Assembly (NCBI GenBank): GCA_035937135.1
Contig: DASYVL010000094.1
Span: forward strand, 1 to 42,601
Source of the DNA: Terriglobales bacterium
GTDB lineage: Bacteria; Acidobacteriota; Terriglobia; Terriglobales; Acidobacteriaceae
DNA length: 42,601 bases
Direction: 5' to 3'
A program made the translations under genes and the position numbers. Below, piece by piece: positions 1 to 42,601 of this stretch. Numbering within the stretch: position 1 is the stretch's first letter; the number at the start of each line of letters is the position of its first letter. The notes under the pieces were generated by a model. That model made no database searches, had not been told where the DNA came from, and saw only the letters and a program-made list of their open reading frames with translations.

Positions 1-1398
1 GCGGATGATGTCGCCCAGAAGTTCGAAGAAGGTGAACACCAGGGTCAGCAGGACGAAGGTGGAAAGAACCAATCCGAAATAGACGGCAAAGTCGCGCAGG
101 ACGTACTCGTCGAGGATCTGCGGGAAGCCGGCGCCGAACACCCGGCGGGGGGAAGCCACGCGCTCGAAGCCTCCGGCCTTCTCCGCGCGGTGCAAGACGT
201 GTTGCCGCATCCAGGTGACAGCCTCGCGGAAGGACCCGAGCTCGATGGGCATGCGGTTGACGCGCCGGTAGAGCAGCAGCCCGCCCGCCAGGAAGATGAC
301 GTTTGCCATCCACATGCTTATGCCAGGCGCGAGCTGGCCCTGGCGGCCGAGCGACACGCCGGTGAGCCAGAGGAAGTAGTACACAAACACCAGAAGGAAG
401 GTGAGGACAAAGCCGGTGGACTTGCCGCCCTTGTGCGCCGAGAGACCCAGGGGGATGCCGACCAGCGCCAGCACCAGGCAGGAGGTGGGCAGGGCCAGGC
501 GGCGGTTCAATTCCACCCAGGACCAGTTGGCCTGGGCCGCCGTTCCGGTGCGCGCGCGGTCCAGCAGCTGGCGGTTGGACATTTCTTTGTAGGAAAGCGA
601 GCCCGGGGCCCGCGTCGCGCTCTCCGGCCGGTCGATGTGCAGCGTGGACTTGCCCAGTTTGGAGATCGCGTACTGCGCCGGCGAGCGCGGGTCCACTTCG
701 TGCTGCCAGCCGTTGGCCAGCTCCAGGCGCAGGGTGGTGGGGGATTCGTTGACAACCACGCCCTCCTCGGCTAGCGTGAGCTTCGGCGCCGAGGGCGCGT
801 TGAGATCGGCGAGAAAGACGCGCTTCCATACCACCGCACCCGACGCCACTTCGGTGTCCTGCACGTAGAGCACGTAGTTCTTGAAGTCTTCGTAGAAGAC
901 GCGGGGCTGGACCTCGAAGGGAGCCTGGGTGCTCTTGAGCTGGTCCTGGAGCCCGGCGAAGGCGGCGGCGGAGCGAGGCGCGATCCACAGGGTGTTCACC
1001 AGAGCCAGGACCCAGGCCGCCACTGCGATTATGGCAATCACCCGCAGGAACAACCCGGCCCCGATGCCGCTGGCGCGCAAGGCGGTGACCTCGCTGTCCG
1101 CCGCCAGCCGGCTGAGCGCGATCAGGATCCCCACCAGGACGCCCATGGGGATGGTCCACACCAGGAATCCGGGCAGGGCGAGCAGGATGAGCTGGGCCAG
1201 GCTGAGGAGCGGGGCGCTGTTGCGCACCGCTACCTCCAGGATGCGCCCCACGGTGGGCATGAAGAACACGAAGGTGAACAGCGTGACCCCGATGGCGGCC
1301 CAGGAGAGCACTTCGCGCAGGATGTATCGGGTGAGGATGCGCACGGGCGATTCCGCTTCGAGTCTAGCATGTCCCTGCGGCGGCCGCGGGGCCGGCAT
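1..1398 (-). CDS. LptF-LptG tandem-fusion LPS export permease (3' end outside window)
   Basis: The reverse strand is open for 466 codons from ATG 1398 to the left edge. The first ~380 residues form a complete YjgP/YjgQ (LptF/LptG) permease: membrane segments near residues 27-45, 65-85 and 110-135, a periplasmic beta-rich part, then three more membrane segments. Near residue 428 a second copy begins (ILDEYVLRDF, then a long hydrophobic helix), the usual N-terminus of this family. The protein therefore looks like two permease halves in one chain. LptF and LptG normally pair with the LptB ATPase to pull LPS out of the inner membrane. The start is supported by AGGAGG six bases upstream of the ATG; GTG 1344 is a weaker alternative. 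It is divergent from the GH57 gene, with only 28 bases between the two start codons. Confidence 0.88.
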   Translation of the reverse strand, partial: MPAPRPPQGHARLEAESPVRILTRYILREVLSWAAIGVTLFTFVFFMPTVGRILEVAVRNSAPLLSLAQLILLALPGFLVWTIPMGVLVGILIALSRLAADSEVTALRASGIGAGLFLRVIAIIAVAAWVLALVNTLWIAPRSAAAFAGLQDQLKSTQAPFEVQPRVFYEDFKNYVLYVQDTEVASGAVVWKRVFLADLNAPSAPKLTLAEEGVVVNESPTTLRLELANGWQHEVDPRSPAQYAISKLGKSTLHIDRPESATRAPGSLSYKEMSNRQLLDRARTGTAAQANWSWVELNRRLALPTSCLVLALVGIPLGLSAHKGGKSTGFVLTFLLVFVYYFLWLTGVSLGRQGQLAPGISMWMANVIFLAGGLLLYRRVNRMPIELGSFREAVTWMRQHVLHRAEKAGGFERVASPRRVFGAGFPQILDEYVLRDFAVYFGLVLSTFVLLTLVFTFFELLGDIIR

Positions 1399-1426
1399 TC
1401 CTGCCCTCCTGGAGTTCGCTGCCTAG

Positions 1427-3637
1427 ATGCCCAAGCTGCGCATCGTCTTTCTCTGGCACATGCACCAGCCCTATTACAAGGACCTGGTCAGCGGCGAGTA
1501 TCGCCTGCCCTGGGTGCGCCTGCATGCCCTCAAGGACTACTACGGCATGGTCCAGCTGCTGGAGGAATTCCCGCAGATCCACCAGACCTTCAACCTGGTG
1601 CCCTCGCTGATCGCGCAGATCGAGGACTACGTGGCCGGCACCGCGCGCGATCCCTTCCTCGACGTCGCCGCCAAGCCGGCGCGCGACCTCACCGCCGAGG
1701 AGCGGCAGTTCGCCCTGCAGTATCTGTTTCAGGCGAACCAGACGAACATGATCGGGCGCTATCCCCGCTACCAGGAGCTGTGGGAGAAATTTCCCCCGCA
1801 GGACCGCGACCTGGAGCGGGCGGCGAAGCAATTCCAGGCGCAGGATTTCGCCGACCTGCAAGTGCTCTCGCAGCTCGCCTGGTGCGATGAGTTCTTCCTC
1901 GATGACCCGGAGCTTGCCGCCCTGATCCGCAAAGGGAGAGGGTATTCGGAGTCGGACCAGCAAATGCTGATCCGCAAGCAGCGGGAGTTCCTGGCCCAGG
2001 TGCTGCCGGCGTACCAGGCCGCGGCCCAGCGCGGCGGCATCGAGATCTCAGCTTCGCCCTTCTACCACCCCATTCTTCCCCTGCTGTGCGACACGGACCT
2101 GGGCCGCGTCTCCTCGCCCGGGCTGCCGCTGCCCCAGGAGCGCTTCCAGCATCCCGAAGACGCGGAGGAGCAACTGCGCCGCGGGCTGGCATTGCACGAG
2201 CGCGTCTTCGGGATGCGTCCGCGAGGCATCTGGCCGTCCGAGGGCAGCGTCTCGGACGAGGTGCTGGCCATAGCTTACCGCCTGGGCTTCAACTGGGTCG
2301 CCACCGACGAAGGCGTGCTCAGCCGCTCGCTCGGCTCCTCCATCCGGCGCGATGACGCTGGACGCCTGGCCGGCGGCGGCGCGGAGCGGCTCTACACCAT
2401 CTATCGTTACGAGAAGGAGTCGGCCGCGGTCCACATGCTCTTCCGCGACCACACGCTCTCCGACCTGATCGGGTTTGTGTATGCCGGGATGCCCGCGGCC
2501 CAGGCAGCAGCGGACTTCATCCAAAAAATCAGGGATTCGGCGCAGCCGGTTCTCCGGGCAGGGAAAGACGCGGTGGTTTCCATCATCCTCGACGGCGAGA
2601 ATGCCTGGGAGTACTACCCGCGCTCGGGGCGGGAGTTCCTGCGGCGCGTGTATGACGCCATCCAGAAAGCCCCGGACCTGGAGGCGGTGACGGTCTCCGA
2701 GGCCATCGCGCGCCACCAGGACTTCGGCAAGCTGGCCTCGCTGACGCCGGGCTCCTGGATCAACGCTAACTTCAACGTGTGGATCGGCTCGCCGGAGGAC
2801 AACCACGCCTGGGACTACCTTTCCGCCGCTCGCAATGTCTATGCCGAAGTCGCTCCCGCCGCGCCGGAACGGCAACGCGTCTTGGCCTTCGAGGAGTTAC
2901 TGATCGCCGAGGGCAGCGACTGGAACTGGTGGTACGGTCCCGAGCACCACTCCGCCAACGACCGCGACTTCGACGAGCTCTACCGCAAGCACCTTTCCAA
3001 CGTCTATCAGGCACTGGGCGAGGCTCCGCCGGACTCCCTGGCCCAGCCCATCCTCACGGGCGTGTCGCGGCCTTACTTCGTGCCCCAGACCGCCTACATC
3101 CATCCCCGCATCGATGGCGATCTGCTGGGCTACTTCGACTGGATGGGAGCCGCCATCTACACCGCCGACCGGCGCAGCTCCGCCATGCATGGCCGGCGCT
3201 TCCTGCTGGACGCGGCGTATGCCGGCATCGACGAGCAGAACGTCTATGCGCGGCTGGACTTTGCGCGCGGCAGCCGCGAAGCCGACCTGGATCTGGTTCT
3301 TAACCTGGAGACCGTGCAGCCGGGCGCTCCCGAGGCACACTGCCGGCTGCGCCTGGATGTCAGCATCTCCAGCGGCGCAGTCGCGGCATGGAAGCTGGAA
3401 CGGCAGGACGGAGAGGGCGAACTGGCCAGCGACGCGCAGCCGGGAGGGCTGGAAGTCCGCCTGAGAAAGGTCCTGGAATTGAAGGTGCCGCTGACTCAAC
3501 TGCAGGCGGCCGCGGGAGACAACCTGCGCCTCTGCTTCAGCACGTGGAAGGGCGGACTACCCACCGACTCCTTGCCCATCGAGGGCTGCATCGAGCTGCA
3601 GGTGCTCAGCGAAGCGGAGCTGGCGGCGCGATCCTGA
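1427..3637 (+). CDS. Glycoside hydrolase family 57 protein
   Basis: The 736-residue protein shows all five GH57 blocks: HMHQP (residues 11-15), the EISASPFYHP block, WPSE with the expected nucleophile Glu272, FRDHTLSD with the expected acid/base Asp341, and DGENAW from residue 389. GH57 enzymes are retaining alpha-glucan hydrolases or transferases (alpha-amylase, 4-alpha-glucanotransferase, branching enzyme). The exact activity cannot be read from the sequence. No signal peptide is visible, so action on a cytoplasmic glucan such as glycogen is likely. After the catalytic barrel, the last ~200 residues look like a beta-rich accessory domain. Shine-Dalgarno support is weak (GGAG about 13 bases upstream). 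The gene stands alone between the divergent LptFG gene and a convergent secreted protein. Confidence 0.9.
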   Translation: MPKLRIVFLWHMHQPYYKDLVSGEYRLPWVRLHALKDYYGMVQLLEEFPQIHQTFNLVPSLIAQIEDYVAGTARDPFLDVAAKPARDLTAEERQFALQYLFQANQTNMIGRYPRYQELWEKFPPQDRDLERAAKQFQAQDFADLQVLSQLAWCDEFFLDDPELAALIRKGRGYSESDQQMLIRKQREFLAQVLPAYQAAAQRGGIEISASPFYHPILPLLCDTDLGRVSSPGLPLPQERFQHPEDAEEQLRRGLALHERVFGMRPRGIWPSEGSVSDEVLAIAYRLGFNWVATDEGVLSRSLGSSIRRDDAGRLAGGGAERLYTIYRYEKESAAVHMLFRDHTLSDLIGFVYAGMPAAQAAADFIQKIRDSAQPVLRAGKDAVVSIILDGENAWEYYPRSGREFLRRVYDAIQKAPDLEAVTVSEAIARHQDFGKLASLTPGSWINANFNVWIGSPEDNHAWDYLSAARNVYAEVAPAAPERQRVLAFEELLIAEGSDWNWWYGPEHHSANDRDFDELYRKHLSNVYQALGEAPPDSLAQPILTGVSRPYFVPQTAYIHPRIDGDLLGYFDWMGAAIYTADRRSSAMHGRRFLLDAAYAGIDEQNVYARLDFARGSREADLDLVLNLETVQPGAPEAHCRLRLDVSISSGAVAAWKLERQDGEGELASDAQPGGLEVRLRKVLELKVPLTQLQAAAGDNLRLCFSTWKGGLPTDSLPIEGCIELQVLSEAELAARS

Positions 3638-3681
3638 CCCAAGGGGGAGGGGCTCTTTCGCGCCGCCGCTCTACGCTGCCG

Positions 3682-4314
3682 CTATTTCCCGGAACTACTG
3701 GAGCTCATACTCATCGGGCGATTCAGCTCCATGACGATCTCGCTGCCCGCGGGCAGCTCCGCCGACTTGTGCTTGGAGAGCCAGTGGGCCACGGTCACGC
3801 CCGCGCCGATGGTCGCCCCGATCACGGCGCCTTTGCCTCCAGCGGCGACGGCTCCCACGCCCAACCCGGCGCCGGTGCCGATGGCGATGTTGCGCATGTC
3901 TTTTCCGTCGCGCCCCTTGCCTTTGATCTGCCCCTCGTCATTCACGGAGGTCTTGGTGGAAGCGTCGGTATCCACCACCGTGGCGTGGAACTCATACTTC
4001 TCGCCGTTGGGCATGGTGATGGAATCGGGCCGCAGCTCGATGGTGGGCTTGCCCTTGACGCGGCGCGGCTGCGTGAGCTTCACGATCTGCCCCTGGATGG
4101 CCGCTCCTGCCGGGATGACGGTTTTGCCGTTCAGCATCACCGGCTCCGTCACCCGGCCGGCGAAGGTGTCGCCGACTTTGTTGGTCTGAGTGGAGATGGG
4201 AGTCTCCAGCTTCATGTGCACGGCGGTACCTGACGGCAGCGACAACGACTCCTGGGCCAGCAGCGCGCCGGCGAACAGTGCGGCCAGAACGCATGCGGCA
4301 AAGAACTTCTTCAT
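3682..4314 (-). CDS. Secreted protein with glycine-zipper segment
   Basis: This is a 210-residue protein with a clear Sec signal peptide (MKKFFAACVLAALFAGALLA, cleavage after about residue 20). The start at 4314 is fixed by GGAGG five to six bases upstream. The open frame continues much further upstream, but that part has no ribosome site and lies in the promoter region of eno. The mature protein has a beta-rich N-terminal half (LPSGTAVHMKLETPIS and similar). A Gly/Ala-rich stretch follows near residues 145-175 (GTGAGLGVGAVAAGG and following), resembling a glycine zipper that can insert in or pack against a membrane. The end is Ser-rich. The likely location is the periplasm or outer membrane. 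No enzymatic motif is visible and the function is unknown. Confidence 0.82.
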   Translation of the reverse strand: MKKFFAACVLAALFAGALLAQESLSLPSGTAVHMKLETPISTQTNKVGDTFAGRVTEPVMLNGKTVIPAGAAIQGQIVKLTQPRRVKGKPTIELRPDSITMPNGEKYEFHATVVDTDASTKTSVNDEGQIKGKGRDGKDMRNIAIGTGAGLGVGAVAAGGKGAVIGATIGAGVTVAHWLSKHKSAELPAGSEIVMELNRPMSMSSSSSGK

Positions 4315-4455
4315 GATTGACCTCCTACCTGACTGTAAAACACCTAGAAAACAGGGACAATAGCCTAAGTAAGGGGGGAACCAGCCGAGGTACGGGAGAA
4401 GGGTTAACGCGGGATAGGCTCCAGATTCCACGGGAGAGTGCTGAGCCCACGGTGA

Positions 4456-5832
<1,377 letters not shown>

Positions 5833-5838
5833 GGACTC

Positions 5839-7461
5839 ATGGCCCGACCAAAACCTCTTGTCCTCGTCATCCTCGACGGCTGGGGCTACGCTCCGCCGTC
5901 GAAGGCCAATGCCATCTCGCTGGCGCGCAAGCCCAACTACGACCGCCTGCTGAAAGAATTTCCCAACACGCTCATTCACACCAGCGGGCGCTACGTCGGG
6001 CTGGCCGACGGGCAGATGGGCAATAGCGAGGTCGGCCACCTGAACATTGGCGCCGGACGCGTCGTGTACATGGATATCACCCGCATCGACGGCATGATCG
6101 CGAACGGCGATTTCTTCTCCGACCCGACCTTGCTCGACGTCATCAAGCATGCGCGCTCCGGCGGGCGGCGGTTGCACCTGTTTGGCCTGCTCTCAGACGG
6201 CGGCGTGCACTCTCACCAGAATCATCTCTACGCCCTGCTGCGCATGGCCAAGCAGGACGGCGTGGAGCGCGTCTTCGTGCACTGCTTCATGGACGGGCGC
6301 GACACCCTGTCCACCAACGGCGCCGGCTACATCGAGCAACTACAACAGAAGATGCGCGAGTTCGGCACGGGAAAGATCGCCACCGTCAACGGCCGCTACT
6401 ATGCCATGGACCGCGACCGGCGCTGGCCCCGCATCGCCAAGGCGTTCGCGGCGATGGTCGAGGGCAACGGTGAAGGCGGCGCGTTCGTGGATCCGGTGCA
6501 GGGCGTGAAGGAGTCCTACAACCGCGGCGTGACCGACGAGTTCATCGTGCCGTTCGTAGTCACCGACAATCGCGGCGAGGCGCTGGGGCGCATCCGCGAC
6601 GAGGACGCCTGCCTCTGCTTCAACTTCCGCTCCGACCGCGCGCGGCAGATCACGCGCGCCCTGGCCCGCAACAGCGGCCTCGCCGCCGAGCATGGGAACG
6701 ACCTCCCCGATGCCGCCGGCCTGGACGCCGAGATTCCCCATAGCCGCGTGCCCAAGAACCTGAAGTACGTCTGCATGACGCGCTATGACAAAAAGTTCAC
6801 GCTCCCAGTCGTGATCCCGCCCGAGCCGCTGGAAAACATCCTGGCCAATGTGATGGGCAACCTGGGGCTGCGCAACCTGCGCGTGGCGGAGACAGAGAAA
6901 TACGCGCACGTCACCTACTTCTTCAACGGGGGCGTGGAGCAGCCCTTTCCCGGGGAGGAGCGCGTGCTGGTGCCCTCGCCCAAGGTGGTCACCTACGACC
7001 TGCAGCCGGAAATGAGCGCGGCGGGCATCGCGGACGAAGTGGTGAAGGCGGCCGAGGGCGGGACGTTCGACGTGGTCATCGTGAACTTTGCCAACGCCGA
7101 CATGGTGGGCCACTCGGGGAAGATCGAGCCGACCGTGAAGGCGGTAGCGACGGTGGACGCCTGCCTGGGCCGCATCCACGACGCAATCCGCCGCGCGGGC
7201 GGCGCCATGCTGGTGACCGCCGACCACGGCAACGCCGAGCTGATGATCGATCCCGCCACCGGCGGGCCGCACACCGCGCACACCACCAATCCCGTACCCT
7301 TCATCCTGGTGACGGAGGACGCCGCGCGCTTCAGCCTGCGCCCGGACGGCGCGCTGCAAGACATCTCACCCACCATCCTCGGCATGTTGGGAGCCGCCCA
7401 GCCGGCGGAGATGACCGGGCGCGACCTGCGCGTCCCGCTGGCGGCCCCGCGATCCTCGTGA
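5839..7461 (+). CDS. gpmI: 2,3-bisphosphoglycerate-independent phosphoglycerate mutase
   Basis: This cytoplasmic, metal-dependent enzyme interconverts 3- and 2-phosphoglycerate. At 540 residues it is close to the usual ~510-550. LVILDGWGY supplies the first metal site, and [14 protein letters not shown] carries the phosphorylated serine (Ser63). FMDGRDT and the C-terminal TADHGNAE metal-binding motif are also present. These are the alkaline-phosphatase-superfamily features of the cofactor-independent class, not the dPGM class. The gene follows eno directly, and its TGA overlaps the GTG start of the next gene by four bases, which suggests translational coupling. Confidence 0.97.
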
Positions 7462-8453
7462 GCCGCGCCTTCAAGCTTGTCATCTGCGTCCGCCACGCCT
7501 TCGAGCTGTGGACCGCGCCGGCGTGGTTCAGTGAGCGACTGCGGAAAGATTTCCCCCAGCTTCAGATCGCGCACCTGCCGGACTACAAGAGCCTGACCGA
7601 AGAGATCCGCGACGCCGAGGTCTTTGTGGGCTGGTCGCTGCGGGCGGAGCAGGTGGCCGCGGCGAAGAAACTGCGCTGGGTGCACTCGACCGCTGCCGCC
7701 GTCCACCAGTTGCTCTCGCCGGAGCTGGTGGCAGGCGAGATCGTGCTGACCAACTCCACCCAAGTCCACGGGCCAGTGGTGGCCGAGCACGCGCTGGCGC
7801 TGATCCTGGCGCTGGCCAAGCGCCTCCCCTCGGCGGTCAAGCTGCAGCAGCGCGGAGTGTGGGGCCAGGCGGCGATGTGGGAAGATCGGCCGCGCCCGCG
7901 CGAGGTGGCAGGCGCGACCTTAGGCGTGGTCGGCTTGGGGAATATCGGAGGCGAACTGGTGCGGCTGGCTCGCGCCCTTGGGATGAAAGTCCTCGCCGTG
8001 CGTGAGCATCCGGAGAAGGGGACTGGAGGCGCGGATGAGGTCTATGGGCCGGAGCAGTTGGCCCAAGTCCTCGGGGAAGCCGACTACGTGGTTCTGGCGG
8101 CGCCGCTCACCGAAAAGTCGCGCGGCCTGATGAACGCCGAGCGGCTGGCGCGGATGAAGCCGGACGCGTTCCTCATTAACGTCAGCCGGGGCGCGCTGGT
8201 GGACGAGGCAGCGTTGGCGGCGGCGCTCCAGAAGCATACGATTGCGGGAGCGGCGCTCGACGTCTTCGCCACCGAGCCGCTGCCGGCGAAGTCGCCGCTG
8301 TGGCGGCTGGAGAACCTCCTCATCACTCCGCACACCGCGGCGGTCACCGAGCGGCTCTGGGAGCGGCACTACGAGCTGCTCGCCGACAACCTGCGGCGCT
8401 ACCTCGCCGGCCAGCCGCTGCGCGGCGTGGTAGACAAGACCCGGGGATACTAG
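7458..8453 (+). CDS. D-isomer specific 2-hydroxyacid dehydrogenase
   Basis: This is a 331-residue NAD(P)-dependent oxidoreductase. The Rossmann motif GLGNIG spans residues 159-164. The catalytic set typical of the family is intact: Arg244 (NVSRG), Glu273 (ATEP) and His292 (TPHT). The substrate cannot be told from sequence; the family includes glyoxylate/hydroxypyruvate reductases, phosphoglycerate dehydrogenases and others. No ACT domain follows, which argues against a classical regulated SerA. It starts with GTG inside the gpmI stop (GTGA overlap). Its place after eno and gpmI fits a role near 3-carbon phosphoglycerate metabolism, but that is inference. Confidence 0.92.
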
Positions 8454-8456
8454 GCC

Positions 8457-8819
8457 ATGCCCGTCCGACGCATGAAGACGTACACCGGGGAGACGGGATA
8501 CGTCTATCAGTACTACTTCGTGGGGAATCGTCCCGCCCTGCCGGACGCGGCGGAGGCCCCGGCGACCGAATTCATTTTTGACGTCACTCCCGACCGCAAG
8601 ACCATGTTTGCGGTGAGCATCTTTCTGAAAGCAGGAGCCCTGGCGGCCTGGGCGGCGGCGCACGGCCGCCAGCTCAGCGAAACCGAGCAGTACGGCGCCG
8701 CCAAGATGCGCCTGTTCCGCGGCTTCGACCAGATCGAGAAGCTCAGGGAAGAGGGCCGTCACCTGAGGATCGAGGCAGCCGACATCGAGGAGCTGCTCGT
8801 GCCTCTGGGCCTCGAATAG
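8457..8819 (+). CDS. Conserved-looking small protein of unknown function
   Basis: This 120-residue soluble protein starts three bases after the dehydrogenase stop and so is probably the last gene of the eno operon. An alternative start is Met6. The N-terminus is rich in aromatic residues (TYTGETGYVYQYYFVG). A beta-type segment follows (EFIFDVTPDRKTMFAVSIFL), then two likely helices and an acidic C-terminal helix (IEAADIEELLVPLG). I do not recognise a family. Codon use and GC match the neighbours and it has no signal peptide or membrane segment, so it looks like a genuine native gene. Confidence 0.7.
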   Translation: MPVRRMKTYTGETGYVYQYYFVGNRPALPDAAEAPATEFIFDVTPDRKTMFAVSIFLKAGALAAWAAAHGRQLSETEQYGAAKMRLFRGFDQIEKLREEGRHLRIEAADIEELLVPLGLE

Positions 8820-8840
8820 GGCGGCGCACCCCCTGCTTTG

Positions 8841-8846
8841 TATAAT
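8841..8846 (+). promoter_or_regulatory. -10 box for the haem operon
   Basis: A perfect TATAAT lies 14 bases before the ATG of the hemX-like gene. A start of transcription 6-8 bases downstream would leave a 5' leader of under 10 bases and no room for a Shine-Dalgarno, so the first gene may be translated from a nearly leaderless mRNA. No clear -35 box is seen. Confidence 0.45.
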
Positions 8847-8860
8847 CGAGCATTCAACCC

Positions 8861-9676
8861 ATGTCCCTGCTTTGGTTAAGAGTGGCTCTGGTGTTTTACG
8901 GCCTGGGCTTGGTGTACGCCCTCGCCGCGCTCGGCGGCCGGGGGAAGCGTATGGCGCGGATCATCCTGCCCGCCATGGGCACGGGAGTGGTGTTCCACTT
9001 CGTTTCCTTGGCTGAGGCGGTGGCGGCCACCGGGCAACTGGCGCCGACCACCATCCACCAGTCAGAGTCGGTCTTCGCCTTCCTTATCCTGCTGCTTTTC
9101 CTGGGGATGTACGGACGCTACCAGACGCTCTCTCCGGGCATCTTCATGTTTCCCCTGGCCTTCCTGCTAACTTTCGCCGCCGCCATGGGACAGTCGCCGC
9201 CGCAGTTTACCTCGACCGCCCTGCGTAGCAGCTGGATCGCCACCCACGTCGCCCTCATCTTCACCGGCTACGCGGCGCTGTTCCTAAGCTTCGCCGCCAG
9301 CCTGCTTTACCTGCTGCAGGAGCGCAGCATCAAGGCCAAGCAGGCCGACGGCCTGATGTCACGCCTGCCCGCGCTCGAAGTGCTGGACGAAATGGGCTAT
9401 CGCGCCCTGCTCTTCGGCTTTCCCTTCATGACCCTGGGACTGCTGGCCGGATCGGTGATCGCGCAGGAGCAGTTCGGCGCCGCCTACCTCCGCGATCCCA
9501 AGATCGTGCTCTCCCTGCTGATGTGGGTGGTGTACCTGGTGCTGGTCTATACCCGGTGGAACGCGGGCTGGCGCGGACGGCGCGCCGCGTTCCTTGCAAC
9601 CTTTGCATTTCTGGCGGCGTTGGGTGCTTGGGCCGCCAATTATTTCAGCGGCGTCCACAGGTTCTTGGGACCATGA
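8861..9676 (+). CDS. CcsA/HemX-family membrane protein
   Basis: This 271-residue integral membrane protein has about eight hydrophobic segments. It resembles the cytochrome c assembly (CcsA/ResC) and HemX family. It lacks an obvious WWD-type haem-handling motif in the visible sequence, which favours the HemX branch. In Bacillus, HemX is encoded next to hemA and controls the level of glutamyl-tRNA reductase. Here the stop overlaps the hemA ATG (ATGA), so the two are translationally coupled, supporting a HemX-type role. A part in cytochrome c maturation remains possible. No ribosome site precedes the ATG. Confidence 0.8.
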   Translation: MSLLWLRVALVFYGLGLVYALAALGGRGKRMARIILPAMGTGVVFHFVSLAEAVAATGQLAPTTIHQSESVFAFLILLLFLGMYGRYQTLSPGIFMFPLAFLLTFAAAMGQSPPQFTSTALRSSWIATHVALIFTGYAALFLSFAASLLYLLQERSIKAKQADGLMSRLPALEVLDEMGYRALLFGFPFMTLGLLAGSVIAQEQFGAAYLRDPKIVLSLLMWVVYLVLVYTRWNAGWRGRRAAFLATFAFLAALGAWAANYFSGVHRFLGP

Positions 9677-10947
9677 CCTTCCTTCTCCTGGGCGTGAATC
9701 ACAAGACGGCGCCGGTCGAAGTGCGCGAGCGGCTCGCCATCCCCGAGTCGCGCCTGGCGGAAGCCACGCGCCGCCTGGCGCAGCATCCGGGCATCGACGA
9801 GGGTTTGGTCCTCTCCACCTGCAACCGGGTGGAGATCCTGGTGGCCTCCGCCAACGGCGCGGCGGATTTGCGCGGCTTCCTGCGGGAATATTTCGCCACC
9901 GACATTACGCCCTACGAGTCCCATCTGTACGAACACCGCGAGAAGGAAGCGGTGCGGCATCTGTTCCGGGTGGCCTCGAGCCTGGATTCCATGGTGGTGG
10001 GCGAGCCACAGATCCTGGGGCAGGTGAAGGAGGCTTACGCCACGGCGCGCGCGGTGGGCGCGGTGCGCTCGCATCTGGACGCGCTCCTCACCCGCGCCTT
10101 CGCCGTGGCCAAGCGCGTGCGCACGGAGACGACGGTGGGCAGCTCGGCGGTGTCCGTGGCTTCGGCAGCCGTGGACCTGGCCAAGAAGATTTTCGGGACG
10201 CTCGAAGGGAAGACCGTTTACCTGGTGGGCGCGGGCAAGATGAGCGAGCTGGCGGCGCGCCACCTGATGGCGCAGGGCGCGAGCTCCATCTTCGTCGCGA
10301 ATCGCACGCACGAGCGCGCGGTGGCGCTGGCCGACCGCTTCGGCGGCCAAGCCATCCTCTTCGAGCAGCTCTACGACACCTGCGACCGCGCCGACATCGT
10401 CCTCACCTCCACCGGCGCGCCCCACGCGCTGTTCCGGCGGGAGCATGGCGAGCTCTTCCTCCAGCGCCGCAAGAACCGCCCCATGTTCTTCATCGACATC
10501 GCGGTGCCCCGCGATGTGGACCCGGAGATGAACAAGTTGGATGGCATCTTCGTGTACGACATTGACGACCTGCAAGCCGTCGTGGCCGGACACGTGGCCG
10601 ACCGGCGCCGCGAGGCGGAGCGCGCCGAAACCATCGTGACGCAGGAAGTGGAGCGCTTCCTGGCGCGCCTGGAGGCGCAGAGCGTCGTTCCGACCATCGT
10701 CTCGCTGCAGGGGCAGCTCGAGACCATTCGCCAGGCGGAGATCGAACGCGTGCGCGGACGCCTGGGCCGGCTCACCCCGGAGCAGGAGCAGGCCGTCGAA
10801 GCGCTCTCCCACGGCATCGTCAACAAGATCCTGCACACTCCCATCACAACGCTGAAGACCACGGCGGGACAGCCGGAAGGCACCACCGTCATCGAGGTCA
10901 TCCGCCGGCTGTTCAACTTGGGCGACGACAAGAAGGCGGGTTCCTGA
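9673..10947 (+). CDS. hemA: Glutamyl-tRNA reductase
   Basis: The product reduces glutamyl-tRNA(Glu) to glutamate-1-semialdehyde, the first committed step of C5-pathway tetrapyrrole synthesis. The 424-residue protein has GVNHKTAPVEVRE at the start, the catalytic Cys50 in LSTCNRVEI, an NADPH-binding domain (VGAGKMSELAARHL) and a C-terminal dimerisation helix. The start is ATG 9673, which overlaps the stop of the hemX-like gene. The open frame continues further upstream but only within that gene. It is followed six bases later by hemC. The C5 route is what is expected outside alphaproteobacteria. Confidence 0.97.
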   Translation: MTFLLLGVNHKTAPVEVRERLAIPESRLAEATRRLAQHPGIDEGLVLSTCNRVEILVASANGAADLRGFLREYFATDITPYESHLYEHREKEAVRHLFRVASSLDSMVVGEPQILGQVKEAYATARAVGAVRSHLDALLTRAFAVAKRVRTETTVGSSAVSVASAAVDLAKKIFGTLEGKTVYLVGAGKMSELAARHLMAQGASSIFVANRTHERAVALADRFGGQAILFEQLYDTCDRADIVLTSTGAPHALFRREHGELFLQRRKNRPMFFIDIAVPRDVDPEMNKLDGIFVYDIDDLQAVVAGHVADRRREAERAETIVTQEVERFLARLEAQSVVPTIVSLQGQLETIRQAEIERVRGRLGRLTPEQEQAVEALSHGIVNKILHTPITTLKTTAGQPEGTTVIEVIRRLFNLGDDKKAGS

Positions 10948-10953
10948 CCGCCC

Positions 10954-11889
10954 ATGGCGCTGCTACGCATCGGCACTCGCGGCTCGCAACTGGCGCTGTG
11001 GCAGGCCAACTACGTCGCCGAGCTCCTGCGCGAACGCGGGCACGCGGTGGAGATCGAAGTCATCCAAACCACCGGCGACCGCGTAGCCGAAGTCGCGCTC
11101 TCCAAAGTCGGCACCAAGGGAATGTTCACCAAGGAGATCGAGGAGGGGCTATCCGCGGGGCGCGTCCACCTGGCCGTGCACAGCCTGAAGGACCTTCCCG
11201 CCGACCTGCCCGCCGGCTTCGAGCTGGCGGCCGTGATGAAGCGCGACGACGTCAGCGACGTGCTGGTGTCGAACCGCTACAGCTCTCTGCGGGCGCTTCC
11301 GGCAGGTTCCCGCGTGGGGACCAGCAGCCTGCGGCGCGAGGCGCAACTGCGAGGGCTGCGTCCCGGCTTGAACATCCTTCCTATCCGCGGCAACGTGGAC
11401 ACACGCTTGCACAAGGTGGAGGCGGGGGCGTTTGACGCCATCGTGCTCGCCGCCGCCGGCCTGAAGCGGCTGGGCCTCGAGAAATGGATCCGGGAATACT
11501 TCTCGGTGCAGGACATGTGTCCGGCGCCGGGCCAGGGCGCGCTGGCCATCGAGGTTCGCACCGGGGACGCGCACACGCGCGCGGCGGTCACGTTTCTCGA
11601 TGACCGCACGACGCGCACTACCACCTCCTGCGAGCGGGTCCTGTTGCGCGCCCTGGGCGGCGGGTGCCAGGTCCCCATCGGCGCCTTCTGCATGGGGACG
11701 CCGAACGATCTGCGTTTGATCAGTGTTGTGGCCCGGCCCGACGGCTCCCAGGTCCTGCGGGAATCGCAGGCGGGAAGCGATCCCGCCGAGCTGGGCCGTA
11801 GGGTGGCCAACGCCCTGTTGCACAAGGGCGCGGGCGAGATTCTGCAGGAAGTGTATGCAGCGTCGCCGGCGCCGCCAGAGCAGCCATGA
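10954..11889 (+). CDS. hemC: Porphobilinogen deaminase (hydroxymethylbilane synthase)
   Basis: The product polymerises four porphobilinogens into hydroxymethylbilane. The 311-residue protein has the family N-terminus (RIGTRGSQLALWQAN), GTSSLRREAQL, a conserved PAPGQGALAIE segment, and Cys238 in GGGCQVPIGAF, which carries the dipyrromethane cofactor. It lies in the hem operon after hemA. Its stop overlaps the hemD start by four bases (ATGA), so the next enzyme, which takes the unstable product, is made alongside it. Confidence 0.97.
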   Translation: MALLRIGTRGSQLALWQANYVAELLRERGHAVEIEVIQTTGDRVAEVALSKVGTKGMFTKEIEEGLSAGRVHLAVHSLKDLPADLPAGFELAAVMKRDDVSDVLVSNRYSSLRALPAGSRVGTSSLRREAQLRGLRPGLNILPIRGNVDTRLHKVEAGAFDAIVLAAAGLKRLGLEKWIREYFSVQDMCPAPGQGALAIEVRTGDAHTRAAVTFLDDRTTRTTTSCERVLLRALGGGCQVPIGAFCMGTPNDLRLISVVARPDGSQVLRESQAGSDPAELGRRVANALLHKGAGEILQEVYAASPAPPEQP

Positions 11890-12728
11890 AGGCCCCTGGG
11901 AAGAAAGAAAGGAAAGCAAAGAAAGAGAAGAAGAAGCCGCTCGCCGGGCAGCGAGTCCTGGTCACCCGAGCGCGCCATCAGGCGGAAGCGCTGGCAGCGC
12001 GACTGCGCCGCTTGGGCGCGAGCGTCGTGGCCGTCCCCAGCATCGAGATCCGCCCGCCGCGCTCCTACCAGCCGCTCGACCGCGCGTTGCGCCGCATTGA
12101 CCGCTACGACTGGCTCATCCTCACCAGCGTCAACGGTGTTCGCCCCTTCTTTTCGCGCATGGGGAAACTGCGGCTATCGCGGCGATACCTTAGGCATCTG
12201 CATGTGGCCGCCATTGGCCCGGCAACGAAGGCGGAGGTCGAACGTCGCGGCCTGAACGTTCACGCCATGCCCGCGGAGTACGTCGCCGAGGCGGTAGTTC
12301 GCTTGCTTCGCAGCCGCGTGAAAGGGAAGCGAGTGCTGCTGGTGCGGGCCAAAGTGGCGCGCGACGTCCTGCCGAAAGCACTGCGCCGCGCCGGTGCGAA
12401 AGTCGAAGTGGTCGAAGCCTACCAGACCGTCGCCCCGCCCAGGTCGCGCCGGCGGCTGCAAGAAGTGCTCCGCGACCGCCGCCCGCACTGGGTGACGTTC
12501 ACCAGCTCCTCGACGGCGCGCAACTTCGCCCTTCTGGTGGGCGCGGCCCGGTTGCGCGCTGCGCTCAAGGGGATTCGTGTCGCCTCCATTGGGCCCGTTA
12601 CTTCCAAGACTCTGCGCGAGCTGGGGCTGCGCGTGAACGTTCAGGCGCGGAGGTACACCATCCCCGGGCTGGTGCAGGCGCTGTTCTCGGCGGAGAAGGT
12701 AGGCCAGCGCAAGCGAAGGCCGGGCTAG
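11886..12728 (+). CDS. hemD: Uroporphyrinogen-III synthase
   Basis: The product cyclises hydroxymethylbilane with inversion of ring D. The 280-residue protein shows the two-lobed HemD pattern: VLVTRARHQAEALAARL and LILTSVNGV in the first lobe, VTFTSSSTARNF and VASIGPVTSKTLRELGL in the second. The family is poorly conserved, so the call also leans on position directly after hemC with a stop-start overlap. It has an unusual Lys-rich N-terminal tail of about 18 residues (KAPGKKERKAKKEKKK) and a basic C-terminus. Its TAG lies within the CTAG that also supplies the stop of the convergent nth gene. hemB, hemE and the later genes are not in this window. Confidence 0.93.
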   Translation: MKAPGKKERKAKKEKKKPLAGQRVLVTRARHQAEALAARLRRLGASVVAVPSIEIRPPRSYQPLDRALRRIDRYDWLILTSVNGVRPFFSRMGKLRLSRRYLRHLHVAAIGPATKAEVERRGLNVHAMPAEYVAEAVVRLLRSRVKGKRVLLVRAKVARDVLPKALRRAGAKVEVVEAYQTVAPPRSRRRLQEVLRDRRPHWVTFTSSSTARNFALLVGAARLRAALKGIRVASIGPVTSKTLRELGLRVNVQARRYTIPGLVQALFSAEKVGQRKRRPG

Positions 12729-13567
12729 CGAGCCGCTTTGTGGACTTCGACCGTCGTCCAGGTCTTGTCGGCGGCGTGGCAGAGGGTTTCGACCGGACAG
12801 TCGGCGCACTTGGGATTCCGGGCGACGCACAGCTTGCGCCCGTGCCAGATGATCTGGTGGGAGAACTCGATCCATTTCTCCTGCGGGATCACGCGCATCA
12901 GGTCCTGTTCGATCTTCTGCGGGTCTTCCTCCCGGGTCAGCTCCAGGCGCCGCGAGATGCGCTGGACGTGCGTGTCCACCACCACCCCCGTTGCCTTCTT
13001 GAACCATGTCCCCAGCACGACGTTCGCGGTCTTGCGCGCCACGCCGGGCAGCGTCAGGAGCGGCTCCATCTCGTCGGGGACCTTCCCGCCGAACTCGCGG
13101 ACGACTTTCTGCGCCGCGCCCACGATGGACTTCGACTTGTTGCGGAAAAACCCGGTGGAGCGGATGTCGGGCTCGAGCTCCTCCGGCTTGAGCGCGGCGA
13201 AGTGCGCGGCGGTAGGGTACTTCTCAAAGAGCCCAGGGGTGACCATGTTCACGCGTACGTCGGTGCACTGGGCGGAGAGGATGGTCGCCACCAGCAGATT
13301 CCAGGCGGTCTTGTGTTGGAGGGCGCAGGTCACGTTGGGATAGAGCTCATCGAGTCGCCTCAGGATCTCGCGCACGCGCTCCGGCGCAACCGGTTTGTAG
13401 CCGGCCGCGGGCTTGCCCCCCCCGCGCTTGGCCGACTTGGGCTTGGCGCTCGGACGGACGTCCTGCTTCGTCCTGGCGGGCGTTACGGTGGGGCGGCTGT
13501 GCGTCTTGCGCGCGCCTTCCTGGCGTCCGGTCTTCGCGGGTTGTCTGGGAACGACTCCTCGGACCAT
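12725..13567 (-). CDS. nth: Endonuclease III (DNA glycosylase/AP lyase)
   Basis: The product removes oxidised pyrimidines in base-excision repair. The helix-hairpin-helix LPGVARKTANVVLG carries the catalytic Lys179, and VVVDTH carries Asp198. The 4Fe-4S loop is complete, with Cys247, 254, 257 and 263 in the C-x6-C-x2-C-x5-C spacing. The protein is 280 residues, about 65 longer than E. coli Nth. The excess is a basic, low-complexity N-terminal tail up to residue ~57. No ribosome site is visible before ATG 13567, so a later start is possible. It is convergent with hemD and divergent from chdC. Confidence 0.95.
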   Translation of the reverse strand: MVRGVVPRQPAKTGRQEGARKTHSRPTVTPARTKQDVRPSAKPKSAKRGGGKPAAGYKPVAPERVREILRRLDELYPNVTCALQHKTAWNLLVATILSAQCTDVRVNMVTPGLFEKYPTAAHFAALKPEELEPDIRSTGFFRNKSKSIVGAAQKVVREFGGKVPDEMEPLLTLPGVARKTANVVLGTWFKKATGVVVDTHVQRISRRLELTREEDPQKIEQDLMRVIPQEKWIEFSHQIIWHGRKLCVARNPKCADCPVETLCHAADKTWTTVEVHKAAR

Positions 13568-13629
13568 GGGAACGCGAGATTACAATAGAGCGTGCACCCG
13601 CTACAATTAACGATTCCGTGGGGAGACGA

Positions 13630-14490
13630 ATGCCGACCAGCAAGACAGCGGTGAAGGCGACGCAGGAAAAGTTGCCCGCGCTGCCCCTGACCATCGAGGG
13701 CTCGAGCGTGCTGCATCAGATGATGCGCGTGCGCTGGGCCGCCTGGCGCAAGCTGTCCTTCGCGCAGAAGCAGCACGTGGCGAAGGAGGCCGCGGCGGCG
13801 CTCGGCCCCATGGAGCAGGCGGGGGAGAGCGCCCTCTATTCCATGCTGGGACACAAGGGCGACCTGATGTTCCTCCACTTCCGCGACACCTTTGACGCGC
13901 TCAACGCCACCGAGCTGCGCTTGCAGAACCTGGAACTCTTTGACTACCTGGAGCCCGCGACCTCGTTTCTGTCGGTCATCGAACTGGGCCTGTACGACTC
14001 CACGGTGAAGTTGTACAAGTCGCTGGTGGAGCGTGGCGTGGAGCCGCACTCGGCGGAGTGGCACAAGGAAGCGGAAGAGCTGATGCGGCGGCAGGAGCAG
14101 GCGATGGCCTCGCGACTGCGTCCCAAGATCCCGGAGGCGCCCTACATCAACTTCTATCCCATGGACCGCAAGCGCGGCGAGGACAAGAACTGGTACAGGC
14201 TGCCCATCGAGGAGCGCCAGCGGCAGATGGAGGAGCACGGCCTGGTGGGCCGGCGTTACGCCGGCAAGGTACAGCAGATCATCACCGGCTCCATCGGCTT
14301 CGACGACTGGGAGTGGGGCGTGGACCTGTTCGCCCAGGACCCGCTGGTCTTCAAGCGCCTGATCTACGAGATGCGCTTCGACGAGGTCAGCGCGGTGTAC
14401 GCGCTGTTCGGGCCGTTTTACATCGGCATCCGCTGCCCCGTGGCCCAGGTGGGAGAGTTGCTGAGCAGGGAATTCGCGCAGAAACCATAG
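13630..14490 (+). CDS. chdC: Coproheme decarboxylase (HemQ/ChdC, chlorite dismutase family)
   Basis: The product oxidatively decarboxylates iron-coproporphyrin III to haem b, the last step of the coproporphyrin-dependent pathway. The 286-residue protein has the ChdC signature YPMDRKR with the catalytic Tyr176, which true chlorite dismutases lack. The expected proximal haem ligand is His203 in MEEHGLVGRRY, and the C-terminal ferredoxin-like half (GSIGFDDWEWGVDLF) is present. ATG 13630 is chosen because GGGAG lies just upstream; GTG 13618 is less likely. The gene sits near hemA, hemC and hemD with only the opposite-strand nth between. A TACAAT at 13602-13607 may be its -10 box. Confidence 0.92.
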   Translation: MPTSKTAVKATQEKLPALPLTIEGSSVLHQMMRVRWAAWRKLSFAQKQHVAKEAAAALGPMEQAGESALYSMLGHKGDLMFLHFRDTFDALNATELRLQNLELFDYLEPATSFLSVIELGLYDSTVKLYKSLVERGVEPHSAEWHKEAEELMRRQEQAMASRLRPKIPEAPYINFYPMDRKRGEDKNWYRLPIEERQRQMEEHGLVGRRYAGKVQQIITGSIGFDDWEWGVDLFAQDPLVFKRLIYEMRFDEVSAVYALFGPFYIGIRCPVAQVGELLSREFAQKP

Positions 14491-14540
14491 CCGCGGCCGG
14501 CGATTGACGCCGGAGCCGCGGGCGGCTACTCTGAATCGCT

Positions 14541-14768
14541 ATGTCCGTAAAAGCCATCCAACTCGGCCAAGTCTGGCGCAACGATCAGGACGGCAAGGAT
14601 TACCTGGTCACCAAGCTCTACAGCGAGGTCTTCAGCCAGTACGTCATGCTGCGCCATGCGGGCGCGGACGCGGCCAGCGGCGATACCACCCGCGTCAAGG
14701 TGGACAAGAGCTCGGAGGGCGCCAAGCTGCCTGGATACACCTTCACCCAGGAATCGCAGGAATTCTAG
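14541..14768 (+). CDS. Small basic/beta-type protein of unknown function
   Basis: This is a 75-residue protein. The sequence reads like a small beta barrel (AIQLGQVWRNDQDGKDYLVT, then QYVMLRHAG), with a charged middle and a Phe terminus. No signal peptide, membrane helix or known motif is seen. It starts 50 bases after chdC on the same strand, and composition matches the neighbours. The open frame and third-position GC bias support a real gene. I do not recognise the family. Confidence 0.6.
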   Translation: MSVKAIQLGQVWRNDQDGKDYLVTKLYSEVFSQYVMLRHAGADAASGDTTRVKVDKSSEGAKLPGYTFTQESQEF

Positions 14769-14807
14769 GGCCGGGCGATCGCCCGTCCACACAGGGAGAC
14801 TCGCGGA

Positions 14808-15086
14808 ATGACCCAGCCGTTCAAGTGCCCGAAGTGCGGAGCTCACGACTCCGCGGTGGTGCTCACCGGATGCAACATCAAGGGAGCCACCGTGGAGGAG
14901 CGCTACATGTGGGACGACGAGGTCCACGAATACATCTTCGGGGGCTCCCTGGTGGTGGAGCGCGAATCGGTGGAGAACCAGGCGGGCCACGCCGTTTGTT
15001 CGGATTGCGAGGCCGACGTCACCGAGGCCGTCACCGCCTACGAGCAGTCGCAGCCCGGCTCGGGCAACGGCGAAGCCCAGGCATGA
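14808..15086 (+). CDS. Small zinc-ribbon protein
   Basis: This 92-residue protein has CPKCG near the N-terminus (residues 7-11) and a second pair, CSDC, near residues 64-67. The C-x2-C ... C-x2-C pattern predicts a zinc ribbon. An acidic, aromatic segment lies between the pairs (ERYMWDDEVHEYIFGG) and a flexible Gly/Ser/Ala tail follows. A GGGAG-type ribosome site lies about 10 bases before the ATG. It follows the 75-residue gene on the same strand, so the two may be co-transcribed. A role in nucleic acid or protein binding is possible but not shown. Confidence 0.7.
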   Translation: MTQPFKCPKCGAHDSAVVLTGCNIKGATVEERYMWDDEVHEYIFGGSLVVERESVENQAGHAVCSDCEADVTEAVTAYEQSQPGSGNGEAQA

Positions 15087-15105
15087 GCTGTTCCTTCCAT
15101 CCCTG

Positions 15106-15729
15106 ATGATCGCCCAAATCATCGAGCTGCTCTCGGCGTTCGTCATCTACGTGATCTCCGCCGGCGGCTACGCCGGCATCGTGCTGCTGATGGCCATCGA
15201 GTCGGCCTGCATCCCCCTGCCCTCGGAAGTCATCATGCCGTTCTCTGGATACCTGGTGTTCACCGGCCGCTTCGACCTGCTGTGGGTGGCCACCGCCGGA
15301 GCCATCGGATGCAACCTCGGGTCCGTGGCAGCCTACGAAGTCGGCGCCTTCGGTGGCCGGCGGCTGGTGGAGAAGTATGGCTTCTACATTTTCATGACCG
15401 ACGTCGAGCTGGCCTGGGCCGACCGCTTCTTCGCCCGCTACGGCAACGCTGCCGTCTTCGTGGCGCGCCTGCTGCCCGTCGTCCGCACCTTCATCGCCTT
15501 GCCCGCCGGCATCGCCCACATGCCCCGAGCGCGCTTCCACCTGTACACCTTCCTCGGCTCCTGGCCCTGGTGCTATGGCCTGGCTTACCTGGGAATGAAG
15601 GCGGGAGAACACTGGGACTACCTGGGGAAGTACTTCCACCGCTTCGACGCGGTCATCGGCGCGGTGATCGCCATCGTCGTCGTCTGGTTCGTGTGGACAC
15701 ACTGGAAGCACCGGCTGCGGCCGGCGTAG
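15106..15729 (+). CDS. DedA-family membrane protein
   Basis: This is a 207-residue inner-membrane protein with four or more hydrophobic stretches. DedA features are the ESACIPLPSEVIMPFSGYL re-entrant-loop motif near residue 34 and RLLPVVRTFIALPAG around residue 121. DedA/SNARE-associated proteins are proposed undecaprenyl-phosphate or phospholipid translocases, and several are needed for envelope integrity and drug tolerance. Which lipid this copy moves cannot be told. Its TAG is followed directly by the stop of the convergent SDR gene, with no intergenic base. Confidence 0.92.
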   Translation: MIAQIIELLSAFVIYVISAGGYAGIVLLMAIESACIPLPSEVIMPFSGYLVFTGRFDLLWVATAGAIGCNLGSVAAYEVGAFGGRRLVEKYGFYIFMTDVELAWADRFFARYGNAAVFVARLLPVVRTFIALPAGIAHMPRARFHLYTFLGSWPWCYGLAYLGMKAGEHWDYLGKYFHRFDAVIGAVIAIVVVWFVWTHWKHRLRPA

Positions 15730-16575
15730 CTAGCCGATCCGCATCGCGCGCTCGATCAACCGCTCGTAAGTCTTCCAGGGCAGGATGGCGCGCAACCAGA
15801 ACTGCAGGTGGGCGTCAGCGCCGATGCGGTAGCGCAGCTTGGGGTTAGGGTTCTCTGCGATGCGGGCGATGAGGTCGGCCACCACGCGCGCGTCGCGCTT
15901 GTGCACCTCGGTCCTGACGAACTCCGTAAAGCGCTTCCCGCGCTCGTGGTTGGGAGACTGCGGCGAGATGGCGAACTCGCCCAGGTGCACGTTGCGCTCC
16001 CAGATGTCGGTCTGAAAGGCGCCGGGCTCCACCAGCACCACGCGGATGCCGAGCGAGCGCAGTTCGATGCGCAGCGCCTCGCTCCATCCCTCCAGGGCAA
16101 ACTTGGAGGCGCTGTAAGCCCCAGTGACCGGCGCCGCGGCCCGGCCGCTGATGGAGGAGATCATGATGATGTGGCCGGAGCCCTGCTTGCGCATCACGGG
16201 GAGGACCGCCTTGGTCATGGCCACGTGCCCGAAGTAATTGGTTTCGAACTGCATGCGGATCTCTTCCATCTTCAGGTCCTCGGCAAAGCCGGCAACGGCG
16301 AAGCCGGCGTTGTTCACCAGCACATCGATGCGGCCGTGGTCGCGCACGATCTCCGCCACCACCGTGGGGATGGAGTCGAACTCGGTAACATCGAGGCGCC
16401 GGAAGTCGAGCCGCCCGGCGACACCGGCGGTGGCCGCGGCTTCGTCCAGCCGGGTACGCCGCGAGAGGTTGCGCACAGTGGCCACTACGGTATGCCCGCG
16501 CCGGGCCAGCTCCACCGCCGTCAGCAGGCCGATCCCGCTGGAGGCGCCGGTGATGACGACGATTTTTCCGCGCAT
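15730..16575 (-). CDS. Short-chain dehydrogenase/reductase
   Basis: This 281-residue classical SDR has the cofactor motif TGASSGIG (residues 9-16), NNAG, the catalytic Ser in MISSISG and the YSASK pair. The basic residues after strand 2 (VRNLSRR) hint at NADP(H). The C-terminus (residues ~190-281) is a substrate-binding extension with helices. The substrate is unknown. An AGG about eight bases upstream is the only ribosome-site candidate. It is divergent from ino1 across a 156-base region containing a 12-bp palindrome. Confidence 0.9.
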   Translation of the reverse strand: MRGKIVVITGASSGIGLLTAVELARRGHTVVATVRNLSRRTRLDEAAATAGVAGRLDFRRLDVTEFDSIPTVVAEIVRDHGRIDVLVNNAGFAVAGFAEDLKMEEIRMQFETNYFGHVAMTKAVLPVMRKQGSGHIIMISSISGRAAAPVTGAYSASKFALEGWSEALRIELRSLGIRVVLVEPGAFQTDIWERNVHLGEFAISPQSPNHERGKRFTEFVRTEVHKRDARVVADLIARIAENPNPKLRYRIGADAHLQFWLRAILPWKTYERLIERAMRIG

Positions 16576-16652
16576 AAGGAAACCTCAGGGTCGATTCTGG
16601 TTGGCGTGCCATTGAATCATCGAACGCGTGCCCAGTCGAGGGCTCCATCGCC

Positions 16653-16664
16653 GATTTGCAAATC
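16653..16664. promoter_or_regulatory. 12-bp perfect palindrome between divergent genes
   Basis: GATTTGCAAATC is self-complementary and AT-rich in a GC-rich region. It lies between the divergent starts of the SDR (16575) and ino1 (16732). It has the form of an operator for a dimeric regulator, but there is no direct evidence of binding. Confidence 0.3.
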
Positions 16665-16731
16665 CGCGCCTGATACGCGAAGATAATCCGTTTTTCCGTC
16701 GCTGCGCCACACTTTCAGACGAGGACGTATC

Positions 16732-18093
16732 ATGACTGCACGGGCTGCACACGCCAGGAAGAGCACGAAATCGGAACCCCAGGGCGAGATCGCCAAGGCC
16801 CGCGGCAAGCTGGGCGTGATGATCCCCGGCATGGGCGCGGTGGCCACTACCTTTGTGGCCGGTGTGGAAGCCATCCGCAAGGGGTACGCCAAACCCATCG
16901 GGTCGCTCACTCAGATGGGGACCATCCGCCTGGGCAAGCGCACCGACGGCCGCGCGCCCCTGATCAAGAAGTTCGTGCCGCTCGCCCCCCTGAGCAACCT
17001 GGTCTTCACCGGATGGGACATCTTCGAAGACGACATGTACACCGCCGCGCGCAAGGCCGGGGTGCTGGAAAAAGAGCTGCTCGACCGGGTGAAGCCCTTC
17101 CTCGAATCCGTCCAGCCGCGCCCCGCGGTCTTCGACCAGCGCTACGTCAAGAAGCTCAACGGTCCCAACGTCAAAAAGGGCAAGAACAAGATGGAACTGG
17201 CGGAGCAGCTTCGCGCCGACATCCGCGACTTCAAGAAGACCTCCGGCGCCGACCGCCTGGTGATGATCTGGTGTGCCTCGACCGAGATCTTCCTGAAGCC
17301 GAGCCGGGTGCACGCCTCGCTCAAAGCCTTCGAAAAGGGGCTGCTGGAGAACGACGAGGACATCGCGCCCTCGATGGTCTACGCCTACGCCGCGCTCTCC
17401 GAGGGCGTGCCCTTCGCCAACGGCGCGCCGAACCTCACCGTGGACATCCGTGCGATGCACGAGTTGGCGCGGCGCAATGAGGCTCCCATCTGCGGCAAGG
17501 ACTACAAGACTGGCCAGACGCTGCTCAAGACCATCCTCGCCCCCGGCTTCAAGGCGCGCATGCTGGGACTGCACGGCTGGTTCTCTACCAACATCCTGGG
17601 CAACCGCGACGGGGAAGTGCTGGACGATCCCGACGCGTTCAAGACCAAGGAAGAGTCGAAGCTCTCGGTGCTGGAGCAGATCCTGCAGCCAGACCTCTAT
17701 CCCGAGCTCTATGACAAGCTCTACCACAAGGTGCGCATCAACTATTATCCGCCTCGTGGCGACAACAAAGAGGGCTGGGACAACATCGACATCTTCGGCT
17801 GGCTGGGATATCCCATGCAGATCAAGGTGGACTTCCTCTGCCGCGACTCCATCCTGGCCGCGCCCCTCGTGCTCGACCTGGTGCTCTTCCTCGACCTGGC
17901 GCAGCGCAGCTCGAAGTTGCGACACCTGGGCATCCAGGAGTGGCTGAGCTTCTACTTCAAGTCGCCCATGACCGCCCCCGGCCTCTACGCCGAGCACGAC
18001 CTCTTCATCCAACTCATGAAGCTCAAGAACACCCTGCGCCACCTGCAGGGGGAGGGGCTGATCACCCACCTGGGGCTGGAGTATTACGACTAG
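16732..18093 (+). CDS. ino1: Inositol-3-phosphate synthase (myo-inositol-1-phosphate synthase)
   Basis: The product converts glucose-6-phosphate to 1L-myo-inositol-1-phosphate with bound NAD. The 453-residue protein has a Gly-rich nucleotide-binding N-terminus (GVMIPGMGAVATTFVAGVEA), LTQMGTIRLGKR, the WCASTEIF segment, CGKDYKTGQTL and GWFSTNILGNRDG, which together match the Ino1 family. It ends in LITHLGLEYYD. GAGGA lies about six bases before the ATG. Inositol phosphate could feed inositol lipids or compatible solutes. The extreme 3' end is repeated, with synonymous changes, at 20234-20278 on the far side of an AT-richer insert, so the end of this gene appears to be an insertion site. Confidence 0.95.
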   Translation: MTARAAHARKSTKSEPQGEIAKARGKLGVMIPGMGAVATTFVAGVEAIRKGYAKPIGSLTQMGTIRLGKRTDGRAPLIKKFVPLAPLSNLVFTGWDIFEDDMYTAARKAGVLEKELLDRVKPFLESVQPRPAVFDQRYVKKLNGPNVKKGKNKMELAEQLRADIRDFKKTSGADRLVMIWCASTEIFLKPSRVHASLKAFEKGLLENDEDIAPSMVYAYAALSEGVPFANGAPNLTVDIRAMHELARRNEAPICGKDYKTGQTLLKTILAPGFKARMLGLHGWFSTNILGNRDGEVLDDPDAFKTKEESKLSVLEQILQPDLYPELYDKLYHKVRINYYPPRGDNKEGWDNIDIFGWLGYPMQIKVDFLCRDSILAAPLVLDLVLFLDLAQRSSKLRHLGIQEWLSFYFKSPMTAPGLYAEHDLFIQLMKLKNTLRHLQGEGLITHLGLEYYD

Positions 18094-18200
18094 CGGTTAT
18101 CCCTTCAAACGACCACGTCCCAGCGCTCTGACATACGCTAATATTCGAAGCTCGCCGGTGTCCGCAGCAGAGTTGTAAGCGTCGCTCCACGAGAGAACAA

Positions 18201-19307
18201 ATGAACTCGAAACCTGTTTTTCTCGGAAGCCCGCCAGAAATCCGCCAAGCCATCTGTGCGCTTGCAGCACAGAGTTCGCGACTGGACATGGCGGCTGCTT
18301 TTGTTGGAGCGGACTGGTGGGAGCGGTTGGCCAATTATGGCGGAAAGATGCGTGTCATCTGCTGGCTGACCAGCACCAACACCAATCCCGATGCGGTGGC
18401 TGAGATGAGGTCTCGGTCGGGGGTCATAGTCAAACAGCGTAATTCAATGCACGCCAAGGTCTATCTTGCTCCCGGCATTGGAGCCGTCGTCGGTTCAGCT
18501 AACCTCTCCAAGGCTGCACTCGCGGACGAACAGGACATAGCAGGACAGAATGAGGCAGCCGTCTTAGTTCGGGACTCTTCTGTGGTCTCCAGCATCTCCG
18601 CTTGGTTCGAGGACTTATGGCGAGACAAACTGACGCGAGCTATAACAGACGAAGACTTGGAGCGCGCGAGAATCGCACGGAAGAAAGCTCAGAGAGGGGA
18701 CCGAAAGAGACCCCGCCCAGGCTTCGCGATGCAGTTGCCAAGAACCCTGAAGACGGAGAGCACCTTTCGTCGCTTGGAGAAGTGGGCGAAGCAGGTTCGC
18801 GGGTTAGACCTGGCCAGGTCTTTAGGTGAACACCATAATTTCTTCGCATGCCTAGTTCCTGCAACCCTTTCCGAGTCGCAAAGAAACAACCTCATCCGTC
18901 TACTGACCAAGTACGTGAAACACCGGACTGCATACCGCAGATTCGACCGCGAACCACTGGAGCGCGCTAGAAAGGGCTTAACCCTCCTCTTCGATGAAGG
19001 AGAGGATCTCCAGCACCGTCTTGAGGAGTTAGATCGGTTGAATCTGCTGCCGGGCATGAAAGTGCCGTCGCTGAGCCTGCTGCTCTATTGGCGTGAGCCT
19101 CGGCGATACGTGCCTTACAACCAAAAGACACAAAACTTCATGGAAGACTTTGGGTTGAAGAGGCGCGGTTTGAGCGCTGCTAGTCCTAAGTGCTACGCGA
19201 ACTGGCTCGGCTATGCCACTAGATTGCAGCAGCGACTCCGGCTACCATTTCCCGGTCATTTAGACCGAATGATTACACGGTACCTCGATTTCGCACTCGG
19301 TAGATAA
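18201..19307 (+). CDS. PLD-family (HKD-like) nuclease or phosphodiesterase
   Basis: This is a 368-residue protein. Residues ~1-165 form a phospholipase D-like domain with one catalytic motif: His84 and Lys86 (MHAKVYL), then GSANLSKAAL with Asn101. The Asp of a classical HxK(x4)D motif is replaced by Pro, as tolerated in some single-motif PLD nucleases, which act as dimers. Residues ~165-185 are a basic linker (ERARIARKKAQRGDRKRPRP). The C-terminal ~180 residues are an unrecognised domain rich in Arg, Leu and aromatic residues. A DNA-cleaving or repair/defence role is plausible. GAGAG lies four bases before the ATG. The linker contains the 35-bp segment shared, inverted, with the neighbouring TPR gene. 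Confidence 0.8.
   Translation: MNSKPVFLGSPPEIRQAICALAAQSSRLDMAAAFVGADWWERLANYGGKMRVICWLTSTNTNPDAVAEMRSRSGVIVKQRNSMHAKVYLAPGIGAVVGSANLSKAALADEQDIAGQNEAAVLVRDSSVVSSISAWFEDLWRDKLTRAITDEDLERARIARKKAQRGDRKRPRPGFAMQLPRTLKTESTFRRLEKWAKQVRGLDLARSLGEHHNFFACLVPATLSESQRNNLIRLLTKYVKHRTAYRRFDREPLERARKGLTLLFDEGEDLQHRLEELDRLNLLPGMKVPSLSLLLYWREPRRYVPYNQKTQNFMEDFGLKRRGLSAASPKCYANWLGYATRLQQRLRLPFPGHLDRMITRYLDFALGR
18722..18756 (+). repeat. Inverted repeat arm A (inside PLD gene)
   Basis: These 35 bases are identical to the reverse complement of 19806-19840. Similarity extends a few bases on each side with scattered changes. In the PLD frame the arm encodes residues ~174-186 (FAMQLPRTLKT). The frame that matches the TPR protein (LRDAVAKNPEDG) is a different one here. 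Confidence 0.95.
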
Positions 19308-19333
19308 CTCAACCCCGCTGCAGGTTTTTCACT

Positions 19334-20137
19334 TCACCTTGCGTAGCGTTCGATGCGCGATCGTATGTAGATGACATCAGGTTGCAAACCCATCTTTTCT
19401 AGCGCACGGGCCTCATAATCGGGCAAGCGGCCGAAATGGGAGTGGTACTCCTGAAGCCTTGCAGTCGCTTCACTCAAACGACCCATCTTGGCGAGTGTCA
19501 AGAGGACGTTTTCGAGGGCCAAGTTGTACGGCAGATCGTCGTCGCCTTCTGTCGCACTTCCGAGGGGATTCCCGCTTCCCCGCTCCGGCGCCGACCGCTT
19601 CAGGCGGCACGCAAGTTCAAACCACCCGAGCGCTTGCTCGTGCTCGCCGCGCTGATAGTGGTCCCAGCCGATATTGTTGAGACAATCCCGTTCCCAGTGG
19701 ATGCAAAGTGTATCCTGATGCTCTAGAGCCTTTGTGAAGGCTGTTAATGCCGAATCCCGATCATCAAGCGCGAGCAGCGCGACACCGAGACGAGCAAGGT
19801 TCTCCCCGTCTTCAGGGTTCTTGGCAACTGCATCGCGAAGTCTAGGTAGTTCCTCTTGAAAGGCAAGCAATTTGCTGTTGCACTCCTCGATTGTTTCAAT
19901 GAGGTCGGCTGCGATAGGCAGAGAGGCATCCTCGCCGCGTACCGCCAGTACTGCTACAGCCAGGTTGAAGCACTGAACCGTCGACCCACTCTGACGACGG
20001 AAACGAATCTCGAGCAGCGGGTCTTCGACTTCATTCTGCGCAACGGCCAGCATGAGATCACTCAACTCTTCGAGGTCCTTTCCCAAAGCTTCGAACAGAA
20101 CCGTCAAGTACTCTCGCGCCCATGTGTTCTCCAGCAT
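19334..20137 (-). CDS. TPR-repeat protein of the island
   Basis: This 267-residue soluble protein starts with a predicted helical N-terminal region (residues 1-90). It is followed by tetratricopeptide-like repeats: LPRLRDAVAKNPEDGENLARLG (split around residue 100), ALLALDDRDSALTAFTKAL, DHYQRGEHEQALGWFELAC and LLTLAKMGRLSEATARLQEY. TPR proteins are protein-protein scaffolds or sensors. No catalytic motif is visible. It is convergent with the PLD gene (26 bases between stops). No good ribosome site is seen before ATG 20137. Composition is AT-richer than the chromosome around it, as for the PLD gene, so the two probably arrived together. Confidence 0.75.
   Translation of the reverse strand: MLENTWAREYLTVLFEALGKDLEELSDLMLAVAQNEVEDPLLEIRFRRQSGSTVQCFNLAVAVLAVRGEDASLPIAADLIETIEECNSKLLAFQEELPRLRDAVAKNPEDGENLARLGVALLALDDRDSALTAFTKALEHQDTLCIHWERDCLNNIGWDHYQRGEHEQALGWFELACRLKRSAPERGSGNPLGSATEGDDDLPYNLALENVLLTLAKMGRLSEATARLQEYHSHFGRLPDYEARALEKMGLQPDVIYIRSRIERYAR
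19806..19840 (-). repeat. Inverted repeat arm B (inside TPR gene)
   Basis: This is the reverse complement of 18722-18756, 35 of 35 bases. In the TPR gene it encodes residues 100-111 (LRDAVAKNPEDG), a normal TPR helix sequence, so this is the more natural reading frame of the shared segment. Confidence 0.95.
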
Positions 20138-20233
20138 CCCGCACCGCCTACCACGTCACATCTGCTTCTTTTTCGTAAGGAGCAATGACCGTAGCCTGCT
20201 CATTATATGTCTTGCCGCGCAGCCCGAGAGCTT

Positions 20234-20278
20234 GGGGAGAAGCTCATCACACACCTGGGGCTGGAGTACTACGACTGA
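20234..20278 (+). pseudogene. Remnant copy of the ino1 3' end
   Basis: These 45 bases read GEKLITHLGLEYYD followed by TGA, against GEGLITHLGLEYYD followed by TAG at 18049-18093. Of 45 positions 38 match. All differences inside the LITHLGLEYYD part are synonymous third-position changes, so the two copies diverged as coding DNA. Homology stops abruptly upstream of 20234. It is followed immediately by terminator-like hairpins. It is most simply the original host end of ino1, or the end of a diverged allele, left behind when the island entered. Confidence 0.75.
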
Positions 20279-20280
20279 AG

Positions 20281-20323
20281 GGCGAGCTTCGCTCGCCTGC
20301 CCAGCCGAGGGCGGCTGGGCAGG
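20281..20323. terminator. Tandem hairpins, probable (bidirectional) terminator
   Basis: Two adjacent perfect stems are present. GGCGAGC/GCTCGCC with a TTC loop spans 20281-20297. An 11-bp stem CCTGCCCAGCC/GGCTGGGCAGG with a 6-base loop spans 20296-20323. They lie between the ino1 remnant and the stop of the minus-strand aminotransferase, so they could serve both directions. There is no long T-run. Confidence 0.6.
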
Positions 20324-20335
20324 CTGGAATCCGCG

Positions 20336-21619
20336 CTACGCCATCGTCTTCTTGTACTCGTCGAACTTCTCCAGGAAGCGGTCCACGTCTTTCTTCAGCA
20401 GGTAATAGGGAGTGGAGAGCCGCAGCTTGTGCGGATCGCCGCCGCGGATGCGGATTTTGTGCTGGTGCCAGAGCCAGTTCTCTAAGTCCATGCGCTTGAG
20501 CGGGGGCACGTTCACAGTGACGATGCCGCAGCGCAGGGCAGGGTCTGGAGAGGTCCAGGATTCCGCGCCTCGCTTCATCATCTCCGCGAGGATGTAGTCG
20601 GCCATCTTGCGGTGGCGGACCTCGATGCGATCCATGCCGATTTCCTCCGCCAGCTTGATAGAGGCGCGCAGCCCCCACAGCGCCGGCACGTTCGACGACC
20701 CGATGCGCTGGAAGCGCTCGGCGCGCAGTTGGGGTTCTTCCCAGCCCTCGGTGGCGATGGTGCTCCACAGCCGGTCGATGACCTCGTCGCGCACGAAGAG
20801 GAAGCCCGAGCCTTTGGGCGCTTGCAGCCACTTGTGCGGGCTGGAGGAGTACATGTCGCAGCCCAGCGCGTGGATGTCGAGCTTCATCATGCCGGGAGCA
20901 TGGGCGCCGTCGAGCGCGGAAAGGATCCCCTTGGAGCGAGCCAGCGCGCAGATCTCCTTCGCTGGCATCACCACGCCGGTGACGGTCGAGATGTGGCTGA
21001 CGAAGAGGACGCGGGTGCGGGAAGTGATGGCGTCGTTGATGAGGTTCAGGATCTCCGCGGCATTCTTCGCTGGCTTGGGCAGGATGAACTTCTTGACCAC
21101 GATGCCGTAGCGCTTGGCCTTCAGATTCCAGGGCTGCTCACCGCCGGGGTGCTCCTGGTCGGACATCAGGACTTCGTCGCCGGCTTTCAGGTCCACGCCG
21201 TTGGCGATGTAGTTGTTGGCTTCGGTGGCGTTGCGCAGCAGCGCGATCTCGTCGCGGGAGCAGCCCACGAACACCGCCAGCGGGTCGCGGAATTCGTTCC
21301 AGGCCGCATAGCCCCAGATGGGATAGTCCTCGGGCTCCGGCTGGGCCAGTTTTTCGGTCTGCTCGTAGGCGTCGAAGATGGCCTGCAGCACCGGACGCGG
21401 ACTGGAGCCCACGGTGCCGTTGTTCAAATACACCTCGTCCTCGGGGATGAGGAACTGCTTGCGCAGCTCGGCCCAGTAGGCGTCCGGGTCGCGGTCGAAG
21501 AGCGCGCGGCCGGGCAGGGAAGCGGGCGCCGCGGCCATTTGTGCCAGGATCTTCGGAGTCAGCGTCAGGGCCGCAGCCATGGCGGCACTGTTGCGAAGGA
21601 AAACTCTACGGTCACTCAA
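20336..21619 (-). CDS. Class V aminotransferase (isopenicillin-N-epimerase-like) with Tat-type signal
   Basis: This PLP enzyme has about 427 residues. The N-terminus SDRRVFLRN followed by a hydrophobic stretch (AAMAAALTLTPKILA) fits a twin-arginine signal, implying export of the folded, cofactor-loaded enzyme. The body matches class V PLP enzymes: LNNGTVGSSPRPV, LRNATEANN, SALDGAHAPG, and the PLP-binding lysine in SSPHKWLQAPKG. Members include isopenicillin-N epimerases and cysteine desulfurases; the substrate is unknown here. I chose TTG 21619, about six bases after AGGGGG, because it places SDRR at the N-terminus. Longer forms from GTG starts upstream are possible. It is divergent from the secreted TPR protein. 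Confidence 0.85.
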   Translation of the reverse strand: MSDRRVFLRNSAAMAAALTLTPKILAQMAAAPASLPGRALFDRDPDAYWAELRKQFLIPEDEVYLNNGTVGSSPRPVLQAIFDAYEQTEKLAQPEPEDYPIWGYAAWNEFRDPLAVFVGCSRDEIALLRNATEANNYIANGVDLKAGDEVLMSDQEHPGGEQPWNLKAKRYGIVVKKFILPKPAKNAAEILNLINDAITSRTRVLFVSHISTVTGVVMPAKEICALARSKGILSALDGAHAPGMMKLDIHALGCDMYSSSPHKWLQAPKGSGFLFVRDEVIDRLWSTIATEGWEEPQLRAERFQRIGSSNVPALWGLRASIKLAEEIGMDRIEVRHRKMADYILAEMMKRGAESWTSPDPALRCGIVTVNVPPLKRMDLENWLWHQHKIRIRGGDPHKLRLSTPYYLLKKDVDRFLEKFDEYKKTMA

Positions 21620-21792
21620 GCTCCACCCCCTCGAGACGAAAAGATCCCGCACATAGTACGAGCCCGCGCAGAGGTTCTCAAGCAGGCTGGGTTTTCGTGG
21701 ATTTACCGGCGGGTGGGGAGTACGCTGGTGCAACTCTTGGTGGCCCGGAGGAATCAATCCCTGTACTTGGCAGTGGCCAGGATTGGACTACC

Positions 21793-22683
21793 ATGAACCG
21801 CGTGCCCCCAACCCCCGGGAACAGCCTCAAGACCATTGTCCGACTGTTCCTGGTGGCGGCTGTTCTAGGGACGCTCTCGCCTCGCGCCGCCGCCCACGAC
21901 GATCCTCCCTCCCTCGACCAGGGCTTCCATCTGCTCTACAACCTCGATTTCGCCGGAGCGGAGAAGCAATTCCACGCATGGCAAAGCCAACACCCGGAGG
22001 ATGCCATCGGGCCGGCGGCGGAAGGCGCGGGCCTGTTATTCGCCGAGTTCGACCGCATGGGGATCCTGGAGGGTCAATTCTTCGCGGACGATTCCTCCTT
22101 CAAGGAAAAGAACAAGCTCTCTCCCGATCCCCAGATCCACGCCCGCCTGGATTCGGCCCTGGGGCGGAGCGAGGAGCTGGCCCGCAGGCGCCTGGCCGGG
22201 AGCCCGCAGGACGCCGACGCCCTCCTGGCCATGACCATGGTGTACGGCCTGAGGGCGGATTACGCCGCTCTCATCGAGAAGCACAACCTGGCGTCGCTGC
22301 GCTTCAGCCGCGAGGCCAGCGGTTGGGCCGAGAAGCTGCTGGCCATCCAGCCCGATAATTCGGATGCCTATCTAGCCACGGGCGTACACAACTACATCAT
22401 CGGCAGCCTGGCGGCGCCGTGGCGGTGGATCTTGAAGCTGGGCGGCTACTCCGGCGACAAGCAGAAAGGCATGGCCGACGTGGAGCGGGCGGCGCAACAT
22501 GGCCGCTACCTCGCGCCCTTTGGGCGCATCCTGCTGGCCATCGCCTACGTCCGCGACAAGGACGTAGCGCGCGCCCGCGAGATGCTGGTGAGCCTCAACC
22601 GGGACTTCCCCCGCAATCCGCTCTTTCCCCGCGAGATCGCGCGCCTGGACTCCCAATCGCACGGGTCTGACCACGCGAGATAA
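21793..22683 (+). CDS. Secreted TPR-like protein
   Basis: This is a 296-residue protein. The N-terminus has a signal peptide (LKTIVRLFLVAAVLGTLSP, cleavage near AAAHDDP). The rest is alpha-helical and repeat-like: GFHLLYNLDFAGAEKQFHAW, LDSALGRSEELARRRL, DADALLAMTMVYGLRADY, GRILLAIAYVRDKDVARAREML. This suggests tetratricopeptide repeats in the periplasm. No catalytic motif is seen. The open frame extends upstream to 21541 but only antisense to the aminotransferase, so ATG 21793 is taken. It is followed 40 bases later by the YceI gene and may be co-transcribed with it. Confidence 0.78.
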   Translation: MNRVPPTPGNSLKTIVRLFLVAAVLGTLSPRAAAHDDPPSLDQGFHLLYNLDFAGAEKQFHAWQSQHPEDAIGPAAEGAGLLFAEFDRMGILEGQFFADDSSFKEKNKLSPDPQIHARLDSALGRSEELARRRLAGSPQDADALLAMTMVYGLRADYAALIEKHNLASLRFSREASGWAEKLLAIQPDNSDAYLATGVHNYIIGSLAAPWRWILKLGGYSGDKQKGMADVERAAQHGRYLAPFGRILLAIAYVRDKDVARAREMLVSLNRDFPRNPLFPREIARLDSQSHGSDHAR

Positions 22684-22723
22684 CCTTTTCCCCCTGGGAC
22701 CGCATCAGTAGAGGAAGCCGGTC

Positions 22724-23308
22724 ATGAAAAGCCGCTGGATTCCAGCCGCGGCCCTGCTCCTGCTGGGAGCGGGAGGCGCCGCCGCCGCCGCACCCACCAC
22801 GCGCGAGATGGACCTCGCGCGTTCGACGCTCACGCTGCGCGTCTTCAAGGCGGGACTCTTCTCCGCCTTCGGTCACAACCATGAGATCCGTGCGCCCATT
22901 TCGCGGGGCTCCTTCAACGAAAGCGCTGACCTCCCCTCGGTGGAGCTGCAGGTGGACGCGCGCCGGCTCCAGGTATTGGACTCCGAGCTCTCCGCCAAGG
23001 ACCGCGCCGAGGTGCAGCAGACCATGCTGGGCCCGCCCGTCCTCGATAGCGCCAACTTTCCCGAGATCCGCTTCCGTTCCCTCACCATCGAAAAGGCGGG
23101 GGAGGGGAGGTGGCGGGTGCATGGCGACCTGACGCTACACGGGCAGACCCGCCCCGTGCTGGTCGAGGTCACGGGTGAGCTGGGACATTATCGCGGCTCC
23201 GCGGCGATCCGGCAGACCGACTTTGGGATCCAGCCCGTGACCGCTGCCGGAGGCGCCATCAAGGTGAAGAACGAGGTTCGGGTGGAGTTCGAGATTTTTG
23301 GACGGTAG
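22724..23308 (+). CDS. YceI-family periplasmic protein
   Basis: This 194-residue protein has a signal peptide ending near AAAAAP. It then shows the YceI lipocalin-like pattern: FGHNHEIRAP, VELQVDARRL, SANFPEIRFRS, VHGDLTLHGQTRPV and RQTDFGIQPV. YceI proteins bind polyisoprenoid or similar lipids in the periplasm and often sit near cytochrome or envelope genes. The ligand here is unknown. AGGAAG lies about seven bases before the ATG. Confidence 0.9.
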   Translation: MKSRWIPAAALLLLGAGGAAAAAPTTREMDLARSTLTLRVFKAGLFSAFGHNHEIRAPISRGSFNESADLPSVELQVDARRLQVLDSELSAKDRAEVQQTMLGPPVLDSANFPEIRFRSLTIEKAGEGRWRVHGDLTLHGQTRPVLVEVTGELGHYRGSAAIRQTDFGIQPVTAAGGAIKVKNEVRVEFEIFGR

Positions 23309-23346
23309 GCTAGACCACGGGGTCCATCCCGGCAAAAAAGGGAGAG

Positions 23347-23352
23347 TATAAT
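23347..23352 (+). promoter_or_regulatory. -10 box upstream of M48 protease gene
   Basis: A perfect TATAAT lies 44 bases before ATG 23396. It overlaps the in-frame ATG at 23351, which argues against that ATG being the start. No good -35 box is seen. Confidence 0.4.
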
Positions 23353-23395
23353 GACAATATCCGCGAGCTTGAGAAGCTTCGGAAGGGAGTTCCCG

Positions 23396-24616
23396 ATGAG
23401 AATCCGCGGCATGATGTTGGCCCTCACGCTTCTGTTGGGGCTGGCGACCTTGAGCCCGACGCTTCTGGCTCAGACCACGGCAGCGCCTCCACCGGCCACC
23501 ACAGCGCCGGCGCCGCGGGATACGGCCAAGCCCAGCGACACCGCGAAACCGGACGGTGCCTCAGCCCCCGCGCCTCAGGATCAGGCGCAGCCCGCCAATG
23601 CCGCCCAGCAGGAGCAAGCTCCCCCGGACCAACCCCAGGCGCCCGCTGCCACCGACGACAAAGCCAAGAAGCAAGAGTCGACGCAGGCCGATTACAAGCA
23701 CGATGGTGGCAAAGACGACGTGGACGCCATCGGCAACCGCAAGATGGGCGGCCGCGGCCTGGGCAACTGGTACTCGCTGGAGAAAGAGATCCGCATCGGC
23801 AAGGAATACGCGCAGATGGTGGAGCAGAGCGTGAAGCTCAACACGGACCCGGTGGTCAACGAGTACGTGAACCGCATCGGGCAGAACCTGGTGCGCAACT
23901 CCGACGCCAAGGTCCCGTTCACCATCAAAGTGATTGATTCCGACGAGATCAACGCCTTCGCGCTTCCCGGCGGATTCTTCTACGTCAACACCGGCCTGGT
24001 CACGGCGGCGGACGAGGAAGCCGAACTGGCGGGCGTGATGTCCCATGAGATCGCGCACGTGGCCGCGCGCCATGCCACCCGCCAGGCCACCCGCGGCCAG
24101 ATCGCCAACCTGGCCTCCATCCCGCTGATCTTCGTCGGCGGCGGTCTAGGATACGGCGTGCGCGCCGCGGTCGGCCTGCTCCTGCCCATGACCTTCCTCA
24201 CCTTCTCCCGTGGCTTCGAGTCCGAGGCCGACTACCTGGGCGTGCAGTACATGTACAAGGCTGGCTACGACCCCCAGGCCTTTGTCTCCTTCTTTGAGAA
24301 GGTGCAGGCCAAGGAAAAGAAGAAGCCGGGGACCCTGGCCAAAGCTTTTGCCTCCCATCCCCAGACGCCGGACCGCATCGGGAAGACGCAGGAAGAGATT
24401 TCGAAGATCCTGCCGCCGCGCGACCAGTACGTGGTCACCACTTCGGAGTTCGACGAGATCAAGGCCCGGCTGGCGGCATTGCAGAACCGCCGGCAGTTGA
24501 ACGACCAGAAGGACAACCGGCCCAGCCTGCGCCGCTCCAACACCAGCAAGAGCAGCGAGGACAAGGATAAGAAGGAAGACGACGACCGGCCGACGCTGAA
24601 GCGTCGCGACGACTAA
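23396..24616 (+). CDS. M48-family zinc metalloprotease (BepA/LoiP type)
   Basis: This 406-residue exported protease has a signal peptide (MMLALTLLLGLATLSPTLLA). A ~60-residue Ala/Pro/Gln-rich low-complexity linker follows, then the M48 domain. HEIAH (residues 217-221) supplies two zinc ligands and the general base. Glu275 in the ESEAD motif is the expected third ligand. A hydrophobic segment near residues 240-265 (IPLIFVGGGLGYG onward) lies between them. The charged C-terminus is Lys/Asp/Ser-rich. Family members degrade or help assemble outer-membrane proteins. GGGAG sits about six bases before the chosen ATG. A strong hairpin terminator follows. Confidence 0.92.
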   Translation: MRIRGMMLALTLLLGLATLSPTLLAQTTAAPPPATTAPAPRDTAKPSDTAKPDGASAPAPQDQAQPANAAQQEQAPPDQPQAPAATDDKAKKQESTQADYKHDGGKDDVDAIGNRKMGGRGLGNWYSLEKEIRIGKEYAQMVEQSVKLNTDPVVNEYVNRIGQNLVRNSDAKVPFTIKVIDSDEINAFALPGGFFYVNTGLVTAADEEAELAGVMSHEIAHVAARHATRQATRGQIANLASIPLIFVGGGLGYGVRAAVGLLLPMTFLTFSRGFESEADYLGVQYMYKAGYDPQAFVSFFEKVQAKEKKKPGTLAKAFASHPQTPDRIGKTQEEISKILPPRDQYVVTTSEFDEIKARLAALQNRRQLNDQKDNRPSLRRSNTSKSSEDKDKKEDDDRPTLKRRDD

Positions 24617-24634
24617 ACGGCTTGGGGTTTCCGG

Positions 24635-24666
24635 ACCGGCGGCCGCGGCCGCCGGTTTTATTTTGG
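24635..24666 (+). terminator. Rho-independent terminator after M48 protease
   Basis: A 22-base fully self-complementary run (24635-24656, core CGGCGGCCGCGGCCGCCG) is followed directly by TTTATTTT. It lies 18 bases after the protease stop. Confidence 0.85.
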
Positions 24667-24707
24667 ACTGGAAACACGGCCCCGCCGGCCGTGCCGGATG
24701 GCGCGCT

Positions 24708-24735
24708 TTGAGGAAGGCGATTACTTTGTTAGAAT
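24708..24735 (+). promoter_or_regulatory. Promoter of the CBS-domain gene
   Basis: TTGAGG (24708-24713) and TAGAAT (24730-24735) are separated by 16 bases. Transcription would begin near 24742, just ahead of the GGAGG ribosome site at 24757-24761. The upstream terminator makes a separate promoter necessary. Confidence 0.5.
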
Positions 24736-24764
24736 GCGCCGCCATGGGTGCTGCCGGAGGTTCC

Positions 24765-25208
24765 ATGCGAGTCCGCGACTACATGACCACCAGCGTCACC
24801 ACGCTGCCCGATGACTCGCGCTTGCTGGACGCCGCCCTGCTCATCCGCCGCACCGGCAAGCGCCACGTCCCCATCCTCACCGCGGAGGGGAAGGTGGTGG
24901 GCATCATCAGCGACCGCGACGTTTCCCGTCTGGCGCCCTCCATGCTCGCCCAGATGACGCCCGAGGACTACAACCGCGTGTTCGAGGCCACTCCCATCAC
25001 CGTGGCCATGACCAAGAATCCCATGATGGTCTCTCCCGACGCCCCCGTCGCCGAAGCCGTGGCGCTGCTCTATACCAAGAAAATCGGCGCGCTGCTGGCA
25101 GTGGAGGACGGAAAGCTGGTCGGCATCCTCACCGTCAGCGACATGCTGGGGCTGCTCAACGAGTTGCTCACCGGTTCCCAGACCTCGTCCGAGGCGTCGT
25201 CGCTCTAA
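24765..25208 (+). CDS. CBS-domain-pair protein
   Basis: This 147-residue protein is made almost entirely of two CBS domains. The first is around residues 4-60 (VRDYMTTSVTTLPDDSRLLDAALLI, ending VVGIISDRDVSRL). The second is around 78-137 (VAMTKNPMMVSPDAPVAEAVALL, ending LVGILTVSDMLGLLN). CBS pairs bind adenine nucleotides or S-adenosyl compounds and act as energy or metabolite sensors. The partner is unknown. ATG 24765 is preceded at four bases by GGAGG; ATG 24744 is an alternative that adds seven residues. Confidence 0.9.
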   Translation: MRVRDYMTTSVTTLPDDSRLLDAALLIRRTGKRHVPILTAEGKVVGIISDRDVSRLAPSMLAQMTPEDYNRVFEATPITVAMTKNPMMVSPDAPVAEAVALLYTKKIGALLAVEDGKLVGILTVSDMLGLLNELLTGSQTSSEASSL

Positions 25209-25211
25209 GGA

Positions 25212-25391
25212 ATGGCTGGTTTGCTGCGTGAGATCGCGGACCCTGCGTCTTCCAGCGACCTGCTACCGACGGTGATCAGCAACGACAGGGACGGGAATCT
25301 GGTGGACCAGAACGGGAGATGGAAGCGGAGTGCATTTCACCAGGGAGGGGAGCGAGGTCTCCTCTGCGGGCACCTTCGTGGGCGGAAGTAA
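25212..25391 (+). CDS. Short open frame, possible 5' part of a frame-disrupted orphan gene
   Basis: A 59-codon frame starts at ATG three bases after the CBS stop (DPASSSDLLPTVISNDRDG ... DQNGRWKRSAF). It overlaps the next orphan frame by about 60 bases in a different register. It has no proper ribosome site, although GGA adjoins the ATG. It may be a separate tiny gene, the 5' piece of one gene whose frame shifts near 25330-25390, or non-coding. Confidence 0.3.
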   Translation: MAGLLREIADPASSSDLLPTVISNDRDGNLVDQNGRWKRSAFHQGGERGLLCGHLRGRK

Positions 25392-25803
25392 GAAAACCTC
25401 CTTCACTCAAACCTCGGGTGCCTTGGCTGGTTTTTCCTTCGAGGTCTTCCCGCCCGGCAAAGGCCAAACCGCTGCAGGTTTGTTCAGCTTCCAAGGTTCG
25501 TTCCACAATGCCAAACAGGCACTGAAGAATGCCGGCTTCAGGATCAGCGTGTTGGATGAAATGTTCAATGTCTACGAGATGATCCACAACCCTGATTCCG
25601 TCAATTTCAGGTCTTCGGGGGATCCGCAGACGGGCGCGAACTCAGGTCATGTCCTGCTTGACTTACCGAAGTTCACTCTAGACCCCCAGAATGTTGTACC
25701 CAGTGAGGGCAAGTGGCACTTCGGAGAGACCAACCCGAACCAGGACCTGTTCCAGCACCTGCGCGAGGTGTTCCACTGGGTAGCCCACCTTTTCAGGTGG
25801 TGA
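25330..25803 (+). CDS. Orphan protein, AT-richer than its neighbours
   Basis: This is a 157-codon frame from GTG 25330. The first half is Ser/Gly/Thr-rich and probably beta (TSGALAGFSFEVFPPG, TAAGLFSFQGSF). The second half has a helical segment (NAKQALKNAGFRISVLDEMF) and ends in NPNQDLFQHLREVFHWVAHL. I do not recognise it. One sampled line is about 50% GC, against about 72% for a line in the CBS gene before it, which suggests foreign origin. The in-frame sequence is open back to a TGA at 25273, so the true N-terminus is uncertain. The 138 bases after it, before the anti-sigma stop, hold nothing recognisable. Confidence 0.55.
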   Translation: MHFTREGSEVSSAGTFVGGSKKTSFTQTSGALAGFSFEVFPPGKGQTAAGLFSFQGSFHNAKQALKNAGFRISVLDEMFNVYEMIHNPDSVNFRSSGDPQTGANSGHVLLDLPKFTLDPQNVVPSEGKWHFGETNPNQDLFQHLREVFHWVAHLFRW

Positions 25804-25941
25804 CGAACCCTGAGGGGCCCCATCCCTTCGCGGTTTTCGAAAAGGCGGAAAGGGTAAAGTCTCCCGCCGTGCCCAAGGGATTAAAGCGCTACTATGGGCG
25901 GAAGCATCTGCCTGACGGTCGTCTCTACGGGAAAGGTTTCC

Positions 25942-26214
25942 TTACTTGGATTTGGCGCGCGCCGACTTGCGCTTGGCGGGTTTTACGCACTTGCACTTGC
26001 TCAGGATGGCCTTTTGCAGCCGCGTCCGCAGGCTCTCGGGAAGCTCGTAGGGCTGGGCGTCGCGGTAGATCTGGATGGTCTGCTTGGTGGTGTCGCAGAT
26101 GACGTGGCAGTTGGGGCACCAGAGCAGGTGCTCTTCCAGCTCGGAGCGGGTGCGAGTGTCAATGGCCCCGTCCAGATAATCGGTCAGCTCTTTCAGAAAA
26201 TCTTTGCAGGTCAC
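25942..26214 (-). CDS. Zinc-finger anti-sigma factor (ZAS type)
   Basis: This 90-residue protein has the H-x3-C-x2-C zinc anti-sigma signature (HLLWCPNCH) after an N-terminal Cys (MTCKDFL) and the usual ELTDYLDG helix. The C-terminus is strongly basic (KPAKRKSARAKSK). There is no membrane helix, so this is a cytoplasmic regulator. Its GTG start overlaps the stop of the ECF sigma gene (GTGA), the normal arrangement of a sigma with its own inhibitor. Release in response to thiol or redox change is typical for ZAS proteins but not shown here. Confidence 0.88.
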   Translation of the reverse strand: MTCKDFLKELTDYLDGAIDTRTRSELEEHLLWCPNCHVICDTTKQTIQIYRDAQPYELPESLRTRLQKAILSKCKCVKPAKRKSARAKSK

Positions 26215-26879
26215 GCTTCGCCCTCAATCCCTTTGGGCTTCTTGAAGTATTTGTTCAGGCGCTCTCGCAGTTGCAGGCGCGCCCGCAGCAGCCGCGATTT
26301 TACTGCAGGGACGCTCAACTGCAGCGCCTCTGCGGTCTCCTCCGTCGAGAGCCCCTCAACGTCCCGCAGCACGAACACGGTGCGGAAGCCGCCCGGCAAA
26401 CCGCCGATAGTCTTGGCCAGGATCTGGTTCATCTCCGCTTGCCCGTAATCCTGCTCCGGGTTCGGCCTCCAGTCGGTGACCTCGCGGGGCATGGAGTTGT
26501 CTTCCGTCTCGATCTCCTGATCGAGGGAGACGGTCTTGTCGGCGCGCCGCCGTCGCAGCTTCATCAGCGATTCGTTCACCGCGATGCGCACCAGCCAGGT
26601 GTAGAACTTCGACTGCTCCTGGAATCCGTTCAGGTGCTGATACGCTTTAAGAAAGGCCTCCTGCACCACGTCCTCGGCGTCCTCCCGATTCTGAGTGATG
26701 TGCTGTGCCAGCCGGAAGATGTTCCGGTCGTACCGCTTCACCAGTTGCTCGAAGGCGGAGATGTCGCCAGACTTGGCGGCCCGCACCAGCACCAGCTCTT
26801 CGCCTGGCTCCACCTTGCTCGATTGGATGGCTTCCATGGTCACCGGATTCAGGTATTTTACGGTGTCGGGGCCGTTCAT
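26211..26879 (-). CDS. ECF (RpoE-type) sigma factor
   Basis: This is a 222-residue sigma-70 family protein. Region 2 spans residues ~40-105 (FEQLVKRYDRNIFRLAQHI, EDAEDVVQEAFLKAY, FYTWLVRIAVNESL). Region 4 spans ~160-210 (GGFRTVFVLRDVEGLSTEE, then AVKSRLLRARLQL). Regions 1.1 and 3 are absent, as in ECF factors. The N-terminus may instead start at Met15. It is co-transcribed with, and overlaps, the zinc anti-sigma gene. The stress that activates it is not known. It is divergent from the GAF-like protein gene. Confidence 0.93.
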   Translation of the reverse strand: MNGPDTVKYLNPVTMEAIQSSKVEPGEELVLVRAAKSGDISAFEQLVKRYDRNIFRLAQHITQNREDAEDVVQEAFLKAYQHLNGFQEQSKFYTWLVRIAVNESLMKLRRRRADKTVSLDQEIETEDNSMPREVTDWRPNPEQDYGQAEMNQILAKTIGGLPGGFRTVFVLRDVEGLSTEETAEALQLSVPAVKSRLLRARLQLRERLNKYFKKPKGIEGEA

Positions 26880-26906
26880 ATTACTTCATCACAGCGGGAG
26901 GCAGTG

Positions 26907-26934
26907 TTTTTACATTGGACGCCCTAGAAATCAA
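26907..26934 (-). promoter_or_regulatory. Possible promoter of the sigma/anti-sigma operon
   Basis: On the minus strand TTGATT (26934-26929) and TAAAAA (26912-26907) are spaced by 16 bases, about 28 bases before the sigma ATG. The -10 match is weak. An ECF-type autoregulated promoter in the same region cannot be excluded. Confidence 0.25.
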
Positions 26935-27019
26935 TCCGCTTCGGAAAGTCTGCCGGCGTTTTCTCCCGCTGGCTCGGACCGGACTGGTTCCACGGTCGTG
27001 GAGCCGGGCCCCGGAGCCG

Positions 27020-27047
27020 TTGACAGCCCGCGTCCAGCCCTTATAAT
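27020..27047 (+). promoter_or_regulatory. Consensus sigma-70 promoter
   Basis: TTGACA (27020-27025) and TATAAT (27042-27047) are both perfect, with a 16-base spacer. Transcription should start near 27054, about 64 bases before ATG 27118. It drives the GAF-like protein and probably the lytic transglycosylase. Confidence 0.8.
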
Positions 27048-27117
27048 CGCCGCAAGGGCATTGTTTCGGGCCGGGGTCCCCCCCCCGGCTCCAGCAAAGG
27101 CTCACCGTCCCAACCGA

Positions 27118-28131
27118 ATGGCCGATTCGAAGCAGCTCAAAAGCATCGTGGAAGGCGCGGTCGCGGAGGCTTTCGAAGCCCGCGGGGCGGAGCTGCGCAA
27201 GGACATCGTCAAGCGGGTCTTGGAGCAGCTGGAGGGCATAGTCGGCGCCCCGCCCGGTGGCTCGTCCATGGACCTGCTGAACGCCGCGGTATCCTCCATC
27301 CAGGACGGCGATGCGCAACCCGAGATTCTGCGAGCCCTGCTGGAGGGTGCGGCCAAGTTCAGCGGCCGGGCCGCGCTGTTTGTCATTCGCGGGGGGACGG
27401 CCACCGGCTGGCAGGGGCGCGGCTTCGACGACGACGACGCCATCAAGAAGTTCAGCGTGGACACCTCCGACGGCCTGGCCTCGCGCGCGGTCCAGGACCG
27501 CATGCCGGCCGCCGCCGCCGCTGCCGAGTTCGATTCCAAGTTCGTCTCCGCGGTGGGAAACCCCAGCGACGGCAACGCCGTCGTCCTGCCCCTGGTGGTG
27601 AAGGAGAAAGTTGCGGCTCTGGTGTACGCCGACGCGGGCACCGGCGACGGCACTCTGGACCCCTCGGCGCTACACCTGCTGGTGCGCTCGGCGGGGCAGT
27701 GGCTGGAAGTGCTGGCCCTGCGCAAATCCGGCGGAGGATCTGCCGCGGCCGAGCCCGAGAAGGAGGCGCAGCCCGAACCACCTCCCAAAACGCCTTCACG
27801 CGCTGCCGAACCCCCACCGCCGCCCCCGCCACCTCCGCGCGAGGAGCCTGCCATCCCGGCCGAGGACCGGGAGGTCCATAAAAAGGCTAAGCGCTTCGCC
27901 AAGCTGCTGGTGGACGAGATCAAGCTCTACAACCAGACCAAGGTGAACGAGGGCCGGCAAAAGAGCGACCTCTACGACCGCTTGAAGGAAGACATTGAGA
28001 AGAGCCGGGCCACCTATGAGAAGCGTTATGGCAAGACTCCGGCCTCGAGCGGCGACTATTTCAACCAGGAAGTGATCCGCATCCTGGCGGAGAATGATGC
28101 CTCTGTCATGGGCGAAAATTTCTCCGGGTAG
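27118..28131 (+). CDS. GAF-like protein with Pro-rich linker and helical C-terminal domain
   Basis: This is a 337-residue cytoplasmic protein. A helical N-terminus (residues 1-40) precedes a GAF-like sensory domain at ~50-200 (ALFVIRGGTATGWQGRGFD, NAVVLPLVVKEKVAALVYAD, ALHLLVRSAGQWLEVLAL). A low-complexity Pro/Glu-rich linker follows (~205-250, including PPPPPPPPP). A compact charged helical domain ends the protein (KKAKRFAKLLVDEIKLYN, LYDRLKEDIEKSRATYEKRY). ATG 27118 follows the promoter; upstream in-frame starts lie before it. The transglycosylase gene begins 12 bases after the stop. I do not recognise the C-terminal domain. Ligand and partner are unknown. Confidence 0.8.
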   Translation: MADSKQLKSIVEGAVAEAFEARGAELRKDIVKRVLEQLEGIVGAPPGGSSMDLLNAAVSSIQDGDAQPEILRALLEGAAKFSGRAALFVIRGGTATGWQGRGFDDDDAIKKFSVDTSDGLASRAVQDRMPAAAAAAEFDSKFVSAVGNPSDGNAVVLPLVVKEKVAALVYADAGTGDGTLDPSALHLLVRSAGQWLEVLALRKSGGGSAAAEPEKEAQPEPPPKTPSRAAEPPPPPPPPPREEPAIPAEDREVHKKAKRFAKLLVDEIKLYNQTKVNEGRQKSDLYDRLKEDIEKSRATYEKRYGKTPASSGDYFNQEVIRILAENDASVMGENFSG

Positions 28132-28143
28132 TCCCAAGGTACC

Positions 28144-30441
28144 GTGCGCACTCATCCCTTCGTAGCAACGCTGGTCATCCTGTCCCTGATTTCTTTCCCC
28201 GTTCCCGGTGCGCAGCCCAGTGCACCCCCGGCGCACGCTCAATCCAGCGCCCCGCCCACGGGCGCCAGGACCTCTCCCCACAAGAAGACGCGCAAGAAGC
28301 TGGCCGCCAAGCCGGCGGCGGTGGTCCCGTCCCGGGTGCAGCAGGTGACGCAGGCGTTCGTCGCTTCGTCCGACCTGAAGCCCATGGCCATCCAGCTTCT
28401 GGACAACCGCACCTCCGCAGCCTACGCCGGAGTTGAAGCCTACGCGCTGAAGCATCAGGCGGAGGACGCCGGCGCGCTCGCCTGGCTGGTGATGGGGTAT
28501 GCCCGCACCCTGGACAGCCAATACGCGCAGGCCGTGGCGCCGCTGAGGAATGCCCGCACCCACGCCGGAGAGCTTGGCGACTACGTGGACTACTTCCTGG
28601 GGAACGCCCAGTTCTCGAGCGGCGATGCCCGAGGCGCGGCGGCGACCCTCGATGGCTTCGATAAGCGTTACGCCGATTCCATCCTCCTGCGCGACGCCCT
28701 GATGCTACAGGCGAGAGCGCTGCTCGCCAGCGGCCAGGCCAGGGAAGCCATCCGCCTGCTGGAAGCGCACCGCACTCCGGCACGCGCCGACGTGGAGCTG
28801 GCGCTGGGCCGCGCCTATGCCACGGCCGGTCAGACCGATGCGGCTGCCGAGGCGTGGCGCCGCGCCTATTTCACCATGCCGCTGGCTTCCGATTCCGAAG
28901 AGGCCGGCGCCCAACTGAAAACCTTGTCCGAGCGCGCCAAGGTTCCTGCTCCGCTGCAGGCGGAGCGCAAACAGCGCGCCGACCTGCTGCTGCGAGGGAA
29001 GCGCTACAAAGAGGCCGCCGAGGAGTATCACAACCTGCTTTCGGAGTCTCACCTAGTGGACGAGAACGGTGTGCGCCTCGGCTTGGGGGGAGCGCTCTTC
29101 CGTATCAAGAAATACAAGGAAGCGCGCGAGATCCTGGAAAAGATTCCGGAGTCGGCGGACGAGCGCAACTCCGAGCGCCTTTACTATCTGGCGGAAATGG
29201 CCCGCGGCCGCGACTCCGGGCGCTTCGCCGACCTGCTGCAGGCCCTGCGGAACAGCGCGCCGCAGAGCACCTGGCTGGAGCAGCTCCTGCTCGCTTCCGG
29301 GGACTCGCAGCTCCTGCTGCGCAACTTCGAGACCGCTGGCCGCTTCTACACCGAGCTGTACACGCGCTCGCCCAATGGCACGAATGCCTCCTACGCTCAC
29401 TGGAAGGCGGCGTGGTTGCGCATGCGCCTGGGAGACTCCGCCCAGGCCCGCCGCCTGTTCGAAGAGCAGATCAAGCTCTATCCCGCCTCGGTGGAGGTCC
29501 CGAACGCACTCTACTGGCGCGGGCGCTTGGCGGAGGAGGCGCAGGATTGGAACCAGGCGCACGCCTACTACCAGAAGCTCTGTGACCGCTTCCGGTTCTT
29601 CTACTACGCGGAGCTGGCTCGGGAGCGCTTGCGCGTGATCAAGAGCGACGGCAACGTTCCTCCCGGGCCCCTGCTGAGCAAGATCCCGGCCGCCACGCCG
29701 CCTGTGCGCTTCCAGCGCTCGGCCGCGCCCTCCGACAACCTGCGCGTCCAGAAAAGCTTCCTGCTGCAGAACGGCGGCCTGTTCGAACTGGCCATTGCTG
29801 AGTTGGACGCCGCCTATTCCAAGGATGGCTCGCTGTGGGCCGTGGGAGAGATTGTCCGCATCTATCAGTCCACCGGCCGTAACTGGCGCGCCATGCAGAT
29901 GCTGAAGAAGGACGTCCCCGGATACTTTTCCTTCGAGATCGCCGATCTGCCGCGCCCCTTCTGGGAGGCACTCTTCCCCCGGCTCTACTGGTCCGACATT
30001 CAGAAGTACTCCGCCGAGAACCAGTTGGACCCCTTCCTGGTCGCCGCCCTCATCCGCCAGGAGTCGGAGTTCCATGCCGGCGCCGTCTCCCGCGCCCGCG
30101 CCCTCGGCCTGATGCAGATCCTCCCCTCCACCGGGCGGACGCTGGCCCGGCAGATCAAGCTCCGCCACTTCTCCACCAACATGCTCCTGGACCCCTCGGT
30201 GAACGTTCAGATGGGAACGCGCTACTTCCGCGGCCTTCTGGACAGCCTGGAAGGCACGCCGCAGTACGCCCTGGCCGCCTACAACGCCGGACCGGACCGG
30301 GTGGCCGAGTGGCGCGCCAACGGCCAGTATCGCGACGTGGACGAGTTCGTGGAATCCATTCCCTTTACCGAGACCCGGGAGTACGTGCAGGCGGTGATGC
30401 GCAACGCCATCGTGTACCGCCGGCTCTACGGAACCCCGTAG
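28144..30441 (+). CDS. Soluble lytic murein transglycosylase (Slt70-like)
   Basis: This is a 765-residue periplasmic peptidoglycan-cleaving enzyme. A signal peptide (VATLVILSLISFPVPGAQ) is followed by a Pro/Ala-rich segment. A long superhelical, TPR-like region covers ~60-600 (for example AEEYHNLLSESHLVDENG). The SLT catalytic domain begins near residue 620. Glu640 in RQESEF is the expected catalytic acid, followed by SRARALGLMQILPSTG and AAYNAGPDRVAEW. The start is GTG 28144. It shares a promoter with the GAF-like gene. The long N-terminal helical ring is typical of the Slt70 type, which processes peptidoglycan from the ends. Confidence 0.93.
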   Translation: MRTHPFVATLVILSLISFPVPGAQPSAPPAHAQSSAPPTGARTSPHKKTRKKLAAKPAAVVPSRVQQVTQAFVASSDLKPMAIQLLDNRTSAAYAGVEAYALKHQAEDAGALAWLVMGYARTLDSQYAQAVAPLRNARTHAGELGDYVDYFLGNAQFSSGDARGAAATLDGFDKRYADSILLRDALMLQARALLASGQAREAIRLLEAHRTPARADVELALGRAYATAGQTDAAAEAWRRAYFTMPLASDSEEAGAQLKTLSERAKVPAPLQAERKQRADLLLRGKRYKEAAEEYHNLLSESHLVDENGVRLGLGGALFRIKKYKEAREILEKIPESADERNSERLYYLAEMARGRDSGRFADLLQALRNSAPQSTWLEQLLLASGDSQLLLRNFETAGRFYTELYTRSPNGTNASYAHWKAAWLRMRLGDSAQARRLFEEQIKLYPASVEVPNALYWRGRLAEEAQDWNQAHAYYQKLCDRFRFFYYAELARERLRVIKSDGNVPPGPLLSKIPAATPPVRFQRSAAPSDNLRVQKSFLLQNGGLFELAIAELDAAYSKDGSLWAVGEIVRIYQSTGRNWRAMQMLKKDVPGYFSFEIADLPRPFWEALFPRLYWSDIQKYSAENQLDPFLVAALIRQESEFHAGAVSRARALGLMQILPSTGRTLARQIKLRHFSTNMLLDPSVNVQMGTRYFRGLLDSLEGTPQYALAAYNAGPDRVAEWRANGQYRDVDEFVESIPFTETREYVQAVMRNAIVYRRLYGTP

Positions 30442-30468
30442 TTCTCCCCAAGGCAGTGCAGAAACAAG

Positions 30469-30491
30469 AGGCCTGCGCGTCGCGGAGGCCT
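30469..30491. terminator. Bidirectional hairpin between slt and the DUF1326 gene
   Basis: AGGCCT arms at both ends enclose a second short CGC/GCG stem. The hairpin lies between two convergent stops (30441 and 30517). It is close in sequence to the hairpin at 31318-31342, on the other side of the DUF1326 gene. Confidence 0.6.
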
Positions 30492-30516
30492 GTAGAAACG
30501 ACTGGATCAGCGCTCT

Positions 30517-31215
30517 CTAGTGGTGCCCTCCGGACATCCCGCCCGTGGCGCCCTCACGCACGTCGATGGAGATCAGGAACGCGTTGCGACCCGCGTAGGA
30601 GAACTTATGGTCCGGTAGATCCGAACGGTGCTCGATGGACTTGTACATCTCGAAGCCGCCGTTCCCCTGCGCTCCGAAGTAGCCCACGTTCTTCAGGGTC
30701 ACGCCTTTTCCGTCCGTGCCAGGCTCGCGCTGCAGCTTCATGTAAGCCACTTGGCCGCCGCCCAGCTTGGCTTCGACGACATCCCCCGTGCGAGAGATCT
30801 CGATCGGCGCCTCCTGCACCTTCAACTCACCCCACTCCAGGCCGTAGGTCTTCAGAATGATCGGAGCCAGAGCGTCGCGTTGTTCCTTAGTCGTCGATGG
30901 ATCGAACGAAACCACAGCCCACTTCCCCTTTTTGTTTGTGCCCCATTCGTCGCCCAGGTCCCCGGTCAGCCAGTACTTGGCTCCGTCCAGGCTGACCTTG
31001 CCCGAATGCCCCGCGCGGACTTTCACCGCCATGTTGAACTCACAGTAAGGATGTTCGGCGTGCTTGTTGAAGTAGCAGGGGCAGAACAAGTGGCAGCTGC
31101 AGGCTTCCACGTAATCCGCCTGCATCCTCCACGCGGGTTCACCGGGCGTCGAGCCCATGAGCAGGAGCGCGGAAAACACCAACAGTCCGACGCGTGCGAT
31201 TATCTTATGGTCCAC
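30517..31215 (-). CDS. DUF1326 secreted Cys-rich protein
   Basis: This 232-residue protein has a signal peptide or anchor (ARVGLLVFSALLLMG). It then shows the DUF1326 hallmark VEACSCHLFCPCYF, a Cys cluster of the C-x-C-x4-C-x-C type that probably binds a metal or forms disulfides. The C-terminus ends in GGMSGGHH, another possible metal site. The function of DUF1326 is unknown. GTG 31215 is chosen because AGGAGG lies four bases upstream; the longer frame from 31269 lacks one. It stands alone between two similar terminator hairpins, so it is a single-gene unit. Confidence 0.85.
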   Translation of the reverse strand: MDHKIIARVGLLVFSALLLMGSTPGEPAWRMQADYVEACSCHLFCPCYFNKHAEHPYCEFNMAVKVRAGHSGKVSLDGAKYWLTGDLGDEWGTNKKGKWAVVSFDPSTTKEQRDALAPIILKTYGLEWGELKVQEAPIEISRTGDVVEAKLGGGQVAYMKLQREPGTDGKGVTLKNVGYFGAQGNGGFEMYKSIEHRSDLPDHKFSYAGRNAFLISIDVREGATGGMSGGHH

Positions 31216-31317
31216 AGTCCCTCCTTGCGCCTCCGCAGCGCCCCAGGCGGGTGCCGCGGGTGCCAACAATGGTTGCTTCGGCGGATTCTAGCCGGAGGGG
31301 TAGACGGCGTCAACAAA

Positions 31318-31342
31318 AAGGCCTCCGCATCGCGGAGGCCTT
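31318..31342 (-). terminator. Rho-independent terminator of the gdh gene
   Basis: This is an 11-bp perfect stem (AAGGCCTCCGC/GCGGAGGCCTT) with a 3-base loop. Read on the minus strand it is followed by TTTTTGTTG. It lies 20 bases after the glutamate dehydrogenase stop. Confidence 0.85.
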
Positions 31343-31361
31343 CTTGGCAAGCGGGTGGGGT

Positions 31362-32636
31362 TTACGGCCAGATGCCGCGCGACCGGGTGGCGGTGGCCAC
31401 GCGGTCAATAGCCAGGATGTAGGCGCCGGTGCGCATGTCCACCTTGTACTTGCTGGCGGTGGAATGCACGTCGGCAAACGCCTTCACCATGATCTTCTCC
31501 AGCTTGCGGTTGACTTCTTCCTCGTCCCAGAAGAGTTCCTGCAGGTCCTGCACCCACTCGAAGTAGGAGACGGTGACCCCGCCGGCGTTGGCCAGGATGT
31601 CCGGCAGCACCAGGATCCCCTTCTCGTGGAGGATGGTATCGGCGCCGGGGGTGGTGGGGCCGTTGGCGGCCTCGGCCACGATCTTGGCCTTTACCCGCGA
31701 TGCGTTGGCCAGGGTGATCTGGTTCTCCAGCGCCGCCGGGACCAGGATGTCGCACTCCAGCTCCAGCACCTCTTCGCTGCTGATGATTTCGGCGCCTGGG
31801 AAGCCCACGACCGAGCCCGTCTTGTGCTTGTGCGCGACCACCGCCGGCACATCCAGCCCGTTGCGGTTGAGGATGCCGCCGCTCGAGTCGCTGACGGCGA
31901 TGACCTTCATCCCTTGCTTTGCCAGAAGTTCGGCGGCGATGCTTCCGGCATTGCCGAAGCCCTGAATGGCCGCAGTGGCTCCCTTGAAATCGATCTTCTT
32001 GACCTCGCAGGCGGCGCGGATCACGAAGACGCAGCCGCGTGCCGTGGCCTCGTTGCGGCCTTGCGAGCCGCCCAGGAACAACGGCTTGCCGGTCACCACC
32101 CCGGGCGCGCTGTGGCCTTGGGTCATGCTGTAGGTGTCCATGATCCAGGCCATGACTTGGGCATCGGTGTAGACGTCGGGCGCCGGGATGTCGATGGCGG
32201 GCCCGATGATGGCGGAGATCTCGTAGGCGTAACGGCGGGTCAGGCGCTCCAACTCGTCCTTGGACATGTGCTTGGGGTCGCAGATGATGCCGCCCTTGGC
32301 GCCGCCGAAGGGGATGTTCACGGTGGCGCACTTCCAGGTCATCCAGGAAGCCAGTGCCTGCACCTCGTCGTAGCTGACGTTGGGATGGTAGCGGATGCCG
32401 CCCTTGCAGGGGCCGCGGGAGTTGTTGTGCTGCACGCGGAAGCCCTGGAAGACGCGGATGGAGCCGTCATCCATCTTCACTGGCAGGGAGAGCATAAGCG
32501 CGCGGCGCGGGCGGCGCAGAATCTCGCGCAATCCGGGCTCCAGCTGCAGCTTTTCTGCTGCAATGTCGAACTGGCGCATGGCAATGCGAAATGGATTCAA
32601 ATCCTCCTGGGTCTCGACCGGGGACAGGACTGGCAT
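31362..32636 (-). CDS. Glu/Leu/Phe/Val dehydrogenase (probable glutamate dehydrogenase)
   Basis: This 424-residue NAD(P)-dependent enzyme interconverts glutamate and 2-oxoglutarate plus ammonia. Family motifs are GPCKGGIRYHPNV, the catalytic-lysine segment IPFGGAKGGI, the GFGNAG nucleotide-binding loop, and AANGPTTPGAD. The length fits the hexameric small-subunit class. ATG 32636 with GGAGAA upstream gives the standard N-terminus; the frame runs further upstream without support. Specificity for glutamate over other amino acids is likely but not proven. The gene is followed by a strong terminator. The HypA-like gene lies 38 bases upstream on the same strand. Confidence 0.93.
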   Translation of the reverse strand: MPVLSPVETQEDLNPFRIAMRQFDIAAEKLQLEPGLREILRRPRRALMLSLPVKMDDGSIRVFQGFRVQHNNSRGPCKGGIRYHPNVSYDEVQALASWMTWKCATVNIPFGGAKGGIICDPKHMSKDELERLTRRYAYEISAIIGPAIDIPAPDVYTDAQVMAWIMDTYSMTQGHSAPGVVTGKPLFLGGSQGRNEATARGCVFVIRAACEVKKIDFKGATAAIQGFGNAGSIAAELLAKQGMKVIAVSDSSGGILNRNGLDVPAVVAHKHKTGSVVGFPGAEIISSEEVLELECDILVPAALENQITLANASRVKAKIVAEAANGPTTPGADTILHEKGILVLPDILANAGGVTVSYFEWVQDLQELFWDEEEVNRKLEKIMVKAFADVHSTASKYKVDMRTGAYILAIDRVATATRSRGIWP

Positions 32637-32674
32637 AACGGGGGTTCTCCTTGGAGTTGGGATGGGTGAGCGAT

Positions 32675-33040
32675 TCAGGCCGGGGTCTTGAGTTCTGATT
32701 CCTCCACTTCCATGTCGAGCACCCGCACCTCTTCGCCAGTGATGGGGTCGGTGTGGGGATGGCCGCAGTGCGGACACTCACAGTCGTCGGCGGCGGCCTC
32801 GAAATTGGTCCCGCAGTTGTGGCAGCGACGGGTCACCGGGAGAACCCGGACCTCGAGTCGCGCCCCCTCGGCCACCGTGCCGCGGGCGACGGTCCCGAAG
32901 GCGGCATCGAGCGCCTGCAGGTCGAATCCCCGCCGGCCCCCGATGGCAATGTGTACGCAGGCTACGTGGTGCACCGCGTTGCGATAAGCGGCGTGATCCA
33001 CGATCTCCACTACGGTGTTGGCCAACTCGCGCTCGTCCAT
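32675..33040 (-). CDS. HypA-like zinc protein lacking the nickel-binding His2
   Basis: The 121-residue protein aligns end to end with HypA/HybF nickel metallochaperones: LANTVVEIVDHA, VHIAIGG, GTVAEGARLEVRVLP and the zinc site with two C-x2-C pairs (CHNC, CPHC). HypA begins Met-His-Glu and uses His2 to bind nickel. Here the gap-free alignment gives Met-Asp-Glu. A GTG at 33058 would extend the protein by six residues (YALST) without restoring the His. Neither start has a good ribosome site. No hydrogenase or urease gene is nearby. A zinc-only or altered-metal function is possible. Confidence 0.8.
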   Translation of the reverse strand: MDERELANTVVEIVDHAAYRNAVHHVACVHIAIGGRRGFDLQALDAAFGTVARGTVAEGARLEVRVLPVTRRCHNCGTNFEAAADDCECPHCGHPHTDPITGEEVRVLDMEVEESELKTPA

Positions 33041-33122
33041 AGTGGACAAAGCATACACCGGGGTCTTCCGGGAGGGCTAGTTCACCGGTCACTTCGGGCT
33101 GGGACGCCTGGCGGAGCCGTGC

Positions 33123-33632
33123 CTAGCGGCCGGAGAGGGCCTTTTCCCCGGCCGGCGCCTTGGCAAAGAGGATCTCCGCCACCAGCAGCAGGGCCCCAAT
33201 CACGATGGCGCTATCGGCAACGTTAAACGCAGGCCAGTGGTACCCGGCCAGGTGGAAGTCGAAGAAGTCCACCACGTGCCCGTCCAGCAACCGGTCCCAC
33301 AGGTTGCCCACCGCCCCACCCAGGATGAGCGCCAGCCCGAATCCAGTGGTACTCACCCGGTGGCTGTTCCGCCACAGCAGGGTGGAGACCACCGCCAGGG
33401 CAACCAGGGAAAACAAGATGAGGATGGCCACGTTCCACTCCGAGTCGGAGAGCAGCCCGAACGCGGCCCCGCGGTTGACCACGTGGGTCAGGCGGAAGAA
33501 CCCGGGGATGACGGTGACGCTCTCATGCAGCACGATGCGCTGGGTGATCAGCCACTTGCTGGACTGGTCGGCGAGGAACACGCTGACCGCGCCCAGAAAG
33601 TGGTATTTGCGCATGTCGCGGCTTCCGGTCAT
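33123..33632 (-). CDS. lspA: Lipoprotein signal peptidase (signal peptidase II)
   Basis: This 169-residue inner-membrane aspartic protease removes signal peptides from prolipoproteins. It has four membrane segments and the conserved blocks VVNRGAAFG, GGAVGNLWDRLLDGHVVDF and FNVADSAI. By motif, Asp122 and Asp140 are the expected catalytic pair. An alternative start is Met7. It begins seven bases after the ileS stop; ileS-lspA adjacency is common across bacteria. Confidence 0.96.
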   Translation of the reverse strand: MTGSRDMRKYHFLGAVSVFLADQSSKWLITQRIVLHESVTVIPGFFRLTHVVNRGAAFGLLSDSEWNVAILILFSLVALAVVSTLLWRNSHRVSTTGFGLALILGGAVGNLWDRLLDGHVVDFFDFHLAGYHWPAFNVADSAIVIGALLLVAEILFAKAPAGEKALSGR

Positions 33633-33638
33633 GCCCGG

Positions 33639-36470
33639 CTACTTTCCCCCTGCAATCTCATCGAGAGCCGCCACGCAGCGCTCACACACCGTAGGATACT
33701 TCATGCTTTCTCCCACCCGGGTCGAATAGTTCCAGCAGCGCTCGCACTTGCGCCCGTCCGCGCGGCGCACCTGGACGCTGATGCTGGAAACCCCGTCTCC
33801 CGAGATTGGTTTCTCCAGCGCCACCTGCGAGACGATGAACAGCGAGCACAGCTCCTTCGCATGCCGGTCCAGAACCGAGTGCACCGCCGCCGGGGCGGCC
33901 AGCGAGACCTGCGCCTCCAGGCTGCCGCCGATGGTCTTGGCGTTGCGCGCGCTCTCCAGCGCCTGCAGCACCTGATCGCGCACCCACAGCAGGATCTGCC
34001 AATCCGCGCGGAGCGCTTCGCGCTCCGCCGCCGAAACTCCGCCCTCGACCAGATCGCCTTCGGCAGGGAAGAGCGCCAGGTGGACGCTGGCCGCCCGCCC
34101 CGCCACCGGGGGCAAGTGACCCCAGATCTCGTCTGCGGTGAAGCTCATCATGGGAGCCAACAGCCGCACCAGGGCCTCTCCAATCTTCCAGATGGCCGTC
34201 TGCGCCGAACGCCGCGCCCGCGACCGGGGAGCGAGGGTGTACAGCCGGTCCTTGAGCGCGTCGAAGTAGAACGCGCTCAAGTCTACGATGCAGAAATCGT
34301 GCACCTGGTGGTAGACCTTGTGGAAGGCAAACTCCTCGTACCACTGGCGGGCCCGCGCCGTGACCTCCGCCGCGCGCAGCAGCAGGTAGCGGTCGATGGG
34401 CTCCATCTCCGCGAATGGCACCGCGTCCCGCGCCGGGTCGAAGCCGTTGAGGTTCCCCAGGATGAAGCGGAAGGTGTTGCGGACCTTGCGATAGCCCTCC
34501 GCCACCCGCTGCATCAGGGTTTCGGAGCCGACCACGTCCTCGCGGAAGTCCACCGAGGCCACCCACAGGCGCAGAATCTCCCCGCCTAGGCGGTTGGCGA
34601 TGTCCACCGGATCCACGTCGTTGCCCCGGGACTTGGACATGGCGTGGCCCTGCTCGTCCAGGGTCCAGCCGGGGGTAGCCACCCCCAGGTAGGGAGGCAC
34701 GCCCTTGGCCCCGATCGAAACCAGCAACGAGGACTGAAACCACCCGCGGTACTGGTCGGCGCCCTCGAGGTACAGATGGGCGGGCCAGGGCAGCCTGGGC
34801 TCGTGACCGAGCACGGCCAGGTGGCTGACGCCGGATTCGAACCACACGTCCACGATGTCCATCTCTTTGCGGAATTGTGCGCCGCCGCACTTGGGACACT
34901 TCGTGCCCGCGGGAAGGATCCCCGCCGCCTGCTTGGCGAACCAGGCATCGGCGCCCTCGCGAGCGAAGAGTTCCACCACGGCGCGTTTGGCCTCCGGTGA
35001 GTGCAGCACCTCTCCGCAGCCCTCGCAATAAAACACCGCGATGGGCACGCCCCACACCCGCTGCCGGGAGATGCACCAGTCGGGCCGGCTGGCGATCATG
35101 TTGGAGAGGCGCTCTTCGCCCCAAGCCGGGTCCCACTTCACCTTCTTGATCTGCTCCAGCGTGCGCTCGCGCAGCGTTCCGCCCTCCAGCTTGCTCTCCA
35201 TGGAGATGAACCACTGCTCGGTGGCGCGGAAGATGACCGGCTGGTGGCAGCGCCAGCAGTGCGGGTAGGAGTGCGCGATCTGCTCCACGGCCAGCAGCGC
35301 GCCCCGCTTCTTCAGCAGCTCGACGATGTGCGGGTTGGCCTCGAAGACGGTCTGGCCATCGTAGTCAGGCAGTCCGTTGCGCAGCCTGCCGGCTTCATCC
35401 ACGTTGCAGGTCTGGTCCAGCTTGTATTTGGCGCCGGTGTAGAAGTCGTCGGGGCCATGCGAGGGAGCGGTGTGGACCGCGCCCGTACCCTGGTCGGTGG
35501 TGACGTAATCGGCCAGCACGCCGAGGACTTGCCGCTCCAGGAAGGGATGGGCAAAGGTCGCGCGCTCCAGCCGCGTGCCGGGAAAGCGCGCAATCTCGCG
35601 CACCCCTTCGAGCTTGCAGGTCTCCCGCGTCCGGGCGGCCAGCACTCCCGCCACCACGTACACCTGGCCCGTCGCCTCCAGCGCGACGTACTCCAGCTTG
35701 GGATGAAAGGCCACCGCCATGGAGGCCGGCAGCGTCCACGGCGTGGTCGTCCAGATGATGGTGTTGACCTTCTTTCCGGCCAGCGCGGGATCGATCTTGC
35801 CGGGGTCGCTGGTGAGCGCGTACTTCACCCAGATGCTGGGGCTGGTGTGGTCCTCGTACTCCACCTCGGCTTCGGCCAGCGCGGTCTTGTCCTTGATGCA
35901 CCAGTACACAGGCCGCAGGCCGCGATAGACGTACCCCTTCTCGAAGAAATCGTAGAGGGTGGCGACGATCACCGATTCGTAGTCCGGCGACATGGTGGAA
36001 TACGGCCGCTCGAAGCGCCCGAAGATGCCCAGCCGCTTGAACTGGCCGCGCTGCAGGTCGAGGTACTTCTCGGCATACTCGCGGCAGGCGCGGCGCACAT
36101 CGAGCGCCGCCATCTCCAGCTTCTTGCGGCCCAGCGCCTCGTCCACTTTGATCTCGATGGGCAGGCCGTGGCAGTCCCACCCGGGCACGTAGGGGGAGTC
36201 GAAGCCCGCCATGTTCTTGGACTTCACCACGAAGTCCTTCAGGGTCTTGTTCAGCGCCGTCCCCAGATGGATGGGCCCGTTGGCATAGGGAGGGCCGTCG
36301 TGCAGCAGGTAGATGGGCGCCCCCCGGCGCGCCTCCCGGATGCGCTCGTAGATGCCCATTTCTTCCCAGCGGGCGAGCATGGTGGGCTCGTTCTGCGGAA
36401 GATTGGCCTTCATGGAGAAGCCGGTTTTGGGCAGGTTGATGGTGGCCTTCAGGTCCGTGGGTGCTCCCAT
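33639..36470 (-). CDS. ileS: Isoleucyl-tRNA synthetase
   Basis: The product charges tRNA(Ile). This 943-residue class I enzyme has the HIGH-type signature at residues 68-71 (IHLGTALNK, so HLGT instead of HIGH). The KMSKS-type loop AMSKSRGN is at ~610. An editing (CP1) domain lies between them. A C-terminal zinc finger (KCERCW ... CERC) places it in the bacterial IleRS1 class. ATG 36470 is preceded by GGAG at five bases. The ATG at 36500 overlaps a perfect -10 box and is unlikely. No T-box-like leader is visible in the short space available. Confidence 0.96.
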
Positions 36471-36498
36471 TCCTTCTCCGTGATGCCGATGATTTTTC

Positions 36499-36504
36499 AT
36501 TATA
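36499..36504 (-). promoter_or_regulatory. -10 box of the ileS operon
   Basis: TATAAT reads on the minus strand 29 bases before the ileS ATG. No good -35 at standard spacing is seen. The remaining 36505-36762 upstream of the TonB-family gene holds a short hairpin (GTTCCC/GGGAAC, 36578-36595) but no gene that I can support. Confidence 0.45.
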
Positions 36505-36762
36505 AGGGAGCGGAGAAACCTTCCGGCAATCGGGTGTGGAGAGGCCTCCGCCGCGGCACGGCGGGGATAGGAAAGAAGTTCCCTCGCCGGGGAACCTCCA
36601 GGCTCCTGGCGGCATCCAACAGGGTAGCGAAGTCATATTCCCTCGGTACGGGTGGGGTGTATTCATGCAACTTCGGGGGGACTTTGGTCATCTCTTAAAG
36701 AAGCCGGTAGAGCAAGCCGCCGGCATTTTGGCCGTATAGCGGTTGCAGCGGGGAAGGGAATC

Positions 36763-37875
36763 GTGTTGCAGCTGGAGTTGTATAAGAACCCGCGCCGGGA
36801 AAACCCGGCAGAAGAAGAAGACCTGGGGCTGCTGCTCGAGCTCGATGTGCCTTTGTGGCGCTCTCTCGCTCGCGGCCTGAGCGGGTTGTTCTCCCCGGCC
36901 CCCGCGCCCTTACAACTGGCTTCGCGTCCCGTGTCGGTGCGGGAGCTCCGCCTGGACCAGCCGCTGTGGCGTTCGCTCGCAGCCAACCTGGGTGCGCTGC
37001 TGTTCCCGGAGAAGCTGCCGCCGCTGCAACTCCAGTCCAAGCCAGCGAAGGTGCGCGACATCTGGGGTGCCTACGATAATCGCAAGTCAGGATGGGCCGG
37101 CACCGTTCTGGTGCATGGCAGTGTTGCCGTGGCCATCGCGGCCTTCTACCTGGGCGGCGGGAAAGTGGTCGAAGCGCGACGCCACGAAGCCGTGGTGCTG
37201 ATCCCCACGGACATCTCCGACTATCTGCCGCTCTCCAACAAGAAGCACGACACCATCGGCGGCGGCGGCGGGGGCGGCGACCGCGACAAACTGGCCGCTC
37301 CCAAGGGCAAGCTGCCCAAGCTGGCCATGGAGCAGTTGGCGCCTCCGGCGGTCATCGTCCGCAATGAGCACCCCAAGCTGCCCGTGGAGCCTACCGTGGT
37401 CATCCCACCGCAGGTGAAGCTCGCCCAGGTCAACATGCCCACCTTCGGCGACCCCGTGGCCCAGGTCGGTCCGCCTTCGAACGGCACCGGCTCCGGCGGC
37501 GGTATCGGGTCCGGGAGCGGAGGCGGCGTAGGCTCAGGGGAAGGACCGGGCGTCGGCCCCGGTCGCGGCGGCGGCATCGGCGGCGGCATCTTCCGCGTGG
37601 GCGGTGGGGTCTCAGCGCCCCGCATCCTCTACCAGCCGGATCCGGAGTATTCGGAGCAGGCCCGCAAGGCCAAGTACGAGGGCACGGTAACTCTCTGGCT
37701 GATTGTTGGGCCGGACGGCCGCCCGCACGACATCCGCATCTCCCGCAGCCTGGGGATGGGCCTGGACGAGAAGGCCGTGGAGGCCGTTCGTCAGTGGAAG
37801 TTCGAACCCGCGCGCAAGAGCGGCCAGGCCGTGTCGGTGCAGATCAACGTCGAAGTGGAATTCAGGCTTTACTGA
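36763..37875 (+). CDS. TonB-family energy-transducing protein with duplicated N-terminal motif
   Basis: This is a 370-residue protein. Residues ~27-100 hold two tandem copies of a ~37-residue motif (PLWRSLARGL ... PLQLASRP from residue 30, then PLWRSLAANL ... PLQLQSKP from residue 67). One membrane helix follows (GTVLVHGSVAVAIAAFYLGG, ~114-135), then a long Gly/Pro-rich periplasmic spacer. A TonB C-terminal domain ends the protein (PDPEYSEQARKAKYEGTVTL, then VEAVRQWKFEPARKSG). TonB couples proton motive force to outer-membrane receptors. The extended cytoplasmic N-terminus is unusual. GTG 36763 follows AAGGGA. It is convergent with the iron operon, which fits a role in metal uptake but does not prove it. 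Confidence 0.87.
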   Translation: MLQLELYKNPRRENPAEEEDLGLLLELDVPLWRSLARGLSGLFSPAPAPLQLASRPVSVRELRLDQPLWRSLAANLGALLFPEKLPPLQLQSKPAKVRDIWGAYDNRKSGWAGTVLVHGSVAVAIAAFYLGGGKVVEARRHEAVVLIPTDISDYLPLSNKKHDTIGGGGGGGDRDKLAAPKGKLPKLAMEQLAPPAVIVRNEHPKLPVEPTVVIPPQVKLAQVNMPTFGDPVAQVGPPSNGTGSGGGIGSGSGGGVGSGEGPGVGPGRGGGIGGGIFRVGGGVSAPRILYQPDPEYSEQARKAKYEGTVTLWLIVGPDGRPHDIRISRSLGMGLDEKAVEAVRQWKFEPARKSGQAVSVQINVEVEFRLY

Positions 37876-37937
37876 AGAATCACGCTTTAAGTCACAGATT
37901 CCACGCCTCTTAAATCCCCACAATTGAGAGTGGTGTT

Positions 37938-39119
37938 CTAACTTCCGCAGCAGGCTCCGGGCGGGATGGGGCTGCCGTGCGGGCAGGTCTTGGGGTGTCC
38001 CAGGAAGGAGCAGATCTTTTCCGTGGCCTCGGGCGAGAGGATGTGCTCGAACTTGCACGCCTGCTGCTCGATCTCCCTCTCGTCCTGCATGTGCAGGGTC
38101 TCCATGAAGAGGCGCTCGGCCAGGCGGTGGCGCCGGATGATGTCCGCGGCCCGCTGCCGCCCGCGCTCGGTGAAGCCGACAATCCTGTCGCCGTCCGCAG
38201 GCAGGTCCCCGGCGGGGCGGAGGAAGTCGTGGCAGCGGTCGAGCACCGGCTTGTGGCCGTGCGGCTGCGGCGGGTGGGCCTCGACCGTGACCAACCCCAT
38301 CTGCCGCATCTTGTCCACCGCCAGGGAGACGGGCAGCGCCCCCGAGACGCTCATGCGGCCTACCTCGGCCAGCTCGTTGCTCTCGCCGATGACCCACATC
38401 TCTTCCAGGACCTCGTCGAACTGCTCCGCGTCGGCCATGGCGAAGATCTCCTGGGAGGCGATGCGGCCGTGATGCAGGTCCACGCGGCGGTCGGCCAGGC
38501 GGGCCACCACCGGGTCGTGGGTCACCATGATGACGGTGCGTCCCTGGCGGTGCAGGTCGCGCAGCAGCCGCATCACAATCTCTTCGTTGACGGCGTCCAG
38601 GCTGCCGGTGGGCTCGTCGGCCACGAGAATCGACGGGTCGTTGATGAGCGCGCGCGCGATGCACACTCGCTGCTGCTCTCCGCCGGAGAGCTGCGCCGGC
38701 AGGTGCTCCGCGCGATCGCCCAGCCCTACGCGTTCCAGCGCCTGCCGCGCCTCCTGCTCGTTGGTCATGCTGTGAAAGTACTGCGCCAGCATCACGTTCT
38801 CGACAGACGTGAGATAGGGAAGCAGATGGAACTGTTGAAAGACGAAACCGATCTTCTCGGCGCGGAAGCGGTTCAGCTCGCCCACAGAGAGCGAGCCCAG
38901 TTCCTTGCCCTCCACCCAGACTTCGCCGGCGGACGGGCGGTCGAGCCCGCCGATGAGGTTCACCAGCGACGATTTTCCCGAGCCCGACGGCCCCATCACC
39001 GCCAGCCATTCGCCGGTTGCCACCTCGAGCGATACATCTTCCAGCGCGTGCAGCAGGCTGGAATCGCCCTCTGCTTTCGCGGGGTAGGTCTTGTGCACGT
39101 GTTTGAGTTCGATGACCAT
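37938..39119 (-). CDS. ABC transporter ATPase fused to a DtxR/MntR-type metalloregulator
   Basis: This is a 393-residue fusion. Residues 1-~225 are a complete MacB/LolD-type ATPase: Walker A GPSGSGKSS (43-51), Q-loop Gln95, signature LSGGEQQR (144-151), Walker B VADEP with Glu169, H-loop His201. Residues ~228-393 are a DtxR-family regulator: a winged-helix part with likely recognition helix near 260-277, then RHRLAERL (His331, Glu335) and ACKFEH (Cys355, Glu358, His359), matching the DtxR ligand pattern, and GHPKTCPHG. A His/Cys-rich insertion (281-312) enlarges the wing. The start overlaps the stop of the permease gene (TGATG). It is the last gene of an Ftr1-type iron operon. Iron sensing is inferred from context; manganese is also possible. 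Confidence 0.9.
   Translation of the reverse strand: MVIELKHVHKTYPAKAEGDSSLLHALEDVSLEVATGEWLAVMGPSGSGKSSLVNLIGGLDRPSAGEVWVEGKELGSLSVGELNRFRAEKIGFVFQQFHLLPYLTSVENVMLAQYFHSMTNEQEARQALERVGLGDRAEHLPAQLSGGEQQRVCIARALINDPSILVADEPTGSLDAVNEEIVMRLLRDLHRQGRTVIMVTHDPVVARLADRRVDLHHGRIASQEIFAMADAEQFDEVLEEMWVIGESNELAEVGRMSVSGALPVSLAVDKMRQMGLVTVEAHPPQPHGHKPVLDRCHDFLRPAGDLPADGDRIVGFTERGRQRAADIIRRHRLAERLFMETLHMQDEREIEQQACKFEHILSPEATEKICSFLGHPKTCPHGSPIPPGACCGS
38436..38452 (-). promoter_or_regulatory. Internal ribosome site and ATG at the ATPase/DtxR junction
   Basis: On the minus strand AGGAG (38452-38448) lies nine bases before ATG 38438-38436, which is codon 228 and the first residue of the DtxR-like part. 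Translation from here would give a free 166-residue regulator of normal DtxR size. Confidence 0.45.
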
Positions 39120-40225
39120 CACTCGCCTTTGAGGATCGCTGCCGGCTGCACGTGTCGCAGCAGGGAGATGGGAATCAGCGCCGAAAGCACAGCCACCAAG
39201 ATACTCCCCGCCAGCACCGCGGGAAAAACGTCCAGCCGCGGGGAGATGGGGGCATGGAAGTTGGCGCGCCCGATCCACGCCGCCGCGCCCACCCCCAGAG
39301 CGAATCCGATGACCGCTCCGGTTGTTCCCAGCGCCGCCGCCTCCGCCAGAAAGAGACCGTTAGCCATCCACTCCGAAGCGCCCAGGGCCTTCATGATCGC
39401 CAGGTCCTTGCGGCGGTCGAATACCGAAGCGGTGAGCGTGGCCAGCACGCACAGGGCAGCGGTCACCAGGATCAGGGCCACTGCCGCCAGAATGGTGGAG
39501 CGGGTCTTGCCCAGCACCTGCGCTTCGGCTTCGAGGATCTGGCGCACCGGGCGCACCTGCGCCTGGGGCAATGCCGCGGAAAGTTGCTGCGCAGCTTCTT
39601 CGACCTGTTGAGGCGACCCCGCGGCCCGCACCTCGATGGTCGAGTAGCCGATTCCCGTCCACGCCTGAAAATCCGCCATGGGCAGGTAGATGCGGCTGTC
39701 CTCGGCTGCCCCGGTGCGCAGCGTTCCCACGGGTTTCACCCGAAGAGTGCGTCCCTGGAAGGTCAGGTCAAAGGGCTGCCCGTCGGGCGCGAGTGCCTGT
39801 GCGGCGCGCGCGCCCATCAAGGCGTCGCCGGGGGCAGCGGGCCAGGCCGTGACCGACCACCAACTGTTCAGCGTGCGCACTCGGATCATGTCCGTCCCGG
39901 CCACCACCACCGGCGAGCCGTCGCTGGTCTTGGCGATAGCGTAGGAGAAGGGAACCGCGATCCCGCGGCCGCCCATCGCGGTCTCGATTGTTTGCAAAGC
40001 GCCCTCGGGCAACGTGCCGCCGTCCGGTCCGATCACCACCAGGTTAGCGCCGTAGTTGCGGAATTCACGCTCCAGCTTGGCGCCGGCGTCGGTGTACAGG
40101 TTGAGCATGGCAGTGGCGACGGTAGCGGCCACGGCCAGGGCAGTGAGCGCGGTTAGCGAGCGGCCCGGGTGCACCAGGGCGGCCCGGAGCAGCATGCGCA
40201 GGAACATGGAGCGTCGCGGGTTCAT
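39119..40225 (-). CDS. FtsX/MacB-like ABC permease (second of pair)
   Basis: This is a 368-residue inner-membrane protein. One N-terminal helix (SLTALTALAVAATVATAML) precedes a large periplasmic domain (~50-240), then three C-terminal helices (ILAAVALILVTAALCVLATL; ALGTTGAVIGFALGVGAAAWIG; AVLAGSILVAVLSALIPISL). This is the FtsX topology of MacB-type transporters. RKDLAIMKALGASEWM is the usual cytoplasmic coupling segment. Its ATG overlaps the stop of the preceding permease (ATGA) and its TGA overlaps the ATPase start, so the three are tightly coupled. In Ftr1/P19-type iron systems two such permeases accompany FTR1. Confidence 0.9.
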   Translation of the reverse strand: MNPRRSMFLRMLLRAALVHPGRSLTALTALAVAATVATAMLNLYTDAGAKLEREFRNYGANLVVIGPDGGTLPEGALQTIETAMGGRGIAVPFSYAIAKTSDGSPVVVAGTDMIRVRTLNSWWSVTAWPAAPGDALMGARAAQALAPDGQPFDLTFQGRTLRVKPVGTLRTGAAEDSRIYLPMADFQAWTGIGYSTIEVRAAGSPQQVEEAAQQLSAALPQAQVRPVRQILEAEAQVLGKTRSTILAAVALILVTAALCVLATLTASVFDRRKDLAIMKALGASEWMANGLFLAEAAALGTTGAVIGFALGVGAAAWIGRANFHAPISPRLDVFPAVLAGSILVAVLSALIPISLLRHVQPAAILKGE

Positions 40226-41487
40226 GCGTCGCCTCGCAGCACGATTGCCGGATCGAAGCGCAGGGCGCGTCGGATCGCCGCTGCGCTGCCGGCAAGAGTC
40301 ACCAGAACGGCCAGACCGAGGACCAGCGGCAGCAGTACCGGGTCGAAGCTGATGGCACTGCCGAATACTGACTTGCCGATCTGGCGGGCCATCGCCATCC
40401 CCGCCAGCAGGCCGATCCCGCCGCCCACCAGCGCCAGGATCGCAGACTCCGCCAGAAAGACGGCGGCGATGGCCTGGTTGCCGGCGCCCAGGGCCTTCAT
40501 CAGTCCGACCTCGCGGCGGCGCTGCAGCATGGCGGTGGTCATGGCGGCGGAGACAGCCAGTGCCGAGGACACGAGCGCTGCCAACGTCAGTAGCAGCATC
40601 AGCCCTTCGATGCGAGTCAGCACCGCGCCTTCGTTCTGCGCCACCTGGCGGATCTGCTCCGCCTGCGAGTGCGGGATGGCCTCGCGCAATTGAAAAGCGA
40701 TGGAGTTGGCGTAGGGCGAGCAGTACCAGGCGTCGCGGTCCGCGGGACTCATGCTGCCGGGATCGCGGCGCGCGAATGCGTCCTCCGGCTTGGTCAGCGC
40801 GCTCACCAGCACGCGGCGGACCGCTCCCGGCCGCTCGGCAATCTCCTGCGCCATGTGCAGCGGGACCACAACCGCTTCGGTCTTGGGGTCGCCGGGATCG
40901 AGGATTCCAGCCACACGAACGCTTCGGCCCGCTATACGCACTTCGTCGCCGGGCTTCAAGTGCAGACGCGAGGCCAACTCCGTCCGCACCAGGACTTGCT
41001 CGGAATCATCGGCCGGCCAGACGCCCTCCACCTTCCACCAAGGATGCAGCGCGCGGATGCTGCTGGTGAAGCGCTCCTTCCCCAGGGTTAACTCCTTGGA
41101 GAAGTACGTGCCAAGGATTGCGACCTTCTCGGTCCCGCCGGCCGCAGAAACCTCCGCCTGGAGCGGGAGCATTGGAGCGAAGGCCACTACGTTGTTGCGC
41201 CAGAAGATGCCCTTGATTTTCGGCAGGTCGGCTTCGCGCAGATACGCGCCTTCGCTGGCCGGCTTCAGGTTCAGCCCTCCGGCTTCTACGTCCAGCGTGT
41301 CCTCCTGGGGGTAGACAACCAGGTTGGCGCCGTAGCTGCGCAGCTCGTGACTGACCTTGTCGCCGATGTCGGTGGCCACGGCGATCATGGCCGTCGCCAC
41401 CGCTGCGCCCAGGGCGATGGCCGTTCCCGCTAGCAGCTTGCGCCGCCGCTGGCGCCGGAACGACTCGTAGACCAGGCGGATGAACAT
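40222..41487 (-). CDS. FtsX/MacB-like ABC permease (first of pair)
   Basis: This 421-residue protein has the same topology as the next gene: an N-terminal helix (KLLAGTAIALGAAVATAMIA), a periplasmic domain to about residue 290, then three helices. The coupling segment is RRREVGLMKALGAGNQAI. The two permeases share an N-terminal motif (SYGANLVVYP here, NYGANLVVIG in the other), so they are paralogues and probably form a heterodimer. ATG 41487 has AAGGA seven bases upstream and begins two bases after the FTR1-DUF2318 stop. The frame continues upstream across that gene but without a start signal. Confidence 0.9.
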   Translation of the reverse strand: MFIRLVYESFRRQRRRKLLAGTAIALGAAVATAMIAVATDIGDKVSHELRSYGANLVVYPQEDTLDVEAGGLNLKPASEGAYLREADLPKIKGIFWRNNVVAFAPMLPLQAEVSAAGGTEKVAILGTYFSKELTLGKERFTSSIRALHPWWKVEGVWPADDSEQVLVRTELASRLHLKPGDEVRIAGRSVRVAGILDPGDPKTEAVVVPLHMAQEIAERPGAVRRVLVSALTKPEDAFARRDPGSMSPADRDAWYCSPYANSIAFQLREAIPHSQAEQIRQVAQNEGAVLTRIEGLMLLLTLAALVSSALAVSAAMTTAMLQRRREVGLMKALGAGNQAIAAVFLAESAILALVGGGIGLLAGMAMARQIGKSVFGSAISFDPVLLPLVLGLAVLVTLAGSAAAIRRALRFDPAIVLRGDA

Positions 41488-41489
41488 TC

Positions 41490-42601
41490 TCAGTCCTTCA
41501 CGCGCGATGAAGCGGAGGCGAAGTCCGCCTCGGAAATGGTCACCGTCGTCTCGGTGAAAGTGGCTTTGAGAGGGACGGGATTGCACCCGCCCTGCTGGCC
41601 CACGCTCTGCGGGTTGATTGGGGCGGCGCAGTGCTTGCACACCACCCCGGTGGCGGTCTGGTAGAACCCGACGCGGCCGCAGATCTCGCAGGCGTCGAGC
41701 AGCGCGGCCACCGTCCCATCCGGCTTGCGGTAGAGGAAGAAGCGGACCGGGACGCCCTTCAGGCTGGCCGAGTAGCGGTGCAGCTCGCCCGCGCCGACCT
41801 CGGAGAGGGGAAGGGCCAAGCGGCCGTCCTCGAAGGTCACCTCCGTGGCGGGGGAGAGCCCCGTGGCGCTGCGCGCGTAGATGAACTGTGCCGTCACCAG
41901 AAGGATGAAGACGAAGGAACTGGCATAGACCGAAGCCATCCACAGGCGCTCCCGCCGGAAGGTCCACTCCTGCTTGCGCTGCTCGGCGCGCGATTCAGCC
42001 GCCGCCGGCGCCGGCGCGCGCCGCCGGTACTCGAACAGCACCATCAGCGCCGCCAGCGCCAGGATGGTCACAAAGAAGAACAGGTCGTTGCGCACGATGG
42101 GGCCGATGATCGCCATCTCCCGCCGGCTGGAAGGGAGCACCCCGTTCTCGGAGAGCTCGTGCAAGCCGGAGACCACCAGTTGGAAGGCCACGAAGAAGAG
42201 GATGACGGTGGTTATCTGGAAAAACTTACCCAGGTTAATGCGCACGCTGCCCTTGACGAACATCACGCCAAAGACCACCGCCAGCGCCACGCCGGCGAGC
42301 GTCCCCAAAAAGCTCATCAACTCGGTCGAGTTCAGGGAGACCGCGGAGAGGATGAGAACGGTCTCCACGCCTTCGCGCAGGACCATGAGGAAGACGAATA
42401 GGAAGAGGCCGATGGTCGAGCCTGTGCCGGCCATGGAGCCCACCCGGGTTTCGATCTGGCCCTTGAGGGTGCGGGCGGCGCGCGCCATGAACCAGATCAT
42501 GGTGGCCACGAAGAAGGCGGCGATCAGCATCACCCAGCCTTCGAAGACGTCCTGGTTGAACCCGGTGCGGGAGAGAATGACCGCTCCCGCCACGCTGGCC
42601 G
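41490..42601 (-). CDS. FTR1-type iron permease fused to DUF2318 (5' end outside window)
   Basis: The frame runs open to the right edge, so the N-terminus, including the first REGxE motif expected in FTR1 proteins, lies outside. Visible are the second REGVE motif (42363-42377), several membrane helices, then a DUF2318 region with helices and the Cys motifs CEICG, CKHCAAP and GGCNP, proposed to bind iron or an Fe-S cluster. FTR1 permeases move iron through the inner membrane. In Campylobacter-type P19 systems FTR1 and DUF2318 are separate genes of one operon with two FtsX-like permeases and an ATPase, the order seen here. A P19-like periplasmic gene would be expected further right. Confidence 0.9.
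   Translation of the reverse strand, partial: ASVAGAVILSRTGFNQDVFEGWVMLIAAFFVATMIWFMARAARTLKGQIETRVGSMAGTGSTIGLFLFVFLMVLREGVETVLILSAVSLNSTELMSFLGTLAGVALAVVFGVMFVKGSVRINLGKFFQITTVILFFVAFQLVVSGLHELSENGVLPSSRREMAIIGPIVRNDLFFFVTILALAALMVLFEYRRRAPAPAAAESRAEQRKQEWTFRRERLWMASVYASSFVFILLVTAQFIYARSATGLSPATEVTFEDGRLALPLSEVGAGELHRYSASLKGVPVRFFLYRKPDGTVAALLDACEICGRVGFYQTATGVVCKHCAAPINPQSVGQQGGCNPVPLKATFTETTVTISEADFASASSRVKD

Follow-up and report, generated by a model that had tools for sequence, protein, structure and literature searches.

The window, that is the whole stretch of 42,601 nucleotides that we analysed, carries two convergent genes with only 26 bp between their stop codons. The left gene, on the forward strand (18201-19307), encodes a PLD-domain protein of 368 aa with a PLDc_2 match (E 5.6e-8) at residues 66-140, an HxK/N motif and an orphan C-terminal half that starts at about residue 194. 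This protein also shows a weaker similarity to the NgoFVII restriction endonuclease and to DrmC of the DISARM system. The right gene, on the reverse strand (19334-20137), encodes a TPR-repeat protein of 267 aa. These two are the only genes of a 2.1 kb cassette (18092-20233), whose GC content is 55-56% versus 63-65% around it, and the neighbouring genes encode an SDR, a myo-inositol-1-phosphate synthase and an aminotransferase. The cassette lies between two direct repeats of 43 bp, both on the forward strand. The left one (18049-18091) is the 3'-end of the synthase gene, and the right one (20234-20276) is a second, variant 3'-end of the synthase (GEKLITHLGLEYYD), 88% identical to the left one, with differences partly at third positions and with a TGA stop of its own.

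In two relatives (G224 and G648) the order DedA, SDR, synthase, aminotransferase and M48 peptidase is kept without the PLD and TPR genes. Therefore, the cassette would be an island inserted at the 3'-end of the synthase gene, and the comparison of gene orders supports this well. The cassette resembles the islands that integrate into gene ends in that the gene end is restored and differs from them in having no integrase here; by analogy, it may have entered by a mechanism of that kind. The coding pattern of the tail is present in 150 genomes of the family and, among the matches listed, only the genome of the window and G656 had two synthase tails close together on one contig. In the latter (L049, contig 239) the tail copies lie at 2163-2273 and 2372-2491, around 200 bp apart, with about 37 codons recognisable. 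Its second tail, just downstream of the synthase gene, may be what a further insertion at this site left behind.

Each gene of the cassette holds one arm of a perfect inverted repeat of 35 bp. Arm 1 (18722-18756, forward strand) lies inside the PLD gene, at residues 174-186 approximately of the PLD frame, and arm 2 (19806-19840, reverse strand), which we take as the source arm, covers codons 100-111 of the TPR gene (LRDAVAKNPEDG), in register with its homologues. The reverse complement of arm 2 equals arm 1 at 35 out of 35 positions and the spacing between the arms is about 1,050 bp. The similarity continues beyond this core: without gaps it extends over 62 nt with 85% identity (18705-18766 against 19796-19857), and a gapped alignment of the two copies has 52 identical columns out of 58, with one gap of 2 nt. 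In the PLD gene, the whole stretch that resembles TPR covers 18705-18778 on the forward strand, that is, the ungapped part up to 18766 and similarity in the TPR frame up to 18778.

The 35-mer occurs exactly twice in the whole genome (2,225,851 bp in 192 contigs). A 20-nt probe taken from the repeat, allowing up to 3 mismatches, matched only the two arms, where 0.01 matches were expected by chance. Furthermore, in a background sample of 60 contigs plus the window, all from the same genome (561 kb of non-N sequence), no other exact inverted repeat with arms 5 kb apart or less reaches 20 bp, self-overlapping palindromes aside. Regarding the flanks beyond the core, at most 7 out of 20,000 random PLD/TPR pairs were equally alike over 18-30 nt on each side. 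A chance origin of the repeat is excluded; the repeat is real, locally unique and explained in part. We also considered a dispersed palindromic or mobile repeat and rejected it, as such a repeat has many copies and this one has two in the genome and none in the viral contigs. As a separate observation, the genome does contain, in several contigs, a REP-like dispersed family of short palindromes that are nearly identical to each other, of the type GTAGAGACGNRGCRYGCYNCGTCTCTAC (L127 3072-3099 and 2595-2616, L118 404-431, L116 7825-7852).

The two arms are read in different frames. The TPR codons begin at 18722, and the PLD frame reads the third positions of the TPR codons as second positions. 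Similarity at the protein level in the TPR frame spans around 21 codons (18716-18778), and 18 of these 21 codons have the same meaning in both copies, five differing codons being synonymous and replacement changes being few. Of the 11 nucleotide differences, 7 are at third positions of TPR codons (p = 0.04), and the codon likelihood is higher for the TPR frame than for the PLD frame across this patch only. The initial annotation had reported the perfect repeat, its reading in two frames and a TPR-frame similarity of about 22 codons (18712-18780), and had proposed a search of the genome for further copies; our measurements agree with it on the first three points, with a slightly shorter similarity, and the search returned the two arms alone.

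The direction of the copying can be read from the TPR homologues. We found only two good relatives of the TPR gene, in other families of the class (G010 and G172, 61% and 59% identical), and none in plasmids or viral contigs; neither was there a second TPR relative in the same genome at E <= 1e-6. Both homologues run through the segment without indels and have L..AV...P..G conserved in the same register (LKQAVEEDPNNG and LLEQVAEDPNNG against the LRDAVAKNPEDG of the window), so the source segment is present at its place in the relatives. This register, together with the conservation of the TPR-frame codons by synonymous changes, provides good support for a direction from TPR to PLD, as judged from these comparisons. 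As regards the surroundings of the homologues, inspection by eye of the ORFs suggested toxin-antitoxin-like genes nearby in L045 (7128-7837 and 8212-9081) and PIN-toxin and nuclease-like genes nearby in L046 (9109-9816); the copy in G172 has an in-frame TAG.

The PLD protein has nine relatives, eight of them plasmid-borne and one from the same class, which are 31-35% identical to it in the matching part; the motif residues H84, K86 and N101 are invariant across them. In the class (299 genomes) there was one weak match and in the phylum (396 genomes) none, and no relative appeared in phages or viral contigs. The nine relatives cover residues 6 to approximately 156-173, a few extending weakly to 180-192, and those from plasmids match chiefly the N-terminal half. 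When residues 172-193 were excised from the protein of the window, the scores of the relatives shifted by only -2.7 to +1.6 bits; since the excision barely moves the scores, the linker residues appear to be absent from all nine relatives, although the alignments end at about this point. By eye the linker of the window is around 20 residues longer than theirs, in a region where the alignment is not significant. The patch sits where the similarity to the relatives stops and the orphan C-terminal half starts. Searches of Pfam, of phages and of 287 genomes of the phylum with these last 178 aa or so (18771-19304) detected no relatives, and those of plasmids gave matches at chance level only; nor did the collections searched contain any closely related PLD protein that shares this C-terminal half. 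This half is nevertheless coding-like, as its shuffled versions are never open, and the PLD frame is open throughout the segment. A structure prediction from the single sequence gave a mean pLDDT of 36 and was not used.

Given that the relatives stop aligning at the patch and that the C-terminal half has no detectable homologue, the segment in the PLD gene may have arisen by a clean insertion, by a replacement or as the scar of a fusion. It had been suggested at the outset that a TPR fragment was copied into the PLD gene and is translated out of frame, and that an alignment of homologues might reveal an insertion at residues 170-193 approximately. The direction and the out-of-frame reading are supported by the register of the homologues, the synonymous changes and the lack of the linker in nine out of nine relatives, none of which has the same linker residues as far as the alignments reach; the insertion as such is one of the three possibilities, for the relatives stop aligning there. 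That the two genes share one cassette went unremarked in the initial annotation.

Regarding the divergence of the two copies, its bias towards synonymous changes and third positions of the TPR frame suggests that much of it arose while selection for the TPR protein was acting, be it on the TPR gene once the copy had been made or on the TPR allele that served as donor. The changes, when polarised by the TPR homologues, fall on both copies. Whether the core needed a later homogenisation depends on the alignment. Without gaps there are 11 substitutions in 28 flanking nucleotides and none in the 35 of the core, which is unexpected for a single old event (p = 0.0005), whereas in the gapped alignment a perfect core within diverged flanks is unexceptional (p = 0.08).

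The explanation that we consider probable, with appreciable doubt, is an inverted templated copy of the TPR segment, taken up by the convergent PLD gene as an out-of-frame linker and followed by divergence. Around 56-75 bp of the TPR gene would have been copied in inverted orientation into its convergent neighbour about 1 kb away, probably by template switching or by filler-DNA repair during replication. The copy would have landed where the PLD nuclease domain meets the C-terminal half, and it may have been retained since the PLD frame stayed open. Translation would now read the segment out of frame and yield a basic inter-domain linker. Both copies would have diverged afterwards, and the perfect core of 35 bp would be either a chance remainder or the outcome of a homogenisation that acted on the arms later. 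A point against this explanation is the distance between the arms, about 1,050 bp, where a template switch has a short spacer. Therefore, we only claim that the event works like a template switch or inverted templated duplication, where the new copy is likewise the reverse complement of a source close by. What we observed directly is the sequence, the number of copies, their frames, the register of the TPR homologues and the lack of the segment in the PLD relatives as far as these align; the mechanism, the expression of the linker and the neutrality of the segment are inferred. As a repeat, the segment probably serves no purpose, and it is probably an accidental scar of replication or repair, not a new genetic system.

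A different reading, which we hold to be unlikely, is that a gene fusion left the TPR-derived stretch as its scar, when repair synthesis patched the joint between PLD and a new C-terminal domain with around 60 bp copied backwards from the neighbour. If this were true, a working inter-domain linker would have been made from an out-of-frame coding fragment in one event.

It is rather improbable that the donor was some other, diverged TPR homologue (for instance one that a previous host of the cassette carried) or an older duplication, with the core made identical later by conversion between the arms. The ungapped contrast between flanks and core fits such a history, and the synonymous changes in the TPR frame imply either time or a donor that had already diverged; on the other hand, the gapped alignment removes the exceptional character of the core, and the genome has no second TPR relative at the threshold given above.

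Three further readings we regard as very improbable. The genome is a metagenome-type draft in 192 contigs, and so an assembly or sequencing artefact was weighed, but past the core the similarity tapers with scattered, partly synonymous substitutions, which is unlike a chimera, the PLD frame is open throughout, and the homologues verify the TPR arm on both sides, so that the copies cannot have been swapped. A shared regulatory element of RNA or DNA would place the same 35 nt in both mRNAs, where read-through transcripts could form a stem of 35 bp, and indeed both messages of these closely convergent genes carry an identical sense stretch. However, the TPR homologues keep the protein and not the nucleotides (47-53% identity in the core), which makes a conserved nucleic-acid element unlikely. 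The same low identity, compared with 61-64% for the gene average (15-24th percentile), means that the TPR core is somewhat less homologue-like than its gene on average, as it would be if the PLD linker had been copied into the TPR gene; nevertheless, the core encodes L..AV...P..G in the exact register of the homologues, which a random PLD frame would not do.

Least probable of all is an invertible switch, in which recombination between the perfect arms in the two convergent genes would flip the 1-kb spacer and turn both genes off and on; this inversion, also raised in the initial annotation, is disfavoured because its simulation truncates both genes (products of 205 aa for PLD and 134 aa for TPR, with wrong-frame tails), and the 35-mer is absent from the TPR homologues. 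Phase variation was thus rejected as a class, with no useful products in both orientations and no recombinase among the cassette genes (PLD, TPR) or their neighbours (SDR, inositol-P synthase, aminotransferase).

The inverted templated copy would offer a clean bacterial case, and one that can be polarised, of a coding fragment reused in another frame by an unrelated neighbouring gene. Such reuse would be a route to new protein linkers and domain joints that is invisible to homology searches. Within this genome, the event seems to be isolated. Should inverted patches of this kind prove to be repeatedly present where domains join, the contribution of short templated copying to new protein segments would be measurable.

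Compared with known systems, this case is one of a coding fragment captured out of frame, its mechanism would be of a known kind, and there is no sign of a dedicated system. Template switching between the arms of inverted repeats alters coding sequence, homogenises the arms and inverts spacers, for example in yeast coding genes (PMC8604942), where the arms and spacers are far shorter (the search there went up to 70 bp). The quasipalindrome mutagenesis of E. coli (PMC7202029) also has shorter arms and spacers. Our case would resemble these mutations in that an inverted templated copy alters coding sequence and makes the arms identical. It differs in that two unrelated genes about 1 kb apart and tens of bp are involved here, whereas the arms and spacers of the published coding cases are short. 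The coding palindromes of nematomorph mitochondria (PMC6649704) are likewise perfect inverted repeats within protein-coding DNA. However, they are numerous, reach 284 bp and encode conserved protein in both arms, whereas here there is a single pair and the TPR arm alone encodes a conserved motif. Finally, as with the small mobile repeats that are inserted in coding genes, such as the palindromic elements of Rickettsia (PMC2229807, PMC3767692), a short piece of foreign DNA would be translated within a host protein, although in our case there are only two copies in the genome, the source is a gene, and the segment itself is neither palindromic nor mobile.
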